Below are positions 1 to 50,429 of a stretch of DNA of 50,429 nt, in pieces; position 1 is the first letter of the stretch, and each line of letters opens with the position of its first letter. The stretch is from Peptoniphilus indolicus ATCC 29427 (lineage in GTDB: Bacteria; Bacillota; Clostridia; Tissierellales; Peptoniphilaceae): NCBI RefSeq assembly GCF_000227315.1, contig NZ_JH165061.1:242953-293381 (forward strand). Direction: 5' to 3'. Under the pieces are notes generated by a model. It was given only the letters and a program-made list of their open reading frames with translations, was not told the origin of the DNA and ran no database searches. Position numbers and translations under genes: made by a program.

Positions 1-98
1 TATTTTCTATGAATTTTAAATTCCAAATAGAATTAAGATTAAATCCTTTAATTTTTTCTCTAATTGTCCTTTATAAAATAGTCTCCTTACATTAAAAG

Positions 99-126
99 AA
101 TAAGCCCAGAAACTTCTGAGCTTATT
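99..126 (-). terminator. Terminator of the LCP gene
   Basis: AATAAGC (99-105) pairs with GCTTATT (120-126), with an inner CAGAA/TTCTG pairing. Read on the minus strand the stem is followed by a short T tract. It lies 27 bases beyond the LCP stop codon. Confidence 0.6.
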
Positions 127-152
127 TTAAATAAAGTTTAAATTTTATAAAA

Positions 153-1253
153 CTATTTTTTCTTCTTACCTTGTTTCTTGGATTCTCTATCGTTATTTGA
201 ATCTAAATTTCTCTTATCGTTTTTCTCATCATTGTCTTTATTTGAAACATTTGTGCTTCCATTTTCTACACTGTCTTCAGATTCTACAACTTCACTTCTA
301 AGAGATACTTCCTTTGCAAATTTTTCATCTATCTTGTAAACAGAAACTTTATCTCTGCCAATCTTTACACCATTTACAGGTACCCCTTCAAGGGTAGCTG
401 TTGAAATGTCTTCTCTATCTATTCCAATTCCAAACCTTGCTAAAGTAACCATTTGTCCATAAGTCAAATCTGTTTCCACAAACTCATCAACAATATCAAG
501 TAATTCTGGAATTTTTAATAGCATTGCAGGTGACTTCAATTTTTCAAAAAGCATCATCAAAAATCCTTGTTGCGCTCCTATCCTATCTATATCTTGACCT
601 TCATAAGCTTTTCTTATTCTGAGATAGTCAACTGCCTTTTTACCATCTAAATGGTTAATTCCCCTCTTCATGCTTATTTCTAAAGGTGGCACTACCCAAT
701 CATCTTTGTAAATATAGTCAGGTCTATCCCACTCTACATCCATTCCCCCAACAGCATCAACAATTTGTGTAACTGCTTTATAATCTATTAAAGCATAGTG
801 GTCTATCTTCACATTCAATAAATCTTCAACTGTAGAAGCCACAAGTTTTAATCCTCCCTTAGGATAAACTATATCGCTAAATGCAGCATTTATTTTATTT
901 TTATCATATCCATGAATCCTCACATAAGAATCTCTTGGAACTGATAGTAATTGTACCCTTTTACTTACCGGATCAATTGAGAATAACATTATCGTGTCGC
1001 TTCTCATTCCATTTTTTTCTTCTGAAAGTTGTTTAGTAGCTGTTTTATCAACTCCTAAAACAAGCACTCTCAACACTTCATCATTGTTAAAAACTTCCGT
1101 CCCCTTAGTGTCTAGGATAGATTCTTCTTTTTTGTCTTTTAAACTAATTTTTCCCTTGTTTTCATAATCAGGTTTTATTCTGTATAATAGCAAAACTACC
1201 CCTGCTAACAAGCACAGCATTAAAACTGCGACTATTCTGAATACATATTTCAC
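153..1253 (-). CDS. LytR-CpsA-Psr (LCP) family cell-wall polymer ligase
   Basis: LCP proteins transfer lipid-linked anionic glycopolymers onto peptidoglycan at the outer membrane face. A single N-terminal membrane anchor (residues about 4-24) is followed by an extracellular LCP domain (about 60-240). It carries the expected Arg/Asp residues of the pyrophosphate pocket: RSDT near 84, PRDSY near 106, and a YLRIRK...DIDRIGAQQ stretch near 210-230. The last 35 residues are Ser/Asn/Lys-rich and probably disordered. I start at GTG 1253, because GAGGTG at 1263-1258 is a suitable ribosome site. An in-frame TTG at 1265 overlaps the bofA stop but has no site of its own. It is the second gene of a two-gene operon with bofA. 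Confidence 0.9.
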   Translation of the reverse strand: MKYVFRIVAVLMLCLLAGVVLLLYRIKPDYENKGKISLKDKKEESILDTKGTEVFNNDEVLRVLVLGVDKTATKQLSEEKNGMRSDTIMLFSIDPVSKRVQLLSVPRDSYVRIHGYDKNKINAAFSDIVYPKGGLKLVASTVEDLLNVKIDHYALIDYKAVTQIVDAVGGMDVEWDRPDYIYKDDWVVPPLEISMKRGINHLDGKKAVDYLRIRKAYEGQDIDRIGAQQGFLMMLFEKLKSPAMLLKIPELLDIVDEFVETDLTYGQMVTLARFGIGIDREDISTATLEGVPVNGVKIGRDKVSVYKIDEKFAKEVSLRSEVVESEDSVENGSTNVSNKDNDEKNDKRNLDSNNDRESKKQGKKKK

Positions 1254-1261
1254 TCTACACC

Positions 1262-1507
1262 TCAAATAAATAATTTCAGTATGATTAAAGCTATAACGAA
1301 TGGTACTCCCAATAAGCCTGTCAAAAATGCCACTATTGGTTTAATTACTATGTAAATACCAAAAGAGCTCAATAAAATGTTTGCAACATAGAGAATTATA
1401 GCTCCTATGATTGTGTTTAATATAACTTTAACAACTATTTTTATAGACTTAAATATAATTAATGCAGATAGTATCGCAACTATTGCACCTACAACATAAA
1501 GTTCCAT
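1262..1507 (-). CDS. bofA: BofA-like membrane protein (pro-sigma-K processing inhibitor family)
   Basis: An 81-residue, almost wholly hydrophobic protein with about three membrane segments. The C-terminal part (IVAFLTGLLGVPFVIALIILK) closely resembles the TAISGILGIPGIAALVVIKQ segment of Bacillus BofA, as I remember it. In spore-formers BofA restrains the SpoIVFB protease. BofA-like proteins also occur in relatives that do not sporulate, so the role here is unknown. A GGAAGTG ribosome site precedes the ATG, and an extended -10 promoter lies just upstream. Confidence 0.75.
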   Translation of the reverse strand: MELYVVGAIVAILSALIIFKSIKIVVKVILNTIIGAIILYVANILLSSFGIYIVIKPIVAFLTGLLGVPFVIALIILKLFI

Positions 1508-1528
1508 ACTTTCACTTCCTAATTTTTT

Positions 1529-1537
1529 ATTATATCA
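1529..1537 (-). promoter_or_regulatory. Extended -10 promoter for bofA-LCP
   Basis: On the minus strand this reads TGATATAAT, a perfect TGnTATAAT extended -10 element. It lies in the 64-base divergent gap between bofA and the YaiI gene. No convincing -35 element is visible. Confidence 0.55.
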
Positions 1538-1571
1538 TGTAATCACACTATTTAAAATAAGAGGTGATTTA

Positions 1572-2027
1572 ATGAAGATTTATCTTGATGCTGATGGTTC
1601 TCCCATTACTTCTGAACTAATAAATTTAGCAAGAGAATACAATGTAGAATTAATAATAGTTAAAAATTATCTAACCAACATAAAAAGCGAATATGCAACT
1701 GTTGTTAGTGTTGACATATCTTCTGACTCTGCAGATTTATATATTGCAAACCACGTTGAACACGAAGACTTAACTATAACTGCTGACAGAGCTCTATCAG
1801 CTCTCATCTTGGCAAAGGGCTCATACGTTATAGACTTTTATGGAAATCATATAACTAACGATAATATTTTGTTCCACTTAGACACTAGACATGCTAACAG
1901 AAATCTTAGAAAAAAGGGTATATATTCAAAAGTTAGTGCACGCAAAAAAATAGATACTCAAAATTTTATAGCTTCTGTTAGAAATTTTTTATCTAACTTT
2001 GCAAATCAAACAGGAGGTGTTTTATGA
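1572..2027 (+). CDS. YaiI/YqxD family (UPF0178, DUF188) protein
   Basis: A 151-residue protein with the full family pattern: an N-terminal DADGSP (normally DADACP), a central ADLYIANHVE...TADRALSALILAKG segment, and a C-terminal Arg-rich portion (RHANRNLRKKG). The family has a PIN-like fold with conserved acidic residues, but no agreed function. The usual Cys of DADxCP is Ser here. AGAGGTG lies 6 bases before the ATG. The gene overlaps the next one by ATGA, so the two are probably translationally coupled. Confidence 0.85.
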   Translation: MKIYLDADGSPITSELINLAREYNVELIIVKNYLTNIKSEYATVVSVDISSDSADLYIANHVEHEDLTITADRALSALILAKGSYVIDFYGNHITNDNILFHLDTRHANRNLRKKGIYSKVSARKKIDTQNFIASVRNFLSNFANQTGGVL

Positions 2028-2317
2028 TAACACTATTTATATCAAGTTTATGTCCAGATTGTCCCCCAGCTTTAGAAGCTTTTGAAAACTCTTCACTCGA
2101 CTATAAAATAATCGACATTACCGAATCCATGGCTAACTTAAAAGCTTTCTTAAAATATAGAGACAAAGATTCTTTTTTCAACTCTATAAAAGCTAATTGT
2201 CAAGTTGGTGTACCATCTATAATGGTTGGAGATGGAGAAAAATTTTATTCTTTCTCATCTGAGCTCGACTTAAAAATTTATAATTTTAATGAAAAGGAGA
2301 TAACTACGACTTTGTAA
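2024..2317 (+). CDS. Glutaredoxin-like thiol protein (CPDC motif)
   Basis: A 97-residue single-domain protein. A beta strand leads into CPDC (Cys10, Cys13), the redox-active motif of thioredoxin-fold proteins. A GVPSIMV segment near residue 70 supplies the conserved cis-proline. This matches small glutaredoxin-related proteins of anaerobic Firmicutes; the target is unknown. It starts inside the stop codon of the YaiI-family gene (ATGA), and its own stop lies in the loop of the downstream terminator. Confidence 0.75.
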   Translation: MITLFISSLCPDCPPALEAFENSSLDYKIIDITESMANLKAFLKYRDKDSFFNSIKANCQVGVPSIMVGDGEKFYSFSSELDLKIYNFNEKEITTTL

Positions 2318-2333
2318 ATATCTCCTAATTTTT
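2295..2333. terminator. Bidirectional terminator
   Basis: AGGAGATA (2295-2302) pairs with TATCTCCT (2319-2326). T5 follows on the plus strand and A4 precedes it. It separates two convergent genes. Confidence 0.7.
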
Positions 2334-2952
2334 AATATTTTTTTAATTCAGATGCTCTTAATATTATATTTGCTACATCTTGTACAGAAAATTTTGATAC
2401 ATCAATTGTTATATCATAATCTGAGGAGTAGCCCCACTGTCCTGTTGTATACTTTTGATAATGGTTTCTTCTCCTTGCATCTATCTTTTGAACTTCATTT
2501 TTAGCTTTTGCATTGTCATATTTATATCTATTTTTTATCTTTTCTAATCTATATTCTTCCGGTGCGGTCAAAAAAACATTGAATATTTTTCCCGTACTCA
2601 AAACATAATTTGTACACTTCCCCATCATTATACAAGAACCTTTTTTAGCTAAATCTCTTATTGTTTTTGAATTAGCTAAAAATTGTGCGTCATTACTCGT
2701 GATATCTTCTTGTGAATAAGAATAATTTTCTCTGTATAAATCATACACGGTTCCCTGTAAAAATGTATCATCTTTTTTTACATTTGAAGGGTCTACTTGG
2801 CTCTCCAAGGTTTTTAACTCTATTATGTCTTCATCATAAACTTCAATATTTAATTTTTTGCCAAGTATCGAAGCTATCTCAAAAGCTCCAGTACCATGTT
2901 CTCTGTCAATTGTATATATTACATCATTAGATACATTTGCATTACCTAACAA
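2332..2952 (-). CDS. Cytidylate-kinase-like family protein
   Basis: The N-terminal strand and P-loop region (ITIDREHGTGAFEIA type), a middle GSCIMMGKCTNYVL segment, and a lid region rich in Arg (DARRRNHYQKYTTG) match the cytidylate-kinase-like P-loop family (PF13189). The substrate is unproven. The open frame begins at TTG 2952 without a good ribosome site. A strong site (AAGGAAGTGG) precedes an ATG at 2967-2969 that opens only a seven-codon frame. One extra base in the T6 run (2959-2964) would join that ATG to the main frame and give an MNFFNKLLGN start. The likely true start is therefore 2969 with a frameshift. Confidence 0.75.
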   Translation of the reverse strand: MLGNANVSNDVIYTIDREHGTGAFEIASILGKKLNIEVYDEDIIELKTLESQVDPSNVKKDDTFLQGTVYDLYRENYSYSQEDITSNDAQFLANSKTIRDLAKKGSCIMMGKCTNYVLSTGKIFNVFLTAPEEYRLEKIKNRYKYDNAKAKNEVQKIDARRRNHYQKYTTGQWGYSSDYDITIDVSKFSVQDVANIILRASELKKY

Positions 2953-3064
2953 TTTATTAAAAAATTCATCTTCACCACTTCCTTATTAAATATATTATCT
3001 CACATTAGAATAAATAATTTATTAAAAATTAGATGATGATTTCTAAGATTGCACTAAATAATTT

Positions 3065-3994
3065 CTATAGATAGCCTTTTCTCTTTAATATCCTCACTAT
3101 ATACCAAGATATTACCATGCTAAGCAGTACCAAAATCCAAAATGCCGCCGGATGATTTTCAATCGGAAGTTTTACATTCATTCCCCACAATCCACCAACT
3201 ATAGTTGGTACAGTCATCACTATTGTTATAGAAGTCAAAACTTGCATTACAACATTCAATTTATGTGAAATCAAATTTGAATACAAATCAGATAAATTCT
3301 CCATTATAGTTGTAGACTCTTCAATCATCACTCGAGCTTGTTTGTTTTCAACAAGCAAATCATGTAACAATTCAGATGCCTTATCACTTTTTAATTTAGA
3401 ATATGACTCGAACATCTTTTCTATTACCGGTCCATTTTCTCTGGTTGCCATACTAAATTTTATAAGCGACTTTTGTATCACTATCATATCTGAAAAAGCT
3501 TTTTCATCACTATTTTTCAGAACTGTCTTTTCAATCTTTTCTATACTTTCATTTAATTCTCTAACACTTTTTACAAATTCAGAACAAATTGCCCATGCAA
3601 TTTCTGTAGATAAACTCTCGCTATCTTCTCCCAAACCTTTCTCTTCATAAGAATTTTTAACTTTGTTTATCAACTTCAAATTTTCAGTAGAAACTGTAAT
3701 CAAAATTCCATCAACCATTATCATTGATATCGGTCTTGTTATATAACTACAATTATTTATTTTTATTGGATGACTTAGTAAAAATAAATTAGCTGCCCCA
3801 CTTTCCCAAACTTCAACTCTTGGAACTTCTTCATCATCTAGCACAGAGTATATATAGTCCTTTGGAATTTTATATTTTGTAAGTATTTCATCTATTTCTT
3901 GTTGATTAGGATTTATAAGTTCTATCCAAAAAAACTTTTCACCATTTTCTGACATTGTCAATTTATTGTTCTCAATATAATATTTATTTTCCAT
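3065..3994 (-). CDS. corA: CorA-family divalent cation transporter
   Basis: This 309-residue protein has a large cytoplasmic N-terminal domain of strands and long helices. Two C-terminal membrane helices follow, joined by the signature GMN loop (residues about 271-273, GLWGMNV). CorA pentamers import Mg2+ or related ions. The loop after GMN reads KLPIENHPAA, consistent with the CorA-like branch rather than the classic MPEL loop. I start at the ATG at 3994, which overlaps the end of the upstream DMT gene by 11 bases. A longer frame to 4030 lies inside that gene and lacks a ribosome site. Confidence 0.88.
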   Translation of the reverse strand: MENKYYIENNKLTMSENGEKFFWIELINPNQQEIDEILTKYKIPKDYIYSVLDDEEVPRVEVWESGAANLFLLSHPIKINNCSYITRPISMIMVDGILITVSTENLKLINKVKNSYEEKGLGEDSESLSTEIAWAICSEFVKSVRELNESIEKIEKTVLKNSDEKAFSDMIVIQKSLIKFSMATRENGPVIEKMFESYSKLKSDKASELLHDLLVENKQARVMIEESTTIMENLSDLYSNLISHKLNVVMQVLTSITIVMTVPTIVGGLWGMNVKLPIENHPAAFWILVLLSMVISWYIVRILKRKGYL

Positions 3995-4880
3995 TTTCTT
4001 TATTTCCCAACTGTGCAGCCATAATTGCAATAAACATCAACAGGCATCCTATTAATTCTCTTTTAGTTAAAATTTCTCCAAGTATTAAATAACCACCTAC
4101 CGCTGCAAAAACTGATTCTATTGAACTTATCAAAGATGCCAAAGCCGCATCTATGTGTCTTAAAGCCATTATCTGTAATGTGAATGCCACAGAACTTGAC
4201 ATTATTGAAGCATAAAGTATTGACCACATCGCCAACTTTATAGCCTCTAATGAAATGGTTTCAAATAAAACCGCTCCTACTGTACTTAAAAGTCCACATA
4301 TTATAAATTGATAAGCATTAAATTTCAATCCGTCTGTTCTCGGAGAATAGTACGCTATTATAAGCATATGAACAGAGAAAAATACAGTGGAAATAAAAAC
4401 TATTAAATCCCCTTTATTTATTGATAAATTTTCTTTAACTGACAATAAATAAACTCCTATTACAGATAGTACAATACAAACTATTAGTTTTTTAGACAGT
4501 CTATGCCCTCTAAACATCATGAGTATCGGTACTATTATTATATAGAGTGCACTTATAAAACCCGCCTTACCCACAGTTGTATCTACTATTCCTATTTGCT
4601 GTATATTCATTGCACAGAACAACACTATTCCTGTTAGGATTCCCCCTCTTCTTGTAGCTGCTTGATCTACGACAACACTTTCTTCATCAAGTATAGCTTT
4701 TCTTAAAAACGGATTCATCCTCATAATAAGTATCACAAATCCGCCAATCAAACATCTTAATGCAGAAAACGTCATTGTGCCTATGTATTCCATACCTTTA
4801 CTCTGTGCTACAAATGTCAAACCCCATATTGCCGCTGCAACTAGTAAATAGATAGATGCCTTTAATTTATTTTTATCCAT
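3984..4880 (-). CDS. DMT-superfamily (EamA) transporter
   Basis: 298 residues with about ten membrane helices arranged as two EamA repeats. The first begins LLVAAAIWGLTFVAQ and the second ISTVFFSVHMLIIA. The end of each repeat is Gly/Ala-rich (SLISSIESVFAAVGGYLILGE). EamA proteins are exporters of metabolites or amino acids; the substrate cannot be read from the sequence. GGGAG lies 8 bases before the ATG at 4880. The gene is translationally linked to corA. Confidence 0.85.
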   Translation of the reverse strand: MDKNKLKASIYLLVAAAIWGLTFVAQSKGMEYIGTMTFSALRCLIGGFVILIMRMNPFLRKAILDEESVVVDQAATRRGGILTGIVLFCAMNIQQIGIVDTTVGKAGFISALYIIIVPILMMFRGHRLSKKLIVCIVLSVIGVYLLSVKENLSINKGDLIVFISTVFFSVHMLIIAYYSPRTDGLKFNAYQFIICGLLSTVGAVLFETISLEAIKLAMWSILYASIMSSSVAFTLQIMALRHIDAALASLISSIESVFAAVGGYLILGEILTKRELIGCLLMFIAIMAAQLGNKENGK

Positions 4881-5010
4881 AAATATTTCTCCCAATAAAT
4901 AACTTATATACACAGTGTAACAGACCTAAATTAAACTTTAAAGACACTTTAAAAATTATTATCTTTTAGCAATTTAAATATTTATTTTAATTTTCCTTAA
5001 AATTTTGCGC

Positions 5011-5041
5011 AAAAAAGCACAGGCAATTTAACCTGTGCTTT
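5011..5041 (-). terminator. Terminator of hppA
   Basis: AAAGCACAGG (5014-5023) pairs perfectly with CCTGTGCTTT (5032-5041), with an 8-base loop. On the minus strand T6 follows. Confidence 0.85.
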
Positions 5042-5048
5042 AAATATC

Positions 5049-7049
5049 TTAGAATAATTTTCCACCAAATGCTACGAATAGTGGTGCAAATACTAATGAT
5101 ACTACTGTTATAAGTTTTACAAGAATATTTAATGAAGGTCCTGAAGTATCCTTGAATGGGTCCCCTACAGTATCTCCAGTTACAGCTGCTTTGTGAGCTT
5201 CTGAACCTTTTCCACCGTGTGCTCCACCTTCGATAAATTTCTTAGCATTATCCCAAGCTCCACCAGAGTTTGACATAAAGATTGCCATTAATACACCAGT
5301 GATAAGAGCTCCGGCTTGTAATCCACCTAGAGCTTCTGCTCCAAGTAATAGACCTACTACTATTGGAACTACTACTGCTATTACTCCTGGAACAATCATT
5401 TCTTTAAGAGCTGCTCCTGTAGAAATGTCTACACATTTTGCATATTCAGGAGTTGCTTTACCTTCCATGATTCCTGGGATTTCTCTAAATTGACGTCTTA
5501 CTTCATCAATCATTGAAGAAGCTGCATTTCCTACTGCTGACATTGTCAAAGCAGAGAAGGCAAATGGAAGCATACCACCGATAAACGTTCCGGCAATAAC
5601 TTCTGGTTTAGATACGTCAATTCCTTCTAATCCTGTTGCGTTGATATATGAAACGAATAGTGCTAAGGCTGTAAGAGCTGCTGAACCAATTGCAAATCCC
5701 TTACCAATAGCCGCTGTTGTGTTACCTACTGCATCAAGTGAATCAGTTATTTGTCTTACTTCTTCTGGAAGTTCACACATCTCTGCAATACCTCCAGCAT
5801 TGTCAGCTATAGGCCCATAAGCGTCAACTGCAATTGTCATACCTGTAGTTGAAAGCATACCTACTGCTGCAAGAGCTATACCAAATAATCCGTGAACTGA
5901 TGATTCATTTCCACCAGCACCTATAAAGGCAACCATTATACCAATAGCGATTACTATGATTGGTCCAACTGTAGACATCATTCCTACAGAAAGTCCTGAA
6001 ATTATGTTTGTAGAAGAACCTGTTTCAGATTCTGATGCTATTCTTCGTACTGGAGCGTATTCGTCCGCTGTATAGTACTCAGTTATTTTAGATATTATAA
6101 GTCCAACACATATACCTGCGATTACGGGAACAAATGGTTTAAAGTTACCAAATATCATATTTGATAATACAGCTGCTGCAATTATACTAGCTCCAGCTGC
6201 GATGTATTCTCCAACATTTAGAGCTTTTTGAGGGTCTTTATCTCCCTTTACAAAAAACACTGCTATAATTGAAGCGATTATACCTACTGCTGCTATTGAT
6301 AGAGCATACGCTATACCATTTTCTTGATATGCAACAACTCCTAAAGTGATAGCTGATAAAAGAGCTCCAACATATGATTCAAATAAGTCCGCACCCATAC
6401 CTGCAACGTCCCCTACGTTATCACCTACATTATCAGCGATAACAGCTGGGTTCCTTGGATCATCTTCAGGAATTCCCGCTTCAACTTTACCTACAAGGTC
6501 AGCTCCAACATCTGCCGCTTTAGTGTATATACCACCACCAACTCTTGCAAAAAGAGCGATTGAAGAAGCCCCTAGTGAAAATCCTGTAACTATAGTTGTA
6601 TCTTGAGTTAACATATAAGCTGCTGTGATGCCTATGATCCCCAAACCTACAACACACATACCCATTACAGCACCACCTGAAAATGCGATATCAAGTGCTT
6701 TTGCAAGACCTGAAACATTAGCTGCGTTTGCAGTTCTAACATTTGCACGTGTTGCCACTCTCATACCCACATAACCTGCGATTACTGAACAAATAGCTCC
6801 TGCAATGAAACATAGAGCCGTTGCCACACTGTGAAGTCCAACAGCTAAAATTGCTGCAAGAACTATTACAAATACTACAAGTGCTTTGTATTCTCTTGTT
6901 AAAAATGCCATTGCACCGTCTTGTATATATGAAGAAATTTCCCTCATTCTTTCATTTCCCGGATCTTGTTTAGACACAAAAGACGCTTTAAAGAAAGCAA
7001 AAGCTAATGCTAAAACTCCGGCTATTATAGCTAAAATATAAACGTTCAT
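5049..7049 (-). CDS. hppA: K+-stimulated membrane-bound ion-pumping pyrophosphatase
   Basis: At 666 residues and about 16 membrane helices, this is a full-length membrane pyrophosphatase, which couples PPi hydrolysis to H+ or Na+ export. The substrate loop [11 protein letters not shown] (180-190) is followed by DDPRNP and DNVGDNVGD (197-214), the Mg-PPi ligands. In [10 protein letters not shown] (441-450), Ala445 and Gly448 sit where K+-independent pumps have Lys and Thr, so the enzyme should need K+. K+-dependent forms in clostridia are often Na+ pumps, but H+ versus Na+ cannot be settled by eye. It is 15 bases downstream of secG. Confidence 0.95.
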
Positions 7050-7064
7050 TCTTCCGTATACCCC

Positions 7065-7289
7065 CTATATTGCTGAAAGTGCTATTACGGAAACTAAAAA
7101 TATTATAGATGATACTGTTATAATGCGATTTTCAATTTCCTTCTTGCTTGTTCCTCTATGTTCTCCCCATAGATTTGATTGTTCTCCCTGTAATGTGCCA
7201 AGTCCTGCTTGAGCACTCTCAGTAACTACCACAGTGCCAATTAAAACGAGCGATGAAATGGCAATAATTACTGTTAAAAATAATTCCAC
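7065..7289 (-). CDS. secG: Preprotein translocase subunit SecG
   Basis: SecG is the small accessory subunit of the SecYEG channel. The 74-residue protein has two membrane helices (about 3-23 and 54-73) flanking the conserved Gly-rich loop (QAGLGTLQG), as in the family. The longest frame starts at 7355, but AGGAGG lies 6 bases before GTG 7289, and the resulting VELFLTVIIA start fits SecG length. A sigma-A promoter lies just upstream. Pairing with hppA is unusual; in many Firmicutes secG precedes rnr and smpB. Confidence 0.85.
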   Translation of the reverse strand: MELFLTVIIAISSLVLIGTVVVTESAQAGLGTLQGEQSNLWGEHRGTSKKEIENRIITVSSIIFLVSVIALSAI

Positions 7290-7326
7290 TGTAAAACCTC
7301 CTATTTTATTTATCCACAATGCATTA

Positions 7327-7355
7327 ATTCTACCACAATAAATTTTCAAAATCAA
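7327..7355 (-). promoter_or_regulatory. Sigma-A promoter for secG-hppA
   Basis: On the minus strand TTGATT (7355-7350), a 17-base spacer and TAGAAT (7332-7327), preceded by an extended TGG. This suggests secG-hppA is transcribed separately from the gdpP-dnaB-uppP block. Confidence 0.65.
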
Positions 7356-7385
7356 TTGAAACCGTTAATTTCAAGCCTTTTTATA

Positions 7386-8243
7386 CTAAAATATCTTCAA
7401 AAATAAAATTACTAGTACGCCAAGCCCTATTCTATACATTCCAAACACTTTGAAATCGTGTTTTTGAATGTAACTCATAAACTTAGTTATTACAGCATAT
7501 GCTACTACAAATGAGATTACAAAACCCACTAAAATATAGAACCACTCACTTACTGTAAACGATGTTCCCATCTTCAATACCTTCAAAGCTGTTGCACCTA
7601 ACATTGTTGGAATTGCCAAGAAAAATGAAAATTCCGCTGCTGTTGTCCTGTTACAGCCAAGAGTCATTCCACCAATTATTGTAGCTGCACTTCTTGAAGT
7701 TCCCGGTATCATCGCTAAGCATTGGAACACGCCTATTTTAAAAGCATCCACTACACTTAGCTCATCAATGTCTTCATATTTAAATTCAGATTTTTTCTTG
7801 TCTTCCATAAATATAATTATCACACCATAGATTATCAATGTTATCGCAACTACAGTTGGATTAAATAAGTACTTGTCTATTATATCATCAAATAGAAAAC
7901 CTAAAACTGCAGCAGGTAAAAATCCTATTATAACCTTTGCTATCAATCTCATAGTTTTCTTATCTCGTAAGTGCCATCTATCTGAAATAGATAAATGCGA
8001 TTCATTTTCTACAATACTTGAGGATAATTTTTTCTTTGATATTGGGTTTAATTTATCCCAATACAATAGCACTACTGCTAAAATTGCCCCCAATTGAATT
8101 ATTACTGAGAACGCATTTTCAAAGCTTTGTGAGTGTAATTTTAAAATCTCACTAACTAAGATTAAATGTCCTGTAGATGATATCGGCAAAAATTCCGTAA
8201 TACCCTCTACAATTCCCAAAATTATTATCTTAATTAACTCCAT
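7386..8243 (-). CDS. uppP: Undecaprenyl-diphosphatase UppP (BacA family)
   Basis: UppP dephosphorylates undecaprenyl pyrophosphate outside the membrane and so recycles the carrier lipid for wall synthesis. The 285-residue polytopic protein has both family signatures: EGITEFLPISSTGH at the N-terminus and PGTSRSAATI in the middle. It lies 8 bases after dnaB and is probably the end of that operon. Confidence 0.95.
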   Translation of the reverse strand: MELIKIIILGIVEGITEFLPISSTGHLILVSEILKLHSQSFENAFSVIIQLGAILAVVLLYWDKLNPISKKKLSSSIVENESHLSISDRWHLRDKKTMRLIAKVIIGFLPAAVLGFLFDDIIDKYLFNPTVVAITLIIYGVIIIFMEDKKKSEFKYEDIDELSVVDAFKIGVFQCLAMIPGTSRSAATIIGGMTLGCNRTTAAEFSFFLAIPTMLGATALKVLKMGTSFTVSEWFYILVGFVISFVVAYAVITKFMSYIQKHDFKVFGMYRIGLGVLVILFLKIF

Positions 8244-8251
8244 CTTCCCTC

Positions 8252-9586
8252 CTATGAACCATATTCTTTATTTAAGAATTTAGTAAATTCTTTTCTAAAT
8301 ATCAGTTCCACTGTACCTGTTGGTCCATTTCTATGTTTTGCAATTATAACTTCGCCAATATTTGGTTTTTCTGACTCTTCTTTTGTATAGTACTCATCTC
8401 TAAATAGAAACATTACGACGTCGGCATCTTGTTCTATAGCTCCTGATTCTCTAAGGTCTGAAAGAATAGGCCTGTGGTCAGCTCTTGCTTCTGGCGAACG
8501 TGAAAGTTGAGACAGTGCAAGCACCGGCACTTCAAGCTCTTTTGCTATAGCTTTTAAGCTCCTTGAAATTGCTGAAATTTCTTGAGTTCTCGATTCAACT
8601 TTTTCACTCATTTGCATAAGTTGAAGATAATCTATAACCACCAAGTCCAAGCCTTTTTCCATCTTTTGTCTTCTGCACTTGGCTTTTAATTCCAACGGAG
8701 AAATACCTGCTGTATCATCTATTTCAATTTCAAGTTCAGATATTATTGGCATTGCATTTATGACTCTTTCCCAGTCATCTGCTGTCAAATTACCAGATAT
8801 TATCTTTTGTAAATCCACATGTGCTATTGAAGCTATGATTCTGTCAACCAACTGAGTCTTACTCATTTCCAGAGAAAACATTGCAACTTTTGCCTTTGCT
8901 CTTAGCGCTGCATTTGTTGCTATATTTACCATTAGAGCAGTCTTTCCCATCGATGGTCTTGCCGCCAAAAGCACTAAGTCCGACTTTTGTAGACCACTCA
9001 ACTGTCTATCCAAATCTTCAAAACCTGTAGTAACTCCTGTTAGCGAGTTTGGATTTTGTGCACGTTTTTCCATTGCAGCAAATGATTCAAGCAGAGTTTC
9101 TTTTATTGGCGAAAGTCCAATTCTATGAGAGGCTTGAGTTATATTAAATATATTCGACTCAGCTTTTTCTATAATCATATCCAAATCTGCATCTTGTGCA
9201 TACGCGCTCGACATAGTTTCATCTGAGGCAGCTATCAACTTTCTCAGTGTAGACTTTTCTTTGATTATCTCACAATGATATTTTGTATTTGAGACTAAAC
9301 CTGCAGAAGAACTCAAACTTGCTATATAGCTAATCCCCCCAACATCTTCAAGACTATTTCTCTTTTTCAGTTCATCTACTGTAGTCATCACATCAACCGG
9401 AACATTTCTATTGTATATAGAAGTTATGGCTCCATATATTTCACCATGAATCTCTGAATAGAAATCTTCAGCTCTTAAAATTTCTACAGCCGATGTGATG
9501 GCATCTTTAGATAACATCATAGCACCAAGCACTGACTGTTCCGTTTCAGTGACGTGAGGAGGTACTTTGAGATTTAAATCTTCCAT
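8252..9586 (-). CDS. dnaB: Replicative DNA helicase DnaB
   Basis: The hexameric helicase of the replication fork. The N-terminal primase-binding domain (PPHVTETEQSVLGAMM onward) runs to about residue 110. The RecA-like core carries Walker A ARPSMGKTA (209-217), Walker B LVVIDYLQLM (about 307-316) and a QLSRSPEAR segment. 444 residues is the usual length. The start overlaps the rplI stop by one base (TAATG). The order gdpP-rplI-dnaB is the standard Firmicute arrangement. Confidence 0.97.
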   Translation of the reverse strand: MEDLNLKVPPHVTETEQSVLGAMMLSKDAITSAVEILRAEDFYSEIHGEIYGAITSIYNRNVPVDVMTTVDELKKRNSLEDVGGISYIASLSSSAGLVSNTKYHCEIIKEKSTLRKLIAASDETMSSAYAQDADLDMIIEKAESNIFNITQASHRIGLSPIKETLLESFAAMEKRAQNPNSLTGVTTGFEDLDRQLSGLQKSDLVLLAARPSMGKTALMVNIATNAALRAKAKVAMFSLEMSKTQLVDRIIASIAHVDLQKIISGNLTADDWERVINAMPIISELEIEIDDTAGISPLELKAKCRRQKMEKGLDLVVIDYLQLMQMSEKVESRTQEISAISRSLKAIAKELEVPVLALSQLSRSPEARADHRPILSDLRESGAIEQDADVVMFLFRDEYYTKEESEKPNIGEVIIAKHRNGPTGTVELIFRKEFTKFLNKEYGS

Positions 9587-10032
9587 TATTCTGCCTCAAC
9601 TGTTACCTTTAAATTTGCAGTTATTCCAGGATACAATTTTACAGGTACAGTTTTTGTGGCCTCCATCTTGATGTTTTCGCTTAATTCAATTTTTTTCTTG
9701 TCTAACGTTATTTTAAGTTGCTCTTCAAGAGCTTCTTTTATATTTTGAGAAGTTATTGCTCCAAAAAGTCTTCCCCCCTCACCAGATTTAGCTTTTATTA
9801 CAACTTTACCTGCTTCAATCTTCTTTTTTACTTCAGTGAATTCAGCTCTGTTTTTCTTTTCTTCTTCTGCTCTCTTTTCGTTATCTTCTTCCCATTTTTT
9901 AAGGTTCTCTTCATTAGCTTCTATGGCAACCTTTCTTGGTATCAAGAAATTTCTTGCATATCCGTCTTTTGCCTCAACAAGAGACCCTGCTTTTCCTAAA
10001 TTTTTATCGTCTTTTAATAAAATTACCTTCAT
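9586..10032 (-). CDS. rplI: 50S ribosomal protein bL9
   Basis: 148 residues beginning MKVILLKDDKNLGKAGSLV, the classic L9 start. The rest of the RNA-binding N-domain (GYARNFLIPRKVA), a long charged connecting helix (about 45-75) and the C-domain follow. It binds the L1-stalk region of 23S rRNA. It overlaps gdpP upstream by ATGA. Confidence 0.97.
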   Translation of the reverse strand: MKVILLKDDKNLGKAGSLVEAKDGYARNFLIPRKVAIEANEENLKKWEEDNEKRAEEEKKNRAEFTEVKKKIEAGKVVIKAKSGEGGRLFGAITSQNIKEALEEQLKITLDKKKIELSENIKMEATKTVPVKLYPGITANLKVTVEAE

Positions 10033-12032
10033 ATATTTTCTCCCTTTTTCTGTTCGTCAATATACTCTTCCACTGCTTGTACTAAAATATTTTCAGCTTC
10101 ATCTAGAGATTCTACTTTTAGTCTGGCTCCAGCCATGTTAAGATGTCCTCCGCCTCCTAATTTTTCAAGTATCAACTGCACTGAAAAATCCCCTGATGAC
10201 CTCCCTGAAATGTGAATTTCATCATCTACCGGAGTCATTACAAAACTTGCCCTTATTCCATTTATATCAAGTAATTCATCAGCAGCTTGTGCCGCTATCA
10301 ATATAGAATTCGCAGCCTTTTTATCTAGCCTTGAAATTGCCACCTCATCACAAACTACCTTTGTAGCGTGCACTACTTGAGCTCTATTTTGAAGTGTATC
10401 TAAATCATCTTGAAACAAGTTTTTTACCTTTATCATATCTGCACCAGCACGTTTTAATATTGATGCTGCTTCAAAAGTTCTAACCCCTGTTTGGAAACTA
10501 AAATTCTTAGTATCAACTACTATACCACTCATCAATGCATCAGCCTCAAAGTGAGTTAAATTTAATTCATCATTCATATAAGTTAACATCTCAGTTACAA
10601 GTTCACTTGTAGATGATGCATAAGGTTCAACATAAGTCAGTACAGGATTCTTTACAAATTCCTTACCTCTTCTATGGTGGTCTATTACAACTATTTGTGT
10701 TGTCAAATCTAAAAGTTCAGGACTTTCAGTAAAGTTTGGTTTATGATTATCAACCAATATCACTAAAGACTTAGGTGTTATATTACTCTTTGCCTGCTCT
10801 GATGAAATTATCTTCTCAAAAATTTCAGGCTCTTCTTCTTTCATTCTATCAAGAAGATTTGATATTGAAGGATTACTCTTATTTAAAACAATATACCCTT
10901 CAACATTTCTATTCAATACAGCTCTTAAAATACCTATCGCTGAACCTATAGCATCCATATCGGCATTTTTATGTCCCATTATATAGACATCTTCTGCTCC
11001 ATCGATAAGTTGTTTTAGGGCAACCCCTAAAACTCTTGCCTTTACTTTGTTTCTCTTTTCAACAGCTTTTGACTTACCACCAAAGAATTCATAGTTGTCC
11101 TCAACTTTTATTACTGCTTGGTCTCCTCCACGTCCAAGTGCAAGGTCTAAGCAAGTGTCAGCTTCGTCCACCGACTCCTTAAAGTTAAGTCCAAAAGATG
11201 ATACCCCTATTGAAAGTGTCATAGGTATGGAATTTCCCATATCTAACTCTCTTAAATCGTCAAGTAAATCAAATCTCTTTTCCTTTATGCTCTTTAATGC
11301 TCCAAAAGTCATGACAACTAGGTACATATCGTCATCATACTTTCTAACTAGAGCATCATAACTTTGAAAATATCCTCTTACCAAGTAATCTATCTCAGCT
11401 ATTAACTGTGGTCTGTTGGCAGTCGGTGCAGAATCCATTGCCTCATCATAGTTGTCTACTTCTATTTTTGCAACTATTGGATATTCTGAGACATATTTAT
11501 CTCTCAAAACATCATAATCAGTCTTATCTACGAAGTATAATAGAATTAATTTATTTCTATCTGAGTCAGATTTTTTGACGTCAACTACATTCGCATAAAC
11601 TTTATAAGATTTAGAACCTAATTTTGCAGTTAAATCTTCATCATTGGGCTCTTCAATTACACTTTCAAAGTTTATTTCAGGAATCAACTCAGAAACATTC
11701 ATCTCCATAATTTCAACATCTTCAAATATGTTTAAGAAAGTTGTGTTGTACCAAATTACATTCGCATTTTCATCTGTTATTACCATTGGAAAAGGCATTG
11801 AAAAAATAGCATGTTTTGTTATCGAGTCAAAGTCTCTGCTTATTGTTTCAACCATCGCAATTGACTTTTGGTTGTACTCTTCTATAGTCTTACTACCTGA
11901 GTATATCAAATAAACCAAAATTAGAAGTCCCAAAATACCTAACCAAGGCTTGAAATATAAAAGTCCTATGCTCAATATAGCAACAACTACTATAAATCCT
12001 TTAAAGTCTTTTAAATCAAATTTATAATCCAT
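10029..12032 (-). CDS. gdpP: Cyclic-di-AMP phosphodiesterase GdpP
   Basis: Membrane-anchored enzyme that cleaves c-di-AMP and so tunes K+, osmotic and wall homeostasis. Two N-terminal membrane helices (about 12-45) come first. A degenerate PAS domain, a GGDEF-like domain without an intact GGDEF motif and a DHH/DHHA1 module (about 340-655) follow. Catalytic motifs are visible: GHKNADMDAIGS, VVIDHHRRG and GGGGHLNMAGA. 667 residues is normal. It lies 8 bases after the YybS-like gene. Confidence 0.95.
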   Translation of the reverse strand: MDYKFDLKDFKGFIVVVAILSIGLLYFKPWLGILGLLILVYLIYSGSKTIEEYNQKSIAMVETISRDFDSITKHAIFSMPFPMVITDENANVIWYNTTFLNIFEDVEIMEMNVSELIPEINFESVIEEPNDEDLTAKLGSKSYKVYANVVDVKKSDSDRNKLILLYFVDKTDYDVLRDKYVSEYPIVAKIEVDNYDEAMDSAPTANRPQLIAEIDYLVRGYFQSYDALVRKYDDDMYLVVMTFGALKSIKEKRFDLLDDLRELDMGNSIPMTLSIGVSSFGLNFKESVDEADTCLDLALGRGGDQAVIKVEDNYEFFGGKSKAVEKRNKVKARVLGVALKQLIDGAEDVYIMGHKNADMDAIGSAIGILRAVLNRNVEGYIVLNKSNPSISNLLDRMKEEEPEIFEKIISSEQAKSNITPKSLVILVDNHKPNFTESPELLDLTTQIVVIDHHRRGKEFVKNPVLTYVEPYASSTSELVTEMLTYMNDELNLTHFEADALMSGIVVDTKNFSFQTGVRTFEAASILKRAGADMIKVKNLFQDDLDTLQNRAQVVHATKVVCDEVAISRLDKKAANSILIAAQAADELLDINGIRASFVMTPVDDEIHISGRSSGDFSVQLILEKLGGGGHLNMAGARLKVESLDEAENILVQAVEEYIDEQKKGENI

Positions 12033-12040
12033 CTTTCACC

Positions 12041-12934
12041 TCACGCAAGCCTTCTAAAGTTGAATATATTGTCCAAAATACCCATAGCTATAAAAATAAA
12101 CTGTGCTCCCGGAACTAAAAATCCAAAAAGAGTCACTAAAATTTTTATAAACCTTCCAGCTTTAATCTTGTTTAGTATAAACATTATAACACTCATTCCC
12201 AATAAAAATAGTATGCTTGAAAATACTAAAATTAAGTTTTCTATAACTAAATTAGGTGACTCAAATAATATATCCCCAAAACTATATAATACAGCTATTG
12301 AAAAAGCTCCTACAAATAATATTCCTTTCGGTAGATTAAAATAAATAAATGGTTGATAGTTTAATTTTAATCCTTGTTTTAAGATAAGCTTTCTTATTGA
12401 TAAGTGATATGTTACATAACTTAACAAAAGAGAAATTATAACTAACATAGCTGGCATCAATTGCAACGACCTATTATATAGCATAGTCCATTCTGCAGTT
12501 GACAGCTTTTCGATACTCATATTATTTTGTATTTGTATAAAACTTTCTAAAACTTCTTTTGATTTTAACATTTCAGGGCTAACTCCATAAGAATATGAAG
12601 TTACAAATATAGAAATAAAAAACATTACCGCTGCCAAAACTACAGTTGAATTTTGATCATAATTTTTATGCATCATCCAGTGAAACACTAAAATCATTGG
12701 TCCAAATAATGTAAAAACTATTATGGCATAATTTAAAGAAATCATAGTAAGTAGTGCATTGGCAACAAAAAACAGCGAAAAAGCGTTCATAACGCCTCCT
12801 GATATAGCTTCCCCAACGAAAATAGCCGGTAAAAATAAAAATGCCGGTGGAAAAACCATTCCAATCGCAGCAATAAGCACTGCTCTTGTCACCAATATAA
12901 ACTTATTTAATGTTGAATTTGTAATTTCAATCAT
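12041..12934 (-). CDS. YybS-like DUF2232 membrane protein
   Basis: About 297 residues with eight or so membrane helices, in the position of yybS immediately upstream of gdpP-rplI-dnaB. The function of this family is unknown. The longest frame (to 13027) runs into the divergent promoter region. I place the start at ATG 12934, although the AAGGAG directly abuts that ATG, so initiation a few codons later is possible. An extended -10 (TGGTAAAAT, ending at 12951 on the minus strand) would give a very short leader. Confidence 0.75.
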   Translation of the reverse strand: MIEITNSTLNKFILVTRAVLIAAIGMVFPPAFLFLPAIFVGEAISGGVMNAFSLFFVANALLTMISLNYAIIVFTLFGPMILVFHWMMHKNYDQNSTVVLAAVMFFISIFVTSYSYGVSPEMLKSKEVLESFIQIQNNMSIEKLSTAEWTMLYNRSLQLMPAMLVIISLLLSYVTYHLSIRKLILKQGLKLNYQPFIYFNLPKGILFVGAFSIAVLYSFGDILFESPNLVIENLILVFSSILFLLGMSVIMFILNKIKAGRFIKILVTLFGFLVPGAQFIFIAMGILDNIFNFRRLA

Positions 12935-13013
12935 CTCCTTATTATTTTTTATTTTACCATACCGACTAAATATAAAATAGATATTTGTTAATATGCTATT
13001 TATATGCATATTA

Positions 13014-13022
13014 TGGTATAAT
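13014..13022 (+). promoter_or_regulatory. Extended -10 promoter for the IclR gene
   Basis: TGGTATAAT fits TGnTATAAT and has no clear -35. An ATATGC/GCATAT inverted repeat just upstream (about 12991-13010) could be the autoregulatory site of the IclR protein. Confidence 0.55.
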
Positions 13023-13050
13023 TTCACTAACGTGTAGGAAAGGAGTTAAT

Positions 13051-13803
13051 ATGATTCAAAGTTTAATTAAAGCAGCAAATATACTCGAATATATGAAACA
13101 AGATAGCCGCGAATTCACTATCGCAGAAATTTCAGAAGCCATATCAATTCCACCAAGTACAACTCACAGAATTTTATCTACACTAATAGCTTGTGAGTTT
13201 GTAACTAAAGACAACAATACCCACTTATATAAACTTGGTCCCGGACTTATTTCAATAGGCATGGCAGCTTCAGGAAATATAAGTCTACAAAGCGAGGCTG
13301 ATATTATTTTAAGAAAACTTTCAGACGAAACTAATGAGGACTCATTTATGGTAGTACGCTCTGAAAATACCGGAGTTGTCATAGGAAAAGCCGAAGGCTC
13401 TGAAACATTGAAAATCGTTGAAAATTTTGGAAGACAAATCCCTCTGCATAAAGGCGCTATAAGGAAAGTGGTTCTTGCATACCAGCCAGAAGATTTTATA
13501 AATTCTTACTTAAAACTTGAATTGGATCCATACTCAACCGGTCCTGTGGATATAGAACAATTAAAATCTGAACTTCAAAAAATTAGAGAAAAATCTCTTG
13601 CAATTTCAGAAGGAGAGTACATAAAAGATACCATCGGCCTTGGAGCCCCAGTATTTAACCATACAGGTGACTTCATAGCTTCCATAGGTATAGTGACGCC
13701 AGAATACAGGTCAAAAGATAAAGTTGACGAGATGATTAAATATGTAAAAGGAGCAGCCTTGGAACTTTCAAAACGTCTAGGCTATAGAGGAAAGAATGAA
13801 TAA
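13051..13803 (+). CDS. IclR-family transcriptional regulator (KipR-like)
   Basis: 250 residues. An N-terminal winged helix-turn-helix (about 1-62; TIAEISEAISIPPSTTHRIL) is followed by the IclR ligand-binding domain with LHKGAIRKVVLAY and a C-terminal GAPVFNHTGDFIASIGI. The start is ATG 13051, preceded by AAGGAG; the longer frame lacks a site. In Bacillus an IclR protein, KipR, controls the ycsF-ycsG-kipI-kipA genes. The corresponding operon lies next door here, so this is the probable 5-oxoprolinase regulator (inference). Confidence 0.88.
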   Translation: MIQSLIKAANILEYMKQDSREFTIAEISEAISIPPSTTHRILSTLIACEFVTKDNNTHLYKLGPGLISIGMAASGNISLQSEADIILRKLSDETNEDSFMVVRSENTGVVIGKAEGSETLKIVENFGRQIPLHKGAIRKVVLAYQPEDFINSYLKLELDPYSTGPVDIEQLKSELQKIREKSLAISEGEYIKDTIGLGAPVFNHTGDFIASIGIVTPEYRSKDKVDEMIKYVKGAALELSKRLGYRGKNE

Positions 13804-14239
13804 CTACGAAGAACTTTTATTTAAAATAAAATCTCTCTGTTCTCAAACAGAAAATAAAGTTTCAATTTTGGCAAATGTTTCAGCCGTATTATTTGAAATG
13901 GGAGATGTTTCTTGGGCGGGGTTTTATATGTTAGAAAATGAAAAACTATTGCTTGGACCATTTCAAGGTAGAGTAGCTTGCACTGAAATTGAAATTGGAA
14001 AAGGCGTTTGCGGTACATCATTTGAAAAACGTGAAACACTAATCGTCGCTGATGTTCATAAATTTGATGGCCATATAGCTTGTGATTCTCGAAGTAATTC
14101 TGAAATAGTTGTTCCAATTACAAAAAATGACCTACCGATTGGAGTGATTGATATAGATTCAACTTCATTCGATAGATTTTCAAAGATTGAAAAAGACTTT
14201 TTAGAAAAAGTTTCATATATAGTTTCAAAAAAGATGTAA
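13796..14239 (+). CDS. Free methionine-(R)-sulfoxide reductase, GAF type
   Basis: A single GAF domain of 147 residues that reduces free Met-R-sulfoxide. The three family cysteines are present: Cys62 (GRVACTE), Cys72 (GVCGTS) and Cys96 (HIACDS). WAGFY and the SEIVVP strand are also present. The 8-base overlap with the IclR gene implies co-transcription, joining oxidised-methionine repair to the same regulatory unit. Confidence 0.92.
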   Translation: MNNYEELLFKIKSLCSQTENKVSILANVSAVLFEMGDVSWAGFYMLENEKLLLGPFQGRVACTEIEIGKGVCGTSFEKRETLIVADVHKFDGHIACDSRSNSEIVVPITKNDLPIGVIDIDSTSFDRFSKIEKDFLEKVSYIVSKKM

Positions 14240-14245
14240 TCGTTG

Positions 14246-14283
14246 GGATATGTGTATTATAAATAATATGCATATCCTTTTTA
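14246..14283 (+). terminator. Terminator of the IclR-fRMsr operon
   Basis: GGATATGTGTATTA (14246-14259) pairs with TAATATGCATATCC (14264-14277) apart from two mismatches. A T6 tract follows. Confidence 0.75.
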
Positions 14284-14288
14284 AATTT

Positions 14289-14318
14289 TAAAAGGTACCG
14301 GCTTTATAACCGACACCT
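14289..14318 (-). terminator. Weak terminator of the pxp operon
   Basis: AGGT/ACCT and CGG/CCG form a small interrupted stem with four A residues on its left, which read as T on the minus strand. It lies just past the pxpC stop. The pairing is weak. Confidence 0.4.
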
Positions 14319-14323
14319 AACTT

Positions 14324-15262
14324 TTATACTAAATTTCTAATTTCTTCTATTTTTTTGCGATAATCTTTATATATTTTTTGTGCTTCTTCTATAGAAACTT
14401 GCTGGAATAAAACTTTTCCATCTGGAGCCATTTGTGACAACTTACAAATATCCGGTGTTATTACAGTTGCTATCTTAGTATATCCACCTGTTGTCTGACG
14501 GTCTGCCATCAACACAATAGGTCTGCCATCTGCAGGGACTTGAACAGAACCTTTAACTGTTCCATCAGATATTATATCTGCTCCCTTCTTAAATTCCAAT
14601 GGGTTTCCATCCAATCTAATCCCCATTCTGTCGGCATTTTTAGTTATCGTATATCCGCCTGACATAAAGAATTTTTTGATACCTTCTTCTGTAAAATAAT
14701 CATCTTGTGGCCCTAAAACAGTTCTTAAAACTGCAAATTGACTCATAACAGGTCTGTACTTTTTAGGAATAACTCTCTTCACAAAATCTCTTGCATTTAA
14801 AATTTCAAGTTCATCTTTCGGTTTTAAAGCTCTTCCTTTGTAGCCACCTATCTTGCTTTTTATCAAAGTTGATTTACTTCCATTTAATTCTTCAACGCCT
14901 ATCTCTCCACTAAAAGCCAAGTAAGCTCTCATCCCGGATTTTAATTTTCCAAAACTTAGCGTGCTTCCCGCTTTTAATAAGTGAGTTTCATACATTGCAA
15001 CCTCTACACCGTCTACTTTAGGTGTAACATCAGCACCTGTAACAGCAAAAGTTACGTCTTCATCAACTTTTAAAGTTGGTCCCAAATAAGTTATTTCAAA
15101 TACAGCTTCACCGCTTTTATTGCCAACTAAAATATTTGACAACTCATAGCTATATTCATCCATTACTCCTGCTTGTCCTATGCCAAACTTTTGATATCCT
15201 ATTCGCCCAAAATCTTGAACGGTAGTGAGTACACCTCCCATGATAAATTCTACTTTAGCCAT
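14324..15262 (-). CDS. pxpC: 5-oxoprolinase subunit C (PxpC/KipA, biotin-dependent carboxyltransferase-like)
   Basis: With PxpA and PxpB it makes the bacterial ATP-dependent 5-oxoprolinase that opens pyroglutamate to glutamate. 312 residues; GVLTTVQDFGRIGYQKFGI at the N-terminus is diagnostic of the KipA / carboxyltransferase C family. VKGSVQVPADGRPIVLMAD and RQTTGGYTKIATV follow in the C-terminal half. The start overlaps pxpB by 8 bases. No biotin carboxylase or BCCP gene is adjacent, which supports oxoprolinase rather than urea-amidolyase chemistry. Confidence 0.92.
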   Translation of the reverse strand: MAKVEFIMGGVLTTVQDFGRIGYQKFGIGQAGVMDEYSYELSNILVGNKSGEAVFEITYLGPTLKVDEDVTFAVTGADVTPKVDGVEVAMYETHLLKAGSTLSFGKLKSGMRAYLAFSGEIGVEELNGSKSTLIKSKIGGYKGRALKPKDELEILNARDFVKRVIPKKYRPVMSQFAVLRTVLGPQDDYFTEEGIKKFFMSGGYTITKNADRMGIRLDGNPLEFKKGADIISDGTVKGSVQVPADGRPIVLMADRQTTGGYTKIATVITPDICKLSQMAPDGKVLFQQVSIEEAQKIYKDYRKKIEEIRNLV

Positions 15263-15998
15263 TCAACTCACCTACCTCTACACGTCTAACATTGACTTTA
15301 TAGTTTCCAGATTCTACTTCAGCTTTTATTTTATTGTACTCTTCTTCATCTATACTCACATATCTTATATAATCTCCAGCTTGTATAAACACTGGCGGTT
15401 CCGCTTCCGGATTGTATAATTTAAGTGGTGTTCTTCCTATCAACTGCCAACCACCCGGTGATTCAGATGGATACATCCCAGTTTGACTTCCTGCTATACC
15501 AACAGAACCAGCTTCAATTTTTAATCTTGGAGATTTCAATCTTGGTGTTGCAATTCGCTCGTCCATTCCACCCAAATAAGTGAACCCCGGTGCAAACCCA
15601 AGCATATAAACTAAGTAATCAGTCCCTGTATGAATTTTTACAACCTCTTCTTCTGATAGACCCGCATTCGATTTTACAAAATCCATATCAGGACCATACT
15701 CTCCACCGTATAGAGTTGGAATTTCTATAAGATTTACTTTTTCTTCTCCATCACTTGAAGAAACACTCTCATATTTCTTTAACTGCTCAACCAAATCACT
15801 ATAACTCAACTTCTCAGGTTCATATACTATTGTTATAGATCTATATGTTGGAGTCATTTCAACTATTCCTTCTATATTGCCATCTATCGCCGCCATAGTA
15901 CTTCTGATTTTGGCATTTATATCTTTGTTTATCTCATTTCCAAACTCCATAACTATGGCTCTGTCTCCAGCTATGAGATATTTAACTTCATTATACAT
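15255..15998 (-). CDS. pxpB: 5-oxoprolinase subunit B (PxpB/KipI)
   Basis: 247 residues of the carboxyltransferase C/D family. An N-terminal domain (GDRAIVMEFGNEI...) is followed by the cyclophilin-like domain with YLVYMLGFAPGFTYLGG, RIATPRLKSPR and ESPGGWQLIGRTP, all family hallmarks. In Bacillus the homologue KipI also inhibits the sporulation kinase KinA; its main conserved role is in PxpABC. It overlaps pxpC, and the Nramp-like gene lies 9 bases upstream. Confidence 0.93.
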   Translation of the reverse strand: MYNEVKYLIAGDRAIVMEFGNEINKDINAKIRSTMAAIDGNIEGIVEMTPTYRSITIVYEPEKLSYSDLVEQLKKYESVSSSDGEEKVNLIEIPTLYGGEYGPDMDFVKSNAGLSEEEVVKIHTGTDYLVYMLGFAPGFTYLGGMDERIATPRLKSPRLKIEAGSVGIAGSQTGMYPSESPGGWQLIGRTPLKLYNPEAEPPVFIQAGDYIRYVSIDEEEYNKIKAEVESGNYKVNVRRVEVGELNG

Positions 15999-16007
15999 AG
16001 TTCCTCC

Positions 16008-17204
16008 TTAGAAGAAAGTAGATAATTTAGTAACCATTGTTGTCACTCCCAAATAGAATGAAAGTGCTGTTACAACCCATCCTAAGTAGAAAAGAACCAT
16101 CGGATGTTCATAATTCCCTACTATTGATTTCTTCTTACTTGCAATAAGCATAACTGCTAAAGTTATTGGTAAAATCAATCCGTTTAAAGCTCCTACCAAT
16201 ACAAGTAGTGTTTGTGGTTGGCCTATTAAAACATATGCAAGAGTTGAGATTACTATAAAACCAATTGTAAATAAATTAGCTTTTTCTTCAACTACTTTGA
16301 AAAGAGTTTTTAAGAAAGATACTGACGTGAAAGCACAACCTACGATTGAAGTAATCGCCGCCGCAGTAAATACCAAACCAAATATCTTATAACCAACTTC
16401 TCCACTTGCTATTTTAAAAGCTGACGCCGCTATATTTTCAGGGTCAAGTTGTCCTCCTGATGATATTACTCCAAGAATAGCTAAGAATAATAAAATTCTA
16501 ACTATAAGAGCAACTCCTATTCCCATTGTTGCAGACTTAGTAACTTGTGGTAAATTTTCTTCACCAGTTATTCCTGCATCAATTAATCTGTGTCCGCCTG
16601 AGAATACTATGTATCCACCAACAGTTCCTCCAAGAAGAGTTAGTACTGCAGGAATAGTATTGTTTAATTCTGTAGGTGCAACTGCTCTAACAGCAGCTTC
16701 TCCAACCGGAGGCGCAGTAGTAATACATACGTAACCTATCAAAAGTATCATGCCGGCTCCTAACACTTGAGTTAGTTTATCCATTGCATTACCGGCTGAC
16801 TTTGAAGTAAAAATTACTATTCCTAATAGGGCGGCAATTATTGCTCCAAGTTTTGTGTCTATACCAAATATTACGTTTAGCCCTAGTCCAGCTCCACCAA
16901 CATTTCCTATGTTAAATGCAAATCCACCAAGAGCTACTAAAAATGCTATAAAGTATCCTAACCCAGGCAATACTTTGTTTGCTATATCTTGTCCTCTTAG
17001 TTTTGAAACTGCTATAACTCTCCAAACATTAAGTTGAGCAACATAACTCATTATTATTGAAGCAAATATTACAAAAGCAAAATCAGCATGTAAATCATTT
17101 GTGAATTTTGCTGTCTGTGTCATAAATCCAGGTCCTATTGCAGAAGTAGCCATTAGGAAAGCTGCCCCTAAAAGAACCGACCAATTTGTCTTTTTCTTTT
17201 CCAT
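16008..17204 (-). CDS. Nramp-superfamily transporter (YcsG-like) lacking the metal site
   Basis: 398 residues with about 11 membrane helices of the LeuT fold. It sits between pxpA and pxpB, as ycsG does in Bacillus. In canonical Nramp, helix 1 has DPGN and helix 6 has MPH as Mn/Fe ligands. Here helix 1 reads SAIGPGFMTQTAK and helix 6 reads GTVGGYIVFSGGHR, so both motifs are absent. I infer that the cargo is not a divalent metal and may be 5-oxoproline or another organic substrate of the operon. Confidence 0.85.
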   Translation of the reverse strand: MEKKKTNWSVLLGAAFLMATSAIGPGFMTQTAKFTNDLHADFAFVIFASIIMSYVAQLNVWRVIAVSKLRGQDIANKVLPGLGYFIAFLVALGGFAFNIGNVGGAGLGLNVIFGIDTKLGAIIAALLGIVIFTSKSAGNAMDKLTQVLGAGMILLIGYVCITTAPPVGEAAVRAVAPTELNNTIPAVLTLLGGTVGGYIVFSGGHRLIDAGITGEENLPQVTKSATMGIGVALIVRILLFLAILGVISSGGQLDPENIAASAFKIASGEVGYKIFGLVFTAAAITSIVGCAFTSVSFLKTLFKVVEEKANLFTIGFIVISTLAYVLIGQPQTLLVLVGALNGLILPITLAVMLIASKKKSIVGNYEHPMVLFYLGWVVTALSFYLGVTTMVTKLSTFF

Positions 17205-17212
17205 AAATTACC

Positions 17213-17986
17213 TCACTTTATAAATTCATCTACGGGCTTTATTTCAATTCCCGCTTCAATTAAACCCACTCTTATCTGTTGAACAAATTCCATTGCTTGT
17301 GGATTGTCTCCATGAACGCATATAGAGTCAGCTTTTATGTCTATATCCGTTCCGTCAACGGCTGTAACTTTACCTTCTTTAATCATTCTTATTACTCTTG
17401 GCAATGCATCCTTTATATCTTTTACAAATGCCCCCTGTTGAGAACGATTGACTAATGTTCCGTCTGGATTGTATCCTCTATCAGCAAATACTTCTTCGCT
17501 TACTCTAAGTCCTCTCTTCTTTGCCTCTTTTGCTATGTAACTTCCACTTAAAACCATTAAAATTATGTCTTTATCTAAAACTTCTATACCGTCTATTATT
17601 CCAGCCGCCAATTCAGGATCAACACAAGCTTTGTTATAGAATCCGCCGTGCAATTTCATATGTTGTAACTTTGTTCCATTAGCTTTGGCAAATGCCATTA
17701 AAGCCCCTGTTTGATACAACATATAATTTTTAGCCTCTTCTCTAGTTATAGTCATAGCTCTTCTTCCAAATCCCAAAAGGTCCGGATAGCCAGGGTGTGC
17801 TCCAACTTTTACTCCATTTTCAATTGCAAGCTTTACAGTTTTGTCCATAATCATAGGGTCTCCTGCATGCCAGCCACAAGCCAAGTTTATGCTACTAACA
17901 TACTTTATGATTTCATCATCCATCCCCAACTTATAACTGCCATAACCTTCTCCTATGTCACTGTTCAAGTCAACATAAAATTCCAT
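17213..17986 (-). CDS. pxpA: 5-oxoprolinase subunit A (PxpA, LamB/YcsF family)
   Basis: 257 residues, a TIM-barrel-like protein beginning DLNSDIGEGYG and continuing SINLACGWHAGDP, the family signature. KLHGGFYNKA and a C-terminal ICVHGDNPQA are also typical. It is the catalytic partner of PxpBC and the first gene of the operon. GAGGAG precedes the ATG, and a promoter and structured leader lie upstream. Confidence 0.94.
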   Translation of the reverse strand: MEFYVDLNSDIGEGYGSYKLGMDDEIIKYVSSINLACGWHAGDPMIMDKTVKLAIENGVKVGAHPGYPDLLGFGRRAMTITREEAKNYMLYQTGALMAFAKANGTKLQHMKLHGGFYNKACVDPELAAGIIDGIEVLDKDIILMVLSGSYIAKEAKKRGLRVSEEVFADRGYNPDGTLVNRSQQGAFVKDIKDALPRVIRMIKEGKVTAVDGTDIDIKADSICVHGDNPQAMEFVQQIRVGLIEAGIEIKPVDEFIK

Positions 17987-18012
17987 AATTTGATTCTCCT
18001 CTACTGTAAAAT

Positions 18013-18064
18013 TAAGAACGAATCACTTTAGAATACGTTTTCACGTTTATTTCACTCGCTCTTA
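18013..18064 (-). other. Leader hairpin of the pxp operon
   Basis: On the minus-strand transcript TAAGAGCGA (18064-18056) can pair with TCGTTCTTA (18021-18013) over 9 bp with one G-U. Nested inside is ACGT-4-ACGT (18035-18046). It lies between the predicted start of transcription and pxpA and could be an operator or RNA control element. Confidence 0.4.
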
Positions 18065-18069
18065 AACTA

Positions 18070-18098
18070 ATTTTATTACCTTTATATCTTTATTGCAA
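18070..18098 (-). promoter_or_regulatory. Sigma-A promoter of the pxp operon
   Basis: On the minus strand TTGCAA (18098-18093), a 17-base spacer and TAAAAT (18075-18070). It predicts a leader of about 75 bases before pxpA. Confidence 0.6.
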
Positions 18099-18187
18099 TA
18101 CTATGTGTAAAAAATATTTTTAGTCTTTACTTGTTAAACCATTTTGAATCACTTTATTTTTTTGAATATGTTTTAATTTGCTATCAT

Positions 18188-18195
18188 GCTATAAT
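18188..18195 (+). promoter_or_regulatory. Extended -10 promoter of a decayed small gene
   Basis: TGCTATAAT spans 18187-18195 and fits the TGnTATAAT consensus. An AAGGAG ribosome site follows at 18220-18225. Confidence 0.5.
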
Positions 18196-18233
18196 GATTT
18201 TAATAACAAAAAATTATTTAAGGAGCTATTTTT

Positions 18234-18435
18234 ATTAAAAATATAAAATACGTGCTACGCAATATCTTTGTATTCACTTTAGTTTCAGCTTATTTTTAAT
18301 AAACGTGGTATTATTTACTCACACCTATCCCATTCCGAAAAATTATCCTTGCTTAATAATAGAGTTTTAGTTTTTTCAATTCTTGTAGTGATACTTTGTT
18401 TAATAATACAAAAATTTTTTAAAAAGCATGACTAA
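18234..18435 (+). pseudogene. Decayed or frameshifted small membrane protein
   Basis: A promoter and AAGGAG site lead to an ATT codon at 18234 with 8-base spacing, followed by KNIKYVLRNIFVFTLVSAYF and a stop at 18297. Removing one base from the T5 run at 18293-18297 continues the frame through NKRGIIYSHLSHSEKLSLLN, then a hydrophobic stretch VLVFSILVVILCLIIQ, and a basic end KFFKKHD with a stop at 18435. The product would be about 66 residues with two membrane segments. The start codon is non-standard and one indel is needed, so I call it broken. No family is recognised. Confidence 0.5.
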
Positions 18436-18491
18436 GTATATATTAAAGCCTCACTCATATCATTAATATCAAATTTAATTTTATTTACATA

Positions 18492-18527
18492 ACAAAAATG
18501 GACTGTTTTTAAACAGTCCGTTTTTGT
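18492..18527. terminator. Bidirectional terminator
   Basis: GGACTGTTT (18500-18508) pairs with AAACAGTCC (18511-18519), extended by ACAAAAA (18492-18498) with TTTTTGT (18521-18527). It serves the aminopeptidase on the minus strand and the small gene on the plus strand. Confidence 0.8.
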
Positions 18528-19794
18528 TATTTATAAAATTCTTTAAACACATTTATAAAGTGAGCAACATCTGAAGCTCCTGTAAGCTCTCTTGCTGAGT
18601 GCATACCTAGCGTGCTCATGCCTATGTCTACAGATTTAATAGCTATTTGTGATTGTGAAATAGGCCCTATTGTAGAACCTCCCTTTACATCACTTCTGTT
18701 GTGATAAGTTTGGAATGGAACCTTGGCTTTAGTACACATATCTATAAATTTTCCAGCGCTGTATGCATCTGAAGTATATGATCTACTAGCTGCATATTTG
18801 ATAACCGGACCTCCCCCTAGTATCGGTTGATTAGTAGGGTCTGCTTTTTCAGTAAAATTAGGATGTACTGCATGAGCTGCATCTGCTGATATCAAGAAAG
18901 AATTTTCTAAAGCTCTTAGATATTCTTCTCTATTTGCTCCAAGTGCTATTGCAACTCTCTCAAGAATCCTGCCGAGCACTGGCGAATCAGCTCCAGCATA
19001 AGATGTTGAACCAACTTCTTCATTGTCCGTTGCCAAGAACACATTGATCCCTGATGCATTCGACTCTAAAAGAGCTATTAAGCTTGTATAAGCCATAAAT
19101 AAGTTATCCTGTCTTCCTTGAGAAATAAATTCTTCTTTAAGACCTACTAATTCTCCCTTAGCTGTATCATAGATGTATAAATCGTAATCTAAAATATCTT
19201 TAGAATCTATTCCCTTTATCTTTGCCATCTCATTTAATAGCAAGTCTTCTTTCATCTCTTCACTATCCAATGCCATTAGAGGTAATGTGTGTTTTTGAGC
19301 ATTAAATTCAAACCCTTTGTTAACTTCTCTGTTCATATGAATTGCCAAAGATGGAATTGTAAAAATCGGCTTTTTAAAATCTATTAGTTCAGTTACAATT
19401 TTTCCTTCTTTAAAAAACTAATTCTTCCGGCTGCTGATAAAAGTCTATCCATCCAAGTATATAAAATTGGTCCTCCATAAACTTCTGTATTCAATATGAT
19501 ATTTCCGGCACTTTTCATCACAGGATTTCTCTTTATTCTAAAGGTCGGAGAATCGGTGTGAGAACCTATAATTTTAAAACCATCTTCTAATTTTTTATCG
19601 CCTATGTTAATTGCAAGAAGAGCTGTATCATCTATTTTCACATAGAATTTTTTACCATTTAATTTAAACTCTTCCTCCAACTTCAATTCCGTATAATCAT
19701 TTTCAACTAACAAGTTCTCCATATTTTTAACTGCGAAATGTGCAGTCATGGACTTGTCTATAAAATTCACAAGGCCTTCTACTCTACTATTCAC
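18527..19794 (-). pseudogene. apeB: M18 aminopeptidase, frameshifted
   Basis: A zinc aminopeptidase of the M18 (aspartyl aminopeptidase) family, split in two frames. The N-terminal part (19794-19393) contains IGSHTDSPTFRIK, the first metal-ligand motif, and ends in WMDRLLSAAGRISF. The rest (from before 19348 to 18527) contains TDNEEVGSTSYAGADSP, SADAAHAVHPN, GGGPVIKYAASRSY and a terminal GMSTLGMHSARE. A single base added to the T6 run (A6 at 19412-19417 on the plus strand) restores SFFKEGKIVTELIDFKKP and a full-length enzyme of about 420 residues. All metal motifs are intact, so either the break is recent or it is a sequencing error. Confidence 0.85.
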
Positions 19795-20323
19795 CTAGTG
19801 CCTCCTTTAATCTATTATATCTTGGCAGTATATCCTCTTTCTCCACACCATTTATCTCTCTAATAGAAAGGGCATAATCTATTGCCTCTCTAAGTTCAGA
19901 ATTACCTACTGTATCTAATTTCTTTTGCGCTTTCTTAGTTAGTTTGCCCAATTGATTAAACAATTGAACAACTTCGTGTTCATCTTTTATATGCTCTAAT
20001 AAATAAGAAAATTTCCAATCTTTTGAAGTTTCAGTTATCACTGCTTTATACGGAACAACCACTTCCTTTTCTTTAAGTGCCATTAGATAAGATTGTAGAA
20101 TATTCCTATCTAAATCTCCGAATAATAACATCTCTACTTTCGGAATATCAATATAATCTACATCTTCTCTCTCATAACCTTCAAGATTAAATAATACAGC
20201 TACCTTTTGCTCCAAATCTTCTTGTCTAACTTCATTTGTCTCAATTCCAAATTTTTCAGCCACAGTTATTACTTTTTCAAGACGCTCTGCGTCAAATCCA
20301 TAATATAGAAGTTGTTTTTTCAT
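19787..20323 (-). CDS. DUF3783 domain protein
   Basis: 178 residues, soluble, acidic and helical. The middle part (KVEMLLFGDLDRNILQSYL, then VVPYKAVITETSKDWKFSYLL) matches the DUF3783 domain (PF12646), which often shows an MLLF segment. No catalytic motif is visible. It overlaps the start of the M18 gene by 8 bases and so probably leads the operon. The 52-base gap to the divergent EamA gene must hold both promoters. Confidence 0.7.
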   Translation of the reverse strand: MKKQLLYYGFDAERLEKVITVAEKFGIETNEVRQEDLEQKVAVLFNLEGYEREDVDYIDIPKVEMLLFGDLDRNILQSYLMALKEKEVVVPYKAVITETSKDWKFSYLLEHIKDEHEVVQLFNQLGKLTKKAQKKLDTVGNSELREAIDYALSIREINGVEKEDILPRYNRLKEALGE

Positions 20324-20375
20324 ATTTTCCCCTTCCTTAGTCTATGTATAGTATAATACACTAAGGTGATTTAAA

Positions 20376-21277
20376 ATGGAAATACATGAAAAGAATAATT
20401 TAAAATTGGGATACCTTTTGACAATACTTGGAGCTGTAGCTTGGGGTTTTTCAGGAATATGTGGCGAATACTTAATGCAAAGCAGCCATATGAACACCGG
20501 ACTCATAGTAAACATACGACTTATAATTGCAGGACTTTTACTAACTATACTATCTATAGTAAAGTATAAAAAAGAATCCCTATTAATTTTTAAAAATAAA
20601 AAGACTTACTTAATTTAATAATATTTGGTGTTTTTGGAATACTCTTTTGTCAATATTCCTACCTGTCCGCTATAAAATATACCAATGCTCCAACTGGAAC
20701 TGTACTTCAATTTTTAAGCAGCGGAATAATCGTTGTCTATGTTTGCTTAGTTGAAAAGAGATTTCCTAAAATCATAGAAATTTTAGCAATATTCCTATCC
20801 TTGCTTGGAGTTTTTGGACTTGCAACTCACTTCAGTTTAAGTGAATTAGTAATAAGTCCTTTAGGCCTGTTTTGGGGAACAATGGCAGCAATCAGCGTAG
20901 TTGTTTATACACTCATACCAATTAGCTTAATGCTCAAATATCCGAAACTTTCAGTCATAGGCTTTGGAATGCTCGTCGGTGGAATTGTATTTACCATTTA
21001 CCTACAACCTTGGAAATTTGTAGTACCAACTGACTCTGTATCTCTATGGGCTCTCTTTGGAATGGTATTTATCGGAACCGTCTTTTCTTTCTCTTCGTTT
21101 TTAATTGGAGTTAGTATTGTAGGGCCGGTTATCGGAGGTCTTATAGCCGGTCTTGAAGCTGTTGCCTCACTTATTTTTTCAATAATCCTATTAGGACAGA
21201 CATTCACAATTCAAGATTTAGTGAGCATTGCTCTTGTAATGTCTTCCATAGTAATTTTAAGTTTTAAAAAAGATTAA
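20376..21277 (+). pseudogene. EamA/DMT transporter, frameshifted
   Basis: The first frame (20376-20618) gives the first two membrane helices (LGYLLTILGAVAWGFSGICGEY) and stops. Adding one A to the A5 run at 20598-20602 continues the protein through DLLNLIIFGVFGILFCQYSYLSA and APTGTVLQFLSSGIIVVYVC, then joins the frame that ends at 21277. The restored product is about 300 residues with ten helices and two EamA repeats, as expected. The downstream portion is well preserved, so the break is recent or an assembly error. The substrate is unknown. Confidence 0.82.
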
Positions 21278-21288
21278 ACCTTGCTAAC

Positions 21289-21320
21289 ACATTGAATTTA
21301 CAAACTTGTGAGTTCAATGT
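21289..21320 (+). terminator. Hairpin after the EamA gene
   Basis: ACATTGAA (21289-21296) pairs with TTCAATGT (21313-21320), with a 16-base loop. The T content downstream is modest, so it may terminate weakly. Confidence 0.5.
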
Positions 21321-21345
21321 ATTATATTCTCATGGAGGTGTAAGT

Positions 21346-21597
21346 ATGAAAAAATCAATTTTTTATATTTTTTTATTATTAATTTTACTTAATTTAAGTG
21401 CTTATAAGAATACTTACCCAGAAGAAGATAATCAAATATCATTAGATTCTTTCTATGACATATCGTAAAAAACCATTTCTAATAACCCTTATTATTCAGC
21501 ATTTTTCAAATATGAAAATAGAACTTACAAATTAGACTACTTCTCAGATTTAGACACAATTAAATCTTATATAAATAGTTTCTTTGAACAAATATAA
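21346..21597 (+). pseudogene. Small secreted protein with in-frame stop
   Basis: GGAGGTG (21334-21340) lies 5 bases before ATG 21346. The frame encodes a basic start and hydrophobic signal-like segment (KKSIFYIFLLLILLNLSAY), then an acidic stretch, and meets TAA at 21466. The same frame then runs on for 42 more codons (KTISNNPYYSAFFKYENRTY, then LDYFSDLDTIKSYINSFFEQ) to TAA 21597. A bidirectional terminator follows directly. The two halves read as one protein of about 83 residues, so a nonsense change (for example CAA or GAA to TAA) is likely. A 40-residue peptide is the alternative. No family is recognised. Confidence 0.55.
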
Positions 21598-21600
21598 ATT

Positions 21601-21642
21601 AAAAGCTAACGGATTCATTTACTAAATCCATTAGCTTTTTTT
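21601..21642. terminator. Bidirectional terminator
   Basis: AGCTAA (21604-21609) and GGATT (21611-21615) pair with AATCC (21625-21629) and TTAGCT (21631-21636), with one mismatch. T7 lies on the right and A4 on the left. Confidence 0.85.
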
Positions 21643-21644
21643 AG

Positions 21645-22805
21645 TTATTGTAAATATTTTAAAGCATATCTTACAAAATATTCTATTCCAAGTTTCATTG
21701 CTCCCTCGTCTATTTCAAAATACTCATTGTGTTGAGGGAAATATCCCTTATCTCCTGCTCCGCCTAACAATAAAAAGCAACCCGGTATATTCAAAAGATA
21801 TTTTGCAAAATCTTCTCCGCCCATCAGTTTAGGATAGTTTTCGATATAATTTTCTCCAAACACTTCCCTTGCTATTTCAATTCCAAATTCAGTAGCTTTT
21901 TCTTCGTTGACTGTAGCGGGTGTTCCATCGTGATAGTCCAAAGTGATTTCTGCTCTTGTAGTAAGAGCAACTCCGGCTAATATTCTCTCTATCTGTTCTT
22001 TATATTTTGCTCTTAACTCGTTGTTAAATGACCTTGTAGTCCCTTCCAAATGTGCCATTTCAGGGATTACATTCTTAGAATTTCCAGAGTTAAATGCCGT
22101 CACACTTATAACTTGTGGCTCCAATGGGTCGTTTTCTCTGCTGACTATAGTTTGAAGTGCATTTACTACCATAGAACCCGCCACTATTGGATCTACTGCC
22201 AAATTAGGTGTTGCTCCATGTCCGCTTATACCTTTTATGTAGATGTCAAAAGTGTCTGCCGACGCCATAATCGGCCCAACGTTTAGCGATGCCTGTCCAG
22301 ACTTGATACCGGCCCATATATGAAGTCCTATTATGTTATCGAGTGTCTCAATTTCTTTTTCTTTAGAAAGATATTTCGCTCCGGAGTCTTGTATAAATTC
22401 TTCAGCCGGTTGAAAAACAAAAACTATTTCTCCATTAAACTTATCTCTCATTTCATTTAATACTTTTGCCGTTCCAAGCAATACAGCTGCGTGTACATCA
22501 TGTCCGCAAGCATGCATCACTCCGCTGTTTTTAGATGCAAATGGCAAATTAGTCTCTTCTTTTATCGGAAGAGCATCTATGTCCGCTCTTATACCAAGTC
22601 TTTTTCCGGTACTTTTCCCGCAAATCTTGGCTATAACTCCCGTGTCTTTTACAACTCTGTACTCTATACCCATGCTTTGAAGTTCATTTTGAATCTTCTT
22701 AGCTGTGTTGAATTCATTCCAAGACAGTTCGGGATTTTCATGGAAATATCTTCTGAGTTGTATTGTATAATCTTCGACACTTAGTATTTTATCTTTTATA
22801 TCCAT
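21645..22805 (-). CDS. M20 family amidohydrolase/peptidase
   Basis: 386 residues, the size of IAL/HipO-type M20D amidohydrolases that cut N-acyl or N-aminobenzoyl amino acids. Metal-site motifs are present: RADIDALPI, GVMHACGHDVH, FQPAEE and MGGEDFAKYL near the C-terminus. The dimerisation lid (ISGHGATPN) is also typical. The start is 19 bases downstream of the YfcC carrier, so uptake and hydrolysis of the same compound is a fair inference. Confidence 0.92.
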   Translation of the reverse strand: MDIKDKILSVEDYTIQLRRYFHENPELSWNEFNTAKKIQNELQSMGIEYRVVKDTGVIAKICGKSTGKRLGIRADIDALPIKEETNLPFASKNSGVMHACGHDVHAAVLLGTAKVLNEMRDKFNGEIVFVFQPAEEFIQDSGAKYLSKEKEIETLDNIIGLHIWAGIKSGQASLNVGPIMASADTFDIYIKGISGHGATPNLAVDPIVAGSMVVNALQTIVSRENDPLEPQVISVTAFNSGNSKNVIPEMAHLEGTTRSFNNELRAKYKEQIERILAGVALTTRAEITLDYHDGTPATVNEEKATEFGIEIAREVFGENYIENYPKLMGGEDFAKYLLNIPGCFLLLGGAGDKGYFPQHNEYFEIDEGAMKLGIEYFVRYALKYLQ

Positions 22806-22823
22806 AGTTTTCTCCCTCGTAAA

Positions 22824-24221
22824 TTAGAATGGTCCGTAGTTGATTTTTACAGCTATAATTAAAGATATAATCGCAACTACAAATAAGATTGCGAGTAATT
22901 TCCAAACGAATTTATACCATCTGTTAAGTGGAATTTTTGCAATTGTTAAGAACATTAGCAATGTACCACTTGTAAACCACAAACTGTTTGTCAAACCATC
23001 ACCAAATTGAAATGCTAAAATCATAGTTTGTCTTGTCATTCCTATCAAGTCTGCCAAAGGAATTAGTATAGGCATAAGCGCTGTGGCCTTTGCAGAACCT
23101 GATGTGATAAGACCGTTGAATAGTGAGATTATAAACATAACGGCTATTGGTGTGCTAACTGCACCCATCTTACTCAACGGTTTAGAAAGTGCATTTATTA
23201 TAGGGTCGATTACTCCACCGGAGTTCAACATCCATTGAATACCTCTTGCAAGTCCTATTACAAGCGCCGGTCCAAGACCGTCCTTAGCTCCCGCAATAAA
23301 TCCGGAGATGACTTCGTTTATATTCATTCCGTTTATTATTCCACCCATTACTCCCGCAAAGAAGAATGCTGCGCCTAAATCGTTCATGCTCCATCCTTTT
23401 GATGAAACACCAACTATAGATGCTATAAAAGTTCCCAAGAATACTAAAAGAGATAACTTTTGTCTTCCATTCATCTTGGCACTCAATTCATCTGAAAAGT
23501 TAATTCTAAAACTTGAATCGTCTATTCCCTTCATATATGAATTGTTAGGGTCTCTCTTCACGCTTCTTGCATATCTAAGTACATAAATTTGCATAATTAT
23601 GTTAAATATAACCAACAGTATAAATCTAAATGCAAATCCTGAAAACATTGGCAACTGAGCTACTTCGTGTGAAATTCCTACAGTGTACACACTTGATGGA
23701 GATACGGAGAAACTTATCATATCCACCATGGCTGAACAAGCTATCCCAGTCATTACATCATATCCCATTGCCAAACAGAGCGAGATAATTATAGGTATGA
23801 ACGGAACTATCTGTTCATTCCAACCTAAAAATCCTCCCAAACACCCGAACATAACCATTATTAAAGACAATATTTTTTCGCTGCCAAATCTATCTGCCTT
23901 GGATAGAAGTGCAGATACCAATTTATTTATTGCATCTGAACGCTTGTATATCTCTATACATCCAGCCACCATCATAACCACAAACATCATAGATGCTGAC
24001 GATGTCAAACCTTCCGGCACAGCTTGAAAAATAGCTTGAGGTCCTAAATAAGTTTTTTCTGTAGCATGGAAACTATTTGCTATTACAGTTGTAACTCCAT
24101 TGACTTCTTCTCTTTGGAATTCTCCAGACGGAACTACCAATGTTAAAAAATAACAAAAAACAATTACTAAAAATATAATTACAAATGCATCAAATTTTAT
24201 TTTTTTCCTATCTTTATTCAT
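22824..24221 (-). CDS. YfcC-family carrier (C4-dicarboxylate/basic amino-acid type)
   Basis: 465 residues with about 12 membrane helices. The N-terminal VVPSGEFQRE, central GWNEQIVPFIPIIISLCLA and NGLITSGSAKATALMPILIP segments are characteristic of the YfcC/DcuC-like ion transporter group. It probably exchanges amino acids or peptides. It forms an operon with the M20 hydrolase. The 265-base gap upstream holds the folP terminator and AT-rich DNA without another gene. Confidence 0.85.
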   Translation of the reverse strand: MNKDRKKIKFDAFVIIFLVIVFCYFLTLVVPSGEFQREEVNGVTTVIANSFHATEKTYLGPQAIFQAVPEGLTSSASMMFVVMMVAGCIEIYKRSDAINKLVSALLSKADRFGSEKILSLIMVMFGCLGGFLGWNEQIVPFIPIIISLCLAMGYDVMTGIACSAMVDMISFSVSPSSVYTVGISHEVAQLPMFSGFAFRFILLVIFNIIMQIYVLRYARSVKRDPNNSYMKGIDDSSFRINFSDELSAKMNGRQKLSLLVFLGTFIASIVGVSSKGWSMNDLGAAFFFAGVMGGIINGMNINEVISGFIAGAKDGLGPALVIGLARGIQWMLNSGGVIDPIINALSKPLSKMGAVSTPIAVMFIISLFNGLITSGSAKATALMPILIPLADLIGMTRQTMILAFQFGDGLTNSLWFTSGTLLMFLTIAKIPLNRWYKFVWKLLAILFVVAIISLIIAVKINYGPF

Positions 24222-24440
24222 TTTATCCTCCTTATCTTATTAATTGTTTTTTAATCTACCTACTCATAAAAATATTTTCGCTTCACCTCCCCTATAAATT
24301 TTTTGTCTTTAAAAGTGGTTTGAAATCAAAATATTAAATTAAAATTTCAATCTCGATTTCATCCTTTATTTCATTATAACTCTAAAGAAATTATATTTCT
24401 ATAGAACTTTAATTTCGCTCATTAATCCTAATTTAATATT

Positions 24441-24471
24441 AAAATAGAGCTGATCTCATAAAAGTCAGCTC
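24441..24471 (-). terminator. Terminator of folP
   Basis: GAGCTGA (24447-24453) pairs with TCAGCTC (24465-24471). On the minus strand an AT-rich ATTTT tract follows. Confidence 0.65.
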
Positions 24472-24486
24472 ACAAGCTTTAAAATT

Positions 24487-25455
24487 TTATTTATTTTTAT
24501 ATGCACCAAAATTTATATCTTCCATTTCATCTGCCATTCTAACGCTATCTGAAATGCAAGCTGCCATCAAGTGAGGTTTTATAGTGTGAACTCTTACAAC
24601 TTCAACACCCTTAAATGCAGCTATAGATGTTAAAATAGCAGAACTTTGATCTCTGTTTATGCTTCCTTCTTCAGTTTCAAAATTAGTTTCAAATCCATTT
24701 TCATCTAAGATATTCATTATGAATCTTTTTCTCGATACTCCAAGGAATGTAAAATATCCCATTTCTCTTATAATATCTACTTTGTTTATCAACTCTAAAT
24801 TTTCTTTTTTTGTAAGTCCAAATCCTATACCCGGGTCAAGCATAATTCTCTCTTTAGATATTCCATATTTTTCAGCCAGTTCCAAACTCTTTTTAAAATA
24901 TTTTTCCATAACTTCCACAATGTTCATATCTTCATATGATTTTAACTCTGCTTCTGAAAATACTCCGTCTCCTCCAAATTTAGGAAATACCTTTGAGCTT
25001 GGATGACTCGGCCTTGCTATAACAGGATTAAACATGACTATTGCTCCAACATTTGACTCGCCAATTACTTTGCCCATATTTAAATCTCCCAAAAATCCGG
25101 TTATATCGTTTATTATGTCTGCTCCTGCTTCAATTGCTGCCTTAGCCACTTCGCTCTTCCATGTATCTACTGAAATCGGTACATCAACTGAATCTTTAAT
25201 CGCCTTGATAGCTGGCACAACTCTCTTTATTTCCTCTTCAATTTCCACATAAGTGCTTCCCGGTCTTGTAGATTCTCCCCCAACATCTAGCATAGTTGCT
25301 CCTTCAGCAACTAATTCCTTGGCTCTCCTCACAGCATTTTCTATATCGTAATACTTGCCACCATCTGAGAATGAGTCCGGTGTGGTATTTATTATTCCAC
25401 ATAAAATTGTCTTTTCCCCACTTACAATTTTCTTGTCTCTATACTTAAAATCCAT
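24487..25455 (-). CDS. folP: Dihydropteroate synthase
   Basis: TIM-barrel enzyme joining p-aminobenzoate to the pterin pyrophosphate, and the sulfonamide target. It begins with ILCGIINTTPDSFSDGG and GATMLDVGGESTRPGS, and has DVPISVDTWK, LDPGIGFGLTK and a C-terminal VVRVHT that supplies the phosphate-binding Arg-His pair. It is 322 residues, longer than the usual 265-285. Where most enzymes have an MHMRG-like strand, this one has IVMFNPVIARPSHPSS followed by an insertion, as in one streptococcal/lactobacillal subgroup (from memory). No other folate gene is adjacent. Confidence 0.93.
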   Translation of the reverse strand: MDFKYRDKKIVSGEKTILCGIINTTPDSFSDGGKYYDIENAVRRAKELVAEGATMLDVGGESTRPGSTYVEIEEEIKRVVPAIKAIKDSVDVPISVDTWKSEVAKAAIEAGADIINDITGFLGDLNMGKVIGESNVGAIVMFNPVIARPSHPSSKVFPKFGGDGVFSEAELKSYEDMNIVEVMEKYFKKSLELAEKYGISKERIMLDPGIGFGLTKKENLELINKVDIIREMGYFTFLGVSRKRFIMNILDENGFETNFETEEGSINRDQSSAILTSIAAFKGVEVVRVHTIKPHLMAACISDSVRMADEMEDINFGAYKNK

Positions 25456-25590
25456 TGTACTTTAAACTTCCTTTCGTTCTAAAACTTAAAGTTATAATTA
25501 TTGTGAATAATATAATTCATAAAAAATTTTGTCAACAATTTTATTTTATACCTATTAAGTCTATAGAATATCCACAAATTTAAAATAAAA

Positions 25591-25616
25591 ACTCCAAATC
25601 TATAAAGACTTGGAGT
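25591..25616 (-). terminator. Terminator of hsp20
   Basis: ACTCCAA (25591-25597) pairs with TTGGAGT (25610-25616). On the minus strand TTTTTATTTT follows. Confidence 0.75.
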
Positions 25617-25623
25617 CATAATT

Positions 25624-26067
25624 TTAATCAATTTGTATATTTTTTACTTTTTGTAGTTCAGCTTTTTTAGGAATTTGTATATTTAACACTCCCTTATCTA
25701 AGCTTGCCTTAATATTTTCTTCATCTACATCTTTAAAATACATTCTTCTTGAAACTTTTGACATCTTTCTTTCACGATGAATATAATTTTTAGATTCATT
25801 ACTTTCATCAACCGACTCTGATTTTTCAGCTTTTAAAGTCAATTTTCCTTCATCAAATTCAATGCTTATATCTTCCTTTTCAAATCCCGGAAGCTCAGCT
25901 TCTACAGTGTACTCATTGTCATTTTCACTTATGTCTACCTTAAAAGATTCCACATTACTTCTCTTTGATGGAAACTCTTCATTAAAGAATGAATCCATCA
26001 TGTTGTAAAAATCTTCAAAACCCCTATTTTGTAATCCAAATCCATTTCTTCTAACTAAGTTTGTCAT
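25624..26067 (-). CDS. Small heat-shock protein (Hsp20/alpha-crystallin)
   Basis: An ATP-independent holdase chaperone of 147 residues. An N-terminal segment with GFEDFYNMMDSFFNEEF is followed by an alpha-crystallin domain (about 42-135; FKVDISENDNEYTVEAELPG, then LTLKAEKSE). The conserved A-x-x-x-G-V-L motif (ASLDKGVLNIQIP) is present. The C-terminal IxI/V tail is represented by VKNIQID. A CIRCE operator and a strong sigma-A promoter lie upstream, which indicates HrcA control. Confidence 0.95.
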   Translation of the reverse strand: MTNLVRRNGFGLQNRGFEDFYNMMDSFFNEEFPSKRSNVESFKVDISENDNEYTVEAELPGFEKEDISIEFDEGKLTLKAEKSESVDESNESKNYIHRERKMSKVSRRMYFKDVDEENIKASLDKGVLNIQIPKKAELQKVKNIQID

Positions 26068-26092
26068 TTTAACATCTCCATCGATTTAATAT

Positions 26093-26119
26093 TTAGCACT
26101 CTCTTATCTCAAGTGCTAA
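26093..26119 (-). promoter_or_regulatory. CIRCE operator (HrcA binding site)
   Basis: TTAGCACTC, a 9-base spacer and AAGTGCTAA match the CIRCE consensus TTAGCACTC-N9-GAGTGCTAA, with one change. It sits just downstream of the -10 box of hsp20, the usual repressing position. Confidence 0.92.
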
Positions 26120-26123
26120 ATTA

Positions 26124-26152
26124 ATTATAAAATAAAAGTCAAAGAAAGTCAA
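26124..26152 (-). promoter_or_regulatory. Sigma-A promoter of hsp20
   Basis: On the minus strand TTGACT (26152-26147), a 17-base spacer and TATAAT (26129-26124). Confidence 0.88.
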
Positions 26153-26161
26153 ATATATTTT

Positions 26162-27025
26162 TTACCTTCTTCGACCTTTATTTTTATTTTTTGATTTTTT
26201 CATACTTTTTTTCAATTTAATTAGTGTGCTTACTAAATCAAATGCAATGGTTAGAATTAATAGATAGTACACTACGCTGAGTTGTGTTTCATAAAAATAC
26301 ATTTTTAATATTGTACTTAGTAGAATCAAAGCTCCTGCATCAGTTATCACGCTTAGTGTAGTGATAAATTTACCATAATATACTTCTGATATTCTACTTA
26401 TATCTCTTAAAACCAACATGAAAAATATTATTTGTAGTGCTTTTGTAAGTGCTTCTTCTGAACTCAAACTAGCATAGATTATACTCAAGAATATAAATAA
26501 ACTAAATACAAACATAAATAGATATTCACCATTATTTTGAGTGTATCTTTCTTTTGAATAATATAGTTCATCTATGGAGAAATCTTTTACAAGAGAGCTC
26601 ATCATTCTAATGTTCTTCACTCTTTCAGATATGAAACTGCTAAGCACTCCCGTTATAAAAACTGTCAGCAATAAATTCTTAGCTGAGTTTATAATTTCAG
26701 CCTTATTTTGAAATCCGCCAATAAATTTATAAATTATTGTAGCTAATATGATTTCTAAAGACATTATCTTCAAATATTTGAAAAATATCTCATAGTTTTT
26801 CCCTGAAATTAGCATATTTTGTTTGACTTCATACTTAGTTGAAAAATTATAAGGACTTCCAAGCGTCAATAGAAAATCTTCTAATTCTTCGTATGTATAA
26901 TCCTCTCCCAATTTACTCTCTATTATTTCGTTTAAATCATTGGTCGCCGTTATAGAGTTTTCATAGCTCAAGTACTTTACCATTTGATTTATATATCTAT
27001 CCAATAACTCCGATTTTTCTCTCAT
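26162..27025 (-). CDS. HAAS-like (DUF1700-type) membrane protein
   Basis: 287 residues. The N-terminal 60 residues (LDRYINQMVKYLSYENS, later FLLTLGSPYNFSTKY) resemble the helical HAAS signalling domain, with its typical LG-P ending. About six membrane helices and a very basic tail (KLKKSMKKSKNKNKGRRR) follow. Such proteins are usually next to a PadR regulator, but none is here. Its function is unknown. Confidence 0.6.
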   Translation of the reverse strand: MREKSELLDRYINQMVKYLSYENSITATNDLNEIIESKLGEDYTYEELEDFLLTLGSPYNFSTKYEVKQNMLISGKNYEIFFKYLKIMSLEIILATIIYKFIGGFQNKAEIINSAKNLLLTVFITGVLSSFISERVKNIRMMSSLVKDFSIDELYYSKERYTQNNGEYLFMFVFSLFIFLSIIYASLSSEEALTKALQIIFFMLVLRDISRISEVYYGKFITTLSVITDAGALILLSTILKMYFYETQLSVVYYLLILTIAFDLVSTLIKLKKSMKKSKNKNKGRRR

Positions 27026-27052
27026 ACTTCCTCCTAAATCGGATTATAACAT

Positions 27053-27074
27053 AAAAAGGAGCCTTTCGGCTCCT
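27053..27074 (-). terminator. Terminator of the G5/3D gene
   Basis: AGGAGCC (27057-27063) pairs with GGCTCCT (27068-27074) around a 4-base loop. On the minus strand T5 follows. Confidence 0.9.
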
Positions 27075-27076
27075 AT

Positions 27077-28087
27077 CTAATCTAATACATAAACTTTTAC
27101 ATTTCTTCTGCCAAACTTATTTGCTTGAGCATTTGTACTGTAAAATAAATCTATTCTATTTCCTTTAATTGCCCCACCTGTATCTTCTGCTACAGCATAT
27201 CCATAAGTTGGGAATCCATCCATTGACTCTATATATAATTTTGAGCCAAGTGGTATAACTCTTGGGTCTACAGCTACCGCACCAACTCTTGCTCTTGTTC
27301 CCATAGCTGTCTTTGAACCGGCTGTTGGATCATATGCTGTAGCTTGCATAACTATAACTTTCTTTACATTTCTTCCTTGTAAGGAAGCAGATTGATCTTC
27401 TTTAGGTTTATCTTTAGTACCTTTTTCAACAATGGCATTAACAGGTTCTTGAGATACAACAGAATTTATTATATCTATTGAAACCATTTGACCATTTACA
27501 AAAGTATGTTGTACTGTGTCAGTTTTCTTACCAACTACACCTTGTTGAATAACTTTTTCTTCTCCTTTAAACATTTCAGAATTTTCTCTTACTTCTGTTT
27601 CAAAAGGTATATCTGTTTGCACATCAAAAGTTTCTCTATTAACTCTCTCTATAATTATTAGAGTTTCAGGCTTAACCGGTGTATTCATAGCTGGTGTAAC
27701 AACGTCATCTGCATCTACGCTTATCTTTAAATTCTTAAGTATTTCTCCGACATTATCCCCTATGGCCTTTACTGATTTTGATTCTGCACCATCTTGAAGC
27801 TTATAGTTCTTTGGTGCTTTTATTATTATGTCCATATTATCAACAAGCTTTGTATCTAAACTTGGTTCAACAACTTCTTTGTCTTTTAATTCTATACCTT
27901 CATTTTCTAAAAAGCTTCCTACTGTCGATGTATATGTCACTACTTTACTTTCTTTTCCATCTATAATAAGACTTACTTCCTTGCTCATTATAGTGTTAAA
28001 ACCTAATGTGAATGTTGAAGAAAGAATTATTGCTCCCATTACAAAAGTTAGGGCTTTCTTCTTCCACTCTCCATGATTTAAACTCAT
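27077..28087 (-). CDS. YabE-like cell-wall protein: DUF348 repeats, G5 and 3D domains
   Basis: A secreted or anchored wall-remodelling protein of 336 residues. A signal/anchor helix (about 12-30) is followed by two DUF348 repeats (about 35-150) and a G5 domain (about 155-220; FETEVRENSEMFKGEEKVIQ). A linker and a C-terminal 3D domain (about 245-336) complete it. The domain shows TAYDPTAGSKTAMGT, AVDPRVIPLGSKLYI and AEDTGGAIKGNRIDLF, the catalytic Asp residues of the MltA-like barrel. Relatives include Bacillus YabE, YocH and Rpf-like factors. A strong promoter and a WalR-like box lie upstream. Confidence 0.92.
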   Translation of the reverse strand: MSLNHGEWKKKALTFVMGAIILSSTFTLGFNTIMSKEVSLIIDGKESKVVTYTSTVGSFLENEGIELKDKEVVEPSLDTKLVDNMDIIIKAPKNYKLQDGAESKSVKAIGDNVGEILKNLKISVDADDVVTPAMNTPVKPETLIIIERVNRETFDVQTDIPFETEVRENSEMFKGEEKVIQQGVVGKKTDTVQHTFVNGQMVSIDIINSVVSQEPVNAIVEKGTKDKPKEDQSASLQGRNVKKVIVMQATAYDPTAGSKTAMGTRARVGAVAVDPRVIPLGSKLYIESMDGFPTYGYAVAEDTGGAIKGNRIDLFYSTNAQANKFGRRNVKVYVLD

Positions 28088-28127
28088 AACTCCTCCTACT
28101 CTAAAACGGTTACTGATTTGTAAATTT

Positions 28128-28144
28128 TGTAATCATTTTGTAAC
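28128..28144 (+). promoter_or_regulatory. WalR-like box
   Basis: TGTAAT-N5-TGTAAC matches the WalR consensus TGTWAH-N5-TGTWAH. Further TGTAA half-sites occur at 28119, 28196 and 28268. It lies in the predicted 5' leader of the G5/3D gene, just downstream of the start of transcription. Confidence 0.5.
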
Positions 28145-28161
28145 TACTTTCTGACTTTGTT

Positions 28162-28190
28162 AGTATATAGGAGTTTTATAAATTTGTCAA
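28162..28190 (-). promoter_or_regulatory. Sigma-A promoter of the G5/3D gene
   Basis: On the minus strand TTGACA (28190-28185), a 17-base spacer and TATACT (28167-28162), one of the best promoter matches in the window. Confidence 0.85.
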
Positions 28191-28326
28191 TAATTTGTAA
28201 CCTTTTAAATTTTTTTGAATATCTGTCCCAAAAATTTATTTTAATTCTCAAATTTTCTGATATTATTTGTAACTATTTCCCAAAAAACACAATAATTATT
28301 CTTACAAATTAATTTTTAATTAAATC

Positions 28327-28947
28327 TCACTCACACCTCTTTTTTAACATTTGTATAAATGTGTAGGTAAGTTTAGCTGTGAATCCCCAAATTATTTTGT
28401 CTTTATATCTATAAAAATGAATTTTGTCAGTTCCTCTTTTAAATTTATAATTCTTTCCATTTGGAATTAAGTCGTACGGAAAATCTTCTGAACTCTTAAC
28501 TTTTAAATCAACTTCGTATATATCGGGTTCATTCTCTAAAAAATAACTAAGTGGAACACAGAATATTGAATCCACTTCATCACCACTTGGGCTTATTTTA
28601 GTTGCATCTAAATTCAATTTCCCAATTGTAGAATAAATTATGGCATTATATGGATTTACTAAATAGTCTCCCTCTGATATCACTTCAACCCTATCTTTTG
28701 TGATGCATAATTCTTCAGAGGTCTCTCTTATAGCCGCTTCAACTGGATTTTCTCCGTCTTCTATCTTACCACCCGGAAAGCTTATCTCCCCAGGCTGATT
28801 TCTCAGTTCTTTACTTCTAACCTCATATAATAAATGTATTTCATTTTCAACTTCTATTAGTGGAATTAAGACACTATAACTATTTTTCACTTCTATCGGT
28901 TTTGGTTCATAGCCTTTAAATACTTCTGATATATCTTCTAATTTCAT
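28327..28947 (-). CDS. NUDIX hydrolase, CoA pyrophosphatase type
   Basis: 206 residues. The Nudix box GGKIEDGENPVEAAIRETSE plus EL fits GX5EX7REUXEEXGU. It is preceded by ELRNQPGEISFP, the UPF0035 signature of the CoA-diphosphatase (NudL/YeaB) branch. It probably hydrolyses CoA or related nucleoside diphosphates. It overlaps the patatin gene by ATGA and ends the operon. Confidence 0.88.
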   Translation of the reverse strand: MKLEDISEVFKGYEPKPIEVKNSYSVLIPLIEVENEIHLLYEVRSKELRNQPGEISFPGGKIEDGENPVEAAIRETSEELCITKDRVEVISEGDYLVNPYNAIIYSTIGKLNLDATKISPSGDEVDSIFCVPLSYFLENEPDIYEVDLKVKSSEDFPYDLIPNGKNYKFKRGTDKIHFYRYKDKIIWGFTAKLTYTFIQMLKKRCE

Positions 28948-30065
28948 CTTAACACCTTATTCATTAAAATCTTGATGTTGAATGCACTCAATAACTCTTC
29001 CGGTAATTTTTCAAAATCGCCTCTCGCTTTTAAAATAGCGCTTAGCTGTTCAATATCGTATATCTTTAAGTACTCTATGTTGTGCTTATTGGCAAAGTAT
29101 TCAAACAATCCCGTCAAAACTTCTGAATATTTATAGTTGCTTTCAAGTTTCAAATTGGCAGCTATAGATGGTATGAATTCTTCATAGAATTTTCTATACT
29201 CTGACTCAAATTGAAGATTTGAATATTCCTTGACCTTTTCAAAATATAGTTCTCTTAAAAGCTTGTCAGCTTCAACTTCATCAAATGGTTTCACATAGTA
29301 TTTTTTGCCCAAAAGTCCCTTGAATTTCTTATACGTATCAAAATACCCTATTCTCATAAGTTCATCTGATTTATTTGGATTGAAGTCCATAGTTTCAACA
29401 TATTTTTCACTCGGAGCAATCACTATTGCATCGCTTGGCATTATCATATTTCTAAAATCATTTGGATTTGCCCTTATAATAACTGGTCTCATTCCCAATC
29501 GTTCAACCATATTATATGGAATTTGATTTGCAAAACCACCGTCTAGATATGCCTTGCCATTTATTAACTCTCTCTTAAAAATCGGTAAGTAACAAGATGC
29601 TATTATATAATCCCTGAGCTGTCCCTTTGGAATATCTTCAACAAACTTCTCTTCAACAACTCTATCAGTTAAATTTATAGTCACAAGACCAAATTTTAAA
29701 TCAGAATTTCTTACTTTATCTTCATCTATGTATTTGTAAACAAAATTTCTAAGTGGCTCAATTGAAATTCTCTTGCTGTTTAAATTATCAATTAACTTTT
29801 TAAAACTATGAAACATATTGTTTGTTTGCTTTTCTGAAACTATCTGAGCAATCTCTTTATTATCATAATAATCTGAAAGCCCCGTATTTCTCCAAGCTTC
29901 CATAGCCACGTTAGCTTCTCCCATAGCTATCATAGCTCCATTTATCGCTCCGATTGAAGTTCCAACTACTGCATCAAACTTATATCCAAGTTCCTTTAAC
30001 GCAAAATAGGAACCTATTTGATAGGCTCCTTTTGCTCCTCCACCTTCTAAAACTAATCCAAGCAT
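28944..30065 (-). CDS. Patatin-like phospholipase (RssA/NTE type)
   Basis: 373 residues. The oxyanion motif EGGGAKGAYQIG (7-18), the nucleophile elbow GTSIG (Ser37) and the catalytic Asp175 in LDGGFANQIP form the Ser-Asp dyad of patatin lipases. No signal peptide is present, so it acts in the cytosol, probably on phospholipid or lysolipid. About 200 extra C-terminal residues have no motif I recognise. It lies 19 bases after the restored end of mscL. Confidence 0.9.
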   Translation of the reverse strand: MLGLVLEGGGAKGAYQIGSYFALKELGYKFDAVVGTSIGAINGAMIAMGEANVAMEAWRNTGLSDYYDNKEIAQIVSEKQTNNMFHSFKKLIDNLNSKRISIEPLRNFVYKYIDEDKVRNSDLKFGLVTINLTDRVVEEKFVEDIPKGQLRDYIIASCYLPIFKRELINGKAYLDGGFANQIPYNMVERLGMRPVIIRANPNDFRNMIMPSDAIVIAPSEKYVETMDFNPNKSDELMRIGYFDTYKKFKGLLGKKYYVKPFDEVEADKLLRELYFEKVKEYSNLQFESEYRKFYEEFIPSIAANLKLESNYKYSEVLTGLFEYFANKHNIEYLKIYDIEQLSAILKARGDFEKLPEELLSAFNIKILMNKVLR

Positions 30066-30084
30066 AATTCTTCGTTCCCCTCAA

Positions 30085-30533
30085 TTAGTTAAGTTCGCTT
30101 GTACAATGAGGACATCTTGTTGCATCAATAGCAACTTCACTCTTGCAATAAGGGCAAGTTTTTGTTGTTGGTGCAGCTTCTTCCTCTTCTTTTTCAAATC
30201 TCTTTTTAACTCTATTAATCTGTCTAATCATAATAAAAATTACAAGTGCAATTATTAAAAGTTTAAAACATTGCCAATAAACGCCCCTAGTCCCATAACT
30301 GGAGCTCCTGCTTCTTTAGCTGCAGCAAGAGTAGCATGCTTTGAACCGTCAAGAGTTATGAACATATCGTCAAAATTAATACCACCTGTTATATATGCGA
30401 TTACAGGCATGATTACATCATCTACTAATGAAGTTACAATTTTACCAAATGCTCCACCTATTATAACCGCAACAGCAAGATCCATTACGTTTCCTCTGGC
30501 AATAAATTCCTTAAATTCCTTTACAAAACTCAT
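30085..30533 (-). pseudogene. mscL: Large-conductance mechanosensitive channel MscL with C-terminal zinc ribbon, frameshifted
   Basis: The first frame (30533-30255) gives KEFKEFIARGNVMDLAVAVI, FGKIVTSLVDDVIMPVIA and [10 protein letters not shown], which is MscL up to the second helix. It stops at 30255-30257. One added T in the T4 run (A4 at 30257-30260 on the plus strand) continues [20 protein letters not shown], an acidic linker and [18 protein letters not shown], a two-CxxC zinc ribbon, with a stop at 30085-30087. The whole is about 149 residues. Channel helix 2 is lost without the repair, so the protein as written could not work. It overlaps comEB by ATGA. Confidence 0.88.
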
Positions 30534-30964
30534 TTGTCTCTCCTCTCTAACTTTTTCAACTCTACATTGTTATCCTTTATAAGTTTTAGAGCATAGTCAT
30601 CCACTCTATATGCATCTCTGTAGTATATGGCAGTTATTCCGGCTTGGATTAGAGCTTTTGTACAATTTAAACACGGAAAGTGAGTGACATATGCAGTACA
30701 ACCTTTTACACTTATACCCTCTTTTGCACAATATAAAAGAGCGTTCATCTCAGCATGTATTGTTGCAATGCAATGTCCATCTCTCATAGTATGTCCTATC
30801 TCATCACATTGTGGATTACCGGCTAACGAGCCATTGTATCCTGTAGAAACAATTCTGTGCTCACTATTTACTATTACACAACCCACAAATGCTCTGTCAC
30901 AAGTTGATCTAGTAGCTACCATTTCTGTTATTTCTAAAAAATATTCATCCCAACTTTTTCTCAT
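30530..30964 (-). CDS. comEB: Deoxycytidylate deaminase (ComEB)
   Basis: 144 residues. Zinc-site motifs HAEMNALLYCAKEG and FPCLNCTKAL are the H-A-E and P-C-x-x-C of dCMP deaminases, which supply dUMP for thymidylate synthesis. TRSTCDRAFVGCVIV and GYNGSLAGNPQCDE are family-typical. Overlapping starts and stops (ATGA) link it to both the RNase H and MscL genes. Confidence 0.94.
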   Translation of the reverse strand: MRKSWDEYFLEITEMVATRSTCDRAFVGCVIVNSEHRIVSTGYNGSLAGNPQCDEIGHTMRDGHCIATIHAEMNALLYCAKEGISVKGCTAYVTHFPCLNCTKALIQAGITAIYYRDAYRVDDYALKLIKDNNVELKKLERRDK

Positions 30965-31575
30965 TTCGCACCCTTTGCAAGCTTATCTGCAAGTTCGTTA
31001 AACTCCACCCCAGTATGTGCTTGCACCTTTATAAATTCTACTGTTATCTTGTCCTTTACACTCGAATAAAAATCTCTGTACTCCTGAGTTGATTTCTTGT
31101 TTGCCTTCCAACTTCCAAGAGCCCAACACTCTATGCCCATGTAGTCGTAGTGAAGATATATTTTTTTATATCCAAGCTCTAAAGCTCTTTCAATTGCAAC
31201 TTTAGAACCCATTATCTCTCCGGCAACATTTCTCATTGAAGCATCTTCTACTCCGAAAAATCTCTTGCTGTCAGTTTCTATTACATTCACTCCGTCAGTC
31301 AGTACAATTCCATAAGAGTAGCTTTTTTCATTCTTGTCATAAGAACCGTCAACATAAGCTATTATCTCTCCATCAGATATAGAACTCACTATTTCTGATT
31401 TACTATCTATCTTTTTTTCTACATTAGTTTCTCCACCTATAAAGGCCTCTGCTTCGGAAAGTGTTGGAAATTTTTTATATATTGCTCCGCCAAACCCAAT
31501 CACTTGTCTTTTGCACTCATCCCAAGTGGTGAATACTCCCGTCTGTCTTCCTTTTTTTACTGCGTAATAATTCAT
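30961..31575 (-). CDS. Ribonuclease H with N-terminal RNA-binding domain
   Basis: 204 residues. The first 50 (YYAVKKGRQTGVFTTWDECK, then FPTLSEAEAFI) are the viroplasmin/RNase H1 N-domain that binds RNA-DNA hybrids. The catalytic domain has the acidic residues in AYVDGSY, AGEIMGSK, HYDYMGIE and FNELADKLA. It removes RNA from RNA-DNA hybrids. It is the first gene of a five-gene overlapping operon. Confidence 0.93.
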   Translation of the reverse strand: MNYYAVKKGRQTGVFTTWDECKRQVIGFGGAIYKKFPTLSEAEAFIGGETNVEKKIDSKSEIVSSISDGEIIAYVDGSYDKNEKSYSYGIVLTDGVNVIETDSKRFFGVEDASMRNVAGEIMGSKVAIERALELGYKKIYLHYDYMGIECWALGSWKANKKSTQEYRDFYSSVKDKITVEFIKVQAHTGVEFNELADKLAKGAK

Positions 31576-31621
31576 AATACTCCTAAATTTTATTTGTCTT
31601 ATTTTATTATATTAACCTTTA

Positions 31622-31651
31622 TTATACAACACTTAAGGTTTATGATATACT
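31622..31651 (+). promoter_or_regulatory. Promoter of the FBP aldolase gene
   Basis: TTATAC, an 18-base spacer and TATACT, with an extended TGA before the -10. Confidence 0.5.
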
Positions 31652-31675
31652 TAAAACAAATAAAAGGGGGATAAA

Positions 31676-32569
31676 ATGAATCAAAATCAACTCGAACAAA
31701 TGAAATCTAAAGACGGATTTATCGCCGCTCTTGACCAAAGTGGTGGATCTACTCCAAAGGCACTTAGACTATATGGAATTGAAGAAAGTAGCTACAATAG
31801 CGAAGAAGAAATGTTTGAACTTGTTCATGAAATGAGAACAAGGATTATAAAAAGTCCTGCTTTTAACGGCGAAAAAATCCTTGCTACAATACTTTTTAAG
31901 AGAACAATGAACTCTAAAATTGATGGAGTTTACACTGCAGACTATCTATGGAACGAACTTGGAATAGTTCCTATTTTAAAAATTGACGAAGGTCTAGCTG
32001 AAGAAAAAGACGGCGTTCAACTTATGAAAGAAATGAAGAGTCTTGATGAACTTCTTGAAAATGCAAAAGAACGTGCTATCTTCGGTACAAAGATGAGATC
32101 AGTTATAAAAGAACTTAACCTTGAAGGAATAAAAGCTGTAGTTGCTCAACAATTTGAATATGCTAAAAAAATCATGGCAGCTGGATTCGTTCCTATCATT
32201 GAACCGGAAGTGGATATTCACTCTGAAAAGAAAGCAGAAATAGAACAAGCTCTTCACGATGAACTAAAAGCTCAACTTGAAGTTTTAGATTCTGATGCAA
32301 GACTTATGTTCAAACTTACTCTTCCAGAAAAGAACGACCTTTATGAAGACCTATACGACTTCGAACAAGTTGTTAGAATAGTTGTACTTTCAGGCGGTTA
32401 TTCAAGAGAAGAATCTAATGCAAGATTAAAAGCTAATCATAGATTGATAGCTTCTTTCTCAAGAGCACTTTCTGAAGGATTAAGAGCTGACCAAACAGAT
32501 GAAGAATTCGACACTATGCTTCAAGCATCAATCGATTCAATCTTCGATGCATCTGTAAATAAAAACTAA
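31676..32569 (+). CDS. fda: Class I fructose-1,6-bisphosphate aldolase
   Basis: 297 residues. [20 protein letters not shown] near the N-terminus, [13 protein letters not shown] and [13 protein letters not shown] (Schiff-base Lys-containing strands), and [12 protein letters not shown] identify the bacterial class I aldolase also found in staphylococci. It splits fructose-1,6-bisphosphate in glycolysis without a metal. A strong AGGGGG site precedes the ATG. It is monocistronic between its own promoter and a strong terminator. Codon use looks more biased than in neighbours, consistent with high expression. Confidence 0.95.
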
Positions 32570-32573
32570 CTAA

Positions 32574-32597
32574 AAAAGAGAGGTTACCCTCTCTTTT
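32574..32597. terminator. Bidirectional terminator
   Basis: AAAAGAGAGG (32574-32583) pairs with CCTCTCTTTT (32588-32597) around a 4-base loop, between convergent genes. Confidence 0.88.
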
Positions 32598-33573
32598 AAT
32601 TTATTGTGGATTTTTTAGCCTCTGTAACATCATCATAAGCATTTCTTACATCTACAAACTCTTTAAACTCTAAGTAAGTCCTAAATAATGTGGACCTTTT
32701 TTCAAACTCATCTCTCGATTCAGGTAATGGTAAATTTCTATATCTGTTGTAGAGCTCTTCTAATCTATTAATTATAGTGTCTGTTAGTTCAGCCTCACTA
32801 TTCTTTTCATTTTGTAAAATCATCAATTCTGCAAGGCCTGTTCCCTGTGTAAACTCTTGAGGCATATACTTTAAGTTTTCAAACATACGTCTTAAAATTC
32901 TAACTTGCTCAACACGCATAGTCCAATAACTCATTAAGTCCGCACTTTCTTCATAAAACATATTTTCTCTCTCATTTCTCAGCAATGTCTCTGCCAACTT
33001 GAGGTCATTGTCTAAAATATTAAACACAACTTCACCTTTCATCAAAGGGATATCTTGTGTAATATAATTCGCATAGTGAACTAAAATAGACCTTATTTTT
33101 CCATCTATCTTATCCAAAACTTCTTGCAGTTCTTTTGATACAGATGGAAAATATAAATTGGCCACAATTGCAAATCCTGAACCAATGATCATGAGTGCAA
33201 TCTCATTTAATATCAAACCCAATTCCACACCATTTGATAACAACAAGTGAGTTACAAGAACACTTGATGGTCCAAGTCCTATATCAATTTTTAACAACAA
33301 TGAAATTGGCACAAATAAAATTAAATACAATACATACGCCCAAAGATTATAACCCAAGAACATAAAACACATACTTCCTATTCCCAAGGCGAGTATTGCC
33401 GATGCCATTCTATTTATAACGCCTTTATAAGTTGCCTCTCTAGTGTCCATAACACTTAATATTGCTATTATTGCCGCAGCTGAAGAAGATTTAAGCCCCA
33501 ATAATTCTGCTATAAACAAAGATATTCCCGCCGCCAAAGCTATCTTTATAGTTTTTAATCCTATTATATTCAT
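32596..33573 (-). CDS. Aromatic acid exporter family protein (ArAE_1/DUF939)
   Basis: 325 residues. The N-terminal half has about five membrane helices with the typical SSSAAAIIAILSVMDTREAT and KIDIGLGPSSVLVTHLL segments. The C-terminal half is a cytoplasmic helical ArAE_1_C domain. Relatives belong to the FUSC superfamily of aromatic or organic-acid exporters; the substrate is unproven. It is followed on the same strand, after a 49-base gap, by no further gene. The MerR gene lies upstream and may be co-transcribed. Confidence 0.85.
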   Translation of the reverse strand: MNIIGLKTIKIALAAGISLFIAELLGLKSSSAAAIIAILSVMDTREATYKGVINRMASAILALGIGSMCFMFLGYNLWAYVLYLILFVPISLLLKIDIGLGPSSVLVTHLLLSNGVELGLILNEIALMIIGSGFAIVANLYFPSVSKELQEVLDKIDGKIRSILVHYANYITQDIPLMKGEVVFNILDNDLKLAETLLRNERENMFYEESADLMSYWTMRVEQVRILRRMFENLKYMPQEFTQGTGLAELMILQNEKNSEAELTDTIINRLEELYNRYRNLPLPESRDEFEKRSTLFRTYLEFKEFVDVRNAYDDVTEAKKSTIN

Positions 33574-33622
33574 AAACTCACCCAGACTTTATTTACCCTT
33601 TGAGATTGAGTTTACACAAATT

Positions 33623-34471
33623 TTAATCCAACATCCCATACTCCTTTATAAAGAGTTCATTTGCAATTTCAAGTTTTTTATAAAATTCATCATATTTTTT
33701 ACTCAAAACTCTCATATTTGGAATAAATACATCATAAAATCCATTTTCCTGATTAAAAGATTTAAAACTTTCCATTAACTCATAGCCAATTGAACTTTTA
33801 TATTCATCAGACTTTCTATATTCTAAATAAGCTTCTATCTGTTCTCTATTATCCAAAAAATTCTCAGGCTCTTCAATACTTTTAATAGTCTCATTTTCCG
33901 CTCTCTGAAGAATTTCCATATTTGGCGTATTTTCTAAAAACTTATTTAATTTATCAGAAACTGTAAAGTTTGGCATATTATCTAAAAACTCCATGACTTT
34001 TTCATAAGCTCTTTTCTGTTCTTCCGTTACAACTTTTATCTCAAGAAACTTTGAAAAATGTAAATATAAATATCTTCCGTAGTGCCCCGGAAATTTTTCG
34101 ATCAACATTTCTGAAATATAACTATTTTTCTCTAAAATGTTTAATAGTTCTTCAATCTCCTCAAATCTAGAACCATTTGATAGTTTGTGAAGTAGTTCAG
34201 CTCGAATAGATTGGTTTTTTAATTCCAAATCCTTCTTTATTGAAATTTCATCTAACTTTTTCTTTCCGTGCTTTAAAATCTCTCTTATTTCTTCAACTTG
34301 TAAATTCAATTTTCTATACACATAGATATCTCTTAGAATTTTTACATCTTCTTGTGAATAATCTCTATATCCGTTTTCTAATACTTTGGGGCTCACAAGT
34401 TCTTTCTCAGTATAATACACAATTGCCTTTTTAGTAAGTCCAGTAATTTTTGCAACTTCATTTATTAACAT
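33623..34471 (-). CDS. MerR-family transcriptional regulator
   Basis: 282 residues. The N-terminal winged helix (LINEVAKITGLTKKAIVYYT, then NGYRDYSQEDVKIL) and the dimer helix to about residue 75 are MerR. The remaining 200 residues, helical and charged, form a sensor domain I do not recognise. No paired Cys for metal sensing is visible. It is divergent from an MFS exporter, the usual MerR arrangement for drug-induced efflux. Confidence 0.88.
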   Translation of the reverse strand: MLINEVAKITGLTKKAIVYYTEKELVSPKVLENGYRDYSQEDVKILRDIYVYRKLNLQVEEIREILKHGKKKLDEISIKKDLELKNQSIRAELLHKLSNGSRFEEIEELLNILEKNSYISEMLIEKFPGHYGRYLYLHFSKFLEIKVVTEEQKRAYEKVMEFLDNMPNFTVSDKLNKFLENTPNMEILQRAENETIKSIEEPENFLDNREQIEAYLEYRKSDEYKSSIGYELMESFKSFNQENGFYDVFIPNMRVLSKKYDEFYKKLEIANELFIKEYGMLD

Positions 34472-34533
34472 ACTATCACCTCTATCTAAATGATAATCTC
34501 ACCTCTAATGTATCAGTCAACTAAATATTTTCT

Positions 34534-34562
34534 TTGTTATCTTGTATATTTTAAATTATAAT
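34534..34562 (+). promoter_or_regulatory. Promoter of the MFS gene
   Basis: TTGTTA, a 17-base spacer and TATAAT. The usual 19-base MerR spacing is not seen, so activation by DNA twisting is not obvious. Confidence 0.55.
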
Positions 34563-34577
34563 AATCTTGAGGTGTTT

Positions 34578-35735
34578 ATGAAAAATCTTAAATTAAAATA
34601 TATTTTAACTCAATCAATTTTTTGGATGTTGATGGCTTGTCTGACTTCATACATCAATGTTATCTTGACCGGTCGTGGAATAAGTGTTTCAAATATCGGA
34701 ATAATAGCAGCACTCGGTAGTGTGATTGCTGCTTTCTTTGGTCCATTTATATCTCAACTATGTGAAAATTCAAAGAGCAAAACTGAACGTGAATACATGC
34801 TGATTGTAATTTTAATTTCAATTATAGCTCTAGTACTTTCACTATTGTTTCGCAGCCCAATTATCACAGTACTTATTTTAATTTTAATTCCCAATGTGTT
34901 GGTTCTATCTCTTCAACCATTGCTAAACAGTCTTGGAATGAATTATATGCAACTTGATAAAAATATAGACTTTTCAAAAGCTAGGGGGATAGGAGCTTTT
35001 TCGTACGCAATATGTTCTCTAATCCTTGGTAAAATGAGTGTTGGGAACTCTGATATGCCCATAATATTTTCAATCGTACTATTTGCATTGTTGTTCTTCA
35101 TAATGCTATCCCAACCACACTTAGAAAATGTAAATTCATTACATACTTCAAGCGGAGCAGTCGAATCAGATATTCCCTTCTCTAAAAGAGAGGCTACAGC
35201 AGCTATCATTGGGGTTATTCTATTATTTGTATTCTATCAAATAAACCATTCATTTATGCTTCAAATAATGGAAAACTTGGGAGGAGATTCATCTCACATG
35301 GGTCTTGCCTTTTCAATAGCGGCATTTTCCGAAACAATAGCAATGTTTGCTCTACCAAAAGTATTGGGGAAATATAATCTAATAAAATTATTCAAATTTT
35401 CAGCAGTTATGTTCATCGCAAAAGGTATCTTGACTTATTTTGCCCCAACCGTTGGAACACTTCTTGCTGTTCAAGTTTCTCAAGTTGTAGGATTTGGAAT
35501 TTTCACTCCTGTTTCAGTTTACCTATTCAGTAGAAAATTCCCACCATCTATGAGAATTAGAGCACAAGGATATCTTACAAGCTCCATCACGCTCGGCGGT
35601 GTATTTGGATTGTTAATCGGCGGAATATTAGTTGAAAATTTAGGAATAGGAAATACAATTTTAATTTCCATGCTCTTTGCCCTAGTAGGCACTGTATCTA
35701 TTTTTACAATCAAAAATATAAATCAAAAAAGGTAG
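34578..35735 (+). CDS. MFS transporter (HcaT/LacY-like group)
   Basis: 385 residues with about 12 membrane helices. It starts at ATG 34578 after AGGTG; the upstream in-frame ATG has no site. SIFWMLMACLTSYINVILTG and ARGIGAFSYAICSLILGKM resemble the 3-phenylpropionic acid/oligosaccharide-type MFS group. It probably works as an efflux or uptake pump under the divergent MerR protein. The stop codon lies inside a long perfect palindrome that acts as terminator. Confidence 0.85.
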   Translation: MKNLKLKYILTQSIFWMLMACLTSYINVILTGRGISVSNIGIIAALGSVIAAFFGPFISQLCENSKSKTEREYMLIVILISIIALVLSLLFRSPIITVLILILIPNVLVLSLQPLLNSLGMNYMQLDKNIDFSKARGIGAFSYAICSLILGKMSVGNSDMPIIFSIVLFALLFFIMLSQPHLENVNSLHTSSGAVESDIPFSKREATAAIIGVILLFVFYQINHSFMLQIMENLGGDSSHMGLAFSIAAFSETIAMFALPKVLGKYNLIKLFKFSAVMFIAKGILTYFAPTVGTLLAVQVSQVVGFGIFTPVSVYLFSRKFPPSMRIRAQGYLTSSITLGGVFGLLIGGILVENLGIGNTILISMLFALVGTVSIFTIKNINQKR

Positions 35736-35768
35736 CGTGTAAAAATATTTTTACACGCTACCTTTTTT
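35725..35768. terminator. 44-bp perfect palindrome, bidirectional terminator
   Basis: A6, then GGTAGCGTGT, then a central AAAAATATTTTT, then ACACGCTACC, then T6. Every base from 35725 to 35768 has its complement. The MFS stop codon is at 35733-35735. It lies between convergent MFS and AbgT genes. Confidence 0.9.
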
Positions 35769-35878
35769 AATTTTGATGGTTACTTTATTTGATTATATTT
35801 TTTTCTCTCTTATAAACTCATTTCAAGCAATTTTCAATAAAAAAGAGTAATAAAAATAAAGCTCCTAAAATAAAATTT

Positions 35879-37423
35879 TTACATAAATATAGTCCCACCA
35901 ATACCTATTGGTAAGTTGAAAGCATAGAATACTGCCATCAACGCTGTCCAGAATACTAAGAATGCTAATGAGTATGGAAGCATCATTGAAATCAAAGTTC
36001 CAAGTCCTGAATCTTCGTCATACTTTTGCATAAATACTACTATCATTGCAAAATAAGTCATAAGCGGTGAAATAATGTTTGTTGAAGAATCACCTATTCT
36101 GTAAGCAACTTGTGTAAGCGCAGGGGAGAATCCCATTTCAAGCAACATTGGTACAAAGATTGGTGCCATGATAGCCCATTTTGCTGATGCTGAACCCATA
36201 AACAAGTTTATGAATGCTGATAATAAGATAAATAATATTATCAGTGGTAATCCAGATAGACCTGCTGACTTAAGGAATGCTGCGCCATTGTATGATATGA
36301 TAAGTCCTAAATTTGTCTTACCAAAATAAGCTATAAATTGTGCTGCGAAGAAAGAAAGTACAAGATATCCTCCCATTGATTTCATAGCTGATGTCATAGC
36401 CGCTACTAAATCATGAGTAGATTTTATCTTTCCTATAGTCTTTCCATATACAAGACCAGGGATTAAAAATAAAAGCATCATCGCTGGAATTAATCCATAA
36501 TGTAAGAATTCATTTAAATCCATTTGTCCTGTTTTTTCGTTAAGTGATTGGAAAAGTGCTCCTTGTGGGAACATCAATACTCCCATTATGATTACATATC
36601 CAATAAGAGCAATCATTGCATTTCTTATACCTTTCACTTCAATATCTGTAACATTGTCAGCTGCTTCAGCTTCATTTATTGCTCCAACATATTTTCCTAA
36701 ATTTGGCTCAACAATTTTATCAGTAACTATTGTTCCAACTACTGTTAAGAATATTGCTGATACTGCTAAGAAATACATATTTGATGTTACCGGTATTGTT
36801 GTGTCAATTTGAGCAGCTTTTAAAGCTTCATTTGTGATGTTAGTCAATAGTGGGTCAGTCGTACCTAAAATTAAGTTTGCTGAAAATCCACCACTTACTC
36901 CTGCAAATGCCGCTGCAAGTCCTGCTAATGGATGACGCCCTGCAAGACCAAAGATTAGTGCACCTATTGGAACTACTACTACATATCCTGCGTCTGAAGC
37001 TACATTTGACATAATACCTGCAAATACTACTATTGGAGTAAGTATTTTGGGATTTGCATTTAAAAGTGCTTTTCTTAAACCTGTGTTAAATAGACCTGTC
37101 CATTCACAAACTCCAACCCCTAACATTGCAACAAGTACTGTTCCAAGTGGAGCAAAATCTGTAAAGTTTTTAGTGGCTGAATTGAAGATATATCTTATAC
37201 CCTCTGCATTTAATAGTGATACGGCACTCTTGGTAACCTCTTCCCCAGCCTTAGCATCGTAATATGTTACCGGTGCTCCATACTTTGCAACAAAATGCGA
37301 AGCAATTACTACAACCACCGAAAGAATAAAAAATATTATTGCAGGGTGCGGTAGTCTATTACCTATTACTTCAACACCTTTTAGAAATCCTTTGACTTCT
37401 TTTTTGTTGTTTGTAGATTTCAT
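35879..37423 (-). CDS. AbgT-family transporter
   Basis: 514 residues with about 11-13 helices. GNRLPHPAIIFFILSVVVV at the start, NVASDAGYVVVVPIGALIF in the middle, GSASAKWAIMAPIFVPMLL and YRIGDSSTNIISPLMTYFA near the end are AbgT signatures. Family members import p-aminobenzoyl-glutamate, and some export sulfonamides. It is monocistronic and divergent from sdaAB. Confidence 0.93.
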   Translation of the reverse strand: MKSTNNKKEVKGFLKGVEVIGNRLPHPAIIFFILSVVVVIASHFVAKYGAPVTYYDAKAGEEVTKSAVSLLNAEGIRYIFNSATKNFTDFAPLGTVLVAMLGVGVCEWTGLFNTGLRKALLNANPKILTPIVVFAGIMSNVASDAGYVVVVPIGALIFGLAGRHPLAGLAAAFAGVSGGFSANLILGTTDPLLTNITNEALKAAQIDTTIPVTSNMYFLAVSAIFLTVVGTIVTDKIVEPNLGKYVGAINEAEAADNVTDIEVKGIRNAMIALIGYVIIMGVLMFPQGALFQSLNEKTGQMDLNEFLHYGLIPAMMLLFLIPGLVYGKTIGKIKSTHDLVAAMTSAMKSMGGYLVLSFFAAQFIAYFGKTNLGLIISYNGAAFLKSAGLSGLPLIILFILLSAFINLFMGSASAKWAIMAPIFVPMLLEMGFSPALTQVAYRIGDSSTNIISPLMTYFAMIVVFMQKYDEDSGLGTLISMMLPYSLAFLVFWTALMAVFYAFNLPIGIGGTIFM

Positions 37424-37629
37424 ACTCTGCCTCCTCTTTTATTTATAATAAAATTATACAGGATATTGTTAACTCTTCATAGCATTTAAGTTAAATTTTA
37501 TTTATAATATTTCAAATCTTCCTAAATAAGCTTTGATTGTAAGCTTTAATTTTTAAGAACATTTTTTATATCCACTTTATTCTCTGAAAGCAAAATTTCC
37601 TTGCACTTATTCCAATAATCAAATTTTCT

Positions 37630-37637
37630 GATATAAT
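37630..37637 (+). promoter_or_regulatory. Extended -10 promoter of the sda operon
   Basis: TGATATAAT spans 37629-37637 (TGnTATAAT), about 18 bases before the ATG of sdaAB, with no clear -35. Confidence 0.5.
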
Positions 37638-37654
37638 AAATTTGGAGGTGTTAT

Positions 37655-38323
37655 ATGACAGATTATAGTGCATTTGAAGTCATGGGCCCCATTATGGTCG
37701 GTCCGTCAAGTTCACACACTGCCGGAGCGTGTAAAATTGCAAACGTTGCCGTCGATATTGTGAGCGAAGGTTTTAATAAAGTTGAATTTCAACTTCACGG
37801 TTCTTTTGCACATACTTATAAAGGACATGGAACTGACCGCGCCTTAGTTGGTGGAATTCTTGGCTTTGAGCCGGATGACGACAGAATTAAAACATCTTTT
37901 GAAATTGCTGAAGAATCCGGATTAAATTATATATTTACTACTATAAATCTTGGTGAAAATTATCATCCAAATTCTGTAAAAATAATTTTTTCATATCCTG
38001 ATAGAGATGAAGAATATGTAATAGGCTCTTCTATTGGTGGTGGAGCTATGAAAATTGTAAACATAAATGGAATTGCCATCGAGTTTAAAGGTGATTATTC
38101 AACTATATTACTTGAATACCCTGAGCAACGTGGTGTAATATCTTACGTCTCTTCACTGCTTACAGGAAATGATTACAATATTGAATCTTTAAATACTAAG
38201 AAGAATAAATTGACTAATGTTGTAACTTTAACTGTAGAAATTGATAAGCCACTTACAGATAGTTTAAAATCTGCAATACTCGGTGTCGAAAGATTTATAA
38301 CAGCTAAATATGTGGAGGTATAG
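37655..38323 (+). CDS. sdaAB: L-serine dehydratase beta subunit
   Basis: 222 residues. The N-terminal catalytic beta domain has GPIMVGPSSSHTAGACKIA and HGSFAHTYKGHGTD. The C-terminal ACT domain (about 150-222; TILLEYPEQRGVISYVSSLL) binds serine or a regulator. With SdaAA it deaminates serine to pyruvate and ammonia. GGAGGTG precedes the ATG, and the next gene starts at the following base. Confidence 0.96.
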   Translation: MTDYSAFEVMGPIMVGPSSSHTAGACKIANVAVDIVSEGFNKVEFQLHGSFAHTYKGHGTDRALVGGILGFEPDDDRIKTSFEIAEESGLNYIFTTINLGENYHPNSVKIIFSYPDRDEEYVIGSSIGGGAMKIVNINGIAIEFKGDYSTILLEYPEQRGVISYVSSLLTGNDYNIESLNTKKNKLTNVVTLTVEIDKPLTDSLKSAILGVERFITAKYVEV

Positions 38324-39202
38324 ATGCTAAACACAGCTCGTGAAATAATAGATGTGTGCAATGAGAGAGGCATTAAAATCTACGACTTAGTTCTTGAGGA
38401 AGAGATTAAAAATTCTCATACCACTGAAGAAGAAATAAGAAAAAAACTTGACGAGGTAATTGATGTAATGTACTCCTCAGCAACTAAAAATTTAACTAAT
38501 TCAGATGTAACTGAATACAAAATGATTGACGGATTTGCAAAGACTACTTATGAATATGCAACTTCCGGAAAATCTATAGTTGGCGACTTCCTTGCAAAAG
38601 CTATGGCAATGGCTTTTTCCACAAGTGAAGTAAATGCTTCAATGGGAAAAATCGTAGCTGCTCCAACTGCAGGCTCTTCCGGAATCATGCCGGCAATGTT
38701 GGTCGCCGCTTCTGAAAAATATAATTTTGATAGAACCACTATTCAAAACGGCTTCCTTACCTCAATAGGTATAGGTCAATTGATAGCAAAGTATGCAACT
38801 TTTGCCGGAGCCGAAGGTGGTTGTCAAGCTGAATGTGGTTCCGCTTCTGCAATGGCAGCTTCTGCCATTGTTGAAATGCTTGGTGGAACTGTTGAACAAG
38901 CTCTTCACGCTGCAAGTATCACAATCATTAATGTGCTTGGACTTGTATGCGATCCTATAGCCGGTTTAGTTCAATATCCTTGCACTTTCAGAAATGCGTC
39001 CGGAGTAATCAATGCATTTATCTCTGCAGACTTAGCTCTTGCAGGTATTGAAAGTTTAGTGCCATTTGATGAAGTGGTAATAGCAATGGGTGAAGTTGGA
39101 AATTCCATGATTGAAGCCTTAAGAGAGACAGGACTTGGCGGGCTTGCCGGAAGTAAAACCGGTCAAAAAATTAGAAGAGATTTCTTGAAAGAAGGAGATT
39201 AA
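38324..39202 (+). CDS. sdaAA: L-serine dehydratase alpha subunit, iron-sulfur
   Basis: 292 residues. GKIVAAPTAGSSGIMPAML and NGFLTSIGIGQLIAKYA are diagnostic. The cysteines in GGCQAECGSA, LVCDPIAG and QYPCTF supply the ligands of the oxygen-sensitive [4Fe-4S] cluster. The two-subunit form is typical of anaerobic Firmicutes. It is directly abutted to sdaAB and 1 base from the symporter gene. Confidence 0.96.
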   Translation: MLNTAREIIDVCNERGIKIYDLVLEEEIKNSHTTEEEIRKKLDEVIDVMYSSATKNLTNSDVTEYKMIDGFAKTTYEYATSGKSIVGDFLAKAMAMAFSTSEVNASMGKIVAAPTAGSSGIMPAMLVAASEKYNFDRTTIQNGFLTSIGIGQLIAKYATFAGAEGGCQAECGSASAMAASAIVEMLGGTVEQALHAASITIINVLGLVCDPIAGLVQYPCTFRNASGVINAFISADLALAGIESLVPFDEVVIAMGEVGNSMIEALRETGLGGLAGSKTGQKIRRDFLKEGD

Positions 39203-39203
39203 T

Positions 39204-40424
39204 ATGACAGAAAAAAAGACTTTTAAATTAGGCTTAATTCCAAAACTAATCATCGCTATAGTTTTGGGTACATTAGTAGGCCTAAATTTACCTGAAGTTG
39301 TAACTCAAATAGCAGTTACTTTTTCATCAAACTTCGGTAAATTCCTAGGATTTATAATCCCATTAATGATTATTGCATTTGTATCTAAGGGCATTGCAGA
39401 CTTATCTGAAGGCGCCGGAAAATTACTTCTTGCCACCGTAGGACTTGCTTATGCTTCAACTCTTATAGCAGGTACACTTTCTTACACTATGGCTAGTAAT
39501 ATATTCCCAAGTTTTATTTCAACTGAAATGGTTGATAAAATTCAATCAGCAAGTGAAAAAACTCTTGAAGCTTTCTTTGAAATTCCACTTAAACCTGCTA
39601 TTGATGTAACAGGAGCTCTTGTTCTTGCTTTTATGATAGGTTTATGTGTATCAATTATTCGTCAACATGGAGATGGTGAAGGCTTTTATAAACTTATAAA
39701 TGAATTCAATGCTATGATCAACTTAGTACTTGAAAAGGCAATCATACCTCTTCTACCATTCTTTATATTTGGTAACTTTGCAAATATGGCTTACTCCGGA
39801 TCAGTATTTGCTATACTTTCTGTATTTATAAAAATCTTCGGCTGCATAATAGTGCTACATATTTTATATATTTGTGCTATGTTCATAGTTGCCGGAGCTT
39901 ATAGTAAGAAAAACCCTTTTGCTTCTCTTAGAAAAGCAGTTCCTGCTTATTTAACGGCAATTGGTACTCAATCATCAGCTGCAACAATTCCTGTCAATGT
40001 TGAATGTAATAGAAAAATTGGTGTAACTAGACAAATTAGAGAATTTGTAATTCCTCTATCTGCAACTGTTCACCTCCCAGGTTCTATGATCACGCTTACT
40101 GCATGTGTATTCACATTACTACACATGTATGATATGCCTCATTCATATGCCCTTATATTAAAATTCATCGCCATCCTTGGCGTTGCAATGGTAGCTGCTC
40201 CAGGAGCTCCAGGCGGAGCTGTTATGAGTGCTCTTCCATTCCTACCTGTTGTTGGTATAGCTTCTGAATCACCACTTGCTTCAATCTTGATTTCACTTTA
40301 CTTAACTCAAGATTCTTTTGGTACAGCGGCCAATGTTACAGGCGACAATGCTATATCAATGATGGTAGAAAAATTCTATTACAAGCATATAGTTAAACGT
40401 CCTATTCCAACAGAAGAAGACTAA
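39204..40424 (+). CDS. Dicarboxylate/amino-acid:cation symporter (probable serine uptake)
   Basis: 406 residues of the DAACS family, with a GLNLPEVV start, PLMIIAFVSKGIADL, AIGTQSSAATIPVNVECN (the SSxxT hairpin of SstT/GltP) and SMITLTACVF. Its place in the sda operon suggests Na+-coupled serine or threonine uptake (inference). An AGAAGGAG site overlaps the sdaAA end. Confidence 0.9.
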   Translation: MTEKKTFKLGLIPKLIIAIVLGTLVGLNLPEVVTQIAVTFSSNFGKFLGFIIPLMIIAFVSKGIADLSEGAGKLLLATVGLAYASTLIAGTLSYTMASNIFPSFISTEMVDKIQSASEKTLEAFFEIPLKPAIDVTGALVLAFMIGLCVSIIRQHGDGEGFYKLINEFNAMINLVLEKAIIPLLPFFIFGNFANMAYSGSVFAILSVFIKIFGCIIVLHILYICAMFIVAGAYSKKNPFASLRKAVPAYLTAIGTQSSAATIPVNVECNRKIGVTRQIREFVIPLSATVHLPGSMITLTACVFTLLHMYDMPHSYALILKFIAILGVAMVAAPGAPGGAVMSALPFLPVVGIASESPLASILISLYLTQDSFGTAANVTGDNAISMMVEKFYYKHIVKRPIPTEED

Positions 40425-40434
40425 TTAGATTTCA

Positions 40435-40457
40435 AGAGAGGAGAAATTCTCCTCTCT
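40435..40457 (+). other. Intergenic hairpin before gltS
   Basis: AGAGAGGAGA (40435-40444) pairs with TCTCCTCTCT (40448-40457). There is no T run, so it is probably an mRNA processing or partial-termination site between the serine operon and gltS. Confidence 0.55.
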
Positions 40458-40475
40458 ATATTTTAGGAGGATACT

Positions 40476-41708
40476 ATGACTTTTGAAAATTTAGAGGGTG
40501 TTCTTAACATCAATTTAGATAGTATATTGACTTTAGCCTTAGCATCAATCCTTTTATTAATCGGATATGGCCTAAAGAACAGGATTCATTTCTTAGAAAA
40601 ATATTGTATTCCAGCTCCAGTTATCGGTGGATTTTTATTCATGTTCATAACTTGGTTGGGTCACACTTCTGGAAGTTTTGTTTTTAATTTCGAAAACGTA
40701 TTCCAAGACGTATTTATGTTAGCTTTCTTCACTACTGTAGGTCTTGGAGCAAGTTTTAAAATACTTAAATCAGGCGGAAAATTATTACTTATCTACTGGT
40801 TGTGCTGTGGTGTAATTTCTTTATTCCAAAATACCATAGGTATGACTATTTCTAAAATTGTTGGCCTCGAAGCGCCTTATGCTCTTCTTGCCAGCTCAAT
40901 ATCAATGATTGGTGGACACGGTGCCGCTCTATCTTATGGTTCAACTTTTGCTGAAATGGGCTATGATATAGCTCCTCTTGTTGGCGCCGCAGCAGCAACT
41001 TTTGGTCTTATCTCTGCCGTTTTAATAGGTGGACCTCTTGGCAGAAGACTTATAGAAAAAAATAACCTTAAACCAGTTGATGAAAATTTCGACGAGTCAG
41101 TTACTTCTATAAATGCTACTCACGTTTCTTTAAACAGCCTTGACGTTATAAAAAATGTAGTTGTGATAATCGTATGTATGGCAATAGGTAGTATAATATC
41201 CGGTAAAATCGGAGAGCTTATCGATATGTCATTCCCAACATATGTTGGTGCTATGTTTGTAGCGGTAATTGCCAGAAATTTAAACGAAAAACTTAACTTA
41301 TACAAATTCAGCTACCCAGTAGTTGATGAAATTGGAAATGTAATGTTAAACCTTTATCTTGCGCTAGCTATGATGACTTTAAAACTTTGGCAACTTTCAG
41401 ACCTAATAGGAGGCGTTCTATTAGTAGTAGTTGCTCAAGTATTATTTATGATGCTTGTAGCTTACTTTGTAATATTTAGAATATTGGGCTCAAACTACGA
41501 CTCAGCTGTTATGTGTGCAGGACTTTGTGGTCACGGCTTAGGTGCTACACCATCTGCTATAGTAAATATGACAGCAGTAAACGAAAGGTATGGAATGTCT
41601 AGAAAAGCTATGATGATTGTTCCTATAGTTGGAGCATTCCTTGTAGATATAATCTACCAACCACAAACTATTTGGTTCATTAAAACTTTCGTACAAGCTC
41701 TACATTAA
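40476..41708 (+). CDS. gltS: Sodium/glutamate symporter GltS
   Basis: 410 residues in two inverted repeats of membrane helices. YCIPAPVIGGFLFMF, FMLAFFTTVGLGASFK, SISMIGGHGAALSYG and GLCGHGLGATPSAIVNM are GltS signatures, including the two Gly-rich re-entrant loops. It imports glutamate with Na+, a fermentation substrate in this type of anaerobe. It probably reads through from the serine operon. Confidence 0.95.
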   Translation: MTFENLEGVLNINLDSILTLALASILLLIGYGLKNRIHFLEKYCIPAPVIGGFLFMFITWLGHTSGSFVFNFENVFQDVFMLAFFTTVGLGASFKILKSGGKLLLIYWLCCGVISLFQNTIGMTISKIVGLEAPYALLASSISMIGGHGAALSYGSTFAEMGYDIAPLVGAAAATFGLISAVLIGGPLGRRLIEKNNLKPVDENFDESVTSINATHVSLNSLDVIKNVVVIIVCMAIGSIISGKIGELIDMSFPTYVGAMFVAVIARNLNEKLNLYKFSYPVVDEIGNVMLNLYLALAMMTLKLWQLSDLIGGVLLVVVAQVLFMMLVAYFVIFRILGSNYDSAVMCAGLCGHGLGATPSAIVNMTAVNERYGMSRKAMMIVPIVGAFLVDIIYQPQTIWFIKTFVQALH

Positions 41709-41729
41709 TAGTTAAAACCAACAAACTTA

Positions 41730-41756
41730 ACCCGCCGAAAAATTCGGTGGGTTTTT
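41730..41756 (+). terminator. Terminator of gltS
   Basis: CCC, a G-U pair and CCGAA (41731-41739) pair with TTCGG and GGG (41743-41751), with a 3-base loop and T5. Confidence 0.88.
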
Positions 41757-41791
41757 AATTGCTTTAAGTTATAATATAATTAGGTGATTAT

Positions 41792-42703
41792 ATGGAACTA
41801 ACGGAAAAATTTGAAGTAGATGATTGTAAAAATAAAATTTCATACAATATAATCCATGGCGATATTCCCATCAAAATGTCTCCGGATTTAGTCGATGCCA
41901 TAAAGTACTTACTTTGGTACGTTCCTGATATTGCATCAATTCAATCTCGTGACAATGAATTGGTTTCAAATGTTTTATATGATGATTTTACTTTTTTAGA
42001 AATTATGAAATATATGAAGCTAAGAGATGAAGATGTCTGGTTTGCAGATGAAATTCCAAAAGCAATTGAAGAAATTTATAGACACAGCGTATGTACCAAT
42101 TCTCAAAAAATTGTAATGACCAAGGGTGAAAATGAAACTAAAACCAGTGCCGTTCTAAGACATATAAGAAATGCAATTGCCCATGGTTATTTTAATATCG
42201 TAGAAAATTTAATTGTTGGGTTTGACTATAAACCTGTAAATAAATATGAAGAAAAATGCACTGCTTTTTTTAAAATAGACCCTACAAACTTGCTGATGGC
42301 TCTTAAAAGTTTGGACAATGAGCTAACTTCAACACAACTGGTTACTTTGGCTCTTAAAAACAATGGTTACCACGTTGGTAAATATGAAGAAAATTTTGAA
42401 ACAAGCGAAAGATTTGATTTATATGCTCGTAAAGGCTCCCAAAAATATGCTATCGAGCTCAAATCTTATAATGCTCAAGAAAAAATACATCATCAAGACG
42501 TTTTGGATATGATTGCAAGTTTCGAGGGAATGTTTCGAGATTTAAAAACTGTTTTAGTAATAAACTCTTCATTTTTGCTTGAAGAGTCAAAAGATGAATT
42601 ATTAAAACATGACGTAATAATCTTAGACGTTAAGAATATTAAAAAGATGCTAGCCGGCAGAGATATGCTCTCTGAAATTGTAAGAGATAATAAAATTAAA
42701 TAA
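41792..42703 (+). CDS. Putative HEPN-like/PD-(D/E)XK two-domain nuclease
   Basis: 303 residues of no named family that I recognise. The N-terminal half is helical and contains HIRNAIAHGYF with Arg126-Asn127 and His131, the Rx4H motif of HEPN RNases. The C-terminal part (about 180-290) begins LVTLALKNNGYHVGKY. It has Asp209 in RFDLYAR and Glu222-x-Lys224 in YAIELKSY, the order and spacing of Mrr-like PD-(D/E)XK nucleases. No membrane segment is present. It is monocistronic between a strong terminator and a convergent putative RNA. A defence or toxin role is inference; RNxxAH motifs also occur in non-nuclease helical domains. Confidence 0.6.
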   Translation: MELTEKFEVDDCKNKISYNIIHGDIPIKMSPDLVDAIKYLLWYVPDIASIQSRDNELVSNVLYDDFTFLEIMKYMKLRDEDVWFADEIPKAIEEIYRHSVCTNSQKIVMTKGENETKTSAVLRHIRNAIAHGYFNIVENLIVGFDYKPVNKYEEKCTAFFKIDPTNLLMALKSLDNELTSTQLVTLALKNNGYHVGKYEENFETSERFDLYARKGSQKYAIELKSYNAQEKIHHQDVLDMIASFEGMFRDLKTVLVINSSFLLEESKDELLKHDVIILDVKNIKKMLAGRDMLSEIVRDNKIK

Positions 42704-42713
42704 TTTTGGACAT

Positions 42714-42757
42714 AAAAAAAGATAGTTACTCATTTATATGACTTAACTATCTTTTTT
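42714..42757. terminator. Bidirectional terminator
   Basis: A7 plus GATAGTTA (42714-42728) pairs with TAACTATC plus T6 (42744-42757). It ends the two-domain nuclease gene on the plus strand and the putative RNA on the minus strand. Confidence 0.92.
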
Positions 42758-43040
42758 ATACTTCACATTCCATCCAACTGTACATTTTTGGTTCTATCAC
42801 TGTCTATCAACTTCCTCTCTTTAACCTTACTTTTTCATCTCGTTTAAAATATTTTATAGTCTACTTTAATTTTTAATCTAAGGTCAACCAATAATTCTTA
42901 ATACTCCATTGCCAAAAACCCTACTCTTAAGTTTTTGTAGAGAACTAAGTCTTACCACTTAACATACTACTTGCGTTCAATCTATATAAACGCCTTCGCG
43001 ATTTTTAAAAGTTGGATGGAATTGTAAAGGTTCAACATCG
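42758..43040 (-). ncRNA. Putative structured non-coding RNA, class unknown
   Basis: 491 bases (42704-43194) carry no plausible reading frame. Within them ATTCCATCCAACT (42767-42779) and AGTTGGATGGAAT (43010-43022) are perfect 13-base complements and would form a closing stem around 230 nt. A strong terminator follows directly on the minus strand. Inside, GCGTT/AACGC, a CAAAAAC/GTTTTTG hairpin and a TTGACCTTA/TAAGGTTAA helix (42821-42829 with 42879-42887, one G-U) can form. The minus strand is purine-rich. I see no SRP, RNase P or tmRNA signature; 6S-like RNA or a new class remains possible. Confidence 0.5.
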
Positions 43041-43194
43041 GCTCGGTATAAAGTATTATTTTATCTTCCGATGTATTATTAATATACCCATCGTTTTTAC
43101 TATTAAACATTTTTTTCAAACTTTTTTTATTTTTTTCAAATTAATTTTTTGAAAAATATTTTTTCATTGTGTAAAATATTTTTTGGTGATTAAT

Positions 43195-43635
43195 ATGAAT
43201 TTTTTTAGATGAGGCTATAAATCTTGCTCTTAAATCTATTGAACATGGGGATATCCCCGTTGGTGCAATTGTTGTAAAAGACAATAAAATAGTTGGTCGC
43301 GGATACAATCAAAAAGAAAAAAGGCTGATGCATCTGCCCATGCTGAGTTATTAGCTCTCCAAGATGCGGCTAAAAATCTTGGAACTTATCATCTTGAAGA
43401 TTGTGAAATTTATTCAACCCTTGAGCCATGTTGTATGTGCGCAGGTGCAATAGTTAATTTTAGGATAAAAAAAGTATATATAGGTACACGAAATCCAAGA
43501 TTTGGGTGTTGTGGCAGCAACTTGAATCTGCTTGATTCTGTTTTGAACCATACAACTGAAGTGGAATTTTTAGATGATGCTAAATGCTCAAAAATCATCT
43601 CCGAATTTTTTAAAGGTTTGAGAAAAGATAAATAG
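43195..43635 (+). pseudogene. tadA: tRNA adenosine(34) deaminase TadA, two frameshifts
   Basis: TadA makes inosine at the wobble position of tRNA-Arg(ACG). ATG 43195 with a GGTGAT site runs into TGA after five codons. Removing one T from the T7 run (43200-43206) gives MNFLDEAINLALKSIEHGD, then IPVGAIVVKDNKIVGRGYN. One A must then be added to the A6 run (43317-43322) to reach KADASAHAELLALQDAAKN with the HAE zinc ligand. STLEPCCMCAGAIVNFRI and a C-terminus ending at 43635 follow. The two indels cancel. All catalytic residues exist in the pieces. As written, no functional TadA could be made. Confidence 0.9.
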
Positions 43636-43690
43636 TTAAATAAACTACACAAAATATTATCTTTTTTAAATTAAATATCTCATTTAAAAA

Positions 43691-43717
43691 GCGAATAACA
43701 CATTATCAGTTATTCGC
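43691..43717 (-). terminator. Terminator of the PAP2 operon
   Basis: GCGAATAAC (43691-43699) pairs with GTTATTCGC (43709-43717). On the minus strand T5 follows. Confidence 0.85.
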
Positions 43718-43763
43718 CTTCTTATCTCTTATTTAGTAAAATCTTAAGTAAGTTCTATTTAAT

Positions 43764-44282
43764 TTATCTCTGATTTTCTAGAGGAACCTTTTTCTCCAAA
43801 ATTTTCTTTGCAACTATTGCACAAATATACCCCAAAGCTACTCCACCGAGTACATCTGTTGGATAGTGGACAAACAAATACAATCTTGTAAATCCCATCA
43901 AAATTGCAAAACTAAGCAGTATAATTCCATTCTTTTTATCATAAAAGAGCACTGAGAATGCTGTTGCAAATGCTGAATAGGTATGTCCTGATGGAAAAGA
44001 GCCATCTATTAATGGATTAACCAATATTTTTCTGCCTATTGCATTATAAGGACGCACTCTGTGTATTAGAGGTTTTAGTATAAGGTTCCCCAGTATTGCT
44101 GAGAGTACTAAACTAAGTAATATATTAAATCCTATTCTTCTTGTCTTTTTAAAGATTGAAAAACACAATCCAATTAAAATAAATATGGCTCCACCCGTTC
44201 CAAGTTGAGCCATAATTATTGAAATTCTATCCAAGACAGGATTTTGCAAAGTCTCTATTGCGTTTAAAATGCTTAGCTCCAC
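43764..44282 (-). CDS. PAP2-family membrane phosphatase
   Basis: 172 residues with about five membrane helices. The three phosphatase motifs are K-x6-RP (KPLIHRVRPY), PSGH (SFPSGHTYSA) and the SRx5H-like TRLYLFVHYPTD with catalytic His and Asp. Substrates may be undecaprenyl pyrophosphate or lipid phosphates, as with BcrC. The start is GTG 44282, directly after the stop of the acidic protein gene, with only a distant GAGG, which suggests coupling. Confidence 0.9.
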   Translation of the reverse strand: MELSILNAIETLQNPVLDRISIIMAQLGTGGAIFILIGLCFSIFKKTRRIGFNILLSLVLSAILGNLILKPLIHRVRPYNAIGRKILVNPLIDGSFPSGHTYSAFATAFSVLFYDKKNGIILLSFAILMGFTRLYLFVHYPTDVLGGVALGYICAIVAKKILEKKVPLENQR

Positions 44283-44507
44283 TTATCTTTGATTTTCCTC
44301 ATCTACCCATTGTTTGGCTTCTTCTACCGATTGTTCTGTTGGAGTTTCTACTCCTGTTTCTGAATCTTTTTCTTCAGATTTTGCATATACATCTGTAGCA
44401 GGTCTTTCTTCGTGATTTATTTCTTTAGCTTGTTCTAAATCTGCTACGATTTCTTTTTTTCTTTGTTCTGACAATGTGCTCATTTCTTCAAATTTATTTT
44501 CTGACAT
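44283..44507 (-). CDS. Small acidic hypothetical protein
   Basis: 74 residues, highly charged, Glu-rich (over a quarter Glu/Asp), with no hydrophobic core and likely disordered or helical: SENKFEEMSTLSEQRKKEIV, then TEQSVEEAKQWVDEENQR. GGAGG precedes the ATG. It is the first gene of the PAP2 transcript. No family is recognised. Confidence 0.6.
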   Translation of the reverse strand: MSENKFEEMSTLSEQRKKEIVADLEQAKEINHEERPATDVYAKSEEKDSETGVETPTEQSVEEAKQWVDEENQR

Positions 44508-44548
44508 AATATCCTCCTACTTTACTTTTACTTTCTTACTTTATCATG

Positions 44549-44583
44549 TATACCCACTTGTGCAAAAAATAATTGGGTATAAT
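44549..44583. promoter_or_regulatory. Symmetric divergent promoter region
   Basis: TATACCCA (44549-44556) and TGGGTATA (44574-44581) form an inverted repeat with a 17-base gap. The right arm continues into TATAAT (44578-44583), the -10 for the ABC operon. The left arm reads TGGGTATACA on the minus strand, a -10 for the acidic-PAP2 genes. Confidence 0.5.
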
Positions 44584-44612
44584 ATATTAATCGACAAGAC
44601 AGGAGGAATTTT

Positions 44613-46343
44613 ATGATAAAGACAATTGTCTCATACGTTAAAGAATATAAAATATATTCCCTACTTTGTCCTATTTTTGTTGTCATAGAAATTACAATGG
44701 ATGTTCTAATACCTTATTTAATGAGTTTAATAATTGACAAAGGCATCCGTTTGGGTTCAAGAGATGACATTATGAAATATGGAATATATTTAATTATCAC
44801 CGTTGTAATAGCATTTCTAAGCGGAATGATTTCAGGCTACTTGGCCACTAAGGCATCTGCCGGTCTCGCTAAGAACTTAAGATTTGCAATATTTAAAAAC
44901 ATACAAGACTTTGCATTTGAAGATATAGAGTCATTTTCTACCGGTTCTCTTATAACAAGAATGACAACCGATGTACAAAATATTCAAGCTTCTTATCAAA
45001 TGGCAAACAGACTCGCTCTAAGAGCACCACTTCTACTTATCTTTGCCATGATTATGAGTTTTAATATACATTTTTCTCTATCTCTTACATTTATGTTCAC
45101 CTTTCCCGTTTTAATTCTTGGATTGGCATATATCATCAGCCATGCCCATCCTCTTTTTGTGAAAATTTTCAAAACCTATGACGATTTAAACACAATGGTT
45201 TCAGAAAATCTTTTGGGGATTAGAGTGGTTAAGAGTTTTGTTAAAGAAGACCATGAAATTGAAAAATTCCATAGCCTTTCAAAAAAATTATTCAGACTGT
45301 ATACAAAAGTTTCTAAATTGATGGCTTATGCCATGCCTATAATGATGCTTTCAACTTATGTTGCCTCTCTTTTAATTGCATATTTTGGAACTGGTCATAT
45401 CTTGGAGGGCACTCTTACCACAGGACAGCTTGTAAGTCTTATTAATTATGCAGTTCAAATTCAAATTTCTCTTATGATGTTATCTTTTGTAGTAGTTCAA
45501 TTCATCATTTCGAGAAATTCTGCAGAAAGAGTGGTTGAAGTTCTAAACACCAAGACCGGCCTTGATAAAAATATTGATGGGTTAACCGAAGTAAAAGACG
45601 GCAGTATAGAATTTAATGCTGTTTGTTTTTCATACCTACACGACAACTCAAAATATGTTTTAAAAGATATTAATTTTTCAATCTCTTCTGGAGATAGCGT
45701 GGGGATAATAGGCCCAACAGGCTCTTCAAAATCGACTTTAATAAGTTTAATTCCTAGACTTTATGATGCTGATTGCGGTGTCGTGTCCGTCGGAGGGATA
45801 AATGTAAAAGATTATAATTTGAAAAATTTGCGAGATGCTGTGTCAGTCGTGTTGCAAAAGAACACTCTGTTTTCAGGTTCTATCTTGGACAATTTGAAGT
45901 GGGGAGATGTAAATGCTACCTTAGATCAAGTTCAAGAAGCTGCAAAGCTCGCTCAAGCTCATAATTTTATTATGGATACAGAAAATGGTTATGACACAAA
46001 AGTTGACCGTGGCGGTGCAAATTTCTCTGGTGGTCAAAGACAACGTCTTAGCATTGCAAGATCACTTCTAAAAAATCCTAAGATATTAATTTTAGACGAT
46101 TCGACTTCCGCTCTTGATAATGAAACTGAAAAGAAAATAATAGATGGATTGAACAAATTCAGACCTGACCTTACCAAGATAATAATAAGCCAAAGAATTA
46201 ATTCTTTAAAAAATACAGACTATATCTTAGTAGTTGACAAAGGGCGAATAAATAAAATTGGAACTCATCAAGAACTTTTAGATACAAATGAGATATACCA
46301 AGATATAGCCAAAACTCAAATAGGAGGTGACTTTGATGCATAG
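44613..46343 (+). CDS. ABC exporter half-transporter, degenerate-site subunit (BmrC/LmrC-like)
   Basis: 576 residues. Six membrane helices (about 1-310) are followed by an ATPase domain. It has Walker A GPTGSSKST, signature FSGGQRQRLSIAR, and Walker B ILILDDSTSALD with Asp in place of the catalytic Glu. That substitution is typical of the degenerate-site partner in heterodimeric exporters such as BmrCD, LmrCD and TM287/288. It overlaps the partner gene by 8 bases and is preceded by AGGAGG. It probably exports drugs or lipids. Confidence 0.93.
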   Translation: MIKTIVSYVKEYKIYSLLCPIFVVIEITMDVLIPYLMSLIIDKGIRLGSRDDIMKYGIYLIITVVIAFLSGMISGYLATKASAGLAKNLRFAIFKNIQDFAFEDIESFSTGSLITRMTTDVQNIQASYQMANRLALRAPLLLIFAMIMSFNIHFSLSLTFMFTFPVLILGLAYIISHAHPLFVKIFKTYDDLNTMVSENLLGIRVVKSFVKEDHEIEKFHSLSKKLFRLYTKVSKLMAYAMPIMMLSTYVASLLIAYFGTGHILEGTLTTGQLVSLINYAVQIQISLMMLSFVVVQFIISRNSAERVVEVLNTKTGLDKNIDGLTEVKDGSIEFNAVCFSYLHDNSKYVLKDINFSISSGDSVGIIGPTGSSKSTLISLIPRLYDADCGVVSVGGINVKDYNLKNLRDAVSVVLQKNTLFSGSILDNLKWGDVNATLDQVQEAAKLAQAHNFIMDTENGYDTKVDRGGANFSGGQRQRLSIARSLLKNPKILILDDSTSALDNETEKKIIDGLNKFRPDLTKIIISQRINSLKNTDYILVVDKGRINKIGTHQELLDTNEIYQDIAKTQIGGDFDA

Positions 46344-48228
46344 GAATAGACAAGCTCGTGGAAAGATTAACACCCCTGAAAACAAAGCGGCTTTCTTAAG
46401 GCTTATGAAGATACTATTTAATGAATCTAAAATTAAATTTATAACTATCATATTGCTTGTGTCCATCGGCTCTGTAGTTTCTGTTGCACAATCTATATTC
46501 ATCAAGACTTTAGTTGATGATTATATAACTCCTATGTTAAATACTAAAGCACCTGACTACTCACCGCTTATTAGACTGATACTTCTATATGCATTTATAT
46601 TCCTCATGGGAACTTTCTCAACTCTGTTAGCTTCTCGACTTATGATAAATATAGCCGAGAAGATTATAAGAGATCTTAGAAACAGTATGTTTGAGCACAT
46701 GGAAAAATTGCCTATTTCATTCTTCGACCAAAACTCACACGGCGACCTAATGAGTAGATACACAAGTGATACTCAAGTTTTGGAACAGATGCTTACCAAC
46801 GCACTTCCAAACTTCTTTTCATCACTGCTCACGCTTATAGTTATCATAACAGCTATGATACTCTCCTCAGCAATGCTGTTCTTAGTGGTAGTGGTATGTA
46901 TAATCCTATTATTCCTATCTATGAATTTCGTCGGAGGAAAGAGTTCTGTGTTCTTTACAAGACAACAAAACTCAATCGGAAAGACAAATGGATATATAGA
47001 AGAATTGATTGAAGGTCAAAAAGTTGTTAAAGTATTTTCTCGAGAAGATAAAGTTATAGAAGATTTTAAAATTTTAAATGAAGAATTAACTGAAAACACA
47101 ATGCTCGCCAATAGATACTCTCTATACTTGCTCCCTATAATTTTTAATATAGGTAACTTACAATTCGCATTTATAGCAACAGTTGGCGGACTTATGACTC
47201 TTAGCGGAAACTATGGTCTTACCGTTGGTGGACTTGTAGGATTTTTGCAACTATCAAGATCTTTTTCAGGACCAATTAACAATATCTCTCAACAGATGAA
47301 CCAAGTTATACTTGCGCTTGCAGGAGCTAAGAGAATCTTCGATTTGCTTGACCAAGAAGTTGAAATTGACGACGGAACTTATGAAATTGTCAGAGTTTGC
47401 GAAAAAGAAAATGGTCTTGAAATATGCTCCGAACGTACAGGACGTTGGGCTTGGAAAAACTCTGCAAGTGATGAAGATTTTATTGAAGTCAAAGGTGATA
47501 TAAGATTTTACAATATAGACTTCTCTTATGATGGAGAGCATAAAATTTTAGACAACATCTCTCTATATGCTAAACCCGGTCAAAAAATCGCCTTTGTCGG
47601 CGAAACCGGTGCCGGTAAAACAACAATAACCAACTTGATAAATAGATTCTATGAAATAGACTCAGGCAAGATAACTTTTGATGGAATCAATATAAAAGAT
47701 ATTAAAAAATCACACCTTCGTAGTGCACTCGGAATGGTGTTGCAAGATACCCATCTATTCACTGGAAGTATCAACTATAACTTGAAATATGGTAGACCTG
47801 ACACATCTGCCGAGAGAATTGTAGAAGCAGCAAAGAAAACTCAATCAGATGACTTTATAGAAAAACTTGAAAATAGATACGATACCGTAATCTCAGGTAC
47901 AAATTCAGATTTATCACAAGGACAAGCTCAGCTCCTATCAATTGGACGTGCTGAAGTCTACAATCCACCTGTGTTGATATTAGATGAGGCGACATCCTCA
48001 ATCGACACTCGTACTGAAAGACTTGTTCAAGAATCAATGGATGAAATTATGAAAGGAAGAACTACTTTTGTAATTGCACATAGATTATCCACTGTAAAAA
48101 ATGCAGATGCAATAATTGTTCTTTCAAAAGGTAAAATAATAGAACGTGGAAATCACGAAGAATTGATGGCTCAAAAAGGAGTTTACTATCGCCTATACAC
48201 TGGTGGTTTTGAAGAAAAAGAAGATTAA
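46336..48228 (+). CDS. ABC exporter half-transporter, catalytic-site subunit (BmrD/LmrD-like)
   Basis: About 630 residues. AGGAGG lies 8 bases before ATG 46336; a GTG at 46327 overlaps that site and is unlikely. Six membrane helices are followed by an extra segment of about 40 residues before the ATPase domain (RTGRWAWKNSASDEDF), as in TM288-type subunits. It has Walker A GETGAGKTT, an altered signature LSQGQAQLLSIGR, and an intact Walker B LILDEATSSID. The altered signature faces the degenerate Walker site of the partner, so the pair has one active ATP site. Confidence 0.94.
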   Translation: MHRNRQARGKINTPENKAAFLRLMKILFNESKIKFITIILLVSIGSVVSVAQSIFIKTLVDDYITPMLNTKAPDYSPLIRLILLYAFIFLMGTFSTLLASRLMINIAEKIIRDLRNSMFEHMEKLPISFFDQNSHGDLMSRYTSDTQVLEQMLTNALPNFFSSLLTLIVIITAMILSSAMLFLVVVVCIILLFLSMNFVGGKSSVFFTRQQNSIGKTNGYIEELIEGQKVVKVFSREDKVIEDFKILNEELTENTMLANRYSLYLLPIIFNIGNLQFAFIATVGGLMTLSGNYGLTVGGLVGFLQLSRSFSGPINNISQQMNQVILALAGAKRIFDLLDQEVEIDDGTYEIVRVCEKENGLEICSERTGRWAWKNSASDEDFIEVKGDIRFYNIDFSYDGEHKILDNISLYAKPGQKIAFVGETGAGKTTITNLINRFYEIDSGKITFDGINIKDIKKSHLRSALGMVLQDTHLFTGSINYNLKYGRPDTSAERIVEAAKKTQSDDFIEKLENRYDTVISGTNSDLSQGQAQLLSIGRAEVYNPPVLILDEATSSIDTRTERLVQESMDEIMKGRTTFVIAHRLSTVKNADAIIVLSKGKIIERGNHEELMAQKGVYYRLYTGGFEEKED

Positions 48229-48291
48229 AAATAAACTCACACTTCATTAATACAGTTTTGTGTGGTAAATTTATCTAGTAACCTACAAATT

Positions 48292-48330
48292 AGTCTTGGA
48301 CTTTTCCCATACGGAATCCAAGACTTTTTC
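48292..48330 (+). terminator. Terminator of the ABC operon
   Basis: AGTCTTGGA (48292-48300) pairs perfectly with TCCAAGACT (48317-48325), followed by T4-C-T4. Confidence 0.88.
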
Positions 48331-48410
48331 TTTTCTATACTTCTGTTCCTTACAATCTTACCGTCATAAAATTTTAAATATCAATTACTTGTCTAAGTTC
48401 TTTGTAAAAG

Positions 48411-48439
48411 TTGTCCGTAATTACATAATTAGATATAAT
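48411..48439 (+). promoter_or_regulatory. Sigma-A promoter of lepB
   Basis: TTGTCC (48411-48416), a 17-base spacer and TATAAT (48434-48439). Confidence 0.7.
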
Positions 48440-48476
48440 TACATATATTAAATAAAAGAAATTTGGAGGTGATTTT

Positions 48477-48938
48477 TTGAAAACAATGCAAGAATATAGA
48501 GCTTACTTAATTGTTATAGCAATTGCAATTTTGTTGCGTGTATTTGTTTTTCGTATATCTGTTGTCAGTGGACAGAGCATGGAAAATACTTTTCACAACA
48601 GAAATATACTGTTCTGTACTATTTTTGACAGGACAGATTTAAAACACGGAGATATAATAGTTTTCAAATCGCCAGTGGAAGATAAATTGTATGTAAAGAG
48701 AGTTATCGGACTACCAAAAGATGAAATCGAAATCGACTACGAGCATATAATTTTAAATGGAAAAATTCTTGAAGAACCTTATATAAAAGAAAAAACTAGA
48801 TACTATAAAAATTCAATAAAATTAGAAAATAAATATTTTGTACTTGGCGACAATCGTGACAATAGTTCCGACTCACGCCATTTTGGAGCTATCACTCCCG
48901 ATTCAATTGTCGCAAAAGTCAGATTCAAAATATTTTAG
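48477..48938 (+). CDS. lepB: Signal peptidase I
   Basis: 153 residues. One N-terminal membrane helix (about 8-25) is followed by the Ser-Lys dyad Ser34 (SGQSMENT) and Lys74 (YVKRVIGLP). The GDNRDNSSDSRHFG box is near the C-terminus. It removes signal peptides from Sec-exported proteins. TTG 48477 is the likely start, since GGAGGTGA lies at proper spacing; ATG 48486 is too far from the site. Confidence 0.93.
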   Translation: MKTMQEYRAYLIVIAIAILLRVFVFRISVVSGQSMENTFHNRNILFCTIFDRTDLKHGDIIVFKSPVEDKLYVKRVIGLPKDEIEIDYEHIILNGKILEEPYIKEKTRYYKNSIKLENKYFVLGDNRDNSSDSRHFGAITPDSIVAKVRFKIF

Positions 48939-48946
48939 GAGAACCA

Positions 48947-49597
48947 ATGAACAGAGAGACAACTTCAACACTAAAAAAACTGATGATATATATTCTTATC
49001 TATATAGCTCTTTCATCAGTCATAATTTACTTTAATATAAATAAAAGATATTTAATCTTTAACGCCGGCCTTTCATTTATACCTTATATTGTAAGCGGCT
49101 TTACTCTTTCCAAAAAGGACAGTGCGTTATTTGTCCTTTTAGGGCTTTTTGTGTCGGTTATCTTCTATCCAAATGCAATATATATGTTTACCGACTTCAT
49201 ACATATAAAAACTTCGGATTATTATAAAATTATCGGCGGCGAAGTAGTCTATGTAATGGAAGCTATAAATTGGATAAAGTTAGGCGCTGAAGTTTGTATA
49301 ATAACTCTTTCTATGGTGCTAAGCTTTGAAAGTTTTATAAACATTCTAAAGATAATGAGATGCCGTGGTCATAAGATTGCCGAACTAATACTTTTAATTG
49401 TTGCATCAGCCGGCACTTCTTTAGCTGTCTACATTGGCAGATTTTTGAGATTTAACTCTTGGGATATATTTAAAATTCACACAATTGTATCTGATATTTT
49501 AAACAATATTTCCACAAATGATTATTATCTCTTAGGCGCTTTTGCAGTAATTCATTTTATAATAATGCTTACTCTTTTCAATATGAAACAAAACTAA
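48947..49597 (+). CDS. DUF1361 membrane protein
   Basis: 216 residues with about six membrane helices. FYPNAIYMFTDFIHI is the PNxxYxxTDxxHI signature of DUF1361, and YIGRFLRFNSWD the second conserved block. The function is unknown. The GGAG site overlaps the lepB stop, so the genes are co-transcribed. Confidence 0.85.
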   Translation: MNRETTSTLKKLMIYILIYIALSSVIIYFNINKRYLIFNAGLSFIPYIVSGFTLSKKDSALFVLLGLFVSVIFYPNAIYMFTDFIHIKTSDYYKIIGGEVVYVMEAINWIKLGAEVCIITLSMVLSFESFINILKIMRCRGHKIAELILLIVASAGTSLAVYIGRFLRFNSWDIFKIHTIVSDILNNISTNDYYLLGAFAVIHFIIMLTLFNMKQN

Positions 49598-49613
49598 AAT
49601 AGGTGGTAATGTG

Positions 49614-49841
49614 ATGTGTATTAAATTTATTCATAAAATAATATTTTCCGGCATTTCTGTAGCTATTTTAGCTATTTCAGATAATTCTTTGGGACTTCAT
49701 ATGTATGTACAATATAAAATAGATTATATTATATTATTTTTAGTGTTTTTTGGGATATCAAGTTTAATAAATGATATTTCTAAAATAGTAGAATATAAAA
49801 TAAACGCAAATTCCAATACCCAGTTGAATAAAAAATATTAA
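49614..49841 (+). CDS. Small hypothetical membrane protein
   Basis: About 75 residues with two hydrophobic helices (IIFSGISVAILAISD and IDYIILFLVFFGISSLI) and a polar tail. AGGTGG lies 7 bases before ATG 49614; GTG 49611 is an alternative. It is the third gene after lepB and DUF1361. No family is recognised. Confidence 0.55.
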   Translation: MCIKFIHKIIFSGISVAILAISDNSLGLHMYVQYKIDYIILFLVFFGISSLINDISKIVEYKINANSNTQLNKKY

Positions 49842-49856
49842 AACACACACTTATTA

Positions 49857-50135
49857 TTAAGTTTTAATATTTTTAAATTCTACTTTTTCTTTAGCAATAA
49901 AGCCATTAATATCAGCTTTTAATATATCTATGTCATTTTTAAGCTATGTATTTGCTCTATTTAAAGTGTCAGAATATAAATTAATTTTAGGTTTGACCAA
50001 ATCAATATTTTTTTCTGAAAGAGAATAATTAATATTCTGATTCTTTAAATTTTGACTTTTGCGATCAACTTCCACCTCAAGACCTTTAATATCTCAAGTA
50101 GAAAATTTCTGCATATGCACTGAAAAAACTCCCAT
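49857..50135 (-). pseudogene. Remnant of a Mob/Pre plasmid relaxase
   Basis: AGAGGTG lies 3 bases before ATG 50135. The frame reads MGVFSVHMQKFST, a TGA stop (50096-50094), then DIKGLEVEVDRKSQNLKNQN, INYSLSEKNIDLVKPKIN and a TAG (49946-49944). A helical end follows, LKNDIDILKADINGFIAKEK, with TAA 49857. The xMQKF-x5-KG-x9-RxS...NYSL-EKNIDLV pattern resembles the N-terminus of MobV/Pre relaxases, which normally exceed 350 residues. This is only about 92 codons with two stops and an apparent internal deletion. Confidence 0.6.
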
Positions 50136-50163
50136 AAACACCTCTTAAAAAATTGTATAAAAA

Positions 50164-50196
50164 AGTTCGCGCAAACACTTTAAGAATGCACGAACT
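50164..50196. repeat. Inverted repeat upstream of the mob remnant
   Basis: AGTTCGCGC (50164-50172) pairs with GCACGAACT (50188-50196) apart from one mismatch. It lies in the leader of the mob remnant and may be part of an old origin of transfer or control region. Confidence 0.5.
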
Positions 50197-50218
50197 AATA
50201 AATAATCCTATTAAGAGT

Positions 50219-50257
50219 ATAACACGGTATACTCTTGCTTCGCAAGAACCGTGTTAT
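50219..50257. repeat. oriT-like nested hairpin
   Basis: The outer arms ATAACACGGT (50219-50228) and ACCGTGTTAT (50248-50257) are perfect complements. The inner arms TCTTGC (50233-50238) and GCAAGA (50242-50247) surround a 3-base loop. The hairpin is followed by GTGTTATA, like the GTG/TTATA nick region after the hairpin in pMV158-type MobV origins. Confidence 0.45.
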
Positions 50258-50269
50258 ATAAATTGTTTT

Positions 50270-50429
50270 TTAGAATTCAACAGTACTGAATAAATTACTT
50301 TTTAGATCATAGGTATATATATTATTTAGTTGCTCATTAGATTGTAAAAAAACATCCAAAAATTATTCTCTTCATTTAACATTGCTACATTAACACTATT
50401 AACCTTAATTTTTTTATAAAATTTGGGTT
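50270..50429 (-). pseudogene. C-terminal fragment of an unidentified gene, frameshifted, runs off the window
   Basis: From the window edge the minus strand reads KKIKVNSVNVAMLNEENNFWM. With one base added to its T7 run (A7 at 50346-50352) it continues FFLQSNEQLNNIYTYDLKSN and LFSTVEF to TAA at 50270-50272. Without it the frame stops 8 codons later. It is too short to identify and may belong to the same old mobile element. Confidence 0.4.

Follow-up and report, generated by a model that had tools for sequence, protein, structure and literature searches.

What kind of RNA, if any, is enclosed by a perfect inverted repeat in the genome of Peptoniphilus indolicus? The repeat lies on contig C1 of this 2.24-Mb genome, in which the locus is single copy, and falls within the window (the whole stretch of 50,429 nt that was analysed). 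From the letters of the window, an earlier note had proposed a structured minus-strand RNA with paired ends, closed by a 13-base inverted repeat spanning 256 nt and followed by a strong terminator. These elements are all present. The two arms (42767-42779 and 43010-43022) are exact, 13 nt each and 100% complementary, with 230 nt between them, and on the minus strand a 14-bp hairpin (42715-42728/42744-42757) with a T run behind it makes an ordinary intrinsic terminator. The minus strand of 42755-43035 folds at -62.3 kcal/mol compared with -45.5 +/- 4.1 for 200 dinucleotide shuffles (z -4.1), none of which was as good; the plus strand of the same interval gives z -2.4, with 2 of 200 shuffles equally good. 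The end stem is found again with compensatory changes in other species, and is therefore beyond chance. One of its 13 pairs is broken in the alignment with the sister species G001, the nearest relative, which belongs to the same genus and is 79% identical over 331 of the 361 query positions. A further helix proposed in the note (42821/42879) proved weak, with two of its nine pairs broken in this species and seven kept (alignment, by eye).

Described RNA classes do not account for the locus. The window has no Rfam match at the gathering threshold, and relaxed thresholds gave only chance-level matches at the locus, at 18 loci from the homolog search and at 10 distant ones; the best sub-gathering matches have E values of 0.37 or worse, and above the gathering score there were only tRNAs in the flanks. 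No class of Rfam 15 fits the locus or its homologs, in line with the earlier suggestion that the RNA stands outside the described classes. The other suggestion, a divergent 6S RNA (RF00013), was rejected, as nothing was detected at the locus and the genome encodes its 6S RNA elsewhere (C1:860696-860873, 79.5 bits). No signature of tmRNA, RNase P RNA or SRP RNA had been recognised in the letters, and this was confirmed: ARAGORN found no tmRNA in the window and the tmRNA of the genome (RF00023) lies at C3:55262-55604, RNase P RNA (RF00010/RF00011) is of type A and lies at C3:38920-39254, type B having no match genome-wide, and the window shows no Rfam match to SRP RNA. In size range and paired ends the locus resembles 6S RNA, tmRNA and RNase P RNA, but each of these is encoded elsewhere in the same genome. 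A mobile or phage element with terminal repeats was likewise rejected; no plasmid match was found for the single-copy locus, and the five listed of ten matching phage records cover 12% at E 0.3.

Read along the minus strand, the locus has the following features.

43104-43109, minus strand: -35 element TGTTTA; a TGTTTA-like box with about 17-nt spacing lies upstream of most homologs (by eye).
43081-43086, minus strand: extended -10 element GGG-TATATT, a GGTATAAT-type box in homologs.
42714-43074, minus strand: inferred transcript of ~361 nt, with its start taken from the -10 box and its end from the T run.
43035-43074, minus strand: 5′ hairpin with a 7-bp stem (ACATCGG/CCGATGT) at the inferred start.
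43010-43022, minus strand: 5′ arm ATTCCATCCAACT, complementary to the ORF tail.
42973-42993, minus strand: small hairpin with the string UUUAUAUAGAU (42990-42980), seen by eye in many Peptoniphilus homologs.
42913-42937, minus strand: hairpin B, with a covarying 7-bp stem and the conserved loop UUA(A)GAGUNGG (homolog comparison).
42811-42819, minus strand: Shine-Dalgarno region GAGAGGAAG, 10 nt upstream of GTG.
42756-42800, minus strand: micro-ORF MIEPKMYSWMECEV, 14 codons plus stop, open from GTG.
42767-42779, minus strand: 3′ arm AGTTGGATGGAAT, equal to ORF codons 8 to 12 and complementary to the 5′ arm.
42714-42757, minus strand: intrinsic terminator (hairpin and T run), the stem of which starts within the stop codon.

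The earlier note had seen no open frame here, and in this it was mistaken: an ORF of 14 codons, with a Shine-Dalgarno-like sequence in front, occupies 42800-42756. The pairing of the RNA ends stands, but the 3′ arm of this end stem is the second half of the small ORF. The strand was assigned correctly, and the inferred start, expected near 43030-43040, moves to about 43074, some 35-45 nt further upstream. A script located the GGTATAAT-type -10 box in 24 of the 26 family homologs; in the remaining two it was recognised by eye, and it is also present in most distant homologs and in another family. The letters of the 5′ hairpin stem differ among genera yet pair by eye (CCAAATAAG/CTTATTTGG, CCAAG/CTTGG). 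The anatomy of promoter, arms, ORF and terminator is well supported, and the locus looks like a stand-alone bacterial RNA with its own promoter and terminator, absent from the catalogues checked. Within the promoter (43074-43109, minus strand), the -10/start region is near-palindromic in many Peptoniphilus loci (GGTATAAT...ATACC), a possible regulator site.

A literature search for this RNA found no earlier report, paper supplements being outside its reach. The searched text of RNA-discovery papers makes no mention of Peptoniphilus, Tissierell-, Finegoldia or Anaerococcus, and the string MIEPK, with which the window peptide begins, matched only papers on unrelated engineering topics, judged by title. 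Absence from print is not proven, because the thousands of candidate RNAs that one study (PMC8040213) lists from human microbiomes sit in supplements outside this search.

With a relative from genus g22 as the blastn query, 35 of 130 family genomes matched, some weakly and by chance. In nine of 30 blastn loci the script detected no layout; by eye, two of these (L032 and L037) carry the ORF, and the other seven match weakly and by chance. Nor is there a layout in L261, a second covariance-model hit in G119. Strong homologs share one layout, in which a TGTTTA-like -35 box is followed after ~17 nt by a -10 box of the GG-TATAAT type and then, at the inferred start, by a hairpin. Next come a 5′ arm (e.g., GACAATTCCATCCAAC) and an interior of variable length, and the unit closes with a short ORF that has a Shine-Dalgarno-like sequence in front of it and a terminator behind it. 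Among 26 family homologs the 5′ arm begins ~220 to 730 nt upstream of the start codon, that of L048, where automatic arm picking was wrong, being taken from a separate analysis. A degenerate peptide-level pattern matched once in each of 26 of the 130 family genomes (g1, 3/3; g22, 14/14; g13, 4/4; g8, 3/5; g25, 1/2; g28, 1/1), with no match in the 31 genomes of g24 and none in a backward-read control. A pattern scan of genome contigs returned 104 stretches, 20 of which have a stop inside 17 codons and then a T run, the other 84 lacking the short stop, the T run or both; sixteen of these 20 are among the 80 titles listed, 15 from Peptoniphilus and one a Tissierellia MAG.

The covariance-model search proposed in the note was productive in part: Rfam yielded nothing, and a new model of the 3′ piece (R1), which has only 4 pairs of built-in structure and is therefore in effect a sequence model, matched 38 of 249 genomes of the order, 24 strongly and 14 at E 0.003-0.1. 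The weak matches include true homologs in other genera of the family and in another family (f4), with a terminator past the stop (peptides such as MIEPKTERWSSCSKSYL, MIEPKSECWCSHN, MIEPKNFRWCEGRVL and MIEPKMNCWFRFEIKQ). A lenient pattern gave 42 matches in 41 of the 249 genomes and 17 of 92 genera, with six matches in the backward-read control. After checks, in which G185 was removed (terminator absent), G141, G144, G019 and G100 were added and G122 was inspected at another copy only, all searches together place the layout in about 44 of 249 order genomes and 16 of 92 genera. Nine of ten matches in 391 genomes of the class fall within the order and the tenth (G283) has no terminator, both matches in 398 phylum genomes fall within the order, and the 27 pattern matches from viral contigs all lack a short stop plus T run; the layout is in none of these 27, which also counts against a phage element. 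No believable case was seen outside the order in the class, phylum and viral-contig samples, where absence means absence of the pattern, because exact patterns miss diverged members. Some genomes carry two or three paralogs of the micro-ORF RNA. There are three copies in G121 (L271, L256) and two in G118 (L278, L213), and two of the G121 copies, ~1.2 kb apart, differ in their peptide tails (MIEPKMNCWFRFEIKQ and MMEPKIECWSEIESSK).

Translated from GTG, the in-frame peptides are MIEPKMYSWMECEV in the window, MIEPKIISWMDLEG in G001 and MIEPKNLSWMELDI in G023, and the consensus is M-[I/M/T]-E-P-K-x-x-x-W... over 12-18 codons, with a Shine-Dalgarno-like sequence upstream of the start in most homologs (by eye). 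In 44 distinct homologs, picked with patterns that fix several bases, including GAACC, the start codon is GTG (38), ATG (5) or TTG (1), codon 2 is ATT (21), ATA (18), ACA (3) or ATG (2), codon 4 is CCA (34) or CCT (10), and the stop is TAA (29), TGA (9) or TAG (6). The variable bases of codons 1-5 in this set are positions 1 (G 38, A 5, T 1), 5 (T 41, C 3), 6 (A 21, T 21, G 2) and 12 (A 34, T 10), with single changes at 13 and 14. A recount was made on 32 distinct loci retrieved by the covariance model and not by pattern: codon 1 is GTG 27, ATG 4 and TTG 1, codon 2 is ATA 15, ATT 13, ACA 2 and ATG 2, codon 3 is GAA 31 and GAG 1, codon 4 is CCA 23, CCT 8 and TCA 1, and codon 5 is AAA 30, ACA 1 and AAT 1. 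Changes in codons 1-5 are mostly at third positions or between start codons, those in codons 2 and 4 affecting mainly the third base. All 44 homologs have a terminator-like hairpin with a T-rich end, the stem of which sets in no earlier than 6 nt before and no later than 1 nt past the end of the stop codon.

These counts bear on whether the RNA is purely noncoding, a regulator in which GUGAUWGAACCWAAA is a protein- or RNA-binding motif and the start codon, Shine-Dalgarno sequence and stop are incidental. The near invariance of GAACC and AAA, even in loci not chosen by pattern, would suit such a motif, as would the conserved loop that hairpin B carries on a covarying stem. In the covariance-model loci, however, position 1 is G, A or T, giving start codons only, and positions 6, 9 and 12, i.e., codon third positions, hold much of the variation; all three stop codons are used, Shine-Dalgarno variants precede the ORF, and the interior is short or without hairpin B in some members (in L270 the 5′ arm ends 157 nt before the start). 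A purely noncoding RNA is accordingly judged unlikely. An RNA-level constraint on the same letters is possible, because codon 3 is GAG in one locus type only and AAG does not occur at codon 5, not even in L052, a member richer in GC. TGG occupies codon 9 in 40/44, and the exceptions (L059, L062, L069 and the L278 copy) still pair with the 5′ arm, so tryptophan 9 may serve the RNA helix more than the peptide. The peptide has drifted to MIESN in G100, a 76%-complete genome. A frameshift site was considered and rejected, as no in-frame slippery heptamer was seen by eye.

Across homologs, changes in the ORF tail are matched by changes in the 5′ arm, as in L052 (GATCATCCAACTT/AAGTTGGATGATC), L062 (TTCCATTCC/GGAATGGAA), L069 (GACAAATCCATCCGATA/TGTCGGATGGATTTGTT) and L209-type loci (AATAGGACTTTGA/TCAAAGTCTTATT); further pairs are GATTTTAAATCTGAACCAAC/GTTGGTTCAGATTTGAAATC, of 20 bp, and GATCATCC/GGATGATC, and that of L226 is 20 bp and perfect. 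As a swap control, every ORF tail was scored against the upstream region (700 nt) of every homolog. The tail's own upstream region ranked first in 25/44 and not first in 19/44. Within the Peptoniphilus group, where the arms of sister genera are still alike, the count was 10/26, and outside it, where the tails differ strongly, 15/18, the misses being L266 (rank 8 of 44), L269 (2 of 44) and L213 (2 of 41). L050 ranked 11 of 44, and its arm lies beyond the tested 700 nt. In full-length folds, the mean predicted unpaired fraction is 0.59 for codons 1-5, 0.51 for the Shine-Dalgarno sequence and 0.11 for the tail, and the tail is less unpaired than codons 1-5 in 42/42 folded homologs (L267 and L268, in which the script found no promoter, were left out). 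At the level of sequence comparison, the covariation of arm and tail identifies the 5′ arm as a built-in antisense strand to ORF codons from ~8 to near the end. A conserved trans target of the arm is unlikely, because its sequence differs strongly between genera.

The helices that take in the ORF tail, which reach 20 uninterrupted bp, could also be processing stems, in which RNase III would cut the ORF and the stop-less message would pass to tmRNA, the RNA reporting on or feeding ribosome rescue. A tmRNA is present in the genome, and the cutting of short messages within their frame has a precedent in arfA; the window helix, however, is 13 bp with an interrupted extension, short for RNase III, and we consider such processing improbable. 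The favoured reading, to which we would give an even chance, is that the locus encodes a micro-peptide mRNA with built-in fold-back control, possibly one that is also dual-function.

Between arm and ORF, the hairpin B motif is recognisable in 23/26 family loci (not in L048, L059 and L062). Its stem cells are paired in 85%, and in 58% with the arms swapped between genera. RNAalifold recovered both the end stem and hairpin B from 11 g22 sequences, with 60 pairs, 11 of them with two-sided changes, and hairpin B is supported by such changes; the end stem is almost invariant in this alignment, and the argument for it therefore rests on the wider comparisons. The mixed alignment A5 was too gappy for use. 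Because hairpin B is absent from some distant members, the core consists of promoter, 5′ arm, Shine-Dalgarno sequence, ORF and terminator. The idea that the hairpin B loop pairs with the 5′ arm was rejected, since the variable loop base does not track the arm, as was a second ORF in the g22 interior, where indels between close relatives break the frame (both by eye). The interiors of L047 (G009) and L049 contain short degenerate repeats (AAGAAACAAA-like and GTAAAAAAT-like), and long interiors may grow freely.

The neighbours of the RNA differ among loci, which indicates that it is a unit of its own that has moved. In the g1, g8 and g13 loci examined, the opposite strand carries a tadA-like deaminase gene no more than ~1.6 kb upstream (another frame intervenes in L087, and G002 was judged by eye only); in g22 loci the upstream neighbours are other genes. 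In the window and in G001 the next gene is a convergent HEPN-like gene. The window copy (41792-42703, plus strand) encodes 303 aa, and its HEPN match (PF18736, 23 bits) is under the 26.6 cut-off; P. asaccharolyticus keeps the gene beside the RNA, as do three g13 loci, to judge from similar start sequences. The tadA-like gene of the window (43196-43635, plus strand) is in pieces, apparently frameshifted at homopolymer runs, and the P. asaccharolyticus copy is open (L009 1940-2383). Because tadA is normally essential, the broken frame may be a sequencing error. In f4 (L263, L264, L266, L275), the RNA lies between what we take to be a FeoB-like gene region and a phosphoribosyltransferase-like gene, and in g28 and g57 between genes presumably resembling topA and recD2.

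This arrangement raises the question of a cis-acting leader (attenuator) for a downstream gene, with the terminator as the switch. Placing a leader peptide in front of a terminator is a known device, and in four of the five other-family loci retrieved with flanks the gene that follows on the same strand is alike (presumably encoding a phosphoribosyltransferase-type protein), the fifth contig stopping there; a downstream gene also recurs in g28/g57. The next long gene is, however, on the opposite strand in the window, P. asaccharolyticus, P. harei, P. lacydonensis, P. obesi and two more g13 loci, and downstream genes differ elsewhere, so that no same-strand downstream gene is conserved throughout; nor do the 3′ arm and the terminator stem overlap in the window. 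A leader is thus improbable for the RNA as a whole, with a cis role conceivable at the f4 site. Across the homologs, the promoter, 5′ arm, Shine-Dalgarno-like sequence, ORF and terminator stay together as a set, and interior length and neighbours vary.

End-to-end pairing would also suit a type I-like toxin mRNA with fold-back inhibition. Covariation backs the long-distance 5′-3′ pairing here, and two or three paralogs are found in some genomes, but the peptides consist of 12-18 mostly polar residues, hydrophilic and without a membrane-like stretch by eye, and a toxin is very improbable. In the fold-back toxin mRNAs aapA3 and hok, long-distance 5′-3′ pairing likewise closes a small-ORF mRNA (PMC6733600), in a translationally inert fold with the Shine-Dalgarno sequence sequestered; here the helix lies within the ORF tail, the Shine-Dalgarno sequence and start are predicted to be about half open, and the peptide does not resemble a toxin. 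Dual-function RNAs (SR1/SR1P, RNAIII/delta-haemolysin, SgrS/SgrT, VcdRP) are alike in being stand-alone structured RNAs of regulator size with a small ORF (PMC8672173), but have larger peptides (VcdP, 29 aa, compared with 12-18 codons) and confirmed base-pairing functions, and it is in the present RNA that the ORF tail pairs with its own 5′ arm. The odc1 uORF motif (PMC8632094) is similarly a conserved very short peptide (11 aa) inside a structured RNA; that motif precedes a main ORF, its presumed target of control, whereas here there is often no same-strand downstream gene. By analogy, the RNA would work like the fold-back mRNAs and dual-function RNAs, with membership shown in none of these groups.

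As a micro-peptide mRNA with fold-back control, an autonomous sigma-A-type, terminator-ended RNA would present a very short, tightly controlled reading frame. In the predicted folds, the Shine-Dalgarno sequence and codons 1-5 are about half open and the tail is closed. An initiating ribosome reaches ~15 nt into the frame, counting from the first start-codon base, and the fold-back helix would begin just past its edge, where the conserved codons end. The ribosome could bind, yet would have to melt the helix to complete the peptide. Translation and the long-range fold would gate each other, setting peptide output, RNA stability or a second RNA activity. From sequence, we infer that the RNA is produced, that its ORF is translated and that ribosome and helix compete. 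How the helix would repress is not obvious, because it leaves the Shine-Dalgarno sequence uncovered, and a translating ribosome is normally able to melt such a helix. A bolder proposal, tentative and unlikely, is a new ribosome-gated RNA class, in which an initiating ribosome would be captured on the open Shine-Dalgarno sequence and MIEPK codons, with the remaining codons locked in an end-to-end helix that it must open, making the frame a mechanical switch rather than, or besides, a peptide gene.

Peptoniphilus and its relatives would thus carry an RNA gene, its promoter conserved, that slips through the catalogues: its structure makes it unlike a gene, its coding part sets it apart from noncoding RNA, and gene finders pass over anything so short. 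Its last codons, coevolving with its own 5′ end, would offer a clean natural system for studying how translation and long-range RNA folding control each other, and the case shows that frames of 12-18 codons are traceable from family to family via their RNA setting.
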